Shown here: in pieces, positions 1 through 64,000 of the stretch
How the letters are laid out: the number at the start of each line of letters is the position of its first letter
Numbering within the stretch: the first letter of the stretch is position 1
NCBI GenBank assembly: GCA_002898255.1
Contig: BEIE01000003.1
Span: 124,001-188,000, forward strand
Length of the DNA stretch: 64,000 nucleotides
From: a bacterium HR28
GTDB lineage: Bacteria; Chloroflexota; Chloroflexia; Thermomicrobiales; Thermomicrobiaceae
Direction: 5' to 3'
Made by a program: the position numbers and the translations under genes
The notes under the pieces: model-generated
Seen by the model: only the letters and a program-made list of their open reading frames with translations
Told to the model about the DNA's origin: nothing
Databases searched by the model: none

Positions 1-800
1 GGTTTGGCCCAGCAGCAGTACGCGAGATGTCCGCGATGTTGCGTACCTATCACCCTTCGCTGGATGTCGATGTTTACGAGGTGCTCTCGGTGATCGATTA
101 CGGAGACCTTCCGGTTGTGCCGGGATACATCGAGGACAGCTACGAGCGTATCGAGAGCGGCTTACGGCCACTCTTAGAGCGAGACATTGTTCCGCTTGTG
201 ATTGGTGGAGATCATTCTATTACCCTGGCCGAGCTCCGGGCCGTGGCTCGGCGATATGGTCCAGTGGGGTTCGTTCAGTTCGATTCGCATACCGATACGT
301 GGGACGAATACTGGGGGAAGAAGTACACCCATGGAACACCGTTCCGGCGGGCCGTGGAAGAGGGGTTGATCGATACGCGGCGGGCGATCCAGGTGGGTAT
401 GCGGGGGTCACTTTATGGCCCCGAAGATCTGGATCAATCCCGTGCGCTCGGTTTCGAGGTGTGGACCACCGACGACATGCGTCGCACCGGCCTTGGGGCC
501 GTCAGTGAAGCGATCCGCCGTCGCCTGGGACGTGGACCAGTCTTCGTCAGTTTCGACATCGACTTTCTTGATCCGGTCTACGCGCCAGGTACTGGAACGC
601 CGGAAGTCGGTGGATTTACGACGCGGGAAGCACAGGAGCTCCTACGAGGTCTTGTCGGTGTAGACATTGTGGCGGCGGATGTCGTCGAAGTTCTACCGGC
701 GCACGACGTGAGCGGTGTTACGGCACTCGCAGCAGCGAATGTCCTGTTCGAGCTGCTGGCTGTGCTCGCAGTGAACCGGCGCACATCCGGTGTGATCTGA
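1..800 (+). CDS. Ureohydrolase (agmatinase/arginase family), 5'-truncated by window edge
   Basis: Binuclear-metal ureohydrolase that would hydrolyse a guanidino compound to urea plus an amine. The reading frame is open from base 3 and the first visible residues (FGPAAVRE) match an internal stretch of the next gene, so the true start lies upstream; the ATG at 27 is internal. Metal-ligand motifs are present: GGDHS, FDSHTD and SFDIDFLDP. It ends 62 bases before the most likely start of a closely similar paralogue at 863. The family includes agmatinase, guanidinobutyrase and guanidine hydrolase, and the substrate cannot be decided from motifs. The DUF1989 and urease neighbours favour use of a guanidino compound as a nitrogen source. 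Confidence 0.9.
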   Translation, partial: FGPAAVREMSAMLRTYHPSLDVDVYEVLSVIDYGDLPVVPGYIEDSYERIESGLRPLLERDIVPLVIGGDHSITLAELRAVARRYGPVGFVQFDSHTDTWDEYWGKKYTHGTPFRRAVEEGLIDTRRAIQVGMRGSLYGPEDLDQSRALGFEVWTTDDMRRTGLGAVSEAIRRRLGRGPVFVSFDIDFLDPVYAPGTGTPEVGGFTTREAQELLRGLVGVDIVAADVVEVLPAHDVSGVTALAAANVLFELLAVLAVNRRTSGVI

Positions 801-862
801 CGACAATATGGGTGTGGAGGACGCAACTGGCCTTGCAAGGAGCTGGATCGGAAGAGCCGCAG

Positions 863-1843
863 ATGAGCGATTCAGCGAGCATCCATAATCCCGGGCCGTG
901 GCAGCCCCGTTTCAGTGGGATGCGCACCTTTGCCCGTTTTCCCTATTCGCGAAGCCTTGACAGGGTGGATGTCGCGATCGTTGGCATTCCGTTCGATACT
1001 GGTGTCACGTATCGGCCGGGTGCGCGATTTGGGCCAGCGGCCGTGCGCGAGCACTCGTCACGCATCGAACAGTATCATCCAGTGCTTGGTGTGGATGTTT
1101 TGGCAGAGCTCTCGGTCATCGATTACGGCGATCTTCCTGTGGTTGCCGGATATACCGAGCGAAGCTTCCAGCTCATCGAAGAAGGGATAGGCTCACTCGT
1201 TGAGTCTGGAGTGATCCCGATTGGTATTGGTGGTGACCATTCGATCTCGCTGCCGGAGCTTCGTGCCGTCGCGCGACGGTATGGACCGGTGGCGCTGGTG
1301 CATTTCGACTCGCATGTAGACACCTGGGATACCATTTGGGAGACGAAGTACAACCACGGCACGCCATTTCGTCGGGCAGTGGAGGAGGGATTGGTCGACC
1401 CGGGCCGCTCGATCCAAATTGGTATCCGTGGGTCTCTCGGGGGACAGGATGAATTGGATCAATCGCGCGAACTCGGCTTTGAGGTCTGGACTGCCCGCGA
1501 AGTGCGGCGTGCGGGACTCGCGCGGATGTGTGAGGCAATCCATCGACGAGTGGGTGCGTCTCCGGTCTTCTTGAGCTTTGATATCGATTTCCTCGACCCT
1601 GTCTTCGCGCCGGGCACAGGAACCCCAGAGGTGGGAGGTTTTGCGACCTGGGAAGCGCAGGAACTCCTCTGGGGGCTGGTGGGGCTGGACATTGTGGCAG
1701 CGGATCTGGTTGAGGTCTTGCCAGACCGCGATCCTGCCGACGTGACCGCGCTCAATGCAGCAAACCTTATCTTTGATATGGTCGCGGTCATTGCCGCGAC
1801 GAGAAGGGAGAGAGGCAATGGCGCAGCCGATAGCGCCCAGTGA
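863..1843 (+). CDS. Ureohydrolase paralogue (agmatinase-like)
   Basis: Second complete ureohydrolase, about 326 aa from the ATG at 863; an in-frame start at 812 would add 17 residues of unlikely composition. It carries GGDHS, FDSHVDTWD and SFDIDFLDP, the Mn/Ni-binding motifs of the arginase fold, and PGTGTPEVGG near the C-terminus as in agmatinases. Most of its length matches the upstream gene closely, so the pair is a tandem duplication that may form a hetero-oligomer or have split substrate range. Its last 26 bases overlap the start of the DUF1989 gene, indicating co-translation. Family assignment is firm; substrate is open (agmatine, guanidinobutyrate or guanidine). Confidence 0.9.
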   Translation: MSDSASIHNPGPWQPRFSGMRTFARFPYSRSLDRVDVAIVGIPFDTGVTYRPGARFGPAAVREHSSRIEQYHPVLGVDVLAELSVIDYGDLPVVAGYTERSFQLIEEGIGSLVESGVIPIGIGGDHSISLPELRAVARRYGPVALVHFDSHVDTWDTIWETKYNHGTPFRRAVEEGLVDPGRSIQIGIRGSLGGQDELDQSRELGFEVWTAREVRRAGLARMCEAIHRRVGASPVFLSFDIDFLDPVFAPGTGTPEVGGFATWEAQELLWGLVGLDIVAADLVEVLPDRDPADVTALNAANLIFDMVAVIAATRRERGNGAADSAQ

Positions 1844-2456
1844 GCACATCTTGTTTGGCCGCGTGCCGAAGCGAGCAGCACAGGTGCGGCCAACGGTGCC
1901 GATCGCTTTTCCCCTCAAGGAGGGGCAGCTTTTACAGATCACCGATGTCCAAGGAAAGCAGGTCGCGGACATGGTCGCCTTCAACTTCCACGATGTCCGC
2001 GAGTATCTTTCGACGTCGCACACGCGTGCGATCAACAACTCGCTCGTTCTGACCCAGGGGATGATCCTCTACAGCAATCGTCGCAATCCGATGCTCGTGC
2101 TCCTGGAAGATACGGTTGGTCGCCACGACATTCTCTTCCCGGCGTGTGATCGGCGGCGATACCTGGACGACTATGGCATACCCGACCATCCAAACTGTAA
2201 AGACAACTTCTTGAGTGTTCTTGGGGAGTATGGTATCCAGGAGGATGATATCCCCGATCCCGTCAACTGGTTCATGAATGTCGGTATCGTCGCCAAGGGA
2301 CGTTTCGAGATTCGGGAACCACTCTCGGAGCGCAATGACTATGTGTTACTTCGAGCACTTATGGATCTTATTGTCGCAGTTTCCGCGTGCCCGCAGGATC
2401 AGAATCCGTGTAATGCTTTCAATCCGACCGATATTCTTGTTCGGATCTACGATTAG
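1818..2456 (+). CDS. DUF1989 (urea carboxylase-associated / carboxyguanidine deiminase-like) protein
   Basis: About 212 aa, starting at the ATG at 1818 inside the end of the preceding ureohydrolase gene. The pattern, including ITDVQGKQVADMVAFN, SHTRAINNS, LFPACDRRRY and HPNCKDNF, is that of DUF1989. This family contains the urea-carboxylase-associated proteins, two of which form carboxyguanidine deiminase in guanidine degradation. Here there is one DUF1989 gene and no urea carboxylase or allophanate hydrolase in view, so the classical carboxyguanidine route is not complete. Linkage to two ureohydrolases and a convergent urease supports a guanidino-nitrogen role. It ends 6 bases from the end of ureC on the other strand. 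Confidence 0.85.
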   Translation: MAQPIAPSEHILFGRVPKRAAQVRPTVPIAFPLKEGQLLQITDVQGKQVADMVAFNFHDVREYLSTSHTRAINNSLVLTQGMILYSNRRNPMLVLLEDTVGRHDILFPACDRRRYLDDYGIPDHPNCKDNFLSVLGEYGIQEDDIPDPVNWFMNVGIVAKGRFEIREPLSERNDYVLLRALMDLIVAVSACPQDQNPCNAFNPTDILVRIYD

Positions 2457-2462
2457 CCGGTG

Positions 2463-4163
2463 TCAGGCGATGAAATAGCGAACGGTGAGGGGGAGTTCCT
2501 CGGCGGGCGGAATGGAGACGGTCTGGCCGTCAATCGCGACTTCCAGGGTCTTCGGATCCACGCGAACACGAGGTGAGGCTGTATTGTAGTACATCGCGCC
2601 TTTAAAGATCTGGCGGGTGTTACGCACAGCGACCGGACGACGTTGCAGTCCGTACCGAACGAACGCTCCAGTTTCAAGAGCAACAGGTGCAACAAATGCG
2701 ACGGCCAAAGCCGCCGGAGCGCGGCCGAGCCCGCCAAACATTGCTCGATAGATCAACGGCTGACTCCAGCGGGTAGAACCCATACCGTCACCGACTGGAG
2801 CCCAGACCACAAACCCGCCTTTGATGACTGCAGCCGGCTTGGCACCAAAGAAGGCCGGATGCCAGAGCACAATGTCAGCAAGTTTTCCGGGCTCTAAACT
2901 ACCGACCTCATGGTCGAGGCCGTGGGTGATGGCAGGGTTGATCGTGTACTTTGCCAGATACTGCAGGATTCGCGGATTGTCATCACCAGTACCGGTCGTT
3001 GGGTCAAAGCCACCTCCGCGGACCTCTTTCATGCGGTGTGCAAGCTGCCAGGTGCGACTGATGACTTCGCCGATGCGTCCCATACCCTGCGAATCGGAGG
3101 ACATGATCGAAATGGCGCCCAGATCATGCAGGATGTCCTCGGCGGCGATCGTCGTTGCCCGCACTCGGTCATGGGCAGCAGCGACGTCGGTTGGGATATC
3201 TCGTGACAGCCGGTGCACCGCGACGATCATGTCGAACAGTTCAGCGGTGCTGTTTCGAGAGTATGGGATCGTCGGACTTGTGGAGGAGCCGATAATGTTC
3301 GGCTCGGACACAATCTCCAGGACGTTTGGTGCATGTCCACCGCCGGAACCCTCGACGTGGTAGGCGTGGATGGAGCGGCCATTGATCGCCGCGATCGTCT
3401 CACGAAGTGATCCCGCTTCGTTCAGCCCATCGGTGTGGAGCGCGACCTGGACTCCGGCTTGGTCGGCAACAGTAAGGCACGTATCGATGACCGCAGGGAA
3501 CGCGCCGACATCTTCGTGGATCTTGAATCCGGCGCACCCGGATTCAAGGTGCTCGACGAGTTGTGCGTGGTCGGAAGATCCCCGTCCAAGCACGGCGAGA
3601 TTAAGCGGAATTGCTTCAAAAGCCTCAAAGAGATGCCGTAGATTCGTTGCTGGGTTGACCCCAAGATCCCACACGCCGCCGGAACCCTGGGCAACGAGCG
3701 TGGTGATACCAGCGCTCAGCGCCGCTGGTATCACGCTGGTCGAAGAGAGGTGGACATGCGCGTCGATTGCACCAGGAGTGGCGATCAGTCCTTCGCCAGG
3801 GATTATCCCCGTGGCATTGCTGATCAGCAGTTCCACGTCGTCCATGACGTCCGGGTTCCCGGCGCGACCGATTGCAACGATGCGGCCGTCCTTGATACCG
3901 ATGTTGCTCTTGAAGATGCCAAGCACTGGATCCATGACGATGACGTTGGTGATCACAAGATCGAGCTTGCTTGGTCCATGGTCCCGGCCAGTCAGCATGC
4001 CGTCACGGACCGGTCTCCCAAAACCGACGAGCGGCTCAAATCCGGGTAGGGTATCGTCTCGTTCAATTCGGGCAAACAAATTTGTGTCAGCCAAGCGGAC
4101 TCGGTCGCCGGCCGTCGGTCCGTACCACGAGGCGTACTGCCTTCGGGTGACGCGGATCGGCAC
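2463..4163 (-). CDS. ureC: Urease alpha subunit, divergent
   Basis: Nickel-dependent catalytic subunit that hydrolyses urea to ammonia and carbamate in the cytoplasm. 566 aa, normal family length, GTG start with AGGAG 9 bases upstream. All metal ligands are visible: HVH at 136-138, the lysine to be carbamylated K214 in FKIHED, H243 (HTD), H269 (HVEG) and D357 (SSDSQ). The mobile flap is unusual: the usual V-C-H-H-L-D reads A-V-H-R-L-S (315-320), so the flap cysteine is valine and the second histidine is arginine, while the catalytic histidine (H317) is kept. The stretch after HVH also departs from the usual HWICPQQ. Last gene of the ureABC operon; no nickel-insertion genes lie in the window. 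Confidence 0.93.
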   Translation of the reverse strand: MPIRVTRRQYASWYGPTAGDRVRLADTNLFARIERDDTLPGFEPLVGFGRPVRDGMLTGRDHGPSKLDLVITNVIVMDPVLGIFKSNIGIKDGRIVAIGRAGNPDVMDDVELLISNATGIIPGEGLIATPGAIDAHVHLSSTSVIPAALSAGITTLVAQGSGGVWDLGVNPATNLRHLFEAFEAIPLNLAVLGRGSSDHAQLVEHLESGCAGFKIHEDVGAFPAVIDTCLTVADQAGVQVALHTDGLNEAGSLRETIAAINGRSIHAYHVEGSGGGHAPNVLEIVSEPNIIGSSTSPTIPYSRNSTAELFDMIVAVHRLSRDIPTDVAAAHDRVRATTIAAEDILHDLGAISIMSSDSQGMGRIGEVISRTWQLAHRMKEVRGGGFDPTTGTGDDNPRILQYLAKYTINPAITHGLDHEVGSLEPGKLADIVLWHPAFFGAKPAAVIKGGFVVWAPVGDGMGSTRWSQPLIYRAMFGGLGRAPAALAVAFVAPVALETGAFVRYGLQRRPVAVRNTRQIFKGAMYYNTASPRVRVDPKTLEVAIDGQTVSIPPAEELPLTVRYFIA

Positions 4164-4176
4164 AGTCCGACTCCTT

Positions 4177-4566
4177 TCACTCCTCTGGTTGGTGACAAAA
4201 GCCGCGGTTTACAAGTTCTTTCAGCAACGTGTCGAGGTCAGCCGTATCCACTGGTCCGTTAACGAGGCCCTGGAATCCACGGACAATGCGTCGTCCCCTG
4301 ATCGGGACAAGTGGGACCTCAAGAGTCTGGCCGGGCTCGATCCGGATAGCCCAACCCACGGGAATATCAGGGCGCATGCCAAACGCCTTCCGGCGGTCGA
4401 AACAGAGGTCGGGATTCGCTTCGAAGACATGGAAGTGGGCAGTGAGGTGCACCGGGACGGCGCCGCGATTGGTGATGCGGACAACAGTGACGGGTAGGCC
4501 AGCGTTGATCTCGACTTCCCCTTCGCCGGGGACGAGACCACCAGGCGGGATGACAATGTCCCTCAT
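4177..4566 (-). CDS. ureB: Urease beta subunit
   Basis: 129-aa structural subunit of the urease (alpha-beta-gamma)3 complex. It shows the family core HFHVFEANPDLCFDR followed by IEPGQTLEVPLV and the basic GRRIVRGFQG segment. Its ATG overlaps the ureA stop by four bases (ATGA), so the two are translationally coupled; ureC starts 13 bases downstream. The C-terminal tail of about 25 residues after NGPV is longer than in compact UreB proteins. Confidence 0.93.
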   Translation of the reverse strand: MRDIVIPPGGLVPGEGEVEINAGLPVTVVRITNRGAVPVHLTAHFHVFEANPDLCFDRRKAFGMRPDIPVGWAIRIEPGQTLEVPLVPIRGRRIVRGFQGLVNGPVDTADLDTLLKELVNRGFCHQPEE

Positions 4567-4868
4567 CGGATCGGATTCCTTACAGTCACGAGACGTGTGC
4601 CGTCCGGGAAGAGTGCGTCGATATACAGAACATTGAGCATTTCAGGGACGCCTGGGAGGACGTCATCACGGGTAAGGAGCGAACAGGCGTGAGCAACAAC
4701 CTCCTCGTATGGGCGCCCGGCGCGGGCCTCCTCGTACACCTCATCACAGATAATGGCTGCGGCCTCCGCATAGTTGAGCTTGATACCCCGCGCACGGCGA
4801 CGGCGAGCGAGTTCGGCGAGTGTGAAGACGGTGAGACGATCCAGTTCCTTCGGTGTGAGGTACATCAT
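4563..4868 (-). CDS. ureA: Urease gamma subunit
   Basis: 101-aa small urease subunit. MYLTPKELDRL at the N-terminus, the RRRRARGIKLNYAEA helix and PGVPEMLNVLYIDALFPDGT near the C-terminus are diagnostic. Two ATG codons stand in tandem at the start; the first overlaps the stop codon of the upstream 114-aa gene (ATGA), so that unknown gene is coupled to urease synthesis. ureA and ureB are separate genes here rather than fused. Confidence 0.94.
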   Translation of the reverse strand: MMYLTPKELDRLTVFTLAELARRRRARGIKLNYAEAAAIICDEVYEEARAGRPYEEVVAHACSLLTRDDVLPGVPEMLNVLYIDALFPDGTRLVTVRNPIR

Positions 4869-5209
4869 GGCCTCCGCGTGGGTCGGGGAGTAGGCTCGGC
4901 GGTTTCACTGCCGGCTGGCGAAACATCGCCAGTCATATCCAAGAGTAGTTCGAGGCGTGTTCGGTAGGGGATGCGGTATTGGCGGAGAAGATTGACAACG
5001 TTCACGCTGCGGTAACCCGACGGCAATTTGGGGTCTGGGTGGGTGGAAATGGCAAGTCGGACCGGAAGATAACGTCCAAGACGACCAGCCCGAATCGCTT
5101 CGGCCAGGAGATCGAGATCGGCACGCCCGGGGACATCCTCAATCCAGAGGTCGGGCGGTCCGGAAAAGGGATTCCGGTCCAACCAGATGTAGAGCCTCTG
5201 CTCGGCCAT
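4865..5209 (-). CDS. Unknown 114-aa protein in the urease operon
   Basis: Small soluble protein starting with MAEQRLYIWLDRNPFSG, preceded by GGGGAAG on the minus strand; longer in-frame starts reach into low-complexity sequence and over the HTH gene. Residues 1-90 look like a compact alpha/beta domain, followed by a Pro/Thr/Arg-rich tail (EPTPRPTRRP). I do not recognise a family. It is cotranscribed with and overlaps ureA, so a role in urease assembly, regulation or nickel delivery is possible, but nothing in the sequence (no His-rich tail, no P-loop) identifies it as UreE or UreG. Confidence 0.7.
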   Translation of the reverse strand: MAEQRLYIWLDRNPFSGPPDLWIEDVPGRADLDLLAEAIRAGRLGRYLPVRLAISTHPDPKLPSGYRSVNVVNLLRQYRIPYRTRLELLLDMTGDVSPAGSETAEPTPRPTRRP

Positions 5210-5255
5210 GAGGCACTTCCCCGCCAAACGACCAGCGTGCATCGGGCAGCGGTGG

Positions 5256-5504
5256 TCAGGACGTGAAAGGAATCCAGGTCTCGGCCGCAGGCAGTCGGCT
5301 GCTGTCCCGCTCGTCAGATGCTGGCTGGAGGCGGAGCAGTGCTTCCAGGTCGGATCGCCGATAGAGGCGCTCACGGCGGATACCGCGGCGATAGCTCCGA
5401 AGCCGGCCGCGGCTCGCATAGGCATAGAGTGTTTCGCGCTTGACGCCGAGCAGCGCCGCCGCTTCTGCTGCCGTTAGATACTCCACACCATCGATCTCAA
5501 TCAT
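5256..5504 (-). CDS. Small HTH (excisionase/MerR-like) DNA-binding protein
   Basis: 82 aa. The segment YLTAAEAAALLGVKRETLYAYASRG is a winged-helix HTH of the type in MerR/excisionase-like proteins (HTH_17) and at the N-terminus of some HTH-citrate synthase fusions; no citrate synthase follows. The ATG at 5504 is chosen because a good promoter lies at 5537-5565, which would put the longer start upstream of the transcript. First gene of the urease operon, 46 bases before the unknown 114-aa gene, so it is a candidate local regulator. Confidence 0.75.
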   Translation of the reverse strand: MIEIDGVEYLTAAEAAALLGVKRETLYAYASRGRLRSYRRGIRRERLYRRSDLEALLRLQPASDERDSSRLPAAETWIPFTS

Positions 5505-5536
5505 CGATCGCTCCCGTGAATACTCCGCGAAGTCGC

Positions 5537-5565
5537 AGTATAACACGCATTCTTCGGTGTGTCCA
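5537..5565 (-). promoter_or_regulatory. Sigma-70-type promoter of the urease operon
   Basis: On the minus strand, -35 TGGACA (5560-5565) and -10 TATACT (5537-5542) are separated by 17 bases. The predicted transcript starts near 5530, about 26 bases before the HTH gene. Confidence 0.7.
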
Positions 5566-6280
5566 TCGATTCTCGATTGAGCCGCGGAGCGTGCAGTCAT
5601 TCCTGCCTTGCCGAGTGTGGCCAGCGGCTCGATCAGAAAGGGGGCCTAAGCAGGCAAAAGTGAGATCGGCTGGAGCGTTGCCCACTGAGTCACAGAGAGG
5701 GATTTACGGTATTCGGGTCTTTGGACCCAGGGTGGACCGCGTCCGCAGAAGATGCGCCTCGTTGTGTCTCTTCTTGTACCGGGAGGGCGGTGGAAAGTCG
5801 ACTGCGTGACGGTGAGGAGGAGAGCACAGCTCTAGACTGAGGGCGAGCCCAAGTCTGTACCGCCGCAGGGACGAATTGCCCCAGATCCTCGTGTTGGCTG
5901 TTGAGGAGCCGCCTGCGAGTGGTCTCTTTCCACCCAAATATGAAGCGACGAATGGCTGATGAGCGGAGGAGAGAAGGCCGGTCGCTGATTTGGTTTCGTC
6001 TGGCTCGCCACAAAACAAGAAGGTGGCTCAGGACGCTCTGCCGTATGCCGGTAGCTCACAGACAGCATCACGCTGGCTTCGTTGACCGATCCGGTACTCG
6101 CGGCGATGCGGCGGTGCGCAGCGTTCGGGGATGCACCTGCTGGATAGAAAGTCTGGACTGACGAGGAACCTTGGGTGGGTAACAGCTCTGCAACGATTGG
6201 AGACTTTGTGAATGGTTTCTTGTCATCCTGGGGACTTTATACTTCTCGTCAGTCGGATCGTGGGGCACGAAGGAACAATG
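5566..6280. other. Non-coding stretch, no gene recognised
   Basis: About 700 bases between the urease promoter and the DUF3303-like gene. Short open frames on both strands have random composition and no ribosome-binding site. I see no tRNA, repeat or terminator. Confidence 0.5.
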
Positions 6281-6298
6281 TAAAAGGAGGCATGTTCT

Positions 6299-6607
6299 GT
6301 GAAGTATCTTTTGACATGGTGGCCACGACCTGCTGGAACAGCAGCCGACTACGAGCAAATGCAGCAGCGAATCCTTGAACTCTTCCAAAAGTGGCAAGTT
6401 CCCGAGACACTCGTGTTCCACCAATTTCTCGTCCGAGTCGGCGAGTTCGGTGGTTATGCAGTGATCGAAACCGATGATTTGCCGGCCTTACACGAAGCGG
6501 CAACCGTGTTCGCCGGCTTCCAATTCCGACTTGAACCGGTGCTCGACATCATGGACGCAGTGTCTGCAGAGTTGCAAGCTCTCGCCTGGCGGGATTCGGT
6601 CGTCTGA
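6299..6607 (+). CDS. Small DUF3303-like protein
   Basis: 102 aa, GTG start 8 bases after a perfect AAAAGGAGG (6282-6290); the ATG at 6292 is in another frame and too close to the ribosome-binding site. The N-terminus MKYLLTWWPRP, the central helix and the GGYAVIETDD strand resemble the ferredoxin-fold DUF3303 family, whose members have no assigned function. It appears monocistronic. Confidence 0.7.
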   Translation: MKYLLTWWPRPAGTAADYEQMQQRILELFQKWQVPETLVFHQFLVRVGEFGGYAVIETDDLPALHEAATVFAGFQFRLEPVLDIMDAVSAELQALAWRDSVV

Positions 6608-6743
6608 CACCTTCGTCTCTCACTATCGGACCCTTCGTATCTCACGGTCCGAATCATGTCAATCTAGGACGAGCCTGCTACACAAAAAGCACTAGATGTA
6701 GTGGCCGGAGTTCCAAGGCCAATGTGCACGAGCAAACGATGTG

Positions 6744-6752
6744 TGGTAGAAT
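6744..6752 (+). promoter_or_regulatory. Candidate extended -10 promoter for rpsU
   Basis: TGGTAGAAT matches an extended -10 (TGnTAnnnT) 63 bases before the rpsU start. No clear -35 is seen. Confidence 0.4.
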
Positions 6753-6815
6753 AACTAGGTGTGCCGGCACGGTGTTTCGTGCCAATCCGGGTGCACCGAA
6801 GGGGTGTGAGGTCAG

Positions 6816-7040
6816 GTGGCGAAGTCGGTTCATGTCGAGCTGCGCGAGAACGAGAGCTTCGACGCGCTTCTGAAGCGGTTCACCAAGGAGCTCCAGAAGG
6901 CTGGGGTGCTGCGTGATTACCGCGCAAAGCGGCACTACGTCAGCAAGTCGGAGCAGCGCCGGGCAAAGATCCGCAAGGCGGAGCATCGGCGCCGCCGCAA
7001 GCTCGCGAAGCTCGCCAAGAAGGGCCAGCTTGGGCTCTGA
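6816..7040 (+). CDS. rpsU: Ribosomal protein bS21
   Basis: 74-aa basic protein of the small ribosomal subunit. It begins VHVELRENESFDALLKRF and ends in a lysine/arginine-rich helix (HRRRRKLAKLAKKGQ), the bS21 signature. GTG start preceded by a GAGGT-type site. The small membrane-protein gene starts directly after its stop codon, so the two are probably cotranscribed. Confidence 0.95.
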   Translation: MAKSVHVELRENESFDALLKRFTKELQKAGVLRDYRAKRHYVSKSEQRRAKIRKAEHRRRRKLAKLAKKGQLGL

Positions 7041-7042
7041 GT

Positions 7043-7465
7043 GTGCGACGCGCAACGGGCACTGCTGACCACAGGCAGGAACGCTCGCTCTTTGCAGTCC
7101 TGATCAAACAAACGTGGCTGTTGCCGGTGGCGACGGCCACGTTCGTTCTTTTTGTCGGCGGACCGATCGTTGCTGTCCTGCTCTTTTCGGTTACGCCTTG
7201 GCTGATTGTGCCTTTCTTGCTCCCATCCTTCATTGTGACCTGGCTCGGGCTCGTTGTTGCTCTCGCGGACCTGCTGCAACGTCCAGCGCGCTTGTTTCCC
7301 GGTGGGCGGACGCTCTGGCTGATCATGATCGCGCTCTTCAACGTCGTCGCGTTCTTGCCTTATTGGCTTTTCGTAGCTCGGCGGCCGAGACTTTCCGGTC
7401 AACCAGAGTTCTCGGTTGATTCCAGTGAGCGTAGTGCTTGCTGGAGATCGCGAACGAGCTCCTGA
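7043..7465 (+). CDS. Small membrane protein downstream of rpsU
   Basis: 140 aa, GTG start two bases after the rpsU stop. Three hydrophobic segments are visible: about residues 21-45, 50-75 and 90-112, ending LFNVVAFLPYWLFVARR, which loosely recalls the PLDc_N membrane module; that similarity is not secure. The tail is polar and serine-rich. The last 67 bases overlap the convergent gene at 7399-7866, so the C-terminus may be less constrained. Function unknown. Confidence 0.65.
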   Translation: MRRATGTADHRQERSLFAVLIKQTWLLPVATATFVLFVGGPIVAVLLFSVTPWLIVPFLLPSFIVTWLGLVVALADLLQRPARLFPGGRTLWLIMIALFNVVAFLPYWLFVARRPRLSGQPEFSVDSSERSACWRSRTSS

Positions 7466-7866
7466 ACCTCTGCTGCCGGCGCTAGCGTATCGACAGCAGT
7501 CTGGAGTTCCTCGAAGAGACGATCGACGCGATCACGGTGCTCGGGAGCGACCGCCTTACGGATTGTCTCCCATTGCGCCCGAGCCCGTTGGACTGCTGTC
7601 TGTGCAGCAGCGTACTCCTCCGGTTCTAGCACCTGTCCATTGCGGACAACTTGATCCGTGTAGAGGGACACCTGCAAGACGTCGAGCTCTGCCTGGATCC
7701 GCTCAACCGCGCCAGTGACCTCGGGATGGGGAACAGGACTCCCGCGCGACGACGCCCAGAAAATCGCTGCAATGGCGAGTACCATGATGCCGACCGCAAT
7801 CGCAGCGACACGAAGCCAGCCCGCTCTCCGGCTCTGTGGACGGACGACTACCATCAGCTTCCTCAC
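7399..7866 (-). CDS. Membrane-anchored helical protein, last gene of FTR1 operon
   Basis: 155 aa with a single N-terminal membrane segment (about residues 17-40) after a basic cytoplasmic tip, then a charged helical domain predicted to sit outside the membrane. The end (EVQELVRDLQQALRSLE) resembles the C-terminal part of the helical domain found in the FTR1 permease and the lipoprotein of the same operon. GTG start overlaps the hydantoinase stop by four bases (GTGA). Probable accessory of the iron-uptake operon; family not recognised. Confidence 0.75.
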   Translation of the reverse strand: MRKLMVVVRPQSRRAGWLRVAAIAVGIMVLAIAAIFWASSRGSPVPHPEVTGAVERIQAELDVLQVSLYTDQVVRNGQVLEPEEYAAAQTAVQRARAQWETIRKAVAPEHRDRVDRLFEELQTAVDTLAPAAEVQELVRDLQQALRSLESTENSG

Positions 7867-9917
7867 ACACGTACTGGATGACCAATGAGTAGGCAGCCGG
7901 GTTCATCAGCATCTGCCGGTGCCTGGACGGTGAGTGCACGGTCAAAGAGGAGACAGCGAGAGCCGACAATGGCACAGGCACATCCCCCAGTTGGGGCCGA
8001 GAGCGAAAGTTCTGCAGCGCTACGAAGCGCGCGGCACCAGCCATCTGCAGCGCGGAAGCAGATTGTACCGGTACTATCGACCACGACGAGTGGCCGGCGC
8101 TCACGCCGGAAGGGACCGATCCCACTACGCACGACGGCCGTGAAGACGCGGTAGAATGCGTTTTCAAACTGGAGTTCGACGCAGTGCGACGGAACCCCTA
8201 GGGCTTGTGCCGCCAGTTCCAGGGCCTCGGCGCGACTGATCCGTATCTCGGTAGAACTCGTCGATGGCTCCTGAAAGGCCGTGGCGCGAATACGTGAGGC
8301 CTGCCTTTCCGGTATCGGCTCGACGACGACTTGCACGCTGCGTCGATCTGCACCGAGAGCAACGAGACGGCGCTCGACACGCTCGATGGCAGCGAGGAGC
8401 TCGGATCCGGAACGGATATGCACCTCCTCGATCACATTCAGCGGCGTGGTCGCCGCGCCGATCGAGGCCATGACCTCGGCGTGTTGCGCGATCATGAGGG
8501 GAAGTTGGAGTCTTTGGGCCAGTGCCGGTGCAAGCACACCAGCACCGCCCCCAAGGCCGATCAGTTGTGGCTCCCGCAGCTCATAGTCCTGTATCAGTTC
8601 ACGTGCCAGCGGGACGAGTGTATCGACCGCGCGTACCAAGACTTCCCGTGCAGTCTCGTCCACCGTGCGTCCGAGCAGGTCAGCGAGCGGTTGGAACGCG
8701 GCGCGGGCGCGCTCACGGTCACCAAAGGCGTAGTCGTGCGGCGCGAGCAATCCGAGTGCATTCGCCGCATCCGTCAGTGTTAAAGCGGCAGTTCGCCCGT
8801 TCCGATCGCGGACCACAACGTAATCGGGAGTGTCTCCCGGTTGCGGTGCGATCGTGGTGATCATAAAGGGTGGCTCGAGATCGCTGGTGAAACTGACATA
8901 GGGTAGGCCAGCAATGTGAGCGCTCCGTGGACCAATGCCGATGATTCGGCCCCGCTCGACGCGGATCAGTGAACCGCCGCCGAGCCCTGCGACATGGACG
9001 TCGACAGAGCGCAGGCAGGTTGGGTGTTGCATAATGCGCACGTAGCGCAGCGCTGGGCGGCCATCGCGAATCACGCCCAGGTTCGTACTTGTGCCACCGA
9101 CCTCGACAAAGAGTGCATCGACGGTCGGATGTCCCCGTAGCGCGCCTGCGACACTTGCGGCTGGGCCAGACAGCATGCTTGCTGCTGGAAGTTCAGCAAG
9201 TTGATCGATCGGGGCAACGCTCAGGTCGCCCGTCAAGATCATAGCGGGGGCGAGGATTCCGGCTTCGCGCAATGCCGCGCGTACCCACTGTGTTGTTTCA
9301 CGCATGCGCGGCAGAATACTCGCGTTGATCGCTGCCGTCACCGTACGAACTTCCAGACCATAGAGGCCGGTCAGCTGATGGCCCGCTGTGGCAGGAAGAC
9401 CGAGTTCGCCGGCTATGGCAAGCGCGAGACGCTCCGGCTCTGGGTCTTCGACGGCGTAGGCAGCCGAAATCGCAACGGCACCAACTCCAGATCGGTGCAG
9501 CGTCTCGAGTGTAGCCCGCACCGTGTCAGGGCTAGCTGCCTCGCGATCAAGGTAGGTGTAATGGAGTGTGAGTGTGCGTCCGGGCGCGAGTTCAATCTGT
9601 TCCAGACGCGTGCGCTGTTGTGTCTGCCGCCGCTCAGCGCGTGGGCCGATCGCGAGAATCCCGACCGGTACAACGTCCCCTTCGAGCAGTGCATTGACCG
9701 CTTGGGTTGTGCTGAGCGTGACCACGCGGATCGTTTCCGGCGGGATACCAGCTTGGTCGATCAGCGTCTGCAAGGCCTGGACAGCTCCGGCCGCGACACC
9801 GTGTTTGGCGCGATGCGTGGTTGGGACGGTAACGTGGGTGAGCAGCTCGCCGGTCTCCTGATGGAGCGCAACCGCCTTCGTGAACGTACCGCCGACATCG
9901 ATGCCGATGCGGATCAC
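7863..9917 (-). CDS. Hydantoinase/oxoprolinase family protein (HyuA-like)
   Basis: 684-aa ASKHA-fold protein with the N-terminal phosphate-binding motif IDVGGTFTKAV at 6-16, the ALLEGDVVPVGI segment, the second phosphate loop VEVGGTSTNLGV, and LIGLGGGAGVLAP towards the C-terminus. The family includes ATP-dependent N-methylhydantoinase/5-oxoprolinase A subunits and acetone carboxylase subunits. No HyuB partner is adjacent. Instead it is coupled at both ends (GTGA overlaps) to FTR1 and the small helical protein, an unexpected setting, so its substrate is unknown and a role tied to iron uptake is only an inference. Confidence 0.88.
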   Translation of the reverse strand: MIRIGIDVGGTFTKAVALHQETGELLTHVTVPTTHRAKHGVAAGAVQALQTLIDQAGIPPETIRVVTLSTTQAVNALLEGDVVPVGILAIGPRAERRQTQQRTRLEQIELAPGRTLTLHYTYLDREAASPDTVRATLETLHRSGVGAVAISAAYAVEDPEPERLALAIAGELGLPATAGHQLTGLYGLEVRTVTAAINASILPRMRETTQWVRAALREAGILAPAMILTGDLSVAPIDQLAELPAASMLSGPAASVAGALRGHPTVDALFVEVGGTSTNLGVIRDGRPALRYVRIMQHPTCLRSVDVHVAGLGGGSLIRVERGRIIGIGPRSAHIAGLPYVSFTSDLEPPFMITTIAPQPGDTPDYVVVRDRNGRTAALTLTDAANALGLLAPHDYAFGDRERARAAFQPLADLLGRTVDETAREVLVRAVDTLVPLARELIQDYELREPQLIGLGGGAGVLAPALAQRLQLPLMIAQHAEVMASIGAATTPLNVIEEVHIRSGSELLAAIERVERRLVALGADRRSVQVVVEPIPERQASRIRATAFQEPSTSSTEIRISRAEALELAAQALGVPSHCVELQFENAFYRVFTAVVRSGIGPFRRERRPLVVVDSTGTICFRAADGWCRALRSAAELSLSAPTGGCACAIVGSRCLLFDRALTVQAPADADEPGCLLIGHPVRV

Positions 9918-11185
9918 GCGATCCCCCTCCCTCGATCAGTTGCACTGAGCGCACGTCTTGCTGGTGCTGATCGGTACCAGGACCAACCGGCCCAGCCCCA
10001 CGCGATCAGATAGGCAGCGGCGAGTGTCGCCTGTGTCAGGAGAACCTCTCGGGTCGGATGGAGGCCCATAAGGTCAAGGAGACTGCGATTCAGATTGGGT
10101 AGCTGGATAACTGAGATCGGGAGATAGCCGATCATTTGAAGTTCCCACACAGCGTGACCCAAGATTGCGAGGGACAAGATCATAATGATCAGAATTGCAA
10201 TGGAGAGGAAGGCACGCAAGGGGAGCCGTCTTCCAAGACCGATGATCGCCCATCCCAAGGCCACCAGAACAACCGCAGCCAAGAGGATACCCAGCAGAAC
10301 CCAAAACTCCAGTCGTCGAGCCATGAGCACGAGCGACTGGTACAGCACCGCTGTCTCCGCGCCTTCACGGTAAACGGCGGTGAAGCCCAGGAGCGCGACC
10401 GCTGATGCCTTACCTGTTGCGATCGCCTCCCACGCGTGCCCTCGGAGGTATTCCATCCAACGGCGGGTGTCAATCCGGCGCAATAGCCAGAGGCTGATCG
10501 AGATCATCAGCACCACCGCCAAGAGTGACATTCCAATCTCTAAGAGTTCTCGACCGACCGGAACCACCTGCAGGACCACAACGAGAGCCAGCCAGGTGAA
10601 GAGACTGGCAGGGATCGCAAGAGTGACTCCGATCCAGAGGGGACGGCGAAGACGCGGCTGATGGGTGCCCAAATAGCCAAGCAAGGCGGCGATAACGAGA
10701 ATCGCTTCGATCCCTTCGCGAAACAGAATAGAAAAGGAGGCAAGCCCGACGAAGAGGGGTGCAGCAAGACCAGGACCTCCGACGAGCCGCTCGACCTCCA
10801 CAAGCCCGCTCTCGATGTCCAGGAGAAGCCGTTCGATTTCGGAAGATGGTGCCCCGCGTTCGATGAGTTGCCGCCATTGAGCGAACTTGACTTCCATCGC
10901 GAACGTAAAGTTGGGATCGGCAACTCGGAGTGGGATTTCGACAAGCTCAAAATGGTCAAGGTATGCCTGCCGGGCAAGACGAAGAGCGGGCTCGCGGTCT
11001 CCTGCCTGGTAGGCGTTCTGGCTGTCCTGCATTAATTGGCGAATCGCCGTCAATTCTTGCTGCACGGTGACACTCGGCGAAGGAGATTCGGCGACAGCGC
11101 GCGGTGCGGCGAGCGTAACCAGTACGGTGAGTAGCGTGACGAACCATCCAAGCCTTGCCAATTGGCGCCGCGGAGCGACGGTCAC
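9914..11185 (-). CDS. FTR1-family iron permease with N-terminal extracytoplasmic domain
   Basis: 423 aa. A signal peptide (about 1-32) is followed by an extracytoplasmic helical domain (about 38-135) and a seven-helix FTR1 core carrying both REGxE iron-binding motifs: REGIE at 156-160 and REGAE at 273-277. FTR1/EfeU proteins move ferric iron through the cytoplasmic membrane. The extracytoplasmic domain is homologous to the C-terminal part of the lipoprotein encoded just upstream. GTG start overlaps that gene by four bases. No ferroxidase (EfeB or multicopper oxidase) is in the window, so how iron is oxidised is not shown. Confidence 0.93.
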   Translation of the reverse strand: MTVAPRRQLARLGWFVTLLTVLVTLAAPRAVAESPSPSVTVQQELTAIRQLMQDSQNAYQAGDREPALRLARQAYLDHFELVEIPLRVADPNFTFAMEVKFAQWRQLIERGAPSSEIERLLLDIESGLVEVERLVGGPGLAAPLFVGLASFSILFREGIEAILVIAALLGYLGTHQPRLRRPLWIGVTLAIPASLFTWLALVVVLQVVPVGRELLEIGMSLLAVVLMISISLWLLRRIDTRRWMEYLRGHAWEAIATGKASAVALLGFTAVYREGAETAVLYQSLVLMARRLEFWVLLGILLAAVVLVALGWAIIGLGRRLPLRAFLSIAILIIMILSLAILGHAVWELQMIGYLPISVIQLPNLNRSLLDLMGLHPTREVLLTQATLAAAYLIAWGWAGWSWYRSAPARRALSATDRGRGIA

Positions 11186-12315
11186 CGGAGCACCTCCTCA
11201 ACCTCCTCGAGCGCGCTCTCCACGTTGCGGATGAGCTGCTCGACTTCGCCCGCCGGGCGCCCTGCGCGGATCGCGTCGCGGATCGCCTTGAAGTCCCTTT
11301 CGAGCTGTTCGACGAGTTCGCGATGCCCGCGCTCCAGCAATGCTGGTTCGAGTGCTTCGAACCCCTCCAGGTAAGCGTTGGCCGCTTCTTCGTAGGCTCG
11401 GTCAGTATCGCCGGCGCGGTAGGCCTGTAACGCGGCTGCGAGCATGTCGCGAATCTTGGCGAGCTGCTCTTCGGTTGACGATGTCGCTGAAGCACTGATG
11501 CCGAAGGCATCGCGCAGTTCACTTGCCAGGTGTTGCAGTCGCTCGCGGGCCGTATCAGCTTCGGGAATCTTCGCTCCCGGAGTATCGGAGAACTGTGCGA
11601 AGGTCGTCTGAGCCAGTGCCTCCAGGTCTTCCTGTGCTTCAGTTATTGCACCTTGCCCACTTGCTGGTGCGGTCGAGAGCACGATTGGAAGCTCGCTACG
11701 CAAAACGTGAAAGAATCCCCAGGAGTCCTGAAACTCCTCGACATTCACGATCCGCCCGTTCTCAACACCCTCAGAGAACTCGGTGGCGATAGACTCTGCC
11801 AGAAGCGCCAGTGCTGCAGCACGCGTCACACTTGGTTCTGGAGATTCATCGACGATAGTTCGGATCACATTTTGGACCGCTTGGCGTGCTGTGTCATTTC
11901 GTGATGCGGCGTCATTGGCCTGCTGCTTCGCCGCCTCCAGGTAGTCATCCAGCGCTCCGCGGACGCTGGCGAGGTTACGAGCCGTAAGGGCCGCTTCGAC
12001 GCTAGCCCAGTATTCGGCGGTCGGATGAGCCGCATGCGCTTGGACGAGTGTCCAGTTCCCTCGCTCGAGGTTGGCCCGGCTGGCTTCTAAGTGACCCAGC
12101 ATCTCATAGAGCGTGGCGACGAGCTCGCTTTCATCCTCACGCGAAGTCGCTGTATGACTGAGGTCGGGCGAGGCTGTTGGAGCAGTCGTGACCGGTGACT
12201 GGCTTGCTGGTTGGGTGCTAGGAACTGTCTCGTCGGATGAGATACAAGCCGCGAGAACAAGCGCCAAAATTCCACAAACAAGCATCGACCGAATGGGGAT
12301 CCTTGTCACACCCAC
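11182..12315 (-). CDS. Iron-uptake associated lipoprotein
   Basis: 377 aa with lipobox LAAC (lipidated cysteine near residue 24), a Thr/Ser/Pro-rich linker, then long helical segments. The first folded part contains AHAAHPTAEYW, a His-containing motif reminiscent of the periplasmic domains fused to FTR1 permeases. The C-terminal 95 residues (IRDMLAAALQAYRAGD to EVEEVLR) match the N-terminal domain of the neighbouring permease in sequence and length. First gene of the operon, probably the surface iron-binding partner of FTR1. GTG at 12315 has GAAGG five bases upstream; an ATG at 12285 is a shorter alternative. Confidence 0.8.
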   Translation of the reverse strand: MGVTRIPIRSMLVCGILALVLAACISSDETVPSTQPASQSPVTTAPTASPDLSHTATSREDESELVATLYEMLGHLEASRANLERGNWTLVQAHAAHPTAEYWASVEAALTARNLASVRGALDDYLEAAKQQANDAASRNDTARQAVQNVIRTIVDESPEPSVTRAAALALLAESIATEFSEGVENGRIVNVEEFQDSWGFFHVLRSELPIVLSTAPASGQGAITEAQEDLEALAQTTFAQFSDTPGAKIPEADTARERLQHLASELRDAFGISASATSSTEEQLAKIRDMLAAALQAYRAGDTDRAYEEAANAYLEGFEALEPALLERGHRELVEQLERDFKAIRDAIRAGRPAGEVEQLIRNVESALEEVEEVLR

Positions 12316-12384
12316 GCCTTCGTCCCTTCCTTTGGAACGCGTCCTCTCCGCTCTGCAGTTCCCCGATCCGGTCGCCGGCGACCA

Positions 12385-12408
12385 AATCCGAGTAAATCAC
12401 TCGGGATT
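12385..12408. promoter_or_regulatory. Dyad operator candidate at the FTR1-operon transcription start
   Basis: AATCCGAGT and ACTCGGGATT form an interrupted inverted repeat around AAATC, with one extra G in the right arm. It begins just downstream of the -10 box and covers the predicted transcription start, the place for a repressor. It does not match the classical Fur or DtxR consensus. Confidence 0.5.
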
Positions 12409-12409
12409 C

Positions 12410-12438
12410 ATTCTAGAGAGCGACCAGGGGCATGTCAA
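12410..12438 (-). promoter_or_regulatory. Sigma-70-type promoter of the FTR1 operon
   Basis: Minus-strand -35 TTGACA (12433-12438) and -10 TAGAAT (12410-12415) with 17-base spacing, about 90 bases upstream of the lipoprotein start. Confidence 0.8.
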
Positions 12439-12949
12439 GCACCCTCTGGTGCGACGGAGTTCAGTGCCAGTTGAGGTGTGGCCTTCTGGGTCAGGCGATC
12501 GCGAGTCGTTGGCGCGGATGAGGATGTCTCCATGCAATGACCTTGTGATGCTACTGGCACTTCCTCAGCATCGTTCGGCACGGGGCTGCGGTGGCGAGTG
12601 CTCGAAAGGTATCTGGAGCTCGGCGCATGTGCGTGTGTTTGAAAAGAAGGGTGGGCGAGAAGGACGAGTGGCTGGGCAGGTAGACGCCGTTACGTAACGT
12701 CAACGTCCGCGGCGAGGAGTCTTGGAGCCAACGAGGCTCCCAAGTATTCCGCGTCTGCGTATCCACCTGTCCTCTTCACCGCTTGTGATATGGTGTCGTT
12801 GGCATCACGTGCTTCAGGGCCTCTATCGGGCAATTCACGGTCAGCGGCGTGCGGTCATCCTTCTCAGGACAACGGTTGCAGCGCGCGGAACGTGCCCACG
12901 GGAACGTGCCCACGGCTATCCTCACGCGGTTTTGAACCAGCGCGACGCC
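12439..12949. other. Intergenic stretch between FTR1 promoter and tenA
   Basis: No gene recognised. It holds a 12-base palindrome CGTTACGTAACG at 12688-12699, a stem-loop at about 12720-12743 (CTTGGAGCC/GGCTCCCAAG) without a T-run, and a tandem repeat at its right end. Confidence 0.5.
12887..12914. repeat. 14-base perfect tandem duplication
   Basis: GGAACGTGCCCACG occurs twice back to back (12887-12900 and 12901-12914), 35 bases beyond the end of the tenA operon. Confidence 0.85.
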
Positions 12950-13615
12950 TCAGACCGGCCAGGACTCCATGCGCCAGGCAGCGTCCCAGAACATCCATTC
13001 GTACCGTGACGTGGTCACAAAGTGCGCGCGGACGGCCGCGCGACGTCCCTCGGGGAGATCCGCCGCTGCTTCGTCGGTCACGTCGATGACCGCCCGCACG
13101 ACCTGGGCATACTCCTCGGACGCATAGGTCGCGATCCAGCGCTGATAGAGTGGATTCGGAGAGCCCGCTTTCTCCAGGTGTTTTCCCACTTCCCAGTAGA
13201 TCCAGTAGCACGGCAGGACTGCTCCAAGGAGCTCCTCGAAGGGGCGATCATAGGCAATGCGAAGGAGATACGAGGTGTAGGCTAAGTTTGTGGGCGCATA
13301 TGGAGTTGCAGCGATCTCTTCCGGCGAGAGTCCCCATTCGCGGAAGAAACTGTCATGGAGCGAGCGTTCCACGACCAACGCAACTTTGGCGTGATCCGCA
13401 AAGAGTTCACACCAAGGATCGCGCGGTGACTTGGCTGCTGCGAGAGCCAGACAGCGTGCATAGTCCCGTAAGTACAGGGCGTCTTGAACAACATAATAGC
13501 GAAATGCATCTTCAGGAAGTGTGCCATCCGTCAGGCCGCGAACGAAAGGATGCGCGAGGATGGCTGCGAAGATGTCGGCGATTGAGTTCCAGAGTTCTTC
13601 AGTAAAGCGAGGCAT
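12950..13615 (-). CDS. tenA: TenA-family aminopyrimidine aminohydrolase / thiaminase II (TenA_C type)
   Basis: 221 aa from the ATG at 13615, which has GGAAGGAG upstream. TenA salvages the pyrimidine half of degraded thiamin by hydrolysing aminopyrimidines. The catalytic cysteine aligns with C136 in LPCYWIYWEVG, and conserved YYVVQDALYLRDY and TSRYEWMFWDAAW segments are present. It follows a second TenA gene by 17 bases; both lie behind a TPP riboswitch, so the pair is repressed when thiamin pyrophosphate is plentiful. Confidence 0.92.
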   Translation of the reverse strand: MPRFTEELWNSIADIFAAILAHPFVRGLTDGTLPEDAFRYYVVQDALYLRDYARCLALAAAKSPRDPWCELFADHAKVALVVERSLHDSFFREWGLSPEEIAATPYAPTNLAYTSYLLRIAYDRPFEELLGAVLPCYWIYWEVGKHLEKAGSPNPLYQRWIATYASEEYAQVVRAVIDVTDEAAADLPEGRRAAVRAHFVTTSRYEWMFWDAAWRMESWPV

Positions 13616-13632
13616 CGATGACTCCTTCCCGT

Positions 13633-14280
13633 TCAGATCGGCCATGTCGTGCCGGTATAGACCATGTCCCAAAACAGGTACTCATAGCGTGCTGTAGCGA
13701 GGAAGGCTCGGCGAAGTGCCGGATACTCGGCGCTGCTCGACCAGCGGACAAGCTGTGCTCCGAGCCAATCGACCCACGCGGCGAACTGTGGGCTTGTCCA
13801 GTTCTCGATCCAGCGTGCGTAGGGTTCCGCGAGGCCGAGTGCTTGCCGGACAGTGGACCAGGCGTCGTAGTACGCCTTTTCAGCTCCCCACAGGACCGCG
13901 AGCGTCTCCCCGAGCGAGCCGGTCGCCGCAGTAGCGAGAAGGAAGCTGGTATAACCGAGGCACACCGGAGTAGGCTCGACCTCGAGCTGCAGCCCTCGTT
14001 GACGAGCGTAATCCTCGAAGATGGTGAGTTCGTTGCGGAAGGCAACAGCTGCATCCAGGAGGCCGCGGCGGAGTTCTTCGTCCGGTGCGCGGGCGATGAG
14101 TAGTGCGAGGAAACGCAGACCGTCCTGGACGAACCGGTAGTCTTGCTGCACCCAAAAGTCGAAGCGTTCACGGGGAAGACGACCGGTGGCAAGTTCACGG
14201 AGAAACGGATGTGCTGTCATGGCCTCCCAGATGGGGCGCGCTTCGGTTAAGAGCTCATCGAGGAGGGTGGTGGACATCAT
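13633..14280 (-). CDS. TenA-family protein, TenA_E-like (no active-site cysteine)
   Basis: 215 aa, TenA fold with WVQQDYRFVQDGLRF and TARYEYLFWDMVY matching the same positions in the neighbour. Where the neighbour has the catalytic cysteine this protein has glycine in LWGAEKAYYDAW, the pattern of the TenA_E subgroup, in which catalysis depends on glutamate. Members may act on formylaminopyrimidine or related thiamin breakdown products. First gene behind the riboswitch. Confidence 0.88.
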   Translation of the reverse strand: MMSTTLLDELLTEARPIWEAMTAHPFLRELATGRLPRERFDFWVQQDYRFVQDGLRFLALLIARAPDEELRRGLLDAAVAFRNELTIFEDYARQRGLQLEVEPTPVCLGYTSFLLATAATGSLGETLAVLWGAEKAYYDAWSTVRQALGLAEPYARWIENWTSPQFAAWVDWLGAQLVRWSSSAEYPALRRAFLATARYEYLFWDMVYTGTTWPI

Positions 14281-14345
14281 CTCACCTCCGAACGACCCGT
14301 CTCGAATGGGCTGGCGATTCTGGGTGGGGGTGACTTGCGGAACTG

Positions 14346-14445
14346 CGGCCTCCCTTCGCTGGTATTACCCAGATCAGGTCGTTACCGGTCGGCGGCGGGA
14401 TCCTCAGCCGCCCTCTCAGCCCGGTTCACCCGAGCTCCCGGGGCA
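14346..14445 (-). promoter_or_regulatory. TPP riboswitch (THI element)
   Basis: On the minus strand the conserved parts appear in order: GGGCTGAGAGGG, GATCCCGCCG, CCTGATCTGGGTAATACC and AGCGAAGGGA. It ends about 65 bases before the first TenA gene. No terminator hairpin with a T-run follows, so control at translation initiation is likely. Confidence 0.95.
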
Positions 14446-14458
14446 CGCCATCGCCTCC

Positions 14459-14487
14459 ACGGTAGTCGTGTGACGCCAGCGTGTCAA
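14459..14487 (-). promoter_or_regulatory. Promoter of the TPP riboswitch-tenA operon
   Basis: Minus-strand TTGACA (14482-14487), 17-base spacer, TACCGT (14459-14464). The predicted start is just upstream of the riboswitch. Confidence 0.65.
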
Positions 14488-15014
14488 GGGGCGAATCGAC
14501 CTTTGGAGAGCGAGACTACGACGCTTGTCACCAGGGGTGGCTTGAGTCCGCGCGGACGAGCCTCGCATCAGAGCGGCACGTGAGGAATGCTTGTTCCGTA
14601 CCTAGTCGTGTTGGCGGTTGAGCGTATGTGTTGATCTTGGCTCCCCGGTTCCTTTGACAGCTCGATCTCGGTCTACCGGACAAACCGGAACTCTGATTTC
14701 CCTTCAGTCTTGGCTCGTACCAGGTCCCGGGCGGCCAAGCGAAGGTGGAAAACGAGGCCAGATGAGGGCCGCTTGGCAAGCTTCCTAGGCTGGTATACGC
14801 CGTGATGGCCTTAAGCCTCAGGTATCCAGATGAGTGACGCCGACTGACACAAGTTGCACAAAAGCTGCCGTTGCGTCAGAACGAGCTGCGGACCGCATGA
14901 GTGCTCGAAAGGGCGAGAAAGCAGGGCATAGAGGGCCGGTCGTTATACTAGGAGCAAGCACTGTGCCCAGGAAGCGTTGCTGAGCACAGGGCGGGCACGC
15001 GACAGGGGGGACGC
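14488..15014. other. Intergenic stretch upstream of the nucleotidyltransferase gene
   Basis: No gene recognised. A GCCAAGCG/CGCTTGGC pair with a long loop lies near 14737-14780, and a -10-like TATACT is at about 14945, without a good -35. Confidence 0.4.
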
Positions 15015-15794
15015 ATGAAGGGGGTCGTCCTCGCAGGGGGCTTGGGAACGCGGCTCTATCCATTGACGTTCGCGACGAACAAGCACCTCTTGCCCGTCTA
15101 CGACCAGCCGATGATCTACTACCCGATTCAAACCCTGGTGAAGGCTGGTATTGACGAGATCATGGTAGTAACAGGTGGGCCGCATGCGGGGGACTTTCTC
15201 CGTGTCTTGCGTAACGGGCGCCATCTTGGCGTCCGTCACCTTGAATATGCATACCAGGAAGAAGAACGTGGGATTGCGGACGCCTTGAGTCTTTGTGAGG
15301 AGTTCGCTGACGGTGAGCATATCTGCGTTATTTTAGGCGATAATACGACTGATGCGGATATCCGCCCAGCAGTCGAGAGTTTTACCGGCGGCGCGTTAAT
15401 CTTCCTCGCGCGAGTTCCTGACCCACATCGCTTCGGTTGTCCGGTGTTCGATCCGGATGATCCGACGCGGATCGTTCGGATTGAGGAGAAGCCGAAGGAA
15501 CCGAAGAGCCCGTATGCGGTCACCGGGCTGTACCTTTACGACAGTCGGGTCTTCGATTTCATCCGGGAACTGGAACCCTCGCCGCGCGGTGAGCTCGAGA
15601 TCACCGACGTGAACAATCGTTACCTGGAGCTCGGATTGTTGCGGTGGGTGGAGCTCAAGGGATTCTGGAGCGATGCCGGAACATTTGAGAGCTTGCATCG
15701 CGCCAACCGCTACTGGGCAGAACGACGTGGATACCGCGATCCTGAGACCACCGCGTGTCAGCCGACGCTCGCTGGAGGGCATAGCACACATTGA
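15015..15794 (+). CDS. Sugar-phosphate nucleotidyltransferase (glucose-1-phosphate thymidylyltransferase-like)
   Basis: 259 aa. It would couple dTTP (or UTP) to glucose-1-phosphate for deoxysugar and cell-envelope polysaccharide synthesis. The nucleotide-binding start KGVVLAGGLGTRLYPLT, the KHLLPVYDQPMIYYP segment, ILGDNTTDAD, the FGCPVFDPDD region and EKPKEPKS are all present. It is about 30 residues shorter than RmlA and lacks the RmlA C-terminal allosteric helices. A GGGGGG-type site precedes the ATG. It is followed 15 bases later by argS, with no functional link evident. Confidence 0.88.
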   Translation: MKGVVLAGGLGTRLYPLTFATNKHLLPVYDQPMIYYPIQTLVKAGIDEIMVVTGGPHAGDFLRVLRNGRHLGVRHLEYAYQEEERGIADALSLCEEFADGEHICVILGDNTTDADIRPAVESFTGGALIFLARVPDPHRFGCPVFDPDDPTRIVRIEEKPKEPKSPYAVTGLYLYDSRVFDFIRELEPSPRGELEITDVNNRYLELGLLRWVELKGFWSDAGTFESLHRANRYWAERRGYRDPETTACQPTLAGGHSTH

Positions 15795-15809
15795 CGACAC
15801 GGAGGCACG

Positions 15810-17969
15810 ATGTTTAAACGCGAAGCGGAACGAGCAGCAGAACTGATCAACACAGCCTTGGAAGCCCTTGGGTACGGTCGACGTGCGCTGGAGATGCGGC
15901 CGATTCCGTTCCCAGGCGTGTGGGGCACGTCGACGACCGTGTGTTACCAGATTGCCAACGAGCAACTTGCTGAGGAACTTGAGGCGGCAACGGTTGGTCT
16001 TTCTAAGAAGGAAGCCAAGCGCCTAGTCCAAGAGCGCGTGCGTGAACGGGCTCAGGCGATTGCCGAGGAGCTCGCGACCTGGCTTTCGGCCCGCGGTGAC
16101 TTTGCGCGGGTGGAGGCGGTCAACGGGTACTTGAATATCGTGTATGACACCGCTCGTTTCGCCAATGAGGTTCTGCGGGCAGTCTTGGCCGCTGGACCGG
16201 ACTACGGACGAGGAGCTCCGCGTGGCGAACGAGTCATGGTGGAGTATTCCCAGCCCAATACACACAAAGCATTCCACGTGGGGCACCTCCGGAACGTCTG
16301 TCTTGGAAACGCACTGAGCCGGATTTTACGCTTTGCTGGCTTCGATGTCCTCGAAGCGAACTACATTGGTGACATCGGCCTGCATGTTATTAAGTGCTTG
16401 TGGTGTTATCTGCGCTTCCATCGCGGAGAGGAGCCGCCCCGTGAGCAGCGAGGACGCTGGCTCGGTGAGATTTACGCCGAGGCTGATCGGCGGCTGAGCT
16501 ATCGGCAAGACGTCGTCGAGCTGCTTAACGAACTTGCGCAGGCGGACCCTGTTTTCGTGCAAGCTATCGACCGGATGCTGAAGGAACTTTGGCGCGAGCA
16601 TAAGGTTGGGGAGGACATTGCGTATCTTCTGGGCCAGATTGCACACGGGCGGGAGATTAAGCCAGACGCGTTCTACGATGAACAAACGATCGTGAAGTTC
16701 TGGCCGATCGTCGGTCGGCAGTTGGAGCATGAGTTGGCGGAGGCGCGTGCTGCTGCGGAGCAAGACCGCGAGGACAAGACAATCCAGCGCGTTCGCCAGC
16801 TCGAAGAGTGGTATGAGCGCTGGCGTCGGCTGGCGGCGACGTTAGACTGGTGGCCACACGTTCCGCAATGGGAGCGCGAGGTTCGAGAGACGTTCCAGCG
16901 CTGGGAACGCAAAGATCCGGAGTTCGTCCAGCTCTGGGAAGAGACCCGTGCCTGGAGTATGGAGGAGTTCTATCGGATCTACGACGAGCTGGACGTCCAC
17001 TTTGATGTGTGGTTCTTCGAGAGTGAAGTCGAGGAGGAAGGGCGGCAAATCGTCCGCGAGCTCCTGGAGCGCGGGATTGCTGAGATCAGCGATGGTCTGC
17101 CAGTCGTCAAGATCGACGAGAAGCTTGGGTTGGAGAAGGAAACGTACCGGACGCTGCCCATCCTACGCTCGGATGGCACAACGCTCTATTCCACGAAAGA
17201 TCTCGCTCTGACAAAACGGAAATTCGAGCAATACCATGTAGATCGGGCGATCTGGGTGGTGGACGTCCGACAGACGTTGTACCTGCAGCAGATCTTCAAA
17301 GTGATGGAACTGTGGGGTTTCCAGCAGGCGTCGAAGTGCTACCACCTGGCATATGAAACCGTCATGCTGCCAAGCGGTGCGATGAGCAGCCGGTTGGGCA
17401 ACGTGGTGCTGTACGAGGACGTGGCGCGTCAAGTCCTTGAGCGGGCGCTGGAGATCATCGAGGAGAAGAACCCGAGCCTCCCGCCGGACACGAAAGCTGC
17501 AGTCGCGCGCCAGGTCGGGTTGGGGAGCCTGAAGTACGGGATGCTTTCACGTGACAACAACCGCGTGATCGTTTTCGACATCGAGGAAGCACTGTCATTT
17601 GAGGGGCATGCCGCGCCGTACATCCAGTACGCGCACGCTCGGGCGTGCCGGATTCTGGAGAAGGTCGATGCGCTTCCGGAAGGACCGTATGCCCTTGAGG
17701 ATCTGACGCGGGAGGAGATAGACCTTATCGAGCAAATCGCACTCTTCCCGGACGAGGTGCAGCGCGCGGCGGACGAATACAAGCCACTTGTCATCGCGAA
17801 CTTCGTCTACGAGCTCGCGAAGCGCTTTAATGAGTTCTATCGCGTTTGCCCGGTGTTACAGGCACCGGAGCCGCAACGCTCGGCTCGGCTCGCGATGGTG
17901 GCGGCCGTGCGACAGACGCTTGCCAACGGCCTCGCGCTGCTTGGTATCGCTGCCCCAGAAGTGATGTGA
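15810..17969 (+). CDS. argS: Arginyl-tRNA synthetase, long form
   Basis: 719 aa class I aminoacyl-tRNA synthetase charging tRNA-Arg. N-terminal Add-1 domain (about 1-125), HIGH motif as HVGH at 156-159 after SQPNTHKAF, the KMSKS-equivalent loop reads MSSRLGN from residue 525, and the C-terminal alpha-helical anticodon-binding domain ends ALLGIAAPEVM. It is about 140 residues longer than E. coli ArgS (577); the excess is an extra charged helical insertion roughly at residues 235-365, rich in Glu, Arg and Trp, within the catalytic half. Confidence 0.96.
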   Translation: MFKREAERAAELINTALEALGYGRRALEMRPIPFPGVWGTSTTVCYQIANEQLAEELEAATVGLSKKEAKRLVQERVRERAQAIAEELATWLSARGDFARVEAVNGYLNIVYDTARFANEVLRAVLAAGPDYGRGAPRGERVMVEYSQPNTHKAFHVGHLRNVCLGNALSRILRFAGFDVLEANYIGDIGLHVIKCLWCYLRFHRGEEPPREQRGRWLGEIYAEADRRLSYRQDVVELLNELAQADPVFVQAIDRMLKELWREHKVGEDIAYLLGQIAHGREIKPDAFYDEQTIVKFWPIVGRQLEHELAEARAAAEQDREDKTIQRVRQLEEWYERWRRLAATLDWWPHVPQWEREVRETFQRWERKDPEFVQLWEETRAWSMEEFYRIYDELDVHFDVWFFESEVEEEGRQIVRELLERGIAEISDGLPVVKIDEKLGLEKETYRTLPILRSDGTTLYSTKDLALTKRKFEQYHVDRAIWVVDVRQTLYLQQIFKVMELWGFQQASKCYHLAYETVMLPSGAMSSRLGNVVLYEDVARQVLERALEIIEEKNPSLPPDTKAAVARQVGLGSLKYGMLSRDNNRVIVFDIEEALSFEGHAAPYIQYAHARACRILEKVDALPEGPYALEDLTREEIDLIEQIALFPDEVQRAADEYKPLVIANFVYELAKRFNEFYRVCPVLQAPEPQRSARLAMVAAVRQTLANGLALLGIAAPEVM

Positions 17970-17978
17970 CCCGAGGCT

Positions 17979-19424
17979 CTATGAAGACGCTGTCGGGGTG
18001 GGGATCGGCTCGAGCGTCGGCTCCGGAGTAGCCGTTGGCCCGGGGGTTGGCTCCTGGGTTGGGAGCGCAGTCGGCTCGACAGTTGGCGTCGGGAGTGTGG
18101 GAGTAGGCTCGGGCGTTGGGGTCTCGAGCATCACGGGTGTTGGTGTCGGCTCGGGTTCGGGTGTCGGGGATTCAATCAATTCAGGTGGTGGCGTCTCAAC
18201 TGGTTCGGCGAGTTCGGGCGCGACTGGCTGTGCAGGCACGCCGGGCGTAGTTGCGCGGACCTGTGGTCGCGGCTGCCCTTCACGTGGTGGGAACATCTCG
18301 TCGAGGATTGCCTGAATTGCGTTCCAATCCGGTATGAGATAGAAGGGCTGTCCAGGCTCCCAATAGCTCGTTGTTGCTGGGAGGAGTGTGTAGGAGCGGA
18401 TACGATCTCGTGGGATTTCTGTACCCAGCTTCGCCAGCGCGAGCACCTGCGCCGGGCTTAGGTCCGTTCGGACCGTATCGCCAAGCGAGTCAACAAGTTG
18501 CGGTGCCTTGCGGATGAGATCGAGTCGGAGACCTTGCTCTCGGAGGGCACGCAGCACCTGTTGCTGGCGATAGCCTCGTGCGAAATCGTTGTCGTCGTGA
18601 CGAGTGCGCACGTAGCGAAGGGCGGTGCGTCCATCCATGCGCTGAAGGCCGGGTGCGAAGTAGATGCGCGTGTAGTTGTAGTCCTCTCCCGGATACTCGT
18701 CATCCTTAATCGGTGCGGGAACGTCGACCACGACACCGCCTATTGTATCGACGATCCGGACGAAGCCCTCGAAGTCGACCTCAGCGTAGTAGTGGATAGG
18801 GATCCCAAAGTTATATTCGATGGTTGCGCGAACGAGTCCTGGTCCGGTGATAGGGGAGTTTGCACCGAGGGCATAAGCAGCGTTGATCTTTTCTTGGCCG
18901 TAGCCAGGGATGGTTACCAGAAGATCGCGCGGAATGGAGAGCATGCCAACGTCCTTAGTGAGCGGATCGATCGTGACAATGATGATAGTATCGGATCGGG
19001 GAACGTCTTCCGCTTCACGGCGGTCAACGCCGAGTAAGAGCACATTGATACGATCTTTCTTATCCCAGTTTGGGAGCTGGATCGCGGGGTCATCGGCGGT
19101 GAGCAGAACGACTTCTGGCGTACCCTGCTCATTGATGACCACCGTTGCACGTGGCACTGGTGTGACGAAGACTCGCTGGTAAGCTCGCCAGCTAGCCCAA
19201 GCAAGAGGGCCGAAATAGGCGAGCAGGCCTGCGGTCAAGACGAGCACGAGTGTGACGGCCAGAAGACGCAGCGGTGAGCGACGAGACCGCGTCGGTGGCG
19301 GAGTACTGTCCGGAAATGCTGCCTCGTGATCAGCGTATCCGTGGCGAGCAGCCCGGAGTTCACGGGCCGTAAGGCGGACGAAGGGCTGGGCCGGTGTTCC
19401 TTCTGGTGGTTCGGTCGTCGACAT
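17979..19424 (-). CDS. LytR-CpsA-Psr (LCP) family cell-envelope protein
   Basis: 481 aa. Cytoplasmic N-terminus, one membrane helix (about 52-72), then an extracellular LCP domain (about 118-320) with NVLLLGVDRR, RSDTIIIVTIDP, MLSIPRDLLV and YVRTRHDDNDFARGYRQQQ; the arginines are the polyprenyl-phosphate contacts of this family. LCP enzymes transfer glycopolymers from lipid carriers to the cell wall. The last 90 residues are a low-complexity Pro/Thr/Glu tail of TPTPEP-type repeats, a likely wall-spanning or flexible segment. Divergent from dcd. Confidence 0.93.
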   Translation of the reverse strand: MSTTEPPEGTPAQPFVRLTARELRAARHGYADHEAAFPDSTPPPTRSRRSPLRLLAVTLVLVLTAGLLAYFGPLAWASWRAYQRVFVTPVPRATVVINEQGTPEVVLLTADDPAIQLPNWDKKDRINVLLLGVDRREAEDVPRSDTIIIVTIDPLTKDVGMLSIPRDLLVTIPGYGQEKINAAYALGANSPITGPGLVRATIEYNFGIPIHYYAEVDFEGFVRIVDTIGGVVVDVPAPIKDDEYPGEDYNYTRIYFAPGLQRMDGRTALRYVRTRHDDNDFARGYRQQQVLRALREQGLRLDLIRKAPQLVDSLGDTVRTDLSPAQVLALAKLGTEIPRDRIRSYTLLPATTSYWEPGQPFYLIPDWNAIQAILDEMFPPREGQPRPQVRATTPGVPAQPVAPELAEPVETPPPELIESPTPEPEPTPTPVMLETPTPEPTPTLPTPTVEPTALPTQEPTPGPTATPEPTLEPIPTPTASS

Positions 19425-19512
19425 TGCGTTCCCTTCCGGGTCTTGGGGCGCCGGCGCGCCGCGGAGGAGTATAACAACGTACGGCTACTCGGCAGCAGCA
19501 GGCGGACAGCGG

Positions 19513-19542
19513 TTGACGACTCGTGTCCAGCGACATCATACT
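19513..19542 (+). promoter_or_regulatory. Candidate promoter for dcd
   Basis: TTGACG (19513-19518), 18-base spacer, CATACT (19537-19542); 52 bases upstream of the chosen dcd start. Confidence 0.55.
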
Positions 19543-19594
19543 CACGTCCGTACGTCGGTTCTGCGACGTGGTGGGTGTTAAACAGGGGGCGAGC

Positions 19595-20185
19595 ATGATC
19601 CTTTCCGATCGGGATATCATCGCGGCGCTCAAGAGTGGACGTATCAAGATCACCCCGGAGCCCGATCTGGAGACACAGCTCGGAGCTTGCTCGATTGACC
19701 TGCGCCTCGGGAACACTTTCATGGTCTTCGAGCATTCCCGGTTCTCGTATATCGATCCGCGGCAGCCGCAGTCAATTGGAGATGCGATGCGGACGATCGT
19801 GGTTCCCGATGGCGAACCGTTCATCATGCAGGCAGGTGACTTTGCTTTAGCCTCGACACTCGAGTACATCGAGCTCGCTGACGATCTGGTTGGACGGTTG
19901 GAGGGACGGTCCAGCATCGCTCGTCTCGGCATCACGGTGCATAGCACCGCGGCGTTGTTCGAGCCAGGGTGGGCCGGGACGGCGACCATGGAGCTCTCTA
20001 ACCTGGGACGGATGGCCGTGGCGCTCTATCCCGGCATGCGGATCTGTTCGTTCACGTTCGAGCAGTTGACATCGCCCGCGATGGTTCCCTATCGCCTGAA
20101 GCGCGGGAACAAGTACGCCGGGCAGACCGATCCCAAGCCGAGCCGCTTGGCCGAAGAACTCAGCTTAGAGCGCCTGCGCGGGTGA
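19595..20185 (+). CDS. dcd: dCTP deaminase
   Basis: 196 aa from the ATG at 19595, matching MILSDRDIIAALKSGRI at the start of the family; an in-frame start at 19523 lies inside the predicted promoter. It converts dCTP to dUTP (or dUMP in bifunctional members) for dTTP synthesis. SIDLRLG, EGRSSIARLGITVHSTA and the catalytic-site GWAGTATMELSN segment are present, and the C-terminal GKYxGQ-like lid reads NKYAGQTDPKPSR. It ends 10 bases from the convergent adenosyltransferase gene. Confidence 0.94.
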   Translation: MILSDRDIIAALKSGRIKITPEPDLETQLGACSIDLRLGNTFMVFEHSRFSYIDPRQPQSIGDAMRTIVVPDGEPFIMQAGDFALASTLEYIELADDLVGRLEGRSSIARLGITVHSTAALFEPGWAGTATMELSNLGRMAVALYPGMRICSFTFEQLTSPAMVPYRLKRGNKYAGQTDPKPSRLAEELSLERLRG

Positions 20186-20195
20186 GTAGGGCGAT

Positions 20196-20735
20196 TCATG
20201 GCTCCTTCGCTGGCGTCGGTGTGACTCCAGCGTGGTGGTCTTCGTATCGCGCCAGCACAAAGAGTAGTGAGGAGAGGCGATTCAAGTAGGCGAGGAGCTG
20301 CTCGTTGTGCACATCACCGTCATGGTAGAGGCGCGCAACGAGCCGCTCGGCACGGCGCACCACTGTGCGTGCGAAGTCAAGCGTCGCACCTTGTAGCGTG
20401 TCGCCAGGCAAGACGAAGTGTCGGCCGATCGGGACGAGCGCGCCGATACGATCGATCGTTTCCTCTAGTCTTCGCACGTGCTCCTCGGTAATGTGGTATT
20501 TCTGCTGTTCGACTCCTGGAGCGAAGGCAAGCTCGGCCATCATGAGATAGAGATCGCGCTGGACACGGACGAGTGCCTGTTTCGTCTCCTCGGTCTGCGC
20601 GACAGCACGTGCGATCCCGATTGCGGAGGTTGCCTCATCAAGCGTTCCGAACGTCTCGGGGCGAGGTGCGTACTTTGGCACGCGCCCGCCGAGGAGATCG
20701 GTGTATCCCTGGTCACCCTTTCCTGTGTAGAGCAT
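20196..20735 (-). CDS. pduO: PduO-type cob(I)alamin adenosyltransferase
   Basis: 179 aa from the ATG at 20735, preceded by GGAGGG; a longer in-frame start would run into the ABC permease gene. It adenosylates cob(I)alamin with ATP to make coenzyme B12. The N-terminal ATP loop TGKGDQGYTDLLGGRVPK, FGTLDEATSAIG, and the C-terminal RTVVRRAERLVARL helix and YLNRLSSLLFVLAR are diagnostic. It lies directly downstream of the ABC exporter genes, 14 bases apart, so may be cotranscribed without functional relation. Confidence 0.94.
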   Translation of the reverse strand: MLYTGKGDQGYTDLLGGRVPKYAPRPETFGTLDEATSAIGIARAVAQTEETKQALVRVQRDLYLMMAELAFAPGVEQQKYHITEEHVRRLEETIDRIGALVPIGRHFVLPGDTLQGATLDFARTVVRRAERLVARLYHDGDVHNEQLLAYLNRLSSLLFVLARYEDHHAGVTPTPAKEP

Positions 20736-20749
20736 TACCGTCCCTCCTC

Positions 20750-21610
20750 TCAGTCCGGACGTGCGAATTGGCGTGCAGCCAGCACGATGAGGAAGATGCC
20801 CAAGATGAGGACGATTACTGCATCTAACAAGGGGTGTAACGGATGGCCGAAGAGGGTGACCCCGAGTTGGTCGATGACTGGCTGAGGCACACCGGCCGAA
20901 CTGAGCACGACACGACGAATGGCGTCGATGCCATACGTGACCGGATCGATCCGCGTCAGCACGGTAAGCCATGTGGGCAGGTTGTTGAGTGGATACAGTG
21001 CCCCGGAGAGGAACAAGAGCGGCGTGACAAGGAAATTCATGACCAAGCCAAATCCCTCTGTCGAGCGCATCCGAGCGGCAATCACAAGCCCAATGCTGGA
21101 AAGCGAGAATGCAAGAAGAAAGAGCAGGGGGATAAGCAGCAGGATCGTCCCAAGCTGCAAACGAACGCCGATGAGGGGAGCCAGCAGAAGGAGCAAGAGC
21201 CCCTGCAGCATCGAGGTCGTACTTCCACCGAGGGCCTTACCGACAACGATGGCCCAGCGAGGGATCGGCGCGACAAGCAGTTCCTTCAGGAAGCCAAACT
21301 CGCGGTCCCAAACGACTGAAACCGCGCTGAAAATGGAGGAGAAGAGGACAGACATGCCAATGATACCGGGGTAGAGGAACTGAAGATAGTCCGGTCCAAC
21401 GGTTGCTCCACCAAGCGTTCCCATCCAGGGCGAGAGGCCAGCGCCGAAGATGATGAGGAAGAGCAGCGGTTGGGCAAGACCCCCTGCGATGCGCGTGCGG
21501 TCACGCCAGTAGCGAAGAAGGTCACGCTGCCAGAGTGTGAAGATACCGATGAGCGCACGCATCACTGCTGAAGGTGGTCGCAGTCTTTCCACAACCTCGA
21601 TAGTTGCCAC
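20750..21610 (-). CDS. ABC-2 type transporter permease
   Basis: 286 aa with six hydrophobic segments, cytoplasmic N-terminus and the ABC-2 signature region near the last two helices (FLSGALYPLNNLPTWLTVLTRIDPVTYGIDAIR). GTG start. It pairs with the ATPase 15 bases upstream as a drug/polyketide-type exporter (DrrA/DrrB class). Substrate unknown. Confidence 0.9.
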   Translation of the reverse strand: MATIEVVERLRPPSAVMRALIGIFTLWQRDLLRYWRDRTRIAGGLAQPLLFLIIFGAGLSPWMGTLGGATVGPDYLQFLYPGIIGMSVLFSSIFSAVSVVWDREFGFLKELLVAPIPRWAIVVGKALGGSTTSMLQGLLLLLLAPLIGVRLQLGTILLLIPLLFLLAFSLSSIGLVIAARMRSTEGFGLVMNFLVTPLLFLSGALYPLNNLPTWLTVLTRIDPVTYGIDAIRRVVLSSAGVPQPVIDQLGVTLFGHPLHPLLDAVIVLILGIFLIVLAARQFARPD

Positions 21611-21625
21611 AGAATCCCCCGTGCG

Positions 21626-22597
21626 TCAGTGTCGTACTCGCATCCGCTCTCGCATGAGGTCGAGATCGGAGGCTTCCTCATCACGTATCTGCCGGCCGGT
21701 CAGCGCGAGGAAGACGTCGTCCAGACTCGGACGACGCAAGCTGACGGAACGGATTGGAACGGTGAGTTGCCGGACGAGCTGGGGAATCAGCTCGTCGCCA
21801 CGTTCGGCCTCGATTCGCACTGTACCGTCGACGACCATCGGAACGAGGCCAAAGCGTTCCTTGAGCTCTTGTACCGCTCGCGTATTGTCTTCAGTGGACA
21901 GCAGGATGATATCGCGCCCCACACGAGCTTTGAGGCGTTCCGGGGCATCAAGCGCGATGATACGACCGTGATCGATGATTGCGACCCGGTCACACTGTTC
22001 GGCTTCTTCGAGGTAGTGAGTGGTCAGGAAGAGCGTCACACCAGTTTGGCGACGAAGTTCGGCGAGATACACCCAAATTTGGCGCCGTGTCTGGGGATCC
22101 AGACCGAGCGTCGGTTCGTCGAGAAACAGGATCTCTGGCGCGTGAAGGAGACCACGAACAATCTCCAGGCGGCGTTTCATGCCGCCGGAAAACGTGCGGA
22201 CAAGCGAATTCCGTCTTTCCCAAAGCTCGACCATCCGTAGGAGTTCCTCAGCCCGCGGACGCCAGGAGGTGCTGGGGATGCCATAGACGCGTGCGTGCAG
22301 TGCGAGGTTTTCCCATGCGGTCAACTGCGTGTCAAGACTCGGATCTTGGAAGATGATTCCGATGCGCTGCCGCACCAAATGCGGCTCCCGTACCACATCG
22401 TGGCCCGCGACGCGAACCGAACCGGCGGTTGGCCGGGCAAGTGTACAGAGCACGTTGATTGTCGTCGTCTTGCCAGCGCCGTTTGGTCCCAGGAAGCCGA
22501 AGAACTCCCCACGATCCACGGTGAAGTCGATCCCGTCGACAGCAGTGATTGCGCCGTACCGCTTGACCAAACCTCTGACCTCGATCGTCGCGGGCAT
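21626..22597 (-). CDS. ABC transporter ATP-binding protein (DrrA-like)
   Basis: 323 aa from ATG 22597 (an in-frame ATG at 22618 is an alternative). Walker A GPNGAGKTT, Q-loop IIFQDPSLD, signature FSGGMKRRLEI, Walker B ILFLDEPTLGLD and H-loop TTHYLEEAE are intact. The C-terminal extension ending RRPSLDDVFLALTGRQIRDE is the DrrA-type regulatory tail. Energises the ABC-2 permease encoded next to it. Divergent from the cytochrome oxidase cluster. Confidence 0.93.
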   Translation of the reverse strand: MPATIEVRGLVKRYGAITAVDGIDFTVDRGEFFGFLGPNGAGKTTTINVLCTLARPTAGSVRVAGHDVVREPHLVRQRIGIIFQDPSLDTQLTAWENLALHARVYGIPSTSWRPRAEELLRMVELWERRNSLVRTFSGGMKRRLEIVRGLLHAPEILFLDEPTLGLDPQTRRQIWVYLAELRRQTGVTLFLTTHYLEEAEQCDRVAIIDHGRIIALDAPERLKARVGRDIILLSTEDNTRAVQELKERFGLVPMVVDGTVRIEAERGDELIPQLVRQLTVPIRSVSLRRPSLDDVFLALTGRQIRDEEASDLDLMRERMRVRH

Positions 22598-22810
22598 GGT
22601 TTTTGTTCTCCCGGTCATCGAAGGGCGTGCAGAGCACTCCCGGTAGTGTACCGTTTCCGCCTCTCGAGGATCCATAACTCGGTGGAGTGCAATTGACTCG
22701 TGAAAAATATCCGTGGATCCGAGCATTTGTCACGCCAATGTAACCTATTCTGTCAACATGTCGCAGATTCGTCCTCTGGCTCCGGCATAGACTACAGGAG
22801 GAGGGTATTT

Positions 22811-23110
22811 ATGCGTTGGTCGTTCTTTGCTGCCTGGCTCGCACTCTTGGTCGTCGGTGGAGCCAGCGCCATGGTGTTCTGGTCGAGTTTTAACCGAGTT
22901 GTTGGGGGGTTCGGGACAGGACGAGACTGGGTGGGGCTGGTGCTGGGTATCGGTGGGGTGTTCGTGACGCTGCTCCTTGCGAGGTGGGTGCTGATGCAGG
23001 TGAGCGGACGCGAGGAGGTGAAGCGGGAGCGACCAGAGAGCGACGAAGAGGAGGCAGGGGACCGACTAGGGAGGAGCGAGGAACATGTCGAGAGTGGAAC
23101 AGCGCGGTGA
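22811..23110 (+). CDS. Small two-helix membrane protein heading the ba3 oxidase cluster
   Basis: 99 aa, ATG preceded by AGGAGGAGGG. Two membrane helices (about 4-24 and 40-62) and a highly charged Glu/Arg-rich C-terminus. It overlaps the start of the subunit IIa gene by 26 bases, so it belongs to the oxidase operon. No family recognised; perhaps an assembly factor or extra small subunit. Confidence 0.75.
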   Translation: MRWSFFAAWLALLVVGGASAMVFWSSFNRVVGGFGTGRDWVGLVLGIGGVFVTLLLARWVLMQVSGREEVKRERPESDEEEAGDRLGRSEEHVESGTAR

Positions 23111-23219
23111 GCGGCCGGAAGAGCATCCGGTGGGGACTCTCTTCCTGACACTCCTGATGCTGATCGTGATTGTCGGCATTTGGCTGACAGTCTATTTCGA
23201 CATGCTGGGGAGGGGGTAG
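23085..23219 (+). CDS. cbaD: ba3-type cytochrome c oxidase subunit IIa
   Basis: 44-aa single-helix protein starting at ATG 23085 (RBS GGAGCGAGG): a polar N-terminus containing RPEEHPVG, one membrane helix LFLTLLMLIVIVGIWLTVYF and a short DMLGRG tail. Size, topology and position directly before subunit II match the 34-aa subunit IIa of the Thermus ba3 oxidase, which takes the place of the first transmembrane helix of subunit II in other oxidases. It starts within the preceding gene and stops 3 bases before cbaB. Confidence 0.85.
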   Translation: MSRVEQRGERPEEHPVGTLFLTLLMLIVIVGIWLTVYFDMLGRG

Positions 23220-23222
23220 GGC

Positions 23223-23690
23223 ATGCGCATCGAGGCCTACGAACGGTTTTTCATGATCCTCGCAGCGCTTTTGCTCGTCCTCGGCATTGTCGGTATCGCG
23301 ATAGGGGCACTGGTTGCGGGAGTTCATGTTCCCTCCCCCGCGGGACGAGTCGATCCCAGGACGCTTACAACGACACCGCCGTTTGATCAACCAGGCCTCC
23401 GTGATCTCGGGGGCGGCAAGTACGAGGCTGTCGTCATCGCGCGTGCCTGGCAGTTCCAACCGAACCAGATCGAGGTTCCGGTTGGCTCGACCGTCACCTT
23501 TACTCTGGCAACTCCAGACGTGATCCACGGCTTCGTCCTGACCGGAACAAACGCCAACGTCATGGTGATTCCGGGGCAGATCGCGCAAGTGACGGCGCGA
23601 TTCGATCGACCTGGCGAGTACTTGTGGGTCTGCCACGAGTATTGTGGCTTCGGACATCACCAGATGTTCGGGAAGGTGGTGGTGCGATGA
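23223..23690 (+). CDS. cbaB: ba3-type cytochrome c oxidase subunit II (CuA)
   Basis: 155 aa: one N-terminal membrane helix (about 10-34) and a cupredoxin domain facing outward. The CuA ligands are all visible: H102 and the cluster C137-x-E139-x-C141-x3-H145-x2-M148. It accepts electrons from a cytochrome c or copper protein and passes them to subunit I. Same order IIa-II-I as in Thermus. The stop overlaps the cbaA start (ATGA). Confidence 0.95.
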   Translation: MRIEAYERFFMILAALLLVLGIVGIAIGALVAGVHVPSPAGRVDPRTLTTTPPFDQPGLRDLGGGKYEAVVIARAWQFQPNQIEVPVGSTVTFTLATPDVIHGFVLTGTNANVMVIPGQIAQVTARFDRPGEYLWVCHEYCGFGHHQMFGKVVVR

Positions 23691-25375
23691 GCGCAACAGC
23701 CCGTCCACAGACGCTCGCCGGTGGAGGAGCGATTGCCCGAGAGGGGATGTTCTTGGCGGAGCAGCTGTGGCCGATTAAAGGACAGCTGGTGCTGGCGCTT
23801 ATCGGGCTAGCCATCGGCGGAATCATGGGATTGATGCAGGCGCTCGACCGCATCGGCATCGTGATGTACAAGGCGATGCTGATGCAGACGTATTATCAGG
23901 GATTGACCATCCATGGAGTGCTCCTGGCATTTCTCTTCACCTTTAGCTTCAGCAATGCGTTCGTCTCGCTGTTAGCAATCCGGGGTTTCGAGCGACCACT
24001 CGCCAGCACGTTCCTCGTTCAGGGTGCCTTCTGGACGATGCTGGTGGGGACACTGCTCGCTGCATATGCAATCCTAACAAACCAGGCGACGGTTCTTTTT
24101 ACCTTCTATGCGCCGCTGCGTGCGAGTTCGCTCTTCTATCTCGGGGCAGCGCTGCTGGTCATTTCCACCCTACTCACGGCGCTCAATCTTGTGCTGACAC
24201 GTCGCGCCTGGCAACAGGAGCATCCTGGTGAGCGGACACCGTTACTCGGCTTTGTCGGTGTCGTGACCTACGTGATGTGGGCGTTAGCCACCGTCGGTGT
24301 GGTCGTGCTGGTTGTGTTCTTCCTCCTCCCGTGGTCGCTTGGATGGTTGAAGACAACCGATCCGCAGTTCAACCGTATCCTGTTTTGGTATACGGGGCAC
24401 CCGATCGTCTATTTTTGGCTGATGCCAGCGTACATCTCCTGGTACTTGCTTGTTCCTCGCCAGGTCGGCGGACGAGTCTTCAGCGATAGTCTCGTCCGGT
24501 TGGCGTTCATCCTACTCCTCGTCTTTTCGGTTCCGACCGGTCTCCACCACCAGTACGTCGATCCGGGTATTCCGACGGTGATGAAGGTCGTGCATCTCTT
24601 TACAACCTTTTCGGTTGTCTTCCCCAGTCTGATGACAGCATTTACCGTCATGGCAGCACTCGAGGATGGCGGGCGAGCGCGCGGTGGCCGCGGACTCTTG
24701 GGATGGATTTGGAAGCTCCCTTGGGGTGATCCGAGTGTGACGGCACAGCTCCTTGCCATGTTGGTTTTCATCCTCGGTGGAGCGACCGGTATTGTGAATG
24801 CCAGCTACAACTTGAATAACGTCGTTCACAACACCTCGTTCGTCCCTGGCCACTTCCACATGACGGTTGGGACCGCGGTCGCCCTCTCGTTCATCGGTAT
24901 CAGTTACTGGTTGATCCCCTACCTCACTGGTCGTGAGCTTATGGGGCGACGCCTTGCGCTCGCCCAGGCCTGGCTGTGGTTTGTGGGAGTCCTTCTGTTC
25001 GCACGGGGGCAGATTGCTGCCGGTCTCCTTGGTGAGCCACGACGCTCGTCAATCGGTGAGGCCCCCTATCGGGATCTCATCCATGCAGGTTTGGACAACT
25101 GGTTGACTGCGATCGGCGGGACACTGATGGTGATCAGTGGTCTGCTCTACTTTATTGTCGTACTGTGGACGGTTTTCGGTGGTCGGCGACTGACCCAGCC
25201 GCTGGAAATCCCAATTGCCGAAATGCGCTTCGGTGCGAGAGAAACGTCGCCGCTGCTCGACCGGCTAGGATTCTGGTTCTTGATCGCGGTTGTCTTGGTG
25301 GCCATCGCCTATATCCCGTTGATTCTCCTCTACTTGCCGCTCCAAAGTGTGTCACCGCCAATCAAGGTGTACTGA
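23687..25375 (+). CDS. cbaA: ba3-type cytochrome c oxidase subunit I
   Basis: 562 aa heme-copper oxidase of family B, the terminal O2-reducing, proton-pumping subunit. Ligands: H76 and H390 for the low-spin heme, H388 for heme a3, H238, H287 and H288 for CuB; Y242 is in position to form the His-Tyr cross-link (YTGHPIVYFW). About 13 membrane helices. Start at ATG 23687 in the 4-base overlap with cbaB. Family B enzymes have high O2 affinity, fitting hot, low-oxygen water. Confidence 0.96.
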   Translation: MSATARPQTLAGGGAIAREGMFLAEQLWPIKGQLVLALIGLAIGGIMGLMQALDRIGIVMYKAMLMQTYYQGLTIHGVLLAFLFTFSFSNAFVSLLAIRGFERPLASTFLVQGAFWTMLVGTLLAAYAILTNQATVLFTFYAPLRASSLFYLGAALLVISTLLTALNLVLTRRAWQQEHPGERTPLLGFVGVVTYVMWALATVGVVVLVVFFLLPWSLGWLKTTDPQFNRILFWYTGHPIVYFWLMPAYISWYLLVPRQVGGRVFSDSLVRLAFILLLVFSVPTGLHHQYVDPGIPTVMKVVHLFTTFSVVFPSLMTAFTVMAALEDGGRARGGRGLLGWIWKLPWGDPSVTAQLLAMLVFILGGATGIVNASYNLNNVVHNTSFVPGHFHMTVGTAVALSFIGISYWLIPYLTGRELMGRRLALAQAWLWFVGVLLFARGQIAAGLLGEPRRSSIGEAPYRDLIHAGLDNWLTAIGGTLMVISGLLYFIVVLWTVFGGRRLTQPLEIPIAEMRFGARETSPLLDRLGFWFLIAVVLVAIAYIPLILLYLPLQSVSPPIKVY

Positions 25376-25390
25376 AGCAGAAAGACCATC

Positions 25391-25427
25391 GAGGAGAAGA
25401 AAAGGGGCGAGGGTACACCCTCGCCCC
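25391..25427 (-). terminator. Rho-independent terminator
   Basis: Perfect 10-base stem GGGGCGAGGG/CCCTCGCCCC (25404-25427) with a TACA loop, followed on the minus strand by TTTTCTTCTCC. It ends the transcript of the TPP-dependent enzyme and may also slow transcripts arriving from cbaA. Confidence 0.85.
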
Positions 25428-25467
25428 CACATGTTATTTCGGCCGACGCTTCTCGCGAGTACTGGCA

Positions 25468-27093
25468 TCAGCTACGTCGTCCCGCCATCACGATACCCCA
25501 GATGCTTGGCATCTCGCCGACAGGTACCTCGATGAGGATGGGGCGTGGGTCTCGCACAGCATCGGTGACGACATCGCGAAGTGCCTCTGGCGTGCCGACG
25601 CGTACTCCTTCAATCCCAAAACTCTGCGCCAGCATAACGAAGTCAGGATTGTACAGATCCGATGCAATGAAGCGACCACCGAAACGCTCCTTCTGGATCC
25701 GTCGGACGTTGCCATAGGCGTTATCGTTGAACACGACGGTGATCACGTCGAGCCGATGCTGGACCATGGTGGCGAGCTCGGGCAGGTTATAGAAGAATCC
25801 GCCATCACCGTTCAGTGACAGCACTGGCCGATCCGGGTGTCCTGCCTTGGCTCCAAGAGCTGTGGCAAAGCCGAAGCCCAAGGTGCCCTGATAGCCCGAC
25901 GTGAGGAAGGTGCGCGGCCGGTAGACCGGAAACGCATTCCAAGTCCAGTAGCCAACTTGGGTGCTCTCACTGACCAGGATACCCTCTTCGGGGAGTGCTT
26001 CTCGCAAGGCCATGGCGTAGGAGGCTTGTGGTTGCACCTCCCAGAGAAGATCGAAGATGCGCTCTTTCAGGGCGCGGAGCTCGGCACGCCGTGATTCTCG
26101 CCGGCGGTTATAGAGCGGTAGCCGGTTGAGCAAAGCGGCGAGTCCACGCTTTGCATCGGCAACAATCCCGATCGTCGGTGGGAAGTTGCGTCCGATCTCC
26201 TCAGGGTCGATGTCGAGTTGAATGACTGCTTGCTGACGTGGTCCCCAGTCGGACGTTGCGGGCTGCAAAAAGCGCGTACCGACAACGAGGATGACATCGG
26301 CCTGTGGAGTCAGCTCACGAGCTGCCACCATGTTCTGTGCGAGGTCGTGTCGGTCGTCGAGGGCCCCTTTCCCGTCCATTGTGAGGACGACGGGTGCTTC
26401 AAGAAGTTCAGCGACTGCTCGAAGTTCATCCCACGCTTCGGCGACAAGCACGCCGCCTCCAGCGAAGATCAGTGGGTGCTGTGCTTGTCCAAGTAGTCGG
26501 GCAGCCTCTTCGACGAGTTCCGGGTCAGGTTCTGGTAACTCAGGACGAGCGGGAGGGAGGAGTTCGACTTCAGCAGTCTTCTGCAGCACGTCAGGTGGAA
26601 TTTCCAACGCGACCGGTCGAGGCCGTCCGGACTTCAGTTGAACGCACGCTTCATGCACAAGACTCGGAACTGCGTCGGGGCGAAGAGCTCTTGCGGCCCA
26701 CTTGGTGACAGAGCGGAGCGCTTCAAGCTGGTGCGGGATCTCGTGCAGCAAGCCGCGGCCTTTGTCGATCTGATCAGACGGGATCTGACCGGTGAGGCAG
26801 AGGACGCGCGAGTTACAGGCGTAAGCGGTTGCAAGACCCGCCATCGCGTTCAGTACGCCTGGACCAGGTACGACGAGGCAGACCCCGAGCTTGCCAGTCG
26901 AGCGTGCATAACCATCTGCCATGTAGCTCGTTGCTTGTTCGTGGCGAGTGTGGATGACTCGGATGTGGTCGCGTGCCTCGTAGAGTGCATCGAATGCCCA
27001 GTCGAGCTGCACACCAGGAAGACCGAAGACTACCTCGACGCCCTCTCGAAGCAACTGCGCAACGAGCGCCTGGCCACCAGTAAGTACTGGCAT
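25468..27093 (-). CDS. Thiamine pyrophosphate-dependent enzyme (acetolactate synthase-like family)
   Basis: 541 aa from ATG 27093, with GAGGAG 8 bases upstream. Three-domain TPP enzyme: PYR domain with the catalytic glutamate in HTRHEQATSYMADGYAR, central Rossmann domain, and PP domain with the TPP/Mg motif NGDGGFFYNLPE ending in FNDNAYGNVR. It resembles the acetolactate synthase/benzoylformate decarboxylase group, but no small regulatory IlvH subunit is nearby, so a catabolic decarboxylase or ligase is more likely than branched-chain amino-acid synthesis. Exact reaction unknown. Confidence 0.88.
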   Translation of the reverse strand: MPVLTGGQALVAQLLREGVEVVFGLPGVQLDWAFDALYEARDHIRVIHTRHEQATSYMADGYARSTGKLGVCLVVPGPGVLNAMAGLATAYACNSRVLCLTGQIPSDQIDKGRGLLHEIPHQLEALRSVTKWAARALRPDAVPSLVHEACVQLKSGRPRPVALEIPPDVLQKTAEVELLPPARPELPEPDPELVEEAARLLGQAQHPLIFAGGGVLVAEAWDELRAVAELLEAPVVLTMDGKGALDDRHDLAQNMVAARELTPQADVILVVGTRFLQPATSDWGPRQQAVIQLDIDPEEIGRNFPPTIGIVADAKRGLAALLNRLPLYNRRRESRRAELRALKERIFDLLWEVQPQASYAMALREALPEEGILVSESTQVGYWTWNAFPVYRPRTFLTSGYQGTLGFGFATALGAKAGHPDRPVLSLNGDGGFFYNLPELATMVQHRLDVITVVFNDNAYGNVRRIQKERFGGRFIASDLYNPDFVMLAQSFGIEGVRVGTPEALRDVVTDAVRDPRPILIEVPVGEMPSIWGIVMAGRRS

Positions 27094-27320
27094 TCCCGAA
27101 CTCCTCTCTGACAGGCGACGCGAATCGTGCGTGGCGACTTCGCTCCCGCGCAGGCTGGGCGCACCGCTGCGCTCACGGTTCGGCGTTCGCTGCCGGATAG
27201 AACCCAGCTGTGGCTCGCATTGCCACACCGGTTCATTGTAAAGCACGGTTCCCCAATGCACATATCGCGCCTCGAGCGATGCCTACCGAGGCGGAAGGAA
27301 CAGAAACAAATAACCATGAC

Positions 27321-28160
27321 TCATCGCTGATTCGGCAACCAGTTGACGCGACCAAGAAAATCGAGGAGTCTTGCATTGAAGGCTTCTGGATTGTCTACGG
27401 GAGCACCGTGACCAGCATGTGGGATTTCGGCGATTTCAGCCTGTGGGACGAGTTCAGAGAGTGCGAAGACCGTGCGACGATACGCCGGTTGTGTATTCGC
27501 TCCATACACCAGCAATGTGGGTCGGTTAAGAGCGGCCAATGGGACGGGACCAGGATCGAATGCGAGGACTGCGTCGATCCATGTGGGGGCGCTAAAGACA
27601 TTGCGTCTCCATTCCTCGAGACGTCGCTGGCCCGCCTTTTGCATCCAGTCCTCACCGAGTCGCGGAACCAGGAAATGCGCGAGCGCATCGTCAACCTTTC
27701 CTGCGGCAAGGAGCGAGCGCGTGAGTTCGGCAGACCGACGTAAGCGCTCACGTTCGTCTTCGCCCGCAAGCGCAGGCAATGAGGGTTCAACCAGGACAAG
27801 GGCGTGGACACGTTGGAGGCGCATCAGGGCTAAGGCGAGAGCGATCGTCGCTCCTAAAGAGTTACCGAGTACAACTGCTTGGTCCACCTGTTCAGCATCC
27901 AGGACGCTGAGGACATCAAGCGCGGCTTCTTCGATCGTCTGCCGTGGCATTGGGGGAGGACTCATCCCGTGGCCCCGGAGATGCGGGAGCAGCCACAGGA
28001 AACGCGGGAGACGTAACACTTGATGGATCCAATTCGACGTCCCGACCAGGATGCCATGCAGTGCCAGGAGTGGCGGACCATCGGCAGCGACCCGCCGCTC
28101 GTAAGCGAGCTTTGTGCCGTTCGGTGTCGTCGCCCAGCGGAGCTCGGTGACGCTCACCAC
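27321..28160 (-). CDS. Alpha/beta-hydrolase
   Basis: 279 aa. Alpha/beta-hydrolase fold with oxyanion HG in LLALHGILVGTSNW, nucleophile elbow GNSLGA, and the catalytic histidine in IPHAGHGAPVDNP. GTG start (28160, or the next GTG at 28157) two bases after sucB ends, so it is the last gene of the 2-oxoglutarate dehydrogenase operon. Substrate not recognisable; esterase or C-C hydrolase are both possible. Confidence 0.88.
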   Translation of the reverse strand: MVSVTELRWATTPNGTKLAYERRVAADGPPLLALHGILVGTSNWIHQVLRLPRFLWLLPHLRGHGMSPPPMPRQTIEEAALDVLSVLDAEQVDQAVVLGNSLGATIALALALMRLQRVHALVLVEPSLPALAGEDERERLRRSAELTRSLLAAGKVDDALAHFLVPRLGEDWMQKAGQRRLEEWRRNVFSAPTWIDAVLAFDPGPVPLAALNRPTLLVYGANTQPAYRRTVFALSELVPQAEIAEIPHAGHGAPVDNPEAFNARLLDFLGRVNWLPNQR

Positions 28161-28162
28161 GC

Positions 28163-29491
28163 TTATCCTTCGAGCAGCAGCCGCTCCGGATCCTCAATCA
28201 ACTCCTTGACACGAACCAGGAAGAGCACTGCCTCGCGCCCGTCAACGATGCGATGGTCGTAAGTGAGCGCGACGTACATCATCGGCCGGATCACGATCTC
28301 GCCGTTCACGACTACAGGTCGTTCCTCGATTTTGTGCATCCCGAGAATACCGACCTGCGGCGGATTCAGGATCGGTGTCGACAGAAGAGAGCCGAAGACC
28401 CCTCCGTTGGTGATCGTGAACGTACCGCCGCTCAGTTCCTCCAGCGTCAGCCGACGCTCTCGTGCCTTGCGGGCGAGTTCCTCGATCTCGCGCTCAATCT
28501 CGGCGAACGACTTCCGGTCGGCGTCGCGTACCACAGGAACTACGAGGCCCTCGTCAGTCGCGACAGCGATACCAATGTCGTAGTAGTACTTGACGACAAT
28601 CTCGTCACCTTGGATTTCAGCGTTGAGCAACGGGAACGCCTTCAGTGCCCCGACGACAGCCTTCGTGAAGAACGACATAAAACCGAGACTGACACCGTAG
28701 CGTTCGCGGAACTGCTGTCGCCAGCGGTTGCGCAGTGCGATCACCGCGCTCATGTCAATCTCGTTGAAGGTCGTGAGCATGGCGGCCGTGTGCTGAGCCT
28801 CGACCAACCGCCGGGCGATCGTCTTGCGCCGCTGGCTCATACGGATCCGTTCCTCGCGGCGACCCGCTGGCGCAATTAGGAGCGGCGGCAGTTCAGGGGC
28901 AGCTGGCGGCGGGGCCGGTGGAGGAGTTACTGGTGCGGCTGACGGAGCTGTTGGAGCTGCGGGTGCCGCCGCACCATCAGCGGCGCGCGGGGCTGCCTGT
29001 CGCTGGGCCACGTACCGGAGCACGTCCTCGCGGGTCACTCGTCCTCCTTCGCCACTTGGTGGCACCTCTGCGAGGTCGATCCCATACTCCTCCGCGAGCC
29101 GGCGGACAGCTGGCGTGGCACGAACCATCGGTGCTGCACCCGGCGTAACGGGTGCGGGAGCAGACGGTGGTGCGGTCGGAACTTCGGCTGCCGCCGTGGG
29201 ACTCGGCGCGGCGGTGGCGACTGCGGCACCGGCTGTGGGCGCTGCGGCCTCGGCTGCTTCGGCGATCAGTGCAATGACTTCGCCGACCGTGACGGTTTCG
29301 CCCTCCCGTTTCAGGATGCGCTCTAGTACTCCAGCCTGGTCAGCAGTGACCTCAACATTGACTTTTTCTGTCTCAAGTTCGACGAGTACGTCACCGACCG
29401 CGACCGGTTCACCCTCGCGCTTCCGCCAAGCGCCGATGACGGCCTCGACGATCGACTCCCCCATCTGCGGCACACGCACTTCGATCGCCAT
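28163..29491 (-). CDS. sucB: 2-oxoglutarate dehydrogenase E2 (dihydrolipoamide succinyltransferase)
   Basis: 442 aa. Lipoyl domain with lipoylated K43 (ETEKVNVEV), Ala/Pro-rich linker, peripheral-subunit-binding domain ([22 protein letters not shown]), a second Ala/Pro linker, and catalytic domain with DHRIVDG (H413, D417) near the end. It transfers the succinyl group to CoA in the TCA cycle. Directly downstream of sucA; no E3 gene is adjacent. A branched-chain 2-oxoacid dehydrogenase E2 is less likely given the SucA-type E1. Confidence 0.93.
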
Positions 29492-29511
29492 CGTCCACCC
29501 TCATGTTCGAC

Positions 29512-32313
29512 TTAGGCCGGTAGAGCTGGCTCGGGAACGCCAGCGAAGGCCTCCGCAACGATCCGTGCCTGCTCCTGCTCGTGCATTTCAGCAAGTCCCT
29601 CGGCCGGACTTGCACGCTCCGGTCGGCCAATGTAACGCAGTGTCCGGTCGCCGAGCAGTGGCTGCAAGCGCGGCTGCACGAACGTCCATGCTCCCATGTT
29701 CTTGGGTTCTTCCTGGAGCCACACCACATCGCGCGCATTGGGGTAGCGTGCGATGACTGTTGCGAGCTCCTCTTCAGGAAACGGATAGAGTTCCTCGACG
29801 CGGACGATTGCGACATGTCGTGCTTCGGAGAACAACGGGCTTGTCACGAGATCGACGTAGACCTTACCGCTGCAGAAGATCAACCGCGTTACATCGCTGC
29901 GGCGATCAGCAGCGGTCGGGTCGTCGAGAACCGGATGGAACGCCCCCTCGGCGAGTTCGCGCACTGGAGACATCGCCTTTGGATGCCGAAGCAAGCTCTT
30001 CGGCGTCATCACGATCAGAGGACGCGGATCAAGGGTTCGCAGGGCTGCCTGACGTCGGAGAAGGTGGAAGTACTGGGCTGCCGTGGTGCAGTTGGCAATC
30101 CGCACATTGTCCTCGGCAGCGAGCTGGAGGAACCGCTCCAGGCGGGCGCTCGAGTGCTCAGGGCCCTGTCCCTCATAGCCGTGGGGAAGGAGCAGCACCA
30201 ACGCGGATCGTTGCCGCCACTTCGCCCAACCACTGACGATGAACTGGTCGATAATGACTTGGGCGACGTTCGCGAAGTCACCGAACTGTGCCTCCCAGAG
30301 GACGAGCGCTTCAGGTGCCTGTACGCTGTAGCCGTACTCGAAACCGAGCGGTCCGGCTTCGGAGAGTGGACTGTTGTAGACGGCGAAACTGGCCCGCGCA
30401 GCAGGCATTGTCTGCAACGGGATTACCCGTTCTCCGGTCTCGAAATCGTAGAAGGCGACATGACGCTGGCTGAATGTTCCGCGAATGGTGTCCTGCCCCG
30501 TCAACCGGATTGGAACACCCTCGGCGAGAAGTGAGGCGAATGCGAGAAGTTCGGCGTGGGCCCAATCAATTGCCTCTTCACGTTCGACGGCCTCAAGTCG
30601 TCGCTGGAGCTGGCGGCGTAGCTTGGGGTTCAAGTTGAAGCCAGCAGGCAGCGTGTGTGCCTGACGATTGAACTCTTTGAGCTGTTCGAGTGGTACGGCA
30701 GTTGGCACGACGATGGCACTACGCCCGTTGTTGGATGCCCCGTTACCGTGCCGCGGGCCAGTGGCCTGGCTGAGCAGCTTTTGCCGGATCTCCTGCAGCT
30801 GTGCAAAGTAGCGCTGCTCGAGTGCAGCCACCTCCTCCTCGGTCACGATTCCTTGGGCGATGAGTTGACGTGCCCAAAGCTCGCGAACCGTGGGGTGCTG
30901 ACCAATTTGGCGATACATCACTGGCTGAGTGAAGGTTGGCTCGTCGCCCTCGTTGTGCCCCCAGCGGCGATACCCGATGAGATCGATGAGGACATCCTTG
31001 TGGAAACGTTGACGGTAGGCAAAGGCCAACCGCGCCGCGGTCAAGCAGGCTTCGGGATCGTCGGCGTTGACGTGGAAGACAGGGATCTCGAACCCGCGGG
31101 CTGGATCAGAAGCGTAGAACGTGGAGCGTCCTTCCTGTGGCTCGGTTGTGTACCCAAGTTGATTATTGACGATGATGTGGAGTGTCCCGCCGGTTGAGTA
31201 GCCGGGAATACCGCTCATATTGAGCGTTTCAGCGACGATACCCTCGCCTGGGAACGCCGCGTCACCGTGGATGAGGATGGGAAGACAGGCGTCCACGTCT
31301 TGAACGGGGAAGCCCGGCTCGGTGCGGCGATCCTGGAGGGCGCGTGCCATCCCTTCTACGACCGGATTGACAAATTCGAGATGGCTGGGATTGTTGGCGA
31401 GGATGACCTGGAGTTCCCCGGAGGCGCGCACGCCTCCCATGTGGTACTTGACATCACCGGTGTAGCCAAGGGTGCCGCCCTCCGTCAGCGACGCTGGCTC
31501 CCGGTGGTCCAATCCCATGAATTCAGCGAGGATTTGCTCGTACGGCTTCCCTAATACGTGGGCGAGGACGTTCAGGCGACCACGGTGGGCCATGCCCATC
31601 GCGACCTTCGGGATGCCCGTTTCAGCGACTTGCCGCAAGATCTCATCGAGGATCGGCACCAGCATATCGGTGCCCTCGATCGAAAAGCGCTTTTGACCAA
31701 CGAACGTGCGGTGGAGGTAGCGCTCAAACACTTCGACAGCGGTCAGCCGTTCGAGCAAGGCGCGCTTGGCTGCGGGATCCAAGCGAACGCGGAACCGTTC
31801 CGATTCGATCGCTTCCTCGAGCCACTCACGCTCGGTCCGATCCTGAAGGTGACCGTAGTCGTAGCCGATGGTCCCGCAGTAGATCTGCCGTAGCCGTTCG
31901 ATCGCCTCTGCTGCATTGCGCGCCCCACGAGCAGCTGGTCCACCGACCAGCGTTGCCGGAAGTTGCGCAAGATCTTCTGGAGTTAGCCCGTGATAGGCAG
32001 GTTCGAGCGCCGGATCTCCTGGCGGTGGACTGCCCAATGGATCGAGCCGAGCCGCACGGTGTCCGCGGTGACGAATGCGCTGTGCGAGCTGGACGACCGC
32101 AGCGACCTTTGAAAAATCGAACGCCGGCCCTGCGACTGCAGCGGCCGGCGCCGGAGCTCCGAGCTGCTCAAGGCGAGGTCCCCACTGCTCAAAGAATGCG
32201 CGCCAGCTCGGCTCGACCGACGCCGGATCTCGTCGATAGTCTTCATAGAGTTCAAGGATGTAGCCAAGATTCAGTCCCGTCAGTCGCTCGAGTGCCTCCT
32301 GAACGTCCACCAT
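29512..32313 (-). CDS. sucA: 2-oxoglutarate dehydrogenase E1
   Basis: 933 aa, normal for SucA. N-terminal E2-binding helix NLGYILELYEDYRRDPASVEPSWRAF, TPP domain with HRGRLNVLAHVLGKPY and IHGDAAFPGEG, and transketolase-like C-terminal part with GYEGQGPEHSSAR. It decarboxylates 2-oxoglutarate with TPP. ATG at 32313 follows GAGGTGGGTGGG; an in-frame ATG at 32349, with GAGGG closer by, would add 12 residues. Cotranscribed with sucB (20-base gap). Confidence 0.95.
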   Translation of the reverse strand: MVDVQEALERLTGLNLGYILELYEDYRRDPASVEPSWRAFFEQWGPRLEQLGAPAPAAAVAGPAFDFSKVAAVVQLAQRIRHRGHRAARLDPLGSPPPGDPALEPAYHGLTPEDLAQLPATLVGGPAARGARNAAEAIERLRQIYCGTIGYDYGHLQDRTEREWLEEAIESERFRVRLDPAAKRALLERLTAVEVFERYLHRTFVGQKRFSIEGTDMLVPILDEILRQVAETGIPKVAMGMAHRGRLNVLAHVLGKPYEQILAEFMGLDHREPASLTEGGTLGYTGDVKYHMGGVRASGELQVILANNPSHLEFVNPVVEGMARALQDRRTEPGFPVQDVDACLPILIHGDAAFPGEGIVAETLNMSGIPGYSTGGTLHIIVNNQLGYTTEPQEGRSTFYASDPARGFEIPVFHVNADDPEACLTAARLAFAYRQRFHKDVLIDLIGYRRWGHNEGDEPTFTQPVMYRQIGQHPTVRELWARQLIAQGIVTEEEVAALEQRYFAQLQEIRQKLLSQATGPRHGNGASNNGRSAIVVPTAVPLEQLKEFNRQAHTLPAGFNLNPKLRRQLQRRLEAVEREEAIDWAHAELLAFASLLAEGVPIRLTGQDTIRGTFSQRHVAFYDFETGERVIPLQTMPAARASFAVYNSPLSEAGPLGFEYGYSVQAPEALVLWEAQFGDFANVAQVIIDQFIVSGWAKWRQRSALVLLLPHGYEGQGPEHSSARLERFLQLAAEDNVRIANCTTAAQYFHLLRRQAALRTLDPRPLIVMTPKSLLRHPKAMSPVRELAEGAFHPVLDDPTAADRRSDVTRLIFCSGKVYVDLVTSPLFSEARHVAIVRVEELYPFPEEELATVIARYPNARDVVWLQEEPKNMGAWTFVQPRLQPLLGDRTLRYIGRPERASPAEGLAEMHEQEQARIVAEAFAGVPEPALPA

Positions 32314-32500
32314 GGCACCCACCCACCTCGCGTGCTGTCGCTCCGGCATCGTTCCCTCGGTGGAAGGGTCGCTCGATTGGGGGAACCCTTCCCCACCGAA
32401 GCTGCGGATGCCGCATACCAATGATACCCCTAGAACTCGCGCGACGGTGTAGCATTGTTCAATTTTCTTGCACGATCCATAAGGAGGACTTTTGGCCGGG

Positions 32501-33754
32501 TCAGCCCGTGTCACCGGCATCGAGAGAGGAGCCCGCTGCAATGGCTTGCACTCGTTCGGGGGTATAGATGACTGCCGGGTGAACTGCATGCACCATCGCG
32601 GCGACACGGAGCTTGGCAAGCTTCGGATCCACTCGGGTGCGCGCCTCGAACTGCTCCCACACGTCCTCTGGCACCCGACTCCGCAATTGGAACGTTGTGA
32701 AGTCATACATCGGACGAAGATCCTGATCACGCTTTAGCGCATAACGAGCGAGTGCCTGGTCGAGCGCACGATCTTCCGGATCGCTCCGCGCGAGTTCCTG
32801 AGCGAGGAGCCAAGCGCTTCGCGCTGCGTCACCCATCCCCTGGACCGTGTGCGGGTCTTTGTGACACCCTGCGTCGCCAACCAATGCCCAACCGGGGTCG
32901 CTCGCTTGCCGGAGAAAGTTAGGAAGTTGCCCGGTTCCACGAATCGGTGCAACCTGTCGTGCGGTCGTCACTCTCTCCCAGGCGTCAGGGATACGACGGA
33001 GTCCGTTGAAGAAGTGGCGGCGGACGTCGGTGCGAAATGCAGCGAAGGCACGGTGCTCGACGCCATACCCGACCAGCGTCAGTCCGCCATCACATGGGAA
33101 GAGGAAGGCCGCAGCATACTCAGCACCCAACTCGGGATAGTCACCGCGGAACGCCAGTGCTGCTGGTTCCGGGTCGATCGGCACCCCGACAAAGTATGTG
33201 TAATACCATGCAAAAAGTGGCGGCACGCGACTTTCTATACCGGCGCCGACAGAGCGCGCGATGAAAGAGTTGCGTCCGTCGGCCCCGATAACCAGTGGTG
33301 CACGTGCCGTCCAGCGCTGGCGACCATCATCGATGACCACGCCGCTGATACGTGCCTGCGAGCGAACCACCTCTTTCACCGTCGCCTGTGTCAGCAGGGT
33401 CACGCCGGCACGCGAACGGAGTTGTTCAACCAGGAGGGTATCCAGTACCTCGCGGCGGATGCACAGTGCGAAATCGAATCCGTCATGCTGAGGAAACCGT
33501 GCTGCGACGTAAGGGAAACGCAACCAACGAAGACGTGGTGCATCGACAGCCAGGATCGGCTCGACCAAGTCCAGTTCACGCAGCACGCGGAGTGTGTCCG
33601 AGAAGAAGAGATGGGTCGACAGCGTCGAGCTCGGGAAGCGTGCTCGGTCAACGATGAGGACGTTCCAACCAAGTCGGGCAAGAGCCGCGGCAGTGATGGT
33701 ACCAGCGATCCGTGCTCCAACGATGATCGCATCGAATCGCCCAAGTTCTTTCAT
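32501..33754 (-). CDS. FAD-dependent oxidoreductase (geranylgeranyl reductase/aromatic hydroxylase-like)
   Basis: 417 aa, p-hydroxybenzoate hydroxylase fold. N-terminal dinucleotide-binding loop IIVGARIAGTITAAALARLG (last GxGxxG glycine altered), VIGADGRNSFIAR in the middle, and the second FAD motif LVGDAGCHKDPHTVQGMGDAARSA. Related proteins reduce isoprenoid chains or hydroxylate aromatics. The C-terminal region (about 330-417) is not family-specific. It lies upstream of sucA on the same strand with a 187-base gap. Confidence 0.88.
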   Translation of the reverse strand: MKELGRFDAIIVGARIAGTITAAALARLGWNVLIVDRARFPSSTLSTHLFFSDTLRVLRELDLVEPILAVDAPRLRWLRFPYVAARFPQHDGFDFALCIRREVLDTLLVEQLRSRAGVTLLTQATVKEVVRSQARISGVVIDDGRQRWTARAPLVIGADGRNSFIARSVGAGIESRVPPLFAWYYTYFVGVPIDPEPAALAFRGDYPELGAEYAAAFLFPCDGGLTLVGYGVEHRAFAAFRTDVRRHFFNGLRRIPDAWERVTTARQVAPIRGTGQLPNFLRQASDPGWALVGDAGCHKDPHTVQGMGDAARSAWLLAQELARSDPEDRALDQALARYALKRDQDLRPMYDFTTFQLRSRVPEDVWEQFEARTRVDPKLAKLRVAAMVHAVHPAVIYTPERVQAIAAGSSLDAGDTG

Positions 33755-33912
33755 TGGTGGTAATCCAATTCCCAGAGCCCTGCAGTCACTCGGGTGTTCA
33801 TCCGCCGCAAAAAGGTTCCGCTTCGCGAACGACCGACAGGCTGCGGCATGCTTCCTTGATCAGTATGCAGTAGGATTGCTGACCTCGTTGCGGGGCCGTA
33901 CACTCAGCGCGG

Positions 33913-34244
33913 CTACGGAAGCCTGTGCGGGTTGTTCCGTAGGCCCCGGAAAGGACGTTGGAACGGTGGACGTGCCGAGTTCAACTCGGGCGAACGACGG
34001 TGTCGCTGGCTGACCTCTGAGGGCGCAGTGGCGGCCCTCCGGGGCGGCCGGGGCAACCTGCCGCGACGAACGGAGGGACGCTGGTGCGCCGGTTTTGCTT
34101 TCGGCCTCCACAAGTCATTCTCACGATCAGTCGTTGCAATGGAAAAGGAGTCGGCCTACGCCCTGAAGGGTGGCAGCCGGCGTCGACTTCTGCCTCGCTG
34201 AGCTTGCGGCCGGGCGAAGTATTCAGTGGTCGAGGGGAAGACGC
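33913..34244 (+). promoter_or_regulatory. Structured 5' leader region of mgtE (candidate)
   Basis: No gene is evident between 33755 and 34244. The part next to mgtE contains a CTACGGAA/TTCCGTAG hairpin (33913-33942), a CCGAG/CTCGG hairpin at about 33977-33991 and very GC-rich sequence after it. The M-box (ykoK) core sequences expected before magnesium transporters are not found. Confidence 0.35.
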
Positions 34245-35600
34245 ATGAGCGCAGAGGTTGAGTTCCGGATGCTTCTGACTGATGCGCTCCAGAAGCGAGA
34301 TCGAGAGATGCTCGAGGATCTCCTCTGGCAGCTTGCCGAGCAACGTCGACTCCACGCTGTGCTGCGGGAGTTGGAGCCTGGGGAGCTGGCGCGTTTAGCC
34401 GAGGTATTAGGGGACGAGACGTTCGGGGAGTTCTTGGCGGAGCTGGAGCCGAGCGATGCGGCGGAAATCCTAGAGCGGCTGAGTTCAGCGGAGGCAGCGG
34501 ACGTCCTGGAAGCGATGGCGCCGGACGATGCGGCGGACGTGCTCTCGCGGTTGGATCCGGCGGAGGCGCGGCAGATTCTGGTGGAGATGGAGCCGGTTGA
34601 GGCGAAGGAGCTGGAGGAGCTGCTGAGTTACCCGCCGGAGACAGCGGGCGGGCGGATGACGCCGGCGTTTGTGGCGCTGCTGCCGGACGTGCGCGTCGAT
34701 CAGGCAATCGCGGCGTTGCGGAAGGTCGCGGAGGAAGTTGAGACGATTTACTACGCGTATGTCGTGGACGAGGAGAACCGGTTATTGGGCGTCGTGTCGA
34801 TGCGGGAGTTAGTGCTGAGTCCGCCGTACCGGACGGTGGGAGAGATCATGGAGCGAGACATTGTCAAAGTGCGGGCGACGGCGGACCAGGAGGAGGCGGC
34901 GCGGCTGTTAGTGGAGGAGGGGTTACTGGCGCTTCCCGTTGTGGACGAAGAGGACCGGCTCCTCGGGATCATCACGGTTGACGATGTAGCAGACATCTTA
35001 GAGCGAGAGGTGACAGAGGATATCGAGCGGTTGGGTGGGTCGCAGCCGCTGGAAATCCCTTACACCCGGGCGACACCGGTGTACTTATGGCGGCGACGCG
35101 TCGGCTGGCTCTTGCTCCTCTTTGTCGCTGAAATGTATACGGGAACGGTCTTGAGACATTTCGAGCAAGAACTGGAGGAAGCAATTGCCCTAGCCTTTTT
35201 CGTTCCCTTGTTGATCGGGACGGGAGGGAATGCCGGATCACAGGTGGTGACGACGCTTGTCCGTGCGATGGCGGTCGAGGGGATTGGGCTACGGGATTTC
35301 GTGCGGATTTTCCCAAAGGAATTTATTGCTGGACTTTTAGCGGGAGCTGTCATGGGCGCAGCTGGTTTCTTGCGAGCGGAGATCCTTGGCGTCGATCCAG
35401 CGATTTCATTGACGGTGGGTGTCGCACTCTTTTGTATCGTCCTGTGGGCCGTGACAGTGGCGACATTGCTGCCCTTGCTGCTGAAGCGGCTCGGCATTGA
35501 TCCTGCGGTCGTGTCCTCGCCCTTCATCGCCACGCTCGTCGATGGGACGGGTCTCGTGATCTACTTTAATGTCGCGCGACTGATCTTACACCTGTACTGA
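34245..35600 (+). CDS. mgtE: Magnesium transporter MgtE
   Basis: 451 aa from ATG 34245 (RBS GAGGGGAAG). N-terminal superhelical domain of repeated LEP/DAA motifs (about 35-130), two CBS domains (about 135-195 and 200-260) that sense Mg2+, a plug helix, and a C-terminal membrane domain of five helices with PLLIGTGGNAGSQ, the pore-side signature of MgtE/SLC41. It imports Mg2+ down the electrical gradient and closes at high cytosolic Mg2+. Confidence 0.96.
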   Translation: MSAEVEFRMLLTDALQKRDREMLEDLLWQLAEQRRLHAVLRELEPGELARLAEVLGDETFGEFLAELEPSDAAEILERLSSAEAADVLEAMAPDDAADVLSRLDPAEARQILVEMEPVEAKELEELLSYPPETAGGRMTPAFVALLPDVRVDQAIAALRKVAEEVETIYYAYVVDEENRLLGVVSMRELVLSPPYRTVGEIMERDIVKVRATADQEEAARLLVEEGLLALPVVDEEDRLLGIITVDDVADILEREVTEDIERLGGSQPLEIPYTRATPVYLWRRRVGWLLLLFVAEMYTGTVLRHFEQELEEAIALAFFVPLLIGTGGNAGSQVVTTLVRAMAVEGIGLRDFVRIFPKEFIAGLLAGAVMGAAGFLRAEILGVDPAISLTVGVALFCIVLWAVTVATLLPLLLKRLGIDPAVVSSPFIATLVDGTGLVIYFNVARLILHLY

Positions 35601-36109
35601 CAGTTCCGAAGAAAGAGGGGAATGACCGCCGAGACGATCACTATTTTGCAGACTGAGCGCTGCAGTGGTAGACGAGAGGTTCTGCAGAGTGTCGGATCGG
35701 GGTTGACAGAATAAGGTTGGTTCGATGACATGCTGCGGGGGTTGGAGCCGCGGGATATTCACGGGAAGGTGGTTGAGATAAGGCATATCGGAAGGCGATA
35801 GCCAAGAGGGTATGAGAGTTCAGGGTATCCACGGCGATGTGGGTAAGCTGGATTTCCAGTTGAGTGCGCGCGGACGAGGAGTTCCGTAGCAGTGCGTGGC
35901 CGGGTTGCCGATGGTCGCCGCCATGGGCATCAGCCTTTCTCCAGGCGAAACAGCCCTGGTCTTATACTGGCAAAGTCATTGGCAGTGGGCCGCACTTTCG
36001 TCTCCATCATCCATCGGGTGGTCATTGCTTCGGGCTGGCTGCTGGTTATCCTCCGGCGGCTGTGTCTGAACCCGGGGCCGTCTCGACACCATACTGTGGC
36101 GGAATAGGT
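35601..36109. other. Intergenic stretch after mgtE
   Basis: About 510 bases without a recognised gene. A TTGACA at about 35703 has only a poor -10 (TGACAT) 17 bases on. Confidence 0.4.
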
Positions 36110-36128
36110 AGGACAAACTGTTTGTCCT
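36110..36128. promoter_or_regulatory. Perfect inverted repeat, operator candidate upstream of MBL-fold gene
   Basis: AGGACAAAC-T-GTTTGTCCT: two perfect 9-base arms around one base, 64 bases before the MBL gene. A weak promoter (TCGACA 36083-36088, 16 bases, TAGGTA 36105-36110) would start transcription inside it, a typical repressor site. Confidence 0.6.
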
Positions 36129-36191
36129 CAGCTCGTCTCGCTCTGGAAAGCGGTGGGTCTCTCGTATGGTGTCTGTGAAAGGAGAGAAGGG

Positions 36192-37133
36192 GTGGCGATC
36201 TACGAGCTCGGGCATGAGTGGTACATGATCGACTTGGGCTTTCAGGGGGTGCCTCAAGTCATTGCTGCCTACGTTTTTCGTGGAAGTGATGGGGTCACAA
36301 TCGTCGATACCGGACCGAGTACAACGATTCCAAACTTGCTGGCGGGCTTGGCCGAACTCGGGGTGAGCGATGACGCAGTCTATCAGCTCGTCCTAACGCA
36401 TATTCACCTCGACCATGGAGGAGCAGCTGGGAGCTTACTCCAGCGATTCCCGCGTGCACGGGTGTTCGTGCATCCTGTCGGTGCTCCGCATCTTGTCGAT
36501 CCCAGCCGGCTCTGGGCGAGCGCAGCGCGGATCTACGGTGATCGGATGGAGCAGCTGTGGGGCGAGGTACGGCCGTGCCCGAAGGACCGCGTCGTTGTTC
36601 TGGAAGACGGCGAGACGATCAGCTTGGGCGATCGGCAACTTCTGGCACTTGCGACGCCTGGTCATGCCTCGCATCACCATGCCTACTTGGACACGGCGAC
36701 GGGCTACGTCTTCGCTGGTGACGTTGCGGGCATCCGGATTGGTGGACTGCCCTTCGTGTTCCCACCGACGCCACCCCCCGATATCGACCTCGGCCTGTGG
36801 CGACGCAGTATCGAGCGACTCCGTGCGTTGCGGCCGACCCGGCTATGCCTGGGACATTTCGGTACCGTCCATGACTGTGATTGGCATTTTGACGACCTGC
36901 TTGCCCGACTTTTCCTGTGGGCTGGTTGGATTGGGGCGCAACTTGAGCTCGGTGCGGATCCTGCAGTTATCGCTGAGCGGCTGCAGGCACTCACCGACGA
37001 GGAGCTCCGGCTGGTGAGTGGTGAGAGTACGCCTTTGCCAGCCTACCACTGGGCATCGGGGAGCTACCGGATGACGGTCGACGGGTATGTCCGGTATTTC
37101 CGATTACATCGGCCTTTTGCCAGCGGGTTGTGA
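36192..37133 (+). CDS. Metallo-beta-lactamase fold hydrolase
   Basis: 313 aa, GTG start at 36192 just after AAGGAGAGAAGGG. Metal motif THIHLDHGG, then TPGHASHHHAYLD and AGDVAGIRIGG supply the remaining ligands of a binuclear centre. The C-terminal part (ALRPTRLCLGHFGTVHD) is that of the glyoxalase II-like/RNase Z-like subgroup. Substrate unknown. The MFS transporter begins 71 bases downstream and may share its promoter. Confidence 0.9.
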   Translation: MAIYELGHEWYMIDLGFQGVPQVIAAYVFRGSDGVTIVDTGPSTTIPNLLAGLAELGVSDDAVYQLVLTHIHLDHGGAAGSLLQRFPRARVFVHPVGAPHLVDPSRLWASAARIYGDRMEQLWGEVRPCPKDRVVVLEDGETISLGDRQLLALATPGHASHHHAYLDTATGYVFAGDVAGIRIGGLPFVFPPTPPPDIDLGLWRRSIERLRALRPTRLCLGHFGTVHDCDWHFDDLLARLFLWAGWIGAQLELGADPAVIAERLQALTDEELRLVSGESTPLPAYHWASGSYRMTVDGYVRYFRLHRPFASGL

Positions 37134-37204
37134 GGCGTCTCAAGTGATGCTATACCGGGGCGGGCGCTCCGGTGGATGGAGGCACCGGGGAAGGGATGGT
37201 ATCA

Positions 37205-38419
37205 ATGGAAACCTCGGTGCTTCGCAAGCGAGCCTATCGATTAATCCTACTCCTGGGGTTGGTGAGTCTCTTCGGGGACATCACCTATGAGGGGGTGCGT
37301 GGTATCACCGGGCCGTACTTGGCTCTCCTGGGAGCGAGCGCGACCGCGGTCGGCGTAGTGGCAGGGCTCGGAGAGTTCCTTGGGTATGCCTTCCGAACTG
37401 TGGCAGGGTACATTGCCGATCGTTTTCGTTCTTACTGGCTGTTGACGGTGGTGGGGTACGCTCTCGTAGGAGCCTTGCCACTGCTTGCATTGACACAGCG
37501 TTGGGAGTTAGCGGCTGTCCTTATTGTCTTGGAGCGACTTGGAAAGGCGCTGCGCACGCCATCGCGTGACGCAATCCTGTCGCATGCTGCCAGTCAGGTC
37601 GGACGTGGCAAAGGATTCGCCCTTCACGAAGCGCTCGACCAGGTTGGTGCATTGATCGGCCCATTACTGTTCGCTGCGGCACTGACGGTGGATGGTGCCG
37701 CCGGATACCGGCTCGGGTTCGCACTATTGACCGTTCCAGCTACAGCGGCAGTTCTGACCCTTCTGGTCGCCTGGCGCCAAGAGCCGTCTCCGGAGTACTT
37801 GGAACGACCGGGCAGCTTGCGGGCGCCGCCCGGTGGGTACAGACGATTGGGCGGGGCGTTCTGGCGGTACAGTGTCTTCACAGCGCTAGCAACATTGGGC
37901 TTCGCACCGTTTGCCCTCCTTGCGTACCACGTTGACAGAACTAACACGGTCGGACCGGCGGTGATACCGCTCCTCTACGCGCTGGCGATGGGGATTGACG
38001 GGGTGGTCGCTCTGTTCGCTGGGTGGATGTATGACCGGTATGGGCTTGTGACGCTTGCGGCCGTACCGGTCTGTGCTGCTTTGGCGGCGGTCGCGGCATT
38101 TCAAGTGAGCGTCCTTGCGGTGGTCACAGGCGTGCTCCTGTGGGGTGTGGTAATGGGACTAGTCGAGACAACGATGCGTGCTGCAGTGGGAGAATTGTCG
38201 GCTTCTGAAACGCGTGGACTGGCGTATGGAATTTTTAACACGATCTTTGGCCTATCCTGGCTGGTTGGTGGCGTTCTGCTTGGAGCACTATACCAGCAGT
38301 ACAGCAGGCTTGGTGTTATCGTGGCGGCCGTTTTCTTTGAGGTGCTCGCGTTTCTCGCGTTCTTCGGTCTGGAGGTTGCCCGTGCCCATCGACTTCATCG
38401 TGAGAAGATCGCTCACTAA
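37205..38419 (+). CDS. Major facilitator superfamily transporter
   Basis: 404 aa from ATG 37205, 9 bases after GGGGAAGGG; an ATG at 37196 abuts that site and is less likely. About 11-12 hydrophobic helices with MFS loop motifs GYIADRFRSYW (after helix 2) and GWMYDRYG in the second half. The LFGDITYEGVRGITGPYL start is characteristic of a group of uncharacterised bacterial MFS exporters. Substrate unknown. Confidence 0.9.
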   Translation: METSVLRKRAYRLILLLGLVSLFGDITYEGVRGITGPYLALLGASATAVGVVAGLGEFLGYAFRTVAGYIADRFRSYWLLTVVGYALVGALPLLALTQRWELAAVLIVLERLGKALRTPSRDAILSHAASQVGRGKGFALHEALDQVGALIGPLLFAAALTVDGAAGYRLGFALLTVPATAAVLTLLVAWRQEPSPEYLERPGSLRAPPGGYRRLGGAFWRYSVFTALATLGFAPFALLAYHVDRTNTVGPAVIPLLYALAMGIDGVVALFAGWMYDRYGLVTLAAVPVCAALAAVAAFQVSVLAVVTGVLLWGVVMGLVETTMRAAVGELSASETRGLAYGIFNTIFGLSWLVGGVLLGALYQQYSRLGVIVAAVFFEVLAFLAFFGLEVARAHRLHREKIAH

Positions 38420-38866
38420 GTGCTGGGTCAGAAATCCAGGTGATGTCCGGAAAACGGAGCTCCGGATCTTGAGGCGAGTGCTCGCCTTGCCGTTGGTACG
38501 AAGTTCACTGGTACAACGAAGAGTTGCCCCCGTTCCCCTGGAGACGGTCGGCCCCTGTCTCGGCTGATGCGATCGCTCCACAGCGGAGAAGTGGCTGATC
38601 GCCGCCAAAAGACGGAGCACGAGGGCTGAAGAGGCTGCTTGTGGAGACACATCGCATGTCGGAGTCCTGCCAAGTGATGAGGGACATTCGGTTGCGTGCA
38701 AGACCCTCGAGTGCTCGACCGATTCAGCGACAGGTGATCGTGAGCCGCAGAGTCGCGCCAGCAAAAGGCTGATCACAGAATGGTCGAGAGGATCGTCCAA
38801 GATGTCGCGATACCTTCTGGATACGAAATCTGGAGCCAAGCGAATCCCCGGTGACGGCCTGTTACC
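38420..38866. other. Convergent intergenic stretch
   Basis: About 450 bases between the ends of the MFS and polX genes. No gene or clear terminator recognised; only a short GGAGCTCC palindrome at about 38457. Confidence 0.4.
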
Positions 38867-40621
38867 TCATGGTGTGCGACGCGAGGCGCCGCGTGAGCGT
38901 TCGCGATGCGTAGCAAGCCAATCGAGGAGTTCGGGTAATGGTCGCGTGTTCAAAATATGGCGTGCTTCCGCCCAGCCGCGACGCGCAGTTGCAACGGACC
39001 AACGCATATTCTCCAGCTGACGCGTTGAATGGGCGTCACTCGTGCACGCGATCATGATTCCACGAGTGATCGCGCGTTGTACCCAGATGTCAGGAAGGTC
39101 AAGGCGGTCGGGTTGACCATTGACCTCGATGGCGACGCCATACTCAGCTGCAGCATCGAGCACAGCATCAAGATCGATCTCATAGGGAAGGCGTGAGTTG
39201 AGCAGGCGTCCTGTAGGGTGACCAAGAATATCGACATGCGGGTTGGCAAGAGCGCGGATCACCCGTTCGGTCATGCGCTCGATGGGCATATCGAACGCGC
39301 TGTGGACCGAGACGATGACGACGTCAAGTTCAGCCAGGACCTCATCTGGATAATCGAGTGTCCCATCCGACTGGATATTGACTTCGGCCCCCTGAAGGAT
39401 GCGGAAGGGAGCCACACGCTCATTCACCTCGCGGATCAGTTCTCGCTGTGCTCGCAGGCGCTCGACGGTGAGGCCGCGTGCAACGGTCAGTGACGGTGAG
39501 TGATCAGAGATGACGAGATATTCGTATCCGCGCGCTATGGCAGCCTGCACCATCCGTTCGAGTGAGTCGTGCCCGTCGCTCCAATCAGTATGTGCATGAA
39601 GGTCACCGCGAATCTCCTGTTGCTCGACAAGTTTCGGCAAGCGATGCTCCCGAGCTGCTTGGATCTCCCCGCGGTTTTCACGAAGTTCTGGAGGAATCCA
39701 GTCCATATCGAGTAGGCGGTAAATTTCCTCTTCGGTACGGCTGGCCAGGCGTGTTCCATTCTCATCGAAGAGTCCATATTCAGAAAGCTTCCAACCGCGT
39801 TCCTGTACATAGGTGCGTAGAGCGATGTTGTGTTCCTTGGAGCCAGTGAAGTAGAGGAGTGCCGAACCGTATTCGTCTGGAGCAACGACGCGGAGGTCGA
39901 CCTGCAGATCCTCGCGGGTGAGGATAGAAGGACGCGTCGGCCCGACCGCCAATACTTCCTTGACGATAGGAAGATGGATGAACGCATCGACGACTGCTTC
40001 TGGGTCATCCGTCCCTACGAGGATATCGATATCGCCAATCGTTTCTTTCATCCGGCGCAGGCTTCCGGCGGGGTCGATCGCTTTCACTGCTGGTATTCCA
40101 CGCAGTGCAGCGACGACGTCTTCGGCGACTGGTAAGGCGATGCCGAGTAGGAGCCGCTTGGTTCGCTGCATCAAACGCGCCGCCTCACGCGCGATCCGCT
40201 CCTCGAGCTTCTCGCCGAAGCCGGGTAAATCGCGGAGCTTGTGTTCTTGTGCGGCTTGTAGCAATTCCTGGATAGTTGTGATGCCCAGTTTCTCGTACAG
40301 AAGGTGCGCGCGGGCCGGACCAATTCCCGGCACCTCCAAGAGGTCGACAGCCTGAATAGGTACTTCTCGTTTCAATTCCTCGTAATATTGAAGCTTTCCC
40401 GTTTGCAGATACTCCTCGATCTTGGCAGCAAGTGCTTTCCCAACACCAGGGATTTCGTCCAGCCTACCCTGTCTAGCTAACTCCTCGATGTCGACGTCCA
40501 GAGCACGGATGTTTTGGGCAGCGGTTGTATAGGCGCGGATACGGTACGGATTTTCATTCTTGAGCATCAGGAGTTCAGCGATGTTCTCCAAGAGAAGGGC
40601 GACCTCTTCATTGCGCCGCAT
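38867..40621 (-). CDS. polX: Bacterial family X DNA polymerase/3'-5' exonuclease
   Basis: 584 aa. N-terminal 8-kDa-like domain and helix-hairpin-helix motifs (IPGVGKALAAKIEEYL, VPGIGPARAHLLYEKLG), PolX palm with the catalytic GDIDILVG and later VDLRVVAP, then a C-terminal PHP domain starting GDLHAHTDWSDGHDSLE with SDHSPSL, SVHS and SDAH metal motifs. Functions in base-excision and gap repair. ATG at 40621 has AAGGAG 9 bases upstream; a GTG at 40630 overlaps the preceding stop but leaves no spacing from that site. Confidence 0.95.
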   Translation of the reverse strand: MRRNEEVALLLENIAELLMLKNENPYRIRAYTTAAQNIRALDVDIEELARQGRLDEIPGVGKALAAKIEEYLQTGKLQYYEELKREVPIQAVDLLEVPGIGPARAHLLYEKLGITTIQELLQAAQEHKLRDLPGFGEKLEERIAREAARLMQRTKRLLLGIALPVAEDVVAALRGIPAVKAIDPAGSLRRMKETIGDIDILVGTDDPEAVVDAFIHLPIVKEVLAVGPTRPSILTREDLQVDLRVVAPDEYGSALLYFTGSKEHNIALRTYVQERGWKLSEYGLFDENGTRLASRTEEEIYRLLDMDWIPPELRENRGEIQAAREHRLPKLVEQQEIRGDLHAHTDWSDGHDSLERMVQAAIARGYEYLVISDHSPSLTVARGLTVERLRAQRELIREVNERVAPFRILQGAEVNIQSDGTLDYPDEVLAELDVVIVSVHSAFDMPIERMTERVIRALANPHVDILGHPTGRLLNSRLPYEIDLDAVLDAAAEYGVAIEVNGQPDRLDLPDIWVQRAITRGIMIACTSDAHSTRQLENMRWSVATARRGWAEARHILNTRPLPELLDWLATHRERSRGASRRTP

Positions 40622-40626
40622 CGCCG

Positions 40627-41391
40627 TCACTCCTTCGACTCGGCAGCTTCTGTCGCTATTTCCTCGATCCAGGCGCGGAGAAACCGAACTGTGGCGTGGA
40701 CAATCGCACGAACCTCATCCGGAAGAAGCCCAGTTATGGCAGCGATCTCGTCGTCGCTCCAGCGATCCAGTGCCGCAAGAAGATAAATCTCGCGCCAACG
40801 TTCTGGCAAACGGTCGAGTAAGTGATCGAGCACGCGGCGTGCTTCAGGATCGTCGATCACCTCGTCCGGAAGAGGAAGATCAGGATCGGCGAGTGCTGAT
40901 TCCAGCCGCGCAATGGTAGGTTGCGGGACGGGGGGCAGCGTGGAAACCGCGGTCGCAGCCGGCATCGGATGGTGGTGCAGACTGTGCTGCGCCAGTGCGG
41001 CGCGGTGCACCGTATCGCGTGCAAGGTGCCGTAACCAGGCAAAGCGGTCGCGCGGCAGCTGGGGCAGGAGGCGAAGTTCTTCGAGCGCGCGCTGATACGT
41101 CGCAAAGGCGAGTTCCTCTGGATCAAGTTCACCCTGTGTGATCAAGCCAGCCTCAATCTCCCGCCCGAGAGCACGCAGGATTGTGCGTAGCACTGGGAGG
41201 TAGAGGTCGAGCCCCTCCTTGTACAGCCACCGCTCGCGCTCTTCGATCTCTTCGACCGACAGATGAGGTGGGCGTGGTTTGGGAGCTACAGCCGCATGCA
41301 GCCGTTCAGTGAACTGCCGTCGGAACTTTTCATATGGAGTCGCCTCCAGTCGACGACGCAAAGCGTGAAAGTACGGGTCCTGGAAGACCAT
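40627..41391 (-). CDS. Sigma-70-like (ECF-type) factor or sigma-domain protein
   Basis: 254 aa. The middle (LAFATYQRALEE...RDRFAWLRHLARDTVHRAAL) looks like sigma region 2 and the C-terminus (LPERWREIYLLAALDRWSDDEIAAITGLLPDEVRAIVHATVRFLR) like region 4 with its HTH, joined by a long Pro/Ala linker. The first 90 residues are extra. It sits 5 bases before polX in the same operon, which suggests repair- or stress-linked transcription. Promoter recognition cannot be judged. Confidence 0.75.
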   Translation of the reverse strand: MVFQDPYFHALRRRLEATPYEKFRRQFTERLHAAVAPKPRPPHLSVEEIEERERWLYKEGLDLYLPVLRTILRALGREIEAGLITQGELDPEELAFATYQRALEELRLLPQLPRDRFAWLRHLARDTVHRAALAQHSLHHHPMPAATAVSTLPPVPQPTIARLESALADPDLPLPDEVIDDPEARRVLDHLLDRLPERWREIYLLAALDRWSDDEIAAITGLLPDEVRAIVHATVRFLRAWIEEIATEAAESKE

Positions 41392-41612
41392 CGTTCTGCT
41401 CCCTCCCCTGGGGCCAGTCGACGCTTTCCAGCATACTGATTCCTGTGCGTGGTGTCATGAGGCCTTGCGCATGCATTGTCGGTCATGTGCTGTGGCAGAA
41501 GGGAACGGCCTTGTTTGATCGTATGTAACCATGAGTGGGCAGCTCTCGAGGAGCGGCGAAGTAGGCGACTGAACAAGCGGAATCCCACGCAGCGGTATTC
41601 CCGTAAAAAGTA

Positions 41613-43361
41613 TCAAGGCGTCCAGCCGCGCCTGGCGAGCAGTTCGGCTCCGATGCGCCCGAATGCGAAGGCTGCTGCAGAATCACTGGATGCTCGGTAC
41701 TCGAAGCGAGCACGCTCGAAGTACTGCACAATCGTCCCATCCGGGGTCATGAAGGGTTCGCTAATGGGAAGCCCAAATCGGCGGAGCGCTGACACCTCGC
41801 TGGACTCGGTCACGCTCGTGCTAAACCCGTGACGGAGCCAAAAATCGAGGAAGGCGTCACAGATCCGGTGTGCAGTCTCCTCAAAGTAGCGGCAGTTGCC
41901 ACCTGTCATGCTGTCCAGCGTTCCTGAAACCGGGCGGAATGCTCGCGAGGAGAGAAGATCGGTCACTTCAGCCAGTTCGACACCAATACGATCCAAAACG
42001 ACTCCGTCAATTGCAGCAGGAGAACCCGGTTGCCAGGAGAAGCGCGCACGCTCGAAATATTGGACAGTGCGGAATTGTCCCGATGTTGGATCGAATTCCT
42101 CGAACTCTTCTGAGATAGGATAGCCGAACGACTCGATCCCACCGAAACGTTCCCAGAATGCACGGAAGCCATTGGCGAGGTAGTGGCCTGTCTCAGGGAA
42201 ATAGCGCCAGCGTGGATCTTCAGCTTCCGGCGCCGCACGCCGCGCAGTAGGTAAGAGATCCGAAATCGGTGCCCCCCACAGTGTCACACGATCTTCTGCG
42301 GTGCGTTGTAGCCAGAGGAGCCAGCCACCGCCAGAGGCGAGCCTGACAATTCCGCTGGCATTTGGGAGCGCGACGAAACGACTGGCTGTTATCAGGTCGA
42401 AGCCGATTACTGCGTCGATTCCCACCTCTGATGGAGAAGGCCCAACCCAGAACGTATACCGGTCGTCAGACGTAACGAGCTCGCGACTCGACGGGGATTT
42501 GCCGATCGTCAAATCTCCGGTGGATTGATCAAGAGCGGCCACTCGCAATGCGTCGTCGATGATGAGCAATCTCCCCTCGGTGATGTGGAGTACTGGTGGT
42601 TCGCCTGTTCCCTGCAGCAGGGTTCTGGGGGAATCAGATCCCGCGACATGCTGCATTCGTATGACCCAGTGGCCATCCTCAGAAGTTTCCCGCCAGACGA
42701 GTCGCCCGGCGGAAAGCTGGAGATCACTCAGGCGATGGCCGGGTGGTGCGAGGTAAGTGACGCTGACATCCATCGTGGGAGTCGCCACGTTGGCGACGAA
42801 AAGTCGATCATTGCCGTTGCGTGAATTCCAAGCGACCCAGTGTCCCCAGGCGCGCGGGAATTGCTCGTCGGCAGAATTGGCCAAAATAACCTGTTTACCT
42901 GTCGAAATTCGATATGCCACCACGCGGCCGGGGCAATTCGGGCATGGGCGTTCTTGCCAGACGACGAGATCGGGTGCCAGAGCCACCTGGTGCAGCTCTC
43001 CATCCGTAGTGGCAAGTGTGATCTCTTGTCCGTCCAGAAGGGAGCGAACTCGCAGCGTCGAGCGGTCTCCCTCGTCGATGATAAGAGCGACAAGTCGTCC
43101 ATCAGTGGCCAGATCTGTGACCAGTTCGTAGGTGCCTAGGAGCACGGGGTTGGTAATGGCGTCGGAACCAGCGTACCAGGAGAAGTTCAGCGTAGTGATA
43201 GCAACGGCGATCGCCACGAGGGCAAGCAGAGCACGAATGCTCTGCAAGTCGGACCAGCAAGAGACCGTCCGCTGAGTGCGGGGACGCTTTGCCGAATCAG
43301 TCGTGTTGAGGCGTTCCGGTGGCTGAAGCGAGCGCAGGATGGGTGTGCGTGTGGGTTCCAA
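41613..43361 (-). CDS. Secreted beta-propeller protein with paired C-terminal Chloroflexota-type repeat
   Basis: About 582 aa. The proposed start is TTG 43361, a few bases after AGGGGGTGATC; the open frame extends to 43454 but that part is unlikely coding. One N-terminal hydrophobic segment (SIRALLALVAIAVAITTLNF) anchors or exports it. Then a WD/TolB-like beta-propeller of about 330 residues, and two copies of a domain patterned RYFxETxHxxxxxFxxFW...FGxPISExF...VQYFERARF (about residues 390-480 and 500-575). This repeat is frequent in Chloroflexota surface proteins. Function unknown. Confidence 0.75.
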   Translation of the reverse strand: MEPTRTPILRSLQPPERLNTTDSAKRPRTQRTVSCWSDLQSIRALLALVAIAVAITTLNFSWYAGSDAITNPVLLGTYELVTDLATDGRLVALIIDEGDRSTLRVRSLLDGQEITLATTDGELHQVALAPDLVVWQERPCPNCPGRVVAYRISTGKQVILANSADEQFPRAWGHWVAWNSRNGNDRLFVANVATPTMDVSVTYLAPPGHRLSDLQLSAGRLVWRETSEDGHWVIRMQHVAGSDSPRTLLQGTGEPPVLHITEGRLLIIDDALRVAALDQSTGDLTIGKSPSSRELVTSDDRYTFWVGPSPSEVGIDAVIGFDLITASRFVALPNASGIVRLASGGGWLLWLQRTAEDRVTLWGAPISDLLPTARRAAPEAEDPRWRYFPETGHYLANGFRAFWERFGGIESFGYPISEEFEEFDPTSGQFRTVQYFERARFSWQPGSPAAIDGVVLDRIGVELAEVTDLLSSRAFRPVSGTLDSMTGGNCRYFEETAHRICDAFLDFWLRHGFSTSVTESSEVSALRRFGLPISEPFMTPDGTIVQYFERARFEYRASSDSAAAFAFGRIGAELLARRGWTP

Positions 43362-43511
43362 ACGATCACCCCCTGCCCAGAGTGTTCGGTCTCTCAGGAT
43401 GACGTACAAGAGAACAGAAGGACTAGCCCAAGAGTGTCCTAGCGCCCTAGCCAATCGGTACCCAGAGCGGTCCGATCGATCTGAGGGCAGGGCAACCGGT
43501 GCTCCATGTAA

Positions 43512-44459
43512 TCATGCGTCCGGGAGAACGTGCGTCCCGCAGCGGCCCTCCAGGGCATCCCGAGCATGATCAAGCGCGGCAATGATTGCTCGACGACTTG
43601 CACCACGACTGACGAAACGGATTGCCGCCTCGACTTTCGGTCCCATGGAGCCGGAAGCAAAGTGCCCCTCGGCTTGGTAGCGCCGAAGTTCACTGACGGT
43701 GACCTGCTCAAGCGGGCTCGCGTTTGGCGTACCGTAGTTCAGCATGACGTGGGGGACGTCAGTAAGAATGAGAAGCGCGTCTGCTCCGAGTTCATGAGCG
43801 AGCAGTGCAGCAGCGAGATCTTTGTCAATAACGGCCTCGACACCGTCGTAGCGCCCGTCGGGCCGTCGAACGACGGGAATACCCCCGCCGCCGCAAGCGA
43901 CAACAATGGCGCCGGCCGCAATCAAGAGTTCGATCGCTGGTCGATCGACGATGGCAATCGGGTCAGGAGAAGGAACTACGCGCCGCCAGCCCCGCGTTCC
44001 CTGGGGCTTCCACACCTGCCCAGTAGCAGCCATGATCTCTCGCGCTCGTTCCTCAGGGTAGTAAAGGCCGATCGGCTTCGTCGGCTCCTGCCAGGCGGGG
44101 TCGTCTGGACTCACTTCGGTTCGGGTCACGAGCGTAGCCACGACTCGTTCGACCCCGCGCTGTCGAAGCTCGGCCCCGAGAGCTTGTTGGATCATGAAGC
44201 CGATAGTCGCCTGGGTCTGCGCGACACACCAGTGCAAAGGAACCGGCGGGACCACGTCGCGGGCGAGCTCGTTTTTGACGAGCAGATTGCCAACTTGCGG
44301 GCCGTTGCCGTGCGTGATAATCAGCTCGTATCCCGCGAGAACTAACTCGGCAAGCTGGCGACATGTGAGATCAACATTCGCTTGTTGCTCTTCGGCCGTG
44401 CCGCGCTGACCCGCCTGGATGATGGCGTTCCCGCCGAGCGCGACGACAACACGTCTCAT
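43512..44459 (-). CDS. arcC: Carbamate kinase
   Basis: 315 aa, amino-acid kinase fold. N-terminal VVVALGGNAIIQ, ITHGNGPQVGNLL, the ACGGGGIPVV loop and VIDKDLAAALLA are hallmarks of carbamate kinase. It makes ATP, CO2 and NH3 from carbamoyl phosphate and ADP. Its ATG overlaps the DUF1116 stop (ATGA), and FdrA and DUF2877 homologues lie upstream, the same set as E. coli fdrA-ylbE-ylbF-ybcF, so it is the equivalent of AllK rather than of an arginine deiminase pathway enzyme. Confidence 0.95.
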   Translation of the reverse strand: MRRVVVALGGNAIIQAGQRGTAEEQQANVDLTCRQLAELVLAGYELIITHGNGPQVGNLLVKNELARDVVPPVPLHWCVAQTQATIGFMIQQALGAELRQRGVERVVATLVTRTEVSPDDPAWQEPTKPIGLYYPEERAREIMAATGQVWKPQGTRGWRRVVPSPDPIAIVDRPAIELLIAAGAIVVACGGGGIPVVRRPDGRYDGVEAVIDKDLAAALLAHELGADALLILTDVPHVMLNYGTPNASPLEQVTVSELRRYQAEGHFASGSMGPKVEAAIRFVSRGASRRAIIAALDHARDALEGRCGTHVLPDA

Positions 44460-45907
44460 ACCGTCCTCCTCGTCTGAGATGTCGGTACGGCACCGCGCTG
44501 GACGAGGTACTGTTGTTCAAATGTGCGGTAGGCTTCCGTGAAGCAGCGAACCGGTGGCCGTACAATCCCAGCACCAACTTGGCCGATTCCCGGCTCGCGA
44601 TGTGCGATGCCAGTATCGATTACCGGAAGAATGCCGCTGCGGATGACCGCACGCAGATCGATTCCTACAGGAGTGCCGCGGAAGTCGAGCGCAGGGATGC
44701 GGAAAACCTCGTGCTCGGCGACAGTGATCTCGTACATCTCGAGCGTCGCTCGCACTGCGTCAGCTGGTGTTCCACCGATAAATTGGACGATGGCTGGTGC
44801 ACCGGCCAGCGCGAAACCGCCAAAGCCAGCGGTCTCGGTAATTGCACTATCGCCGATGTCGGGGTTCGCGTCGTCTGGGCCGAATCCCGGGAAGTAGAGT
44901 CCGCGCGGGACGTTTGCCGGACCGGTAAACCACCGATTACCCAAACCGGAGATGCGGATGCCGAACTCCGTGCCGTTCCGTGAGAGGGTGGTGACGAGTG
45001 AGCTGCCTGGTATGCCGTGTGCTGCATCCGCCATCACCTTGGCGGCGACCATCGCAAGATTCACAAAAAAGTGGTCGTTGGAGTGGATGAAGCGAAGTAC
45101 AGCAGCGATATCGCTTGCTGGAGCATCGCACTCTACAAGATGGGGAGCGATCTCACGATAGAACAGTGAGGTGGCAGCCTTGTTGCGGTTGTGGCACTCA
45201 TCTCCCATCTGTAGAGCCTGAGCGATGATGTTGCGGAGATCGATACCACCGCTACGCTGCAAGGCCTGGCCGATCAGAGGCGCCAGAACATGGCTAATCC
45301 AACGCAGTCGGTCAATTACCTCGGGGGCGTAGGCGCCCATCCGCATCACTTTCCCGATGCCTTCATTGAAGTTGGTGTAGGCGCGATTCTCGCCAGCGGC
45401 GTTGACCGCGATGTAGACCGGCATTGACGGCGAGATCACGCCGGCCATTGGGCCGACCGCGCTATGCTCATGGTTCGGTGCGAGCTCTACGAAGCCTGAC
45501 TCGAGCTTGCGGACTGCCTCTTCAGGAGTACTGGCGAATCCTTCGAAGAGCATGGCGCCAATGAGTGCGCCGCGCAGCGGGCCAGAGGCATGCTGCCAGT
45601 CGATAGGTGGTCCGGCGTGTAGGAACGTCCGATCACTCATTCCGGGAATGACGTCCCGCGCCTGAGCCACCCCGATGACGACCGGCTGGGCGCGCATCAT
45701 GCGCGTCACCGCCTCCTGGTTTGCGGCAGCGATGGTTGGATCGTTAAACAACGGGAGCGCCTGCTGGTTCGGTTCGACGAGCGGAGGCTTCCATTCTACC
45801 GGGTGCACATGGCCACCTTGGTCGCGCATAGCGCGGGCGAAGAGTTCCAACCCGACGTTCACGACCTCCGGGGTGTTTTGCAGTAACTCGCGGATCTTCT
45901 CGCTCAT
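44456..45907 (-). CDS. allG: DUF1116 protein, AllG/YlbE-like carbamoyltransferase subunit
   Basis: 483 aa. Recognised by FLHAGPPIDWQHASGPLRGALIGAMLFEG, the FELAPNHEHSAVGPMAGVISPSMP-like segment, NFNEGIGKVMRMGAY and MGDECHNRN, all typical of DUF1116. In E. coli YlbE (AllG) is one of three subunits of oxamate carbamoyltransferase. Coupled to carbamate kinase by a 4-base overlap and 21 bases after fdrA. The carbamoyl acceptor or donor in this organism is not known. Confidence 0.88.
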   Translation of the reverse strand: MSEKIRELLQNTPEVVNVGLELFARAMRDQGGHVHPVEWKPPLVEPNQQALPLFNDPTIAAANQEAVTRMMRAQPVVIGVAQARDVIPGMSDRTFLHAGPPIDWQHASGPLRGALIGAMLFEGFASTPEEAVRKLESGFVELAPNHEHSAVGPMAGVISPSMPVYIAVNAAGENRAYTNFNEGIGKVMRMGAYAPEVIDRLRWISHVLAPLIGQALQRSGGIDLRNIIAQALQMGDECHNRNKAATSLFYREIAPHLVECDAPASDIAAVLRFIHSNDHFFVNLAMVAAKVMADAAHGIPGSSLVTTLSRNGTEFGIRISGLGNRWFTGPANVPRGLYFPGFGPDDANPDIGDSAITETAGFGGFALAGAPAIVQFIGGTPADAVRATLEMYEITVAEHEVFRIPALDFRGTPVGIDLRAVIRSGILPVIDTGIAHREPGIGQVGAGIVRPPVRCFTEAYRTFEQQYLVQRGAVPTSQTRRTV

Positions 45908-45928
45908 CTTGCCTTTCCTCCCCTGCGT

Positions 45929-47473
45929 TTACGCGACTAGTTGCGCGGCGAGCTCCGCAGCCCAGGCATTGCTGGGGACGACGATCGCGCCAGCTGCTTC
46001 GAGAGCCCGGCGTTGACGCTCATAGTCCTGGGGATCGCTGCGTGTCCCCACGAGCGCGACGATAACGGGGAGCGATCGTCCTTCGCGTTCTGCACTGCGC
46101 CGTGCTTCCTGAATAGCTGGAGCGAGGTCTGCTGCTGGATCAGCAGCAGCTCCGTAGCCCAGTACGACGTCGAGAACGATCCCTGCCACGGTAGGATCAG
46201 CTGCCTCACGGAACAAGCGCTCTATCCGGATGGTCTGATCAATCATGGGATGTGGGCGCCCGACCGTGAACTCGTCCGATCCAAGATCGACAAAGGTGTG
46301 ATCCTGGCTTCGATGTGGATCAGTGAGTCGGAGATCCGCACGGAGCGGCACGTTGGAGCGGATGTCACCAATGCGGGGTGCCAGGATCTGCATCGCCTCG
46401 TCGCAGAGCGTACCGCCGCTGTAAAGACCGCGGAGAAACCGCTGCCCTGGCCCGAGTGCCGCACGCTGGGCTGCCAGGCGAGCAGCGAGTTCGTTGCGGC
46501 CAGGGAGCTCCAACTCGTCCAGCGGACGCCCAGTCGCAAGGTGCACTGCGAGCCGCGCGGCTTCGGTGAGATTCCCAGCCAGCCGGACGTTCTCGACCGA
46601 TTCGGGTGGCTGCCCGATGAAGCAGACGACCACTGGCTTCCCGCAGTGTGCGGCGTGCTGTAGGACGCGTTGGGCGACCTGTGGAGCGGGGGGTTTAGAC
46701 ACGAGGACAAGTACTTCGGTTGCTGGATCAGCTGCCAGTGCGTCGATACCAGCGAGCATCGTCACTCCACCAACGTGCTCGTCAAGGTCTCGCCCGCCGG
46801 TGCCGATACCGTGACTGACGCCGCTACCAAACCAGTCGACAAGGCTGGCGACTTGCTGCAGTCCAGTACCAGCCGCAGCGACGATCCCAATGGGTCCACG
46901 GCGAACGGCGTTCATAAAGCCAAGGCCGAGCCCACTAATGAAGGCAGTGCCACAGTCAGGGCCCATCAGCAGAAGACCAAGTTCCTGTGCCAAACGCTTG
47001 AGTCGCACCTCTTCGCTGAGCGGGACGTTATCGCTGAAAAGGAAGACGTGCCGTCCGGATCGCAGCGCTTCCTCAGCCTCGATCGGGGCATAAGGTCCCG
47101 GGACAGAAATGGCGACGATGCGAGCCTGCGGAGCGGCGCGGAGCGCACTCCGTAGCGTTCTCGGGACGGTGACGGTGTCCATTGGCTGGCGAACCGGGGT
47201 TGCCGCGCGGAGTCGTTGCAATGCCTGTTCGATAGCTGCAGTCGCTGTCGCCTCGTCGGTGGCTCGGACCGCAATCACAAGGTCGTTGGGGGATACCTCT
47301 TCGAGGCGTGCCTCCCACATGCCCGAATCGCGAAGGAGTTCGAGGTTCGCACTTGTCCCCATCAAGAGAGCAGCGAGTTCCACACCAGGCTGCCGATTGA
47401 CCGTCGCTGCTACAGCCATCAGCGCGACGGAATCGAAATAAGCGTTGGGTTCAACGTGAACGCGTACGACCAT
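45929..47473 (-). CDS. fdrA: FdrA/AllF-like carbamoyltransferase subunit
   Basis: 514 aa from ATG 47473, preceded by AAGGGGGG. Succinyl-CoA-synthetase-like architecture: MGPDCGTAFISGLGLGFMNAVRRGPIGIVAAAGTG and GVSHGIGTGGRDLDEHVGG in the first CoA-ligase-like part, and LYSGGTLCDEAM and FTVGRPHPMID in the second, as in E. coli FdrA (AllF). It lacks a detectable ATP-grasp domain, in line with a carbamoyltransferase rather than an acyl-CoA ligase. First gene of the fdrA-allG-arcC unit. Confidence 0.9.
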   Translation of the reverse strand: MVVRVHVEPNAYFDSVALMAVAATVNRQPGVELAALLMGTSANLELLRDSGMWEARLEEVSPNDLVIAVRATDEATATAAIEQALQRLRAATPVRQPMDTVTVPRTLRSALRAAPQARIVAISVPGPYAPIEAEEALRSGRHVFLFSDNVPLSEEVRLKRLAQELGLLLMGPDCGTAFISGLGLGFMNAVRRGPIGIVAAAGTGLQQVASLVDWFGSGVSHGIGTGGRDLDEHVGGVTMLAGIDALAADPATEVLVLVSKPPAPQVAQRVLQHAAHCGKPVVVCFIGQPPESVENVRLAGNLTEAARLAVHLATGRPLDELELPGRNELAARLAAQRAALGPGQRFLRGLYSGGTLCDEAMQILAPRIGDIRSNVPLRADLRLTDPHRSQDHTFVDLGSDEFTVGRPHPMIDQTIRIERLFREAADPTVAGIVLDVVLGYGAAADPAADLAPAIQEARRSAEREGRSLPVIVALVGTRSDPQDYERQRRALEAAGAIVVPSNAWAAELAAQLVA

Positions 47474-47627
47474 CCTGGCCCCCCTTATGCCGATCCGAGA
47501 AAAAAGCGACCCGGCCAACCCGGGGCTACGTCTCCAGGGCTGGCCGTGAAACAAACGACCTCTGGCTTGTGGTTCCGAACGGACTGGGAGTTCGCTCCCC
47601 TCAGTTGACGCGCTTTCCTCGGCCGCG
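47474..47627. other. Intergenic sequence upstream of fdrA
   Basis: Left part of the 413-base gap between the fdrA and DUF2877 genes. No gene recognised and no clear minus-strand promoter. Confidence 0.4.
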
Positions 47628-47657
47628 TTGACAGCCTCGACCGATTCAGACTATACT
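47628..47657 (+). promoter_or_regulatory. Strong plus-strand promoter inside the fdrA-allH gap
   Basis: TTGACA (47628-47633), 18-base spacer, TATACT (47652-47657). It faces away from fdrA and towards, antisense to, the DUF2877 gene, and no plus-strand gene follows. Confidence 0.65.
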
Positions 47658-47668
47658 CCTGCCGTCGT

Positions 47669-47711
47669 CCGAGAGCAAGAGGAGCTCGTGAGGAGCTCCT
47701 CTCGGCTTTTT
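47669..47711 (+). terminator. Intrinsic terminator directly after the plus-strand promoter
   Basis: AGAGGAGCTC (47678-47687) pairs perfectly with GAGCTCCTCT (47693-47702) around GTGAG; outer CCGAGAG/CTCTCGG can pair instead of part of it. CTTTTT follows. A transcript from the promoter at 47628 would be only about 45 bases unless it reads through. Confidence 0.7.
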
Positions 47712-47886
47712 CGGCAAGTGATGTTTCGCGGCGTGAGCAAGCCATCGGCGGGGAGTCGGTGGCATGGAGTTTTGCTTTTTCCGCGATCTGAAGCTTCTAC
47801 GTGTTGGGGGCGACTCGGGACACGGTTTGCCAGGAGGCCGCTTGGGGGCGCTGATCTACTGCGGTCTGAACGAGTTCACCAGCCAC

Positions 47887-48777
47887 TCAGCCAGTCCTGC
47901 GGTTCGAAAGCGCTGGTCCGCCTTTGTTATCCAGGAGCAGACACAGGGCCCGGCTCACCCCGTACGCGGTTGCCCAACCAGACGACGAACCGATTGTCAG
48001 AATACGCTTAACCAGTCGGTCGATCCAGCGCGCGTTCGCCTCGCACAACGCGTGTGCCAAGGCTGCGAGTTCGCGGGCAAATTCACCATATCCTGCCTGA
48101 CGAAGCCAGGCGGCGCTCCGTGCGGTTGTCGCTGGAGCGGCGGTCTGGGCCAGCAGCGCGCGGAGTGCCAGCCAGTCGTGGTGCTGAGCCGGCTCCTGTG
48201 CCAATATGGTCAAGGCCAGACAATAGCCGAGAAGAAGATCATCACCGAGGGGTGTGAGCCCCGGTCCGAGTCCCGCGAGGCGGCGTGTGTGAGTGATGAC
48301 CTTGCTCTGGTGACCGTTGGTCAGGGCACAGGTGAGCTCGTCGAAAATCGACAGAGCAGAGTGGAGGATGAGTCCGAGACTCGGGTCCTCCTGTGGGGGT
48401 GTGATGCGCAGATCCTCGACCATTTGGCAAGCGGCTGCGCGGAGCTCTTGCCTACAAGAACGGCTAAGACGGGGTTTTGGGTTCCAGCGGCGACATCGCG
48501 GGGAGATCGACAGCCGTCTTGCGTCTGGGAACGCCAATGCACCATTCCCGATGCGGATTTCATTGACCTGGTTGAAAAGTGCTCGAAGGTCCATGGGGGT
48601 CGCAATTCGAATGCCGTCAGGGGGCAGCGAGGCGCCAGGGACGACCAAGGAAACCCAGTGAGCAGTGTCGGTGAGATACGCTGCCCGCGGATAGGTGGCC
48701 GCGACCATGAATGTCCGCGGTGTACCGTTCACCAGGGGCCAGACAGGACTCGCGACCAGATCGACTTGGGGCAGCAT
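47887..48777 (-). CDS. allH: DUF2877 protein, AllH/YlbF-like carbamoyltransferase subunit
   Basis: 296 aa. The C-terminal half carries the DUF2877 signature LAGLGPGLTPLGDDLLLGY followed by a helical region ending GWATAYGVSRAL. E. coli YlbF (AllH) is the third subunit of oxamate carbamoyltransferase. AAGGGAG lies 10 bases before the ATG. It is separated from fdrA by 413 bases and starts 94 bases from the divergent hydroxylase operon, so a shared regulatory region is likely. Confidence 0.88.
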   Translation of the reverse strand: MLPQVDLVASPVWPLVNGTPRTFMVAATYPRAAYLTDTAHWVSLVVPGASLPPDGIRIATPMDLRALFNQVNEIRIGNGALAFPDARRLSISPRCRRWNPKPRLSRSCRQELRAAACQMVEDLRITPPQEDPSLGLILHSALSIFDELTCALTNGHQSKVITHTRRLAGLGPGLTPLGDDLLLGYCLALTILAQEPAQHHDWLALRALLAQTAAPATTARSAAWLRQAGYGEFARELAALAHALCEANARWIDRLVKRILTIGSSSGWATAYGVSRALCLLLDNKGGPALSNRRTG

Positions 48778-48815
48778 TGGAGGGTTCTCCCTTCGCCGGG
48801 AGAGTGTACAGCGCT

Positions 48816-48840
48816 GGTTCGGAGCGGAACCGATTCGGTT
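48816..48840. promoter_or_regulatory. Palindromic operator candidate between allH and the hydroxylase operon
   Basis: GGTTC/GAACC (48816-48831) overlaps a perfect AACCGA-T-TCGGTT palindrome (48828-48840), which runs into a TACGAT that could be the -10 of the plus-strand operon. Three half-sites of GGTT(C)CGG type in 25 bases suggest a regulator site for the two divergent operons. Confidence 0.45.
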
Positions 48841-48871
48841 ACGATGAGGGCGTGAGTGGAGGGTATGCGCG

Positions 48872-49756
48872 ATGAAGCCACCGCGCTTTCGGTATTACGC
48901 GCCTCACAGTTTGGAGGAGGCACTGGCCGTCCTGGCTGAAACGGCTGACGAAGCCAAACCGCTCGCCGGTGGCCAGAGCTTGATCCCGATGTTGAACATG
49001 CGCCTGGCACGGCCGAGCCTTCTCATTGATCTGAACGGACTGCACGAGCTGTCCGGGATTGAGCTCGACAGCGGTGCAATCGTGGTGCGGGCGATGACAC
49101 GGCATCGTACTGTAGAACGGTCGCCGCTCGTCGCTGAACACGCACCGCTCTTAGCCGAGGCGATTCGCTGGGTGGGGCATCTCCCGATCCGGACGCGAGG
49201 AACGGTCGGTGGCAGCGTCGCGCATGCGGATCCCGCCGCCGAGCTCCCTGGAGTGCTGGTCGCACTCGATGGAACGGTCCAGCTCACCAGCCAGCGCGGG
49301 CAACGCCTGGTGCCGGCGCAGGACTTCTTTGTCGATCTGTTAACGACGGCTGCCGAGCCAGATGAGCTCGTGACGGAGGTGCGCTTTCCATTCCTCCCGG
49401 CGCGCACTGGAACAGCGTGGCTGGAAGTAGCGCGTCGGCATGGCGACTATGCACTGGTCGGTGTGGGAGCAGTGGTGAGCCTCGCTGAGGATTTCACGAC
49501 CATCACCGAGGCGCGCTTGAGCTTCATCGGTGTTGGTGGACGGCCGGTACGAGCTCGTCTTGCTGAGTCTGCACTGCGTGGTCAGCCGGTGGCTGCAGAG
49601 ACCTGGCGAGCGGCTGCGGCAACGGTGCGTGGTGAGATCGATCCAGCGGGCGATATCCACGCCTCGGCGGAGTACCGGCGATACGTGGCTGGTGTGTTAG
49701 CGGAGCGGGCGCTGGCCCTGGCGGCCGAACGCGCACGGGAGGGAGCGCGGCGATGA
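48872..49756 (+). CDS. Molybdenum hydroxylase FAD subunit (CoxM/XdhB-like)
   Basis: 294 aa. FAD-binding subunit of the xanthine oxidase family: [15 protein letters not shown] (FAD pyrophosphate, from residue 32), [20 protein letters not shown], and the C-terminal CO_deh_flav_C domain. It passes electrons from the Fe-S subunit to an acceptor. Order medium-small-large as in coxMSL; the stop overlaps the small-subunit start (ATGA). Confidence 0.94.
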
Positions 49757-50247
49757 CAGCTGTGGGGACGGAGCATCGAGTGATCCGTGTCGTGGTGAAT
49801 GGCGTCCCGTATGAGCGTGAGGTTGAAGCGCGTTTGCTTTTGTCGGACTTCTTGCGCCACGAACTCGGTTTGACCGGGACCCATGTCGGTTGTGAGCATG
49901 GGGTCTGTGGCGCCTGCACCGTCCTGTTTGATGGAGAGCCGGTACGCAGTTGCTTGCTGCTGGCAGTGCAAGCGGACGGGCATGTGATCGAGACGGTTGA
50001 GGGGCTCGCGCCGAGCGAGGCAGAGCTCCACCCACTGCAGCGTGCATTCTGGGAAAAACATGGTCTGCAGTGCGGGTACTGTACGTCGGGGATGCTCATG
50101 GTGCTGAAAGCCTTCCTCGCTGAACATCCCAATCCGACCGAAGAGGAGATCCGCGAGGCGATCTCTGGGAATCTCTGCCGCTGCACCGGCTACCAGAATA
50201 TCGTCGAAGCGGCGCTCTACGCGGCACAGCTCATGCGACAGTCCTGA
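49753..50247 (+). CDS. Molybdenum hydroxylase [2Fe-2S] subunit (CoxS-like)
   Basis: 164 aa with both clusters: plant-type ferredoxin cysteines C47, C52, C55 and C67 ([10 protein letters not shown]), and the four-helix-bundle cluster C107, C110, C142 and C144 (QCGYCTSGM and [10 protein letters not shown]). It carries electrons from the molybdenum site to the FAD subunit. The N-terminus is about 8 residues longer than in compact CoxS proteins. Confidence 0.96.
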
Positions 50248-50264
50248 GGGTAGGAGGCTATCCC

Positions 50265-52637
50265 ATGCCGACCCGAATCTTTGGAGAACCGATCAAGCGT
50301 GCGGAAGATCCACGGCTGCTCACTGGTCGCGGCCGGTACACGGATGACATCGACCTTCCTGGGCAGCTGCACGTGGCGTTCCTGCGTAGCCCGCTGGCTC
50401 ATGCGCGGATCCGGTCAATTGATGTCAGCGCAGCGCGCGACATGCCCGGTGTCGTCGCAGTGTGGACTTACGCCGATATTGGGCCGTGCCAGCGGCGCAT
50501 GCCGTTGCTGATCCCACATCCGGATCTCACACATCCATACACACGCTATGCATTGGCCAAGGACGAGGTGAACCACGTCGGTGAGCCGGTCGCGATGGTG
50601 ATTGCGGAGAGTCGCTATCTCGCCGAGGACGCGGTGGAGGCGATCGTGGTCGAATGGGAGGAGCTTCCGCCGGTCGTGGACATCGAGCGTGCCGTCCAGC
50701 CTGATGCGCCGCTGGTCCACGAGGAGCTGGGAACCAACGTTGCGGCGCACTACGTGGGCATTGTCGGCGACCCGGAGGGTGCTTTTTCCCGTGCGGCGCA
50801 TGTTTTCCGGGAGCGACTGATCATCGAGCGCAGCGCTGGGATGCCGATCGAGACCCGGGCCATCGTCGCCGTGTGGAATGACGTGGAGGGGGTGCTCGAA
50901 GTCTGGGACACAACCCAGGCGCCGATCGTGATCCGAAATGCGCTGGCAGCACTCTTTGGGCTCGCGCCGACGCAGGTACGGGTGGTTGCGCCGGACGTCG
51001 GGGGCGGGTTTGGCTGCAAGATCATGGTTTATCCAGAAGAAGTGCTGGTTCCCTACGCTGCCCTCGCCTTGCGGCGCCCCATCAAGTGGACAGAGGATCG
51101 GTTAGAGCACTTTGTGGGCACCAATCATGAGCGCCTGCAGATCCACGACGCGGAGATCGCAGTAGACGCTGAGGGGCGCATACTGGGGATTCGTGATCGT
51201 TTCCTGCACGACGCGGGGGCCTACACGCCATATGGGATCATTGTCCCGATCATCACGGCCTGCCAACTCCCCGGTCCGTACAAGGTACCCAACTATCACG
51301 TCGAGTTCCGCGCTGTGTATTCCAATACCGTACCGGTGAGTCCTTATCGTGGTGCCGGGCGCCCCCACGCTGCCTTTGTGATGGAACGCCTTTTGGATCG
51401 CGTGGCTGACGAACTGGGGTTGGATCGGGCAGAGGTACGGCGACGCAACTTCATCCAACCGCATGAGTTTCCGTACGATGTCGGCCTTATCTTCCAAGAC
51501 GGGGCGCCGACTCGGTACGACAGTGGCAATTACCCGGGAATGCTGGACCTCTTGCTCCAGCAGATGGACTATGACCGGCTGGTTCGTGAGGAGCTGCCGC
51601 GTCTACGCGCAGAAGGCCGCTGTGTGGGAGTTGGGATCGCCTGCTATGTCGAAGGCACCGGGATCGGCCCATACGAAGGTGCGACGGTCCGCGTTGAACC
51701 GACGGGTCAGGTATACGTGGCGACCGGCATGCCGCAGCAGGGGCAGGCGCATAAGACGGTACTCGCTCAAATCGTCGCCGAGGAGCTCCAGGTGCCGGTG
51801 GAATCGGTGCAGGTGTTCGAAGGGGACACGGCGCACTTCCAGTTCGGTTCAGGCACCTATGCGAGCCGCAGCGCTGTGGTCTGCGGGAGTGCGGTAGCCC
51901 TTGCAGCGCGCAAGGTGCGCGAACAGGGGTTGCAACTTGCTGCCGAGGAGCTGGAGGTTGCGGTAGAGGACCTTGTGGTCGAAGATGGACGAGTCTATGT
52001 GCGCGGTGCGCCGGAGCGGGGCTTTACCTGGGCACAGCTCGCACAGCTTGCGAATCCGTTGCGGTACGCCTATGCCGGAGATCTGGTCGTGCGACCACGC
52101 CCTTGGACCGGACCAACCCTCCCGCCCGGCAAGCAGCCGACACTCGAGGCGACCGAGTACTACTCGCCGCCACATGCGACCTGGGCGAGCGGCGCAGTCG
52201 GCCTCCTTGTGGAAGTCGATATCGAGACGGGCCAATTGTTTTTCCGCAAGCTGTGGGTCGTGCACGACTGCGGCAAGATGATCAATCCGATGGTCGTCGA
52301 GGGGCAGGTGCACGGTGGGATCGCCCAAGGTATCGGCGGAGCTTTTTATGAGAAGCTGTATTACGATGAGAATGGACAGCTCCTCAATGCCAGCTTCATG
52401 GATTTCCTGATCCCGACCGCGATGGAAATCCCGCGGATGGAGGTGGCTCATCAAGAGACGCCCTCTCCCCTCAACCCACTCGGGGTGAAAGGGGTTGGTG
52501 AGGCAGGGGCGATTCCAATGCCCGCGGTCGTCGCAGCGGCGGTCGAAGACGCGCTGCGACCGTTCGGCGTGCGGATCACCCGGATGCCGCTCGATCCCGA
52601 CCAGCTCTGGCGCATGACGCATCCCGAGTCACCGTGA
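50265..52637 (+). CDS. Molybdenum hydroxylase large subunit (CoxL/XdhA family)
   Basis: 790 aa molybdopterin-cytosine-dinucleotide subunit. GGGFGCKI, GQAHKT and the active-site glutamate in GVKGVGEAGAIPMP are present. The loop that in aerobic CO dehydrogenase reads AYRCSFR is PYRGAGRPH here, so this is not a form I CO dehydrogenase; it belongs with the AYRGAGR-type hydroxylases of unknown or heterocyclic substrates. Followed by two cyclase-family genes and an alcohol dehydrogenase on the same strand, and divergent from the carbamoyltransferase genes. Confidence 0.94.
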   Translation: MPTRIFGEPIKRAEDPRLLTGRGRYTDDIDLPGQLHVAFLRSPLAHARIRSIDVSAARDMPGVVAVWTYADIGPCQRRMPLLIPHPDLTHPYTRYALAKDEVNHVGEPVAMVIAESRYLAEDAVEAIVVEWEELPPVVDIERAVQPDAPLVHEELGTNVAAHYVGIVGDPEGAFSRAAHVFRERLIIERSAGMPIETRAIVAVWNDVEGVLEVWDTTQAPIVIRNALAALFGLAPTQVRVVAPDVGGGFGCKIMVYPEEVLVPYAALALRRPIKWTEDRLEHFVGTNHERLQIHDAEIAVDAEGRILGIRDRFLHDAGAYTPYGIIVPIITACQLPGPYKVPNYHVEFRAVYSNTVPVSPYRGAGRPHAAFVMERLLDRVADELGLDRAEVRRRNFIQPHEFPYDVGLIFQDGAPTRYDSGNYPGMLDLLLQQMDYDRLVREELPRLRAEGRCVGVGIACYVEGTGIGPYEGATVRVEPTGQVYVATGMPQQGQAHKTVLAQIVAEELQVPVESVQVFEGDTAHFQFGSGTYASRSAVVCGSAVALAARKVREQGLQLAAEELEVAVEDLVVEDGRVYVRGAPERGFTWAQLAQLANPLRYAYAGDLVVRPRPWTGPTLPPGKQPTLEATEYYSPPHATWASGAVGLLVEVDIETGQLFFRKLWVVHDCGKMINPMVVEGQVHGGIAQGIGGAFYEKLYYDENGQLLNASFMDFLIPTAMEIPRMEVAHQETPSPLNPLGVKGVGEAGAIPMPAVVAAAVEDALRPFGVRITRMPLDPDQLWRMTHPESP

Positions 52638-52769
52638 TGGCAGGGCAACACATCCTGTGCGCTGATCGGGATCCCAGTCGTCCCGTCGGCAGGGTTGTTA
52701 GAGCACGGATGAGCTATCGCTTGCGGAGGATTCAGAACCGGTTTTCGGTGAAGGGAAGGGATGAGTGCC

Positions 52770-53561
52770 ATGGGTACCGTGAAGCTCTATGACCTCTCAC
52801 AGCCGCTCAATCAGGAGGTCTCGTTCTGGCCGTTCTATCCGCCGTTCGAGGTGAAGTACATCAAGCGTAAGGCGGAGCACGGTGTCAACGCCCAGTACAT
52901 CATGACCTCCAACCACATGGGGACGCACCTTGACGCGCCGCGGCATTTCATCACGGGTGGCAAGACGATCGATCAGATTCCTCTCGAGTGGCTCTACGGT
53001 CCGGGGGTCATCGTCGATCTCTCGGACGTGCTGGACGAGCTCGATATCTTCACGCCGGAGATGATTGAGGAGCGGGTAGAAGTCCGCGAGGGTGATATTC
53101 TGTTCATCCACACCGGCTGGCACCGGTATGCTCAGTTCGGTGAGCAGCCGGACGAAGAAAAGTACCTACTCCGCCATCCTGGCCCGCATCCCTCGATCGT
53201 CGACTGGCTGATCGCGAAGAAGATCAAAATTTGGGGTGTAGACATGGTCTCAACCGACCACCCGATGAATCTGCCGATTGGTCGGTTCCTGGGGCGTGGT
53301 GGTCTTGAGCAATGGAAGCGGGTGCGTGCGATCTGCGAGCGGAAGTTTGGCGAGAAGCTCAACGAGCTCTTTCCCGAGGAGCACTACCAGTTGACACACA
53401 ATGCGCTCTTCCCGCATGACTGCATTCATGTCGAGAATCTTGGTGGGGAGATCGGCCGGAAGGAGCTCCACAACCGGCGACTGACGCTTGGCGTTTTCCC
53501 CTGGTTGTTCAAGGGTGGTGAGGCAGCGTTCTGTCGTGCCGTTGCCTTTGTTGAAGAGTGA
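52770..53561 (+). CDS. Cyclase-family metal hydrolase 1 (kynurenine formamidase/isatin hydrolase-like)
   Basis: 263 aa from ATG 52770, 9 bases after AAGGGAAGGG (ATG 52761 directly abuts that site). The metal motif HxGTHxDxPxH is complete: H49, H53, D55 and H59. Members hydrolyse cyclic amides or formamides (isatin to isatinate, N-formylkynurenine). The C-terminal HDCIHVENLGGEI and FPWLFKGGEAAFCR segments occur also in the next cyclase. A ring-opening amidase role downstream of the hydroxylase is inferred from position. Confidence 0.9.
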   Translation: MGTVKLYDLSQPLNQEVSFWPFYPPFEVKYIKRKAEHGVNAQYIMTSNHMGTHLDAPRHFITGGKTIDQIPLEWLYGPGVIVDLSDVLDELDIFTPEMIEERVEVREGDILFIHTGWHRYAQFGEQPDEEKYLLRHPGPHPSIVDWLIAKKIKIWGVDMVSTDHPMNLPIGRFLGRGGLEQWKRVRAICERKFGEKLNELFPEEHYQLTHNALFPHDCIHVENLGGEIGRKELHNRRLTLGVFPWLFKGGEAAFCRAVAFVEE

Positions 53562-53634
53562 GAGAAGCGGGGCTCACGCCTTGGGCTTTCCCTCCCTCAA
53601 CAGCGGTGTCGCCCTGGGGAAGGGATGAAGGACC

Positions 53635-53664
53635 TTCGGGAACGGTTTACCAGCCGTTCCCGAA
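53635..53664 (+). repeat. Perfect 11-base stem-loop between the two cyclase genes
   Basis: TTCGGGAACGG and CCGTTCCCGAA around TTTACCAG, 30 bases before the second cyclase. No T-run follows, so it is more likely an mRNA-processing or stability element than a terminator. Confidence 0.7.
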
Positions 53665-53693
53665 AGTGAAATCGGGGAAAGGACGTCATACCG

Positions 53694-54515
53694 ATGGTGG
53701 TTGATCTCGCGCGCTGCCGCGTGTTGGATCTCTCCCAAGACTGGGATATTCACACGCCGGGTTTTGCCCTTTACGAGGGACCGACGGTCAAGTGGATCAA
53801 GCGAGTGGCGTTCGAGCGAGCTGGTGGACAGTGGATCTCCTCGACCCTGCACGTGGGGACCCACCTGGACGCTCCGCTGCACTTTATTACTGGGGGTGAG
53901 GACATCGCCTCAATCCCGCTGAGCAAGCTGGTGGGTTGGGCGTGCATCGTCGATCTGACACGCTACGGCATTGGTGACTACGACATTTATGGGCCGGAAC
54001 ACTTTGAACAGTGGGAGCGAGATACCGGCATCACCATCCAACCGGGTGATATTTTGGTGATCCACACGGGGTATCACCATTACTACCCGAGTGACTGGGC
54101 CACTGATCCTGCACTTCGGCAGCCAGACGAGACACGATATTTCATCAAGCATCCGGGACCGACGCGTGCTTTTGCCGAGTGGGTGCTCGAGCGCAAGATC
54201 GCTTGGCTGGCTGTTGACTGTGCATCGGCAGATCACCCGTTCAACACAGTGATTCGGAAAATCCGGGCAGATCTGATACCGGAGCTCGAAGCGAAACATG
54301 GGAAACGGATCGACGAGCTCTTGCCCGAACGAGACTACCAAGTGATGCACTTTCATCTTTTCCCCCACGGCGTCATCCACATTGAGAACGCGGGGGGTGA
54401 AATCGACAAGGTGCTGGATCGACGCATTATGGTGGGCTGTTTCCCGTGGCGCTTTAAAGGCGGCGAGGCCGCGTTCTGCCGCTTTGTAGCCTTTGTGCCG
54501 GAGGATGAGTTGTAG
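53694..54515 (+). CDS. Cyclase-family metal hydrolase 2
   Basis: 273 aa, paralogue of the preceding cyclase. HVGTHLDAPLH gives metal ligands H53, H57, D59 and H63. HPGPTRAFAEWVLERKIAWLAVD and FPHGVIHIENAGGEIDK are family segments. ATG start; preceded by GGGGAAAGGACG. The two cyclases are clearly diverged, so they probably act on different intermediates of one pathway or form a heteromer. Confidence 0.9.
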   Translation: MVVDLARCRVLDLSQDWDIHTPGFALYEGPTVKWIKRVAFERAGGQWISSTLHVGTHLDAPLHFITGGEDIASIPLSKLVGWACIVDLTRYGIGDYDIYGPEHFEQWERDTGITIQPGDILVIHTGYHHYYPSDWATDPALRQPDETRYFIKHPGPTRAFAEWVLERKIAWLAVDCASADHPFNTVIRKIRADLIPELEAKHGKRIDELLPERDYQVMHFHLFPHGVIHIENAGGEIDKVLDRRIMVGCFPWRFKGGEAAFCRFVAFVPEDEL

Positions 54516-54517
54516 CC

Positions 54518-55510
54518 GTGCGGGCCATGGTCCTCGAACGACCAGGACAGCCACTCGTTCTGCGCGAGCTTCCCATTCCCGAGCCTGGTGTGGGGCAGGT
54601 GCTCCTCCGCGTTCGTGCCTGTGGTGTCTGTCGCACTGATCTGCATATTGTTGATGGAGAACTCCCGAACCCGAAGCTCCCGTTAATCCTCGGACACCAG
54701 ATCGTCGGGGAAGTGGTTCAGAAGGGGCCCGGTGCCGAGCGCTACCAGATTGGGCAGCGCGTCGGTGTGCCGTGGCTTGGGTGGACGTGCGGTGAGTGCC
54801 GATTCTGCCAGAGCGGGCGCGAGAACTTGTGTGATCGCGCCCGCTTCACTGGCTACACACTCGACGGGGGCTATGCTGAGTACGCAGTCGCCGACGAGCG
54901 CTATTGTTTCCCAATTCCGGATGGCTATCCCGATGAGCAAGCGGCACCGCTTCTCTGTGCTGGGCTGATCGGCTACCGTGCGCTGCGCTTCACTGCTGGG
55001 GCACGCCGACTTGGCTTTTACGGCTTTGGTGCAGCGGCCCATATCCTGACCCAAGTAGCAGTTTGGCAAGGGCGCGCCGTCTATGCCTTTACGCGACCGG
55101 GTGATGTCGAGGGACAAGCGTTTGCTCGCTCTCTCGGTGCTGTGTGGGCTGGCGGATCGGACGAACTCCCACCCGAGCCGCTTGAGGCTGCACTGATCTT
55201 CGCGCCAGTCGGGGCGTTGGTTCCCCAAGCGCTGCGGGCAGTGGAGAAGGGTGGCGTGGTCGTCTGTGCCGGGATCCACATGAGCGATATCCCGTCGTTC
55301 CCGTACGCGTTGCTCTGGGAAGAGCGTGTCGTCCGATCGGTCGCCAACCTGACGCGGCAGGACGGTGAAGAGTTCCTCCAGCTGGCCCCGGAAGTCCCCG
55401 TGCGCACCCAAGTACAGCTGTATCCGTTGTCAGAAGCAAACCAAGCACTCGAGGATCTCCGCACCGGACGCGTGCGGGGAGCGGCGGTGCTCGTTATTAC
55501 CCAGTCGTAG
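54518..55510 (+). CDS. Zinc-dependent alcohol dehydrogenase
   Basis: 330 aa, medium-chain dehydrogenase. Catalytic zinc ligands C38 and H60; structural zinc cysteines C91, C94, C97 and C105 (CGECRFCQSGRENLC). The NAD(P) loop reads YGFGAAAH, as in the AdhA-like group. GTG start two bases after the cyclase stop, so it is the last gene of the hydroxylase-cyclase operon. The last 14 bases overlap the convergent P-type ATPase gene. Confidence 0.92.
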   Translation: MRAMVLERPGQPLVLRELPIPEPGVGQVLLRVRACGVCRTDLHIVDGELPNPKLPLILGHQIVGEVVQKGPGAERYQIGQRVGVPWLGWTCGECRFCQSGRENLCDRARFTGYTLDGGYAEYAVADERYCFPIPDGYPDEQAAPLLCAGLIGYRALRFTAGARRLGFYGFGAAAHILTQVAVWQGRAVYAFTRPGDVEGQAFARSLGAVWAGGSDELPPEPLEAALIFAPVGALVPQALRAVEKGGVVVCAGIHMSDIPSFPYALLWEERVVRSVANLTRQDGEEFLQLAPEVPVRTQVQLYPLSEANQALEDLRTGRVRGAAVLVITQS

Positions 55511-58115
55511 GAGTTCGTCGCGTCCAGCGCTTCCAGAGTGCATCGACGAGAGCGACAGCCGGTGCTGCCAGTGCGGCGAGGAGCCAACCGATCGGGGGTG
55601 GCGGGGCGTGATGAATGATGCGTGCCACTGGCGAAACAAAGAGTGTCGCAAGGAGGAGCGTGAAGCTCCCGAAAATGGCGAGGACGATAGCAGGATTGCC
55701 CCGGAGCCCCGTGCGCCAGATGGGGAGTGTCTCGCTGCGGTTGGCCAGGGCGTTCGCCGCCTGCCCGAAGACCACCGTCGCGAAGGCTGTACCCGAAGCG
55801 GTGAAGAGTGCCACGAGAGACGGTAGTTCTGCCCCTGGCCGCCAGCCGAAGTGAGCTAAAACGACGAAGAAGGCGAGTAGCTCCATCGCCGCTTCTGTTG
55901 GTCCAAGTGTCAGGAAGGCGCGTGTCAAGAGTTTCCGGTCGATGAGATGTTGGCGTGGCGGTGGAGTGCGCAAGGTGTCGGGAGCTGGCGGTTCGACGCC
56001 GAGTGCTAAGGCTGGGAGGGCATCAGTACCGAGATCTAACAGGAGCACCTGCAGCACACCGAGAGCAAGTGGGAGGCGCCCGCCGCTGAGTGCCCAGATG
56101 ACAAATGGGGCGAGTTCCGCCACGTTGTCCGTGAGGTGGTAAGTCAGGAAACGGCGAATATTGTTGTATGTTGCTCGTCCTTGCTCGATCGCTGCGACGA
56201 TCGTGGCAAAGTTGTCATCGAGCAAGACAAGGTCGGCTGCCTCACGAGCGACATCCGTGCCGGTTTGTCCCATCGCAACGCCGACATCGGCTTCGTGTAA
56301 TGCTGGCGCATCGTTCACACCATCACCGGTCATCGCCACCACATGGCCACGAGCGCGCAACGCCCGTGCTATGCGGAGCTTGTCTTCTGGGGCGACCCGC
56401 GCCAGAACGACCTCGTCGCGATCAATCAGAGCTCCGAGAACGGCCTCATCCGCCGGCAACTGGTCGCCAGTCAACACAAGAGGGCGGTCGCCGACTAATC
56501 CGACACGCTTGGCGACCGCGACTGCGGTGGCTGGGTGGTCGCCGGTCACCATAATCACCCGAATCCCCGCGGCACGACAGCGAGCGATCGCCTCCGCTGC
56601 CTCTGGTCGTGGTGGATCGAGGAAACCGATGAGGCCGAGGACCTCGAGGTCCTGTTCGAGCTGATCAGGATCAGTGACCCGGGTCGCCTCCTCAGGGGCG
56701 AGTTGTTTTGTTGCTACTGCGATGATGCGAAGTCCCTCAGCTGCGAGAGCCTGCGCCGCAGTCTCGGCGTCACTGGCGCGTCGACACCGGGGCAGAACAG
56801 TTTCCGGTGCCCCCTTGACGACGAGTTGACCATTTACGATCACACTCATGCGTCGTCGGTGCGGATCGAAGGGGAACACATGCTGTGGCGCTGAGCCGGC
56901 TTTCAGATGATCGACATCGATCCCCAGTCGCTGAGCCAGAACCCAGACGGCAGCGTCGAGCGGGTCACCCTCAGGCACCCAGCGCCCGCCACGATTCACC
57001 GCCCGTCCCTCGGAGCAGAGTGCCGCCGCAGCAGCGAGCCGACGGACCGCAGCCGCAGCGCCGTCGACGACTTCAACAGAACCACTTGGTGTATAGCCCT
57101 GCCCTTCGATACGCGCGCTGCCGTGCGGAGTCCAAACAGCCACAGCGGTCAACTCGTTCCGGGTCAAAGTACCCGTCTTGTCGGTACAGATGACAGTGGT
57201 GAGCCCTAACGTCTCAACCGCCTCCAGATGGCGGACGAGCGCCTGCCGCTGTGCCATTCGTTGGGCAGCGATCGCCAGGGAGAGGGTAATAGTCGGCAGG
57301 AGTCCCTCCGGCACGAGCGCCACAGTCACTCCAAGCGTGAAAAGAAAGGCGTCGACCAGCGGCAGTCCAGCGAGGAGGGCGACGAGGAAGAAGATCGCTC
57401 CCACGCTCAGTGCAGCGACACTGATGACTCGGACCAAACGGTCGAGTTCGCGTGCCAACGGGGTTGGTCCGGCGCGGGGGGCTTGCGTGAGATGAGCGAT
57501 GCCGGCGAGACGAGTACGCGTCCCCGTAGCAATCACGACGCCGACGGCCAGCCCACGCACGACAAACGTACCGGCGAAGGCCATCTCGCCAGCTGCTGGG
57601 TTTGCAGGGACGCTTTCGCCGGTGAAGGTCGAGACATCAAGTGCGAAATCCTCCACTTCAGCTAGGACGATGTCGGCCGGAACTCGGTCGCCGGCCTGCA
57701 GAATGACGACGTCACCTGGGACGAGTTCGCGGGCCTCGACCGTGACGGTCTGGCCGTCCCGGCGGACGGTAATGCGGCTCGGTAGGAGCGATCGCAGCCG
57801 TGCCGCAGCCCGTTCCGCACGATATTCCTGGAAGAAGGCAAAAAGGCCATTGAGGAGGATGATCGCCACAATCGCGGTCGCGAGTTCGGGCATTCCTGCG
57901 ACGAAAGCGAGGGCCGCGGCGACCCACAACAGAATCGCGAAGAAGTGCGTGAGCTGACTCAACGCAAGACGCCAGAGCGATACAGGACGCGGCGGAGGCA
58001 ACTCGTTGGGACCGTAGAGGCGGAGACGCGCACGTGCCTCCTCGCTTGAGAGGCCCGTTGTGAGATCGGAGGTTTCGGGGTGTGTGTCTTGCAGAGGAGC
58101 CTGGTGAGCGTCCAT
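55497..58115 (-). CDS. P2-type cation-transporting ATPase
   Basis: 872 aa. Actuator TGES loop in STFTGESVPANP, M4 PEGLLPT, phosphorylation site DKTGTLTRNE, ATP-binding KGAPETVLPRC and hinge TGDGVNDAPAL. The M5/M6 segments TDNVAELAPFVIW and LLLDLGTDALPALALG resemble Na+/K+-ATPase-type pumps (SNIPEITPF, DLGTDMVPA) more than SERCA or heavy-metal pumps. Ten membrane helices expected. ATG 58115 is chosen; GTG 58121 is an alternative, and the predicted transcription start falls almost on it, suggesting a leaderless mRNA. Confidence 0.92.
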   Translation of the reverse strand: MDAHQAPLQDTHPETSDLTTGLSSEEARARLRLYGPNELPPPRPVSLWRLALSQLTHFFAILLWVAAALAFVAGMPELATAIVAIILLNGLFAFFQEYRAERAAARLRSLLPSRITVRRDGQTVTVEARELVPGDVVILQAGDRVPADIVLAEVEDFALDVSTFTGESVPANPAAGEMAFAGTFVVRGLAVGVVIATGTRTRLAGIAHLTQAPRAGPTPLARELDRLVRVISVAALSVGAIFFLVALLAGLPLVDAFLFTLGVTVALVPEGLLPTITLSLAIAAQRMAQRQALVRHLEAVETLGLTTVICTDKTGTLTRNELTAVAVWTPHGSARIEGQGYTPSGSVEVVDGAAAAVRRLAAAAALCSEGRAVNRGGRWVPEGDPLDAAVWVLAQRLGIDVDHLKAGSAPQHVFPFDPHRRRMSVIVNGQLVVKGAPETVLPRCRRASDAETAAQALAAEGLRIIAVATKQLAPEEATRVTDPDQLEQDLEVLGLIGFLDPPRPEAAEAIARCRAAGIRVIMVTGDHPATAVAVAKRVGLVGDRPLVLTGDQLPADEAVLGALIDRDEVVLARVAPEDKLRIARALRARGHVVAMTGDGVNDAPALHEADVGVAMGQTGTDVAREAADLVLLDDNFATIVAAIEQGRATYNNIRRFLTYHLTDNVAELAPFVIWALSGGRLPLALGVLQVLLLDLGTDALPALALGVEPPAPDTLRTPPPRQHLIDRKLLTRAFLTLGPTEAAMELLAFFVVLAHFGWRPGAELPSLVALFTASGTAFATVVFGQAANALANRSETLPIWRTGLRGNPAIVLAIFGSFTLLLATLFVSPVARIIHHAPPPPIGWLLAALAAPAVALVDALWKRWTRRTPTTG

Positions 58116-58127
58116 CGTCACAAGCAG

Positions 58128-58133
58128 AGTATA
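58128..58133 (-). promoter_or_regulatory. -10 element for the P-type ATPase
   Basis: Minus-strand TATACT 13 bases before ATG 58115; the -35 (TGCCCG, 17 bases upstream) is weak. Confidence 0.4.
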
Positions 58134-58461
58134 GCCGGAGGGAATTCGTGCGGGCAGGCATGGCCAAGGGCTCGGGGAGGCTGTGTGGTGACGTCGTGCC
58201 TTGACTCAGGCAGCGACCGGCGCTTGTGGTTCGTTGGCGCAGGTGAAGGTCGGTGAGAGACGGTACGGGCGGGCAGAGCGCCAAGTGCAGGCGTGGAGGC
58301 TTGGTGATTTTGGCGAGATCCTTCGCCTCGCCGAGTAGGAACCAAGCGAACTTTCACCGAAGAGCACTTTGGGCTCGAGGAAAAGGACGGCGAGCGCAGC
58401 GTGCCAGTGTGACAGGGCGGCGAACGAATTGCGGTATGGCGATGGGAGCAAAGTGGCGAGC
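58134..58461. other. Intergenic stretch between the ATPase and tRNA promoters
   Basis: No gene recognised in about 330 bases. Confidence 0.4.
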
Positions 58462-58490
58462 TTGCAGCAAAGGAGACGCATCGGTATACT
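58462..58490 (+). promoter_or_regulatory. Promoter of the tRNA-Thr pair
   Basis: TTGCAG (58462-58467), 17-base spacer, TATACT (58485-58490); 19 bases from the first tRNA. Confidence 0.75.
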
Positions 58491-58509
58491 CCTTGTGTGT
58501 CAAGCCTGG

Positions 58510-58582
58510 GCCCACGTAGCTCAGGAGGCAGAGCACAATCTTGGTAAGATTGAGGTCCCGGGTTCGAGTCCCGGCGTGGGCT
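58510..58582 (+). tRNA. tRNA-Thr (GGT)
   Basis: Complete cloverleaf: acceptor GCCCACG/CGTGGGC, anticodon stem CAATC/GATTG with loop TTGGTAA (anticodon GGT), T arm CCGGG-TTCGAGT-CCCGG. CCA is not encoded. Only six bases separate it from the next tRNA. Confidence 0.96.
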
Positions 58583-58588
58583 CCGAAG

Positions 58589-58663
58589 GCCGGTGTAGCT
58601 CAGCGGTAGAGCAGCTGTTTCGTAAACAGCAGGTCGTCGGTTCGAATCCGACCACCGGCTCCA
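58589..58663 (+). tRNA. tRNA-Thr (CGT)
   Basis: Acceptor GCCGGTG/CACCGGC, anticodon stem GCTGT/ACAGC with loop TTCGTAA (anticodon CGT), T arm GTCGG-TTCGAAT-CCGAC; CCA encoded at 58661-58663. Its 3' half is repeated, with changes, at 59903-59946. Confidence 0.96.
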
Positions 58664-58959
58664 TTTTCCATCTCCAAGCGCCTTCGGTACGCTTTGGTCC
58701 CTCCGCGTCCGCATCCAGCGGGCGTTGGCCTTCGGATGCACCCAAATAGTCTAGGGCGACATGAAAATGGGAAGGCGATGCCACCGTATCCTCGTAACGT
58801 CGCATATCCACTCTCAGGGAAAGGCACAGGCCATGGTGGGCACGCGACTACTATCCGGGATACTGCCTGAGGTACGTGTCTAGCCTGGCCCTCGGTACGT
58901 CCTGCCACGACCCCCTGTGTGTTCGAAGCGAGGGTATCACGGTGGTAAGAGGGAGCGCG

Positions 58960-59673
58960 ATGGGGAGGGGAGCACGGTACAGCTGGTCGAGCGTCGTTGC
59001 GTTCGTGCTCCTCGGGCTGATCGTCGGCGGCTGCCGGGCGCCGTCCATTTTGCCAAGTGCAACACCACGCTCAGCGGCGCCAGGGCCTTACCCGAGTGCT
59101 GTGATGACACCGTCTCCGACTCCGGTTGTGGCCAGCACGCCGCCGTCGACGATGGGAACGCCAGTAGTGACACCGCAGTCAGATTCTTGGGTCGGAGCAA
59201 TAACGCCTACCGCGACGCTACCCGCAGTGACTCCATCAGCATCGCCAGGCGCCATCGTGACACCGGCTGCCTCAGCGCAGGTGGAGGTGAGCATTACACC
59301 GCTCACTACTGATTGCCAGGCAGCGGAGCCGCCGTCTCCGCAAGTGCCAAGTGACGCCACAAATGTCGTAGTGCGTACAAAAGGGTGCGTGCGACTCACC
59401 ATTGCTCCGGGGCTCAGCTACTTCTTCGATACGCTTGCACTCGTGGCCAATCCTCCTGCCTGTGCTGCTGCCTTTGCCACGTTCAGCTGGGCCGTGTTGA
59501 GCCCGAGCGGCGCTGGGGTGGTGCTAAAGACCGGTCATCAAGGCGTCTGGAACCAGGTAGGCAGTGGCCCGACTGGCACTGCTGGCGGATACTGCGGTGC
59601 GATTGAACTTCACAATCCAAATACGCAGAGTGTGACGCTCGATCTTGCTTATGTGCTCGTTGAAGCCTCGTAG
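58960..59673 (+). CDS. Hypothetical lipoprotein with Pro/Thr-rich linker
   Basis: About 237 aa from ATG 58960 (RBS GAGGGAG). Signal with lipobox-like VGGC near residue 26, a Ser/Thr/Pro low-complexity linker (about 30-115), then a roughly 110-residue C-terminal domain with several cysteines (DCQAAEPP, TKGCVRL, ANPPACAA, GGYCGAIELHN). I do not recognise the domain; the cysteines suggest disulfides. It lies between the tRNA-Thr gene and a tRNA-Thr remnant. Confidence 0.75.
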   Translation: MGRGARYSWSSVVAFVLLGLIVGGCRAPSILPSATPRSAAPGPYPSAVMTPSPTPVVASTPPSTMGTPVVTPQSDSWVGAITPTATLPAVTPSASPGAIVTPAASAQVEVSITPLTTDCQAAEPPSPQVPSDATNVVVRTKGCVRLTIAPGLSYFFDTLALVANPPACAAAFATFSWAVLSPSGAGVVLKTGHQGVWNQVGSGPTGTAGGYCGAIELHNPNTQSVTLDLAYVLVEAS

Positions 59674-59694
59674 ATGGCTTTGTTGCTAGCAAGA

Positions 59695-59946
59695 GCCGGT
59701 GTAGCCGACAGAGGTTCTACAGGGTCTGGTGTTTGGTAGGAATACGAGACTATTGCGTGAGATGCGGAGCGACACGGGAGAGACCGAGACTGAGATAAAG
59801 GTTTGCCATCATTGAGTTTCCTGCGACAAGCGAGAGGAAACTCAAAGCATCTCTACGCCTGAGTACAAACTGTCACCATTCTCGATGGCGAAGACGTTGG
59901 CATTTCATGCACAGCAGGTCGTCGAGTCGAATCCGACCGCCGGCTC
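59695..59946 (+). pseudogene. Degenerate split tRNA-Thr(CGT) remnant
   Basis: 59903-59946 matches the 3' half of the tRNA at 58589 (anticodon loop to acceptor end) at about 38 of 44 positions; CAGCAGGTCGTCG and TCGAATCCGACC are exact. At 59695-59705 the first 11 tRNA bases GCCGGTGTAGC occur exactly. About 200 bases separate the two pieces, so no functional tRNA can form. Confidence 0.65.
59812..59845. repeat. Perfect 11-base inverted repeat inside the tRNA remnant
   Basis: TTGAGTTTCCT and AGGAAACTCAA with a 12-base loop, located between the 5' and 3' pieces of the tRNA-Thr remnant. No T-run. Confidence 0.8.
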
Positions 59947-60655
59947 GCGCGAAAGCTCACCATAATGCTTCATCCCCGGATTTCGTCAGGCTTTACGTGG
60001 GAGCGCTTATTTTCTGTCCACAGTCGCGTGAAGGAGTCCGCCGGGCTCGCAGGTAGCTGGGTGAGGGCGGCGGTCACGATGCATAGTGTTGTACTGTCAC
60101 CGTCGCGCCAGATCGAGGATCGTGCTCACCAACGGGAGATCACACCCTCTGGTGCTGTGCGAGTCGTCCAGCCTTGGAATGGAGATTGAGACAACAGGTG
60201 AGAGAGACTGTGGCTAGTTGCTCCGTTCGTGTGTAGACCTGGTGAACGTTAGACGCACAGCGCAGAGCTATGGGCGAACCGCAAAGAGAGGTTGGCATTC
60301 AAAGCGCCGTTTGGTTGTTACCCCATACTGTCGGACCCCCCGCGTCGTGCACTACGATCCGGCCAGGTAGAGGGAACGGAGGTGCGCCGTGCGTGGGTTG
60401 TGGAGCGCTTGGCACGCGAACCGCCGGGAAGCGGAGATGATGCACGGATGAAGCTGAGGAGCGTGAGCATTTGTCTCAACTACAGAAGGAAGTCAGCTCT
60501 CTCCGAAGGCCATCGTCGGAGGGCATCGTCGTCTGTGTTGACCGGCGCCAGCATCTTCACAACTGCGCGTCTGTGCCTCAAAGTGGCGCGAAAGATAATC
60601 TACGGAGAGAATACGGGAGACGCGCTGATCTATACTCGTTCCTAGGTTTCTCACC
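59947..60655. other. Intergenic stretch, no gene recognised
   Basis: About 700 bases without a convincing gene. Short open frames have no ribosome-binding site or recognisable composition; GGCCATCGTCGGAGGGCATCG at about 60508 is a small imperfect duplication. Confidence 0.4.
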
Positions 60656-60682
60656 GTGCCAGCGCTGTTATCCACAGATGGT

Positions 60683-61912
60683 ATGATGTCGCTTTCGTCG
60701 CAAGGAGATGCAGCGAAGAAACCTCAGAAGGAGCGAGAAAGCGCTCGAGGTGAGTACTCCGCGCCCACGATTTTCTTGGCCTGGCTGCCTCCGCTGTCAT
60801 TTCTGTTCCTTTTCTCTTCGCGAACACGCCGTGTAGCGAAGTGGTCACTTTTGGCGTGGTTGCATTTGCTCGTGGCTTTGACGCTCTGGTTCTTCGTTGC
60901 CGGCTTATTGCGATCCAGGACACCAACAGAGGCTCGCCTGGTTGATCTCATCTTTTTCTGGTTCTTCCTCTGGGTCATTGTTGCGACGACGGGCGTGCTC
61001 ATGCTTCCGATCTGGTTTCTTCTTCGGCGTCGACCGGCTCAGTCTGTCCAATGGACCCACGCTCGGTGTCTTGCGGTGCGTGACCAGAACACGGCGCTGG
61101 AGTTGCTTCGTCACGAATGGGAGCGGCTTGGCGTCTCATTTCGCACTGTGGGTTCAGCCATGATCGCTGTGTGGCCACTCATCGAGCGGAAAGAGAAGGG
61201 GGACAGGCTGCTTCTTGAGGGAGCGCTAGCCGTCGTCCCCGGATGCTCGGAAGTAGCCGGACTCTCCTGTGTGGCGCTGCGATCGGTCACACAGCGATCT
61301 CGCCTGGCCGCATTTTTCTGGCACCGCCAGGTTGAACGGTTTTTCAAGGCTGTGGCTGAACTCTGCGAGGCAGATGAGATGGCCTCCAGTAGGACACCAC
61401 TGACCAAAGAGGTGGAGGAAGCCTTGGCAGTGGCGGCAACATCAGTAGCCTGGTTCGAGCGGGGTCTGGATCGCGCAACACTGTTGCGGCTAATCGCGGT
61501 GGCTGCTGTGGCGACCATACTTTCGACCATCTTGGCATTCCAGCTCACCACAGAGAGCGGTGCAGTGGCGGGCGTTCTTGGTCTCCTGGGAGGACTCTAC
61601 GCATTCGCGGTCATGGCGTTCGGCTGGTGGACCTACGTACGGGAACGTGTCCGGGAGGCTTTTCGGTCTGGTGCGCCTGTGTCGCCGTCGTGGAGTGAGG
61701 GTTGGCGGTCGCTCCGGCTCCTGGCGCTGTTGGCCGTCATATGCGCGCTCGTCTGGGTCGTCGGACTAACGCTCTTTCTCGAGCACGCTCGACGCATCGA
61801 AAGTGACCTTGCACTTCGAGCACTGACTGCACTGGTCCTCCTCAGTGTCTTGGCCGGTCTCGTGATCGGAGCCGGTTACGGGCTTTCCCACGGACGCAAG
61901 GCGGCACGGTAG
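60683..61912 (+). CDS. Membrane protein of unknown function
   Basis: About 409 aa; ATG 60683 or the adjacent ATG 60686, with GTTATCC upstream rather than a good ribosome-binding site, so the start is uncertain. Two membrane helices (about 55-80 and 85-110), a soluble domain of about 150 residues with KEKGDRLLLEGALAVVPG and ALRSVTQRSRLAAFFWHRQVERFF, then four further helices (about 265-400). No family recognised. Confidence 0.7.
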   Translation: MMSLSSQGDAAKKPQKERESARGEYSAPTIFLAWLPPLSFLFLFSSRTRRVAKWSLLAWLHLLVALTLWFFVAGLLRSRTPTEARLVDLIFFWFFLWVIVATTGVLMLPIWFLLRRRPAQSVQWTHARCLAVRDQNTALELLRHEWERLGVSFRTVGSAMIAVWPLIERKEKGDRLLLEGALAVVPGCSEVAGLSCVALRSVTQRSRLAAFFWHRQVERFFKAVAELCEADEMASSRTPLTKEVEEALAVAATSVAWFERGLDRATLLRLIAVAAVATILSTILAFQLTTESGAVAGVLGLLGGLYAFAVMAFGWWTYVRERVREAFRSGAPVSPSWSEGWRSLRLLALLAVICALVWVVGLTLFLEHARRIESDLALRALTALVLLSVLAGLVIGAGYGLSHGRKAAR

Positions 61913-62359
61913 GGATGGCGCACGGCGAGGCGACCGAGAGTCGCCAGCAGACGATGACCCGCATTTCTCACCTGGCGTCAGAATCAGAAAAGGATCGGTT
62001 CCGGTGCTAGCCCAACCAATCGGCAACGTTGGCAGTGTCACACGTTGCCGACGAGCCGGATCACCCCATTTGAGCACAACCGGCCCGGTGAGAGGGCGCC
62101 CAGGCATACGGCGTCGCGGAGACTCGGTACACTTGATCAAAATAAGACGGGAATGGTACGGCAACGCGGTCTCGGCGCTGCCGCGTACACAGTGGCTTGT
62201 GGCGGTGCTCTTCTTGGAAAACGGTGAGAACGGTCCACATACTCGCTGGAGAGTGTGAGAGAGTCTCACTCGACGAATGGATCTTGGCTCACAAGACTCG
62301 CATCAGCTTTGCCCCCACTGCTGGGTGGCTCTCTTGCAATCAGAGCTTGGTGGTGTGCG
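61913..62359. other. Intergenic stretch before nadC
   Basis: About 450 bases without a recognised gene. A GTGAGA-GAG-TCTCAC palindrome at 62255-62269, about 90 bases before nadC, is a possible regulatory site. Confidence 0.4.
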
Positions 62360-63223
62360 ATGATGGGTGATGCCACGTTGCCCATGATGACCCTCCGCGA
62401 GCAGATTCGCAGTTGGCTCGCGGAGGACATTGGTCACGGGGACATCACAACGTCGCTCGTCGTCGATCCGGCCACGTTCGGTGTTGCCAAGATCGTTGCC
62501 CGGGAGTCAGGTGTCCTCTGTGGCCTGCCGGTGGCAATGACGGTCTTTCAGGAGCTCGATACCACCCTGTCTTGGGAGGCATGTGCTCCTGAAGGTTCTC
62601 GAATCGTGCCTGGCCAGACGGTGGCGCGGCTCACCGGGCGGCTGAGCAGTATCTTGAGCGCCGAGCGGTTGGCGCTGAATCTTCTGCAGCGCCTCTCAGG
62701 GATCGCGACGCTGACTCGCGCCTTTGTGGAGGCGGTAGAAGGCACCGGCGTGGCCATTCTCGATACCAGAAAGACGACGCCGGGGATGCGTGTCCTCGAG
62801 AAATACGCAGTCCGTGTCGGTGGCGGTCGGAATCACCGCTTCGGTCTCTTCGATGGGATTCTGATCAAGGACAACCACATCCGCGCTGCCGGTAGCGTGA
62901 CCGAGGCCGTACGACGAGCCAAGGCTGCGGCCCCGCATCCGCTCGTCATAGAGGTCGAGGTCACCACGCTGGAAGAATTAGAAGAGGCGCTCGCGGCTGG
63001 TGCCGATTGGGTCCTGCTCGACAACATGGATCTGGACACGATGCGGGAGGCGGTACGGCGGGTCGCCGGGCGTGCAAAGATCGAGGCCTCAGGCGGTGTC
63101 ACACTCGAGCGGGTACGAGACATTGCCGAGACGGGGGTGGACGCGATTTCGGTCGGTGCGCTCACGCACTCTGCGCGGGCTTTGGACTTGAGCTTGGAGA
63201 TCGTTTCGATCCAATCACGGTAA
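62360..63223 (+). CDS. nadC: Nicotinate-nucleotide pyrophosphorylase (quinolinate phosphoribosyltransferase)
   Basis: 287 aa from ATG 62360 (a second ATG follows; the ATGs at 62381 and 62384 would also keep the whole domain). It forms nicotinate mononucleotide from quinolinate and PRPP in NAD synthesis. [51 protein letters not shown] and EASGGV are diagnostic active-site segments. Followed 17 bases later by nadA. Confidence 0.95.
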
Positions 63224-63240
63224 TGGAGGTAGCGACAGGT

Positions 63241-64000
63241 ATGGAGCAACAGGAACTTGTACAAGAAATCCTGCGCCTGAAGGAAGAACGCCAGGCGGTC
63301 ATCTTGGCCCACAGCTATCAGCGGCCGGAAGTGCAGGATATCGCCGACTTCGTTGGTGACTCGTTGGGGCTCTCGCGCGAAGCGACACGGACTGATGCGC
63401 GCGTCATCGTCTTCTGTGGCGTGCATTTCATGGCGGAGACGGCCGCGATCCTCAATCCGGACAAAACAGTGCTCTTGCCTGACCTCGAGGCCGGCTGCTC
63501 CTTGGCGGAAACCATCACTCCCGAAGACGTCCGTGCCTGGCGTGAGCAGCATCCCGATGGGATTGTCGTAGCCTATGTCAATACCAGCGCGGCAGTCAAG
63601 GCGCTGGCCGATATCTGCTGCACGAGTGCCAACGCGGTCGAGGTCGTGGCGAGCCTGCCGGCAGACCGGCCCATCTTCTTCGTTCCCGATATGTTCCTCG
63701 GCGCACATGTCGAACGGCTGACTGGGCGAAAACTGCACGTGTGGTTGGGCGAGTGCCATGTGCATGCGGGGATCCGAAGCGAGGATCTTGAAGCCCAGCT
63801 GGCAGCACATCCGGATGCCGAATTTCTCATCCATCCGGAGTGCGGCTGTAGCTCAACCTGTATCTTCCTGCGGCCGGATGCCAAACTGCTCTCGACCGAG
63901 GGGATGGTCCGCTATGCTGCCCAGTCGCCGGCGCAGGAGTTCGTGGTGGCGACCGAAGTGGGGATCTTGCACCGGCTACACAAGAAGGCACCTGGCAAGC
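63241..64000 (+). CDS. nadA: Quinolinate synthase, 3'-truncated by window edge
   Basis: 253 codons visible. It condenses iminoaspartate with dihydroxyacetone phosphate to quinolinate, using a [4Fe-4S] cluster whose first two ligands are C86 (EAGCSLAE) and C172 (GECHVH); the third lies beyond the window. [20 protein letters not shown] and [10 protein letters not shown] are typical. ATG 63241 follows GGAGG by 11 bases; an in-frame ATG at 63223, overlapping the nadC stop, is an alternative. Confidence 0.94.

Follow-up and report, generated by a model that had tools for sequence, protein, structure and literature searches.

A hydantoinase/oxoprolinase-like gene was found within an FTR1 iron-uptake operon in the 64,000-nucleotide stretch of DNA analysed here (the window), the minus-strand operon (12315-7399) encoding, in order, a lipoprotein, an FTR1 permease, a HyuA-like protein and a single-pass membrane protein (genes 1 to 4, Table 1). 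The same iron-operon order is found in 17 genomes from two phyla, with the HyuA proteins forming one clade, and gene 3 very likely belongs to iron uptake. The explanation which best accounts for the whole, and which we favour only tentatively, is an iron-regulated four-gene FTR1 importer equipped with its own cytosolic ATP-using protein.

Table 1. Positions in the window of the four genes, the motifs of the HyuA-like protein and the upstream elements.
Feature	Position	Strand	Description
Gene 1	11182-12315	minus	377-aa lipoprotein, all-helical, extracytoplasmic
Gene 2	9914-11185	minus	423-aa FTR1-family iron permease, two REGxE motifs, N-terminal helical domain
Gene 3	7863-9917	minus	684-aa HyuA-like ASKHA protein without membrane segment and without HyuB partner
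Gene 4	7399-7866	minus	155-aa single-pass membrane protein: short basic N-terminal tail, then helical domain
HyuA phosphate-1 motif GIDVGGTFTK, residues 5-14	9876-9905	minus	D7 kept (CapA D11); K14 versus CapA D18
HyuA phosphate-2 motif EVGGTSTN, residues 272-279	9081-9104	minus	E272 versus CapA D295; N279 versus CapA D302
GPRSAHIAGLPY, residues 329-340	8898-8933	minus	HIAGLP in place of HyuA/CapA GxxPGP (alignment)
Sigma-70-like promoter, TTGACA-17-TAGAAT	12410-12438	minus	11/12 consensus matches, 0.2 expected; conserved in 5 Thermomicrobium genomes
Palindrome AATCCGAGTAAATCACTCGGGAT	12385-12407		Directly past the -10 box; candidate operator for a regulator that responds to iron

All four genes start with GTG, the ORF list of the window places no further gene in the operon, and each of the three junctions (11182-11185, 9914-9917 and 7863-7866) is a GTGA overlap of exactly four bases, in agreement with the initial annotation, which had concluded from these overlaps that the HyuA-like protein is made in step with the permease. 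The overlaps are present here, but the trait is confined to three close species: among the cassette genomes, the triple overlap is complete only in the source genome (G000), G002 and G006, while the gene order is kept in G004, G005, G125, G121-G124, G101 and G103 with later junctions that are mostly gaps of about 3-29 bases. A four-base overlap also joins the urease gamma and beta genes of the window (4563-4566), so such an overlap is by itself not unusual in the window, and it is the conservation of the four-gene order, rather than the overlaps, that settles the question of a chance arrangement. The further statement that neither HyuB nor an amino-acid gene is near held for HyuB, but there are nitrogen genes at distances of up to about 8 kb, namely urease alpha/beta/gamma and two of the arginase family, as separate units.

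Searching the class (158 genomes) returned 12 intact orthologues of gene 3 (at least 579 bits) and one contig-end fragment, the next HyuA scoring about 105 bits, and in 12/12 of the intact orthologues the gene directly follows FTR1 and precedes the small gene. Wider searches added two Chloroflexota families (L172, L173) and three Actinomycetota genomes (L188, L189, L190), so that FTR1-linked HyuA proteins are now recorded from Chloroflexota families f1, f14, f47 and f89 and from the three Actinomycetota genomes; since genomes outside Chloroflexota were only sampled (about 300 Actinomycetota, 300 Bacillota and 250 Pseudomonadota), this distribution is a lower bound. In the maximum-likelihood tree, 17/17 intact FTR1-linked HyuA proteins fell on one branch (support 100/100), and FTR1 linkage required one change on the HyuA tree compared with a shuffled mean of 13.9. 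In G122 the contig ends before any lipoprotein gene could be seen; L189 has a short lipoprotein, and no small membrane protein was found there. A chance arrangement, or one unique to the source genome, is ruled out by this recurrence in 17 genomes of two phyla. The flanks of the cassette vary between genera, and the four genes therefore move as a unit. Distances for HyuA and FTR1 were correlated (r 0.98), as shared descent alone would likewise yield, and dN/dS was 0.11-0.16 for HyuA, similar to FTR1. These data bear on the proposal that gene 3 is an enzyme of some other metabolism, present in the operon and under its iron regulation only as a passenger: operons can hold unrelated genes, and urease and arginase-family genes are nearby in Thermomicrobium, but the link between HyuA and FTR1 lasts across two phyla while the flanks change, and purifying selection on HyuA is as strong as on FTR1, leaving this proposal improbable.

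The upstream region and the neighbouring genes further revealed an association with iron. The cassette palindrome occurs at the same place in five Thermomicrobium genomes, namely the source genome, G002, G004, G005 and G006, as well as in G125, G121, G123 and G124; in G125, the pattern CCGASTNNNNNASTCGG is present exactly twice genome-wide, once ahead of the cassette and once ahead of a second FTR1 gene; in Thermomicrobium, a longer form lies upstream of an operon whose binding protein is related to the FbpA/HitA ferric-ion proteins (the SBP of this FbpA-type operon matched 7w3w, 4.6e-86); and in G121 this longer form precedes FecB/FecCD genes (siderophore ABC transporter) and a nitroreductase gene. 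Total counts of the exact 17-bp palindrome were not above the backwards control, and for this form the positions alone are telling; the 23-bp palindrome with at most 3 mismatches gave 83 sites against 23 in the control, summed over eight genomes. Iron genes and regulators also stand alongside: a Fur gene adjoins the L173 cassette; DtxR-family genes with FeoA domains adjoin those of L172, L190 and L136; FecCD and FhuC-like genes adjoin that of G103; and the g5 cassettes (G122-G124) adjoin an ABC binding protein, permease and ATPase set, the first two of which are similar to those of the FbpA-type operon. The cassette is thus apparently iron-regulated, as judged from sequence, and the iron-related role suggested in the initial annotation is supported by the 17-genome HyuA clade, by the palindrome common to iron-import genes and by this company of iron genes and regulators.

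Gene 2 was assigned to FTR1/EfeU by Pfam and NCBIfam (PF03239, 3.6e-17; TIGR00145, 7.5e-24), its PF03239 score of 63 bits exceeding the cut-off of 25.3 while falling under the stricter TIGR00145 and EfeU equivalog cut-offs; a PDB sequence search with the protein returned no match. Its motifs, REGIE at 156 and REGAE at 273, lie in membrane segments and are invariant in 12 orthologues except at x. Neither gene 1 nor gene 4 had a convincing Pfam/NCBIfam family. Gene 1 carries the lipobox LAAC (LxxC-type boxes were found in 10 orthologues), and its AlphaFold model is helical (pLDDT 86). With regard to an imelysin-type, EfeO-like fold, EfeO and EfeM came up only at Foldseek E 0.08-0.1, and VIA-align showed only general four-helix bundles. 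Homology links the C-terminal domain of gene 1 (about 278-377) with the N-terminal domain of the gene 2 FTR1 protein (hhalign 98.5%, E 3.5e-15). Gene 4 has one membrane segment (20-38), is conserved across 13 aligned sequences, basic N-terminal tail included, and carries a helical outer domain that resembles the central part of gene 1 (hhalign against the gene 1 family 94%, E 1.3e-7). In some other Chloroflexota (L162-L164), a lipoprotein-like part is found within long FTR1 proteins of more than 770 residues (E 6e-9 to 4e-6). Related helical domains are thus present in three of the four proteins, and genes 1, 2 and 4 very probably cooperate on extracytoplasmic iron, as far as can be read from these homologies.

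Gene 3 contains both HyuA domains (Pfam PF05378, 7.8e-21; PF01968, 3.6e-46), and the two HyuA proteins closest to it, at 94% and 85% identity, come from Thermomicrobium records, which assigns the window to this genus. The AlphaFold model (pLDDT 80.5, residues 635-668 unreliable; predicted, like the other structures, as a single chain) matches over residues 1-563 the acetone/acetophenone carboxylase kinase subunits and caprolactamase CapA at Z 19-25, the best being 5m45_B (Z 25.0; 510 aligned, 5.3 A), 5svc_B (Z 24.7; 507 aligned, 4.5 A) and 5l9w_b (Z 24.6; 505 aligned, 4.5 A). In CapA, alanine mutants of the ATP-site residues D11 and D295 gave far less product, while D18 is assigned to the magnesium of the alpha-phosphate and D302 to the substrate site (PMC8453981); PMC5214803 and PMC8453981 define the HyuA/CapA motif GxxPGP. 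K14, E272 and N279 are present in every FTR1-linked HyuA, compared with D, D and D in 111 other HyuA loci, and lysine occupies position 14 in 36/36 scanned locus records of the gene 3 subfamily, these counts being made by locus record, of which some repeat one genome. The FTR1 clade keeps D7 and the GGT loops without variation, together with most of a second glycine loop (GLGGGAG, 454-460). From the fold, the kept D7 and the GGT motifs we infer that gene 3 binds ATP, despite the loss of GxxPGP. That the protein might instead be a catalytically dead scaffold or a nucleotide-sensing regulator without turnover is very improbable: K14 stands where CapA has the aspartate assigned to that magnesium, and GxxPGP is lost, but D7 and the glycine loops are retained and the replaced residues are themselves invariant across the clade, which suggests re-tooling rather than decay.

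No HyuB is encoded anywhere in the cassette genomes G103 (99% complete) and G101 (96% complete), and gene 3 therefore cannot depend on HyuB, at least in part of its range; ATP dependence together with HyuB independence is a fairly likely description of the protein. Most cassette genomes encode HyuB somewhere, never beside the cassette, and the sole HyuB of the source genome is on another contig, adjoining its own, different HyuA. An ordinary hydantoinase/oxoprolinase alpha subunit with HyuB encoded elsewhere would agree with the Pfam domains and with the presence of HyuB in most of the genomes, but is largely refuted and scarcely credible given the two HyuB-free genomes, which rule out a canonical hydantoinase with HyuB in trans, the single Thermomicrobium HyuB that adjoins another HyuA, and the replacement of three active-site aspartates and of GxxPGP. 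Action on an iron-chelating lactam, put forward in the initial annotation, is not supported, as the hydrolysis half of HyuA-type lactam opening requires HyuB/CapB (PMC8453981), which G103 and G101 do without. Nor was any gene found that would speak for a lactam siderophore, and the idea was set aside.

The closest relatives of the FTR1 clade are a sister group of E-type HyuA proteins from Bacillota, Chloroflexota and Actinomycetota, with 37-43% identity to those of the cassette. Both groups have E272 and the HIA loop (GPRSxHIA), so that the FTR1 clade is a branch recruited from within a larger E-type subfamily that is itself uncharacterised; several sister proteins keep D at positions 14 and 279, and K14 and N279 occur in part of the group, and these two residues are therefore not marks of an FTR1 role. 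No FTR1 or iron genes were seen at the sister loci, where HyuA is mostly near DcuC-like (C4-dicarboxylate type) permeases, most of them without a Pfam family, or near sugar-acid, FAD-oxidoreductase or aldolase genes. These surroundings look more like those of an enzyme than of a transport ATPase, and count against reading gene 3 as the latter. The main rival to action on the permease is a stand-alone kinase that phosphorylates a small carboxylate or carbonyl compound (a hydroxy acid, for instance) by which iron is bound in or near the cell; iron would then be released or retained inside and uptake served without the permease being touched, a reading we rate as serious but unlikely. FTR1 permeases transport iron, not organic chelates, and the cassette keeps no gene for ligand synthesis or import. 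On the other side, beyond the sister-gene neighbourhoods, the characterised relatives of the fold phosphorylate carbonyl, carboxylate or bicarbonate groups (PMC5214803, PMC8453981).

Within the four-gene importer that we favour, the lipoprotein and helical domains would collect iron outside the membrane and pass it to FTR1, while the HyuA-like protein would bind ATP at the inner face, held by the permease and/or by the basic cytosolic tail of gene 4, and would spend ATP either to render iron entry unidirectional or to gate the permease. The permease complex is favoured as the target because no other part of a HyuA pathway is present and because of the FTR1 preference for iron over chelates; direct action of gene 3 on this complex is possible, if somewhat doubtful, and its specific form, a cytosolic ASKHA ATPase energising or gating the FTR1 permease, is the less likely proposition. 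The suggestion of the initial annotation that the protein is an ATP-dependent partner or regulator hence stands as one possibility, among rivals that include the small-ligand kinase.

Compared with known systems, the cassette resembles EfeUOB/FTR1-type uptake (EfeU, FetMP, P19-cFtr1, FtrABCD) in its FTR1 protein with two REGxE motifs, its adjoining extracytoplasmic partner and the iron regulators or other iron genes nearby. However, it has no EfeB peroxidase, cupredoxin or P19 gene, genes 1 and 4 matching neither the EfeB nor the EfeO family in Pfam and the operon holding no other genes, and its additional members are a HyuA-like protein, which is soluble, and a helical protein with one membrane pass. 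Gene 3 shares with the HyuA/CapA/N-methylhydantoinase family the ASKHA fold over 1-563, the GGT loops and the first phosphate-1 aspartate, but at only 19-24% identity in structural alignment, without HyuB/CapB, with K/E/N for D18/D295/D302 (CapA numbering) and with GxxPGP replaced; relative to the acetophenone and acetone carboxylase kinase subunits (Apc alpha-type, Acx beta), its closest fold matches, it lacks partner subunits and carboxylase context and has other active-site residues. Papers on EfeUOB and imelysin (PMC9174327, PMC3143127) make no mention of a hydantoinase, a literature search with most subscription journals outside its reach did not turn up any FTR1 operon reported to contain HyuA, and a cytosolic ATP-using part is absent from the FTR1 systems described in the literature surveyed.

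Gene 3 thus probably powers or controls iron import by a mode not yet described, and the Chloroflexota/Actinomycetota group labelled hydantoinase/oxoprolinase is probably misnamed; its members can be recognised by a sequence rule of Lys14, Glu272, Asn279 and HIAGLP. What drives bacterial FTR1 permeases is, to our knowledge, unsettled, and a conserved cassette with a dedicated HyuA-like protein makes the question testable in four genes. If the ASKHA ATPase does energise or gate FTR1, the cassette would represent an ATP-driven class of FTR1 iron importer, in which an ASKHA (hydantoinase-type) protein would take part directly in membrane transport.

The leader of the iron cassette carries a second palindrome, adjacent to the putative 23-bp iron operator, and this block is strongly conserved across five Thermomicrobium genomes, with one base changed in two of the five; it may act as a further operator site or form a hairpin in the RNA. 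The TenA/THI-4 gene pair upstream of the operon is likewise kept in Thermomicrobium, and the nearby arginase-family/DUF1989/urease block shows synteny within the genus.

Features of the cassette surroundings and related loci
Feature	Location	Remarks
Perfect 14-bp palindrome, GGTCGCCGGCGACC	window 12370-12383	between operator and first operon gene
Two TenA/THI-4 family genes, mutually overlapping	window 12950-14280	operon strand; directly upstream of operon
Two tandem arginase-family genes, DUF1989 gene, urease gamma-beta-alpha operon	window 27-4868	close to iron cassette
Second, shorter HyuA type (about 518 aa)	G000:C1:572597-573586	GGTNTD/GGTTTD motifs
23-bp palindrome, exact copy	L231 2650-2672	near bifunctional-nuclease-domain gene
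23-bp palindrome, exact copy	L255 3039-3061	near bifunctional-nuclease-domain gene
Palindrome	L257 369-391	upstream of nitroreductase-family gene
Palindrome	L260 2877-2899	upstream of nitroreductase-family gene

The second HyuA type, present in 5/7 Thermomicrobium genomes searched, falls outside the E-type subfamily (Glu at phosphate 2) of the cassette protein. Within the wider E-type subfamily, DcuC-like permeases adjoin the HyuA genes at L174, L175, L193, L203-L205, L207-L212, L214 and L215, often together with an FAD oxidoreductase and a 180-220 aa protein, which at L174/L175 contains a HEIYHHLE/HELYHFLE motif. In other Chloroflexota (L162-L164), long FTR1 proteins have a region resembling the cassette lipoprotein fused ahead of the permease.

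The exact copies of the 23-bp palindrome lie in orthologous regions from two Thermomicrobium genomes, with no obvious iron gene near either copy. The nitroreductase-family genes behind the palindrome at L257 and L260 are orthologues from two genera and may be additions to the iron regulon.
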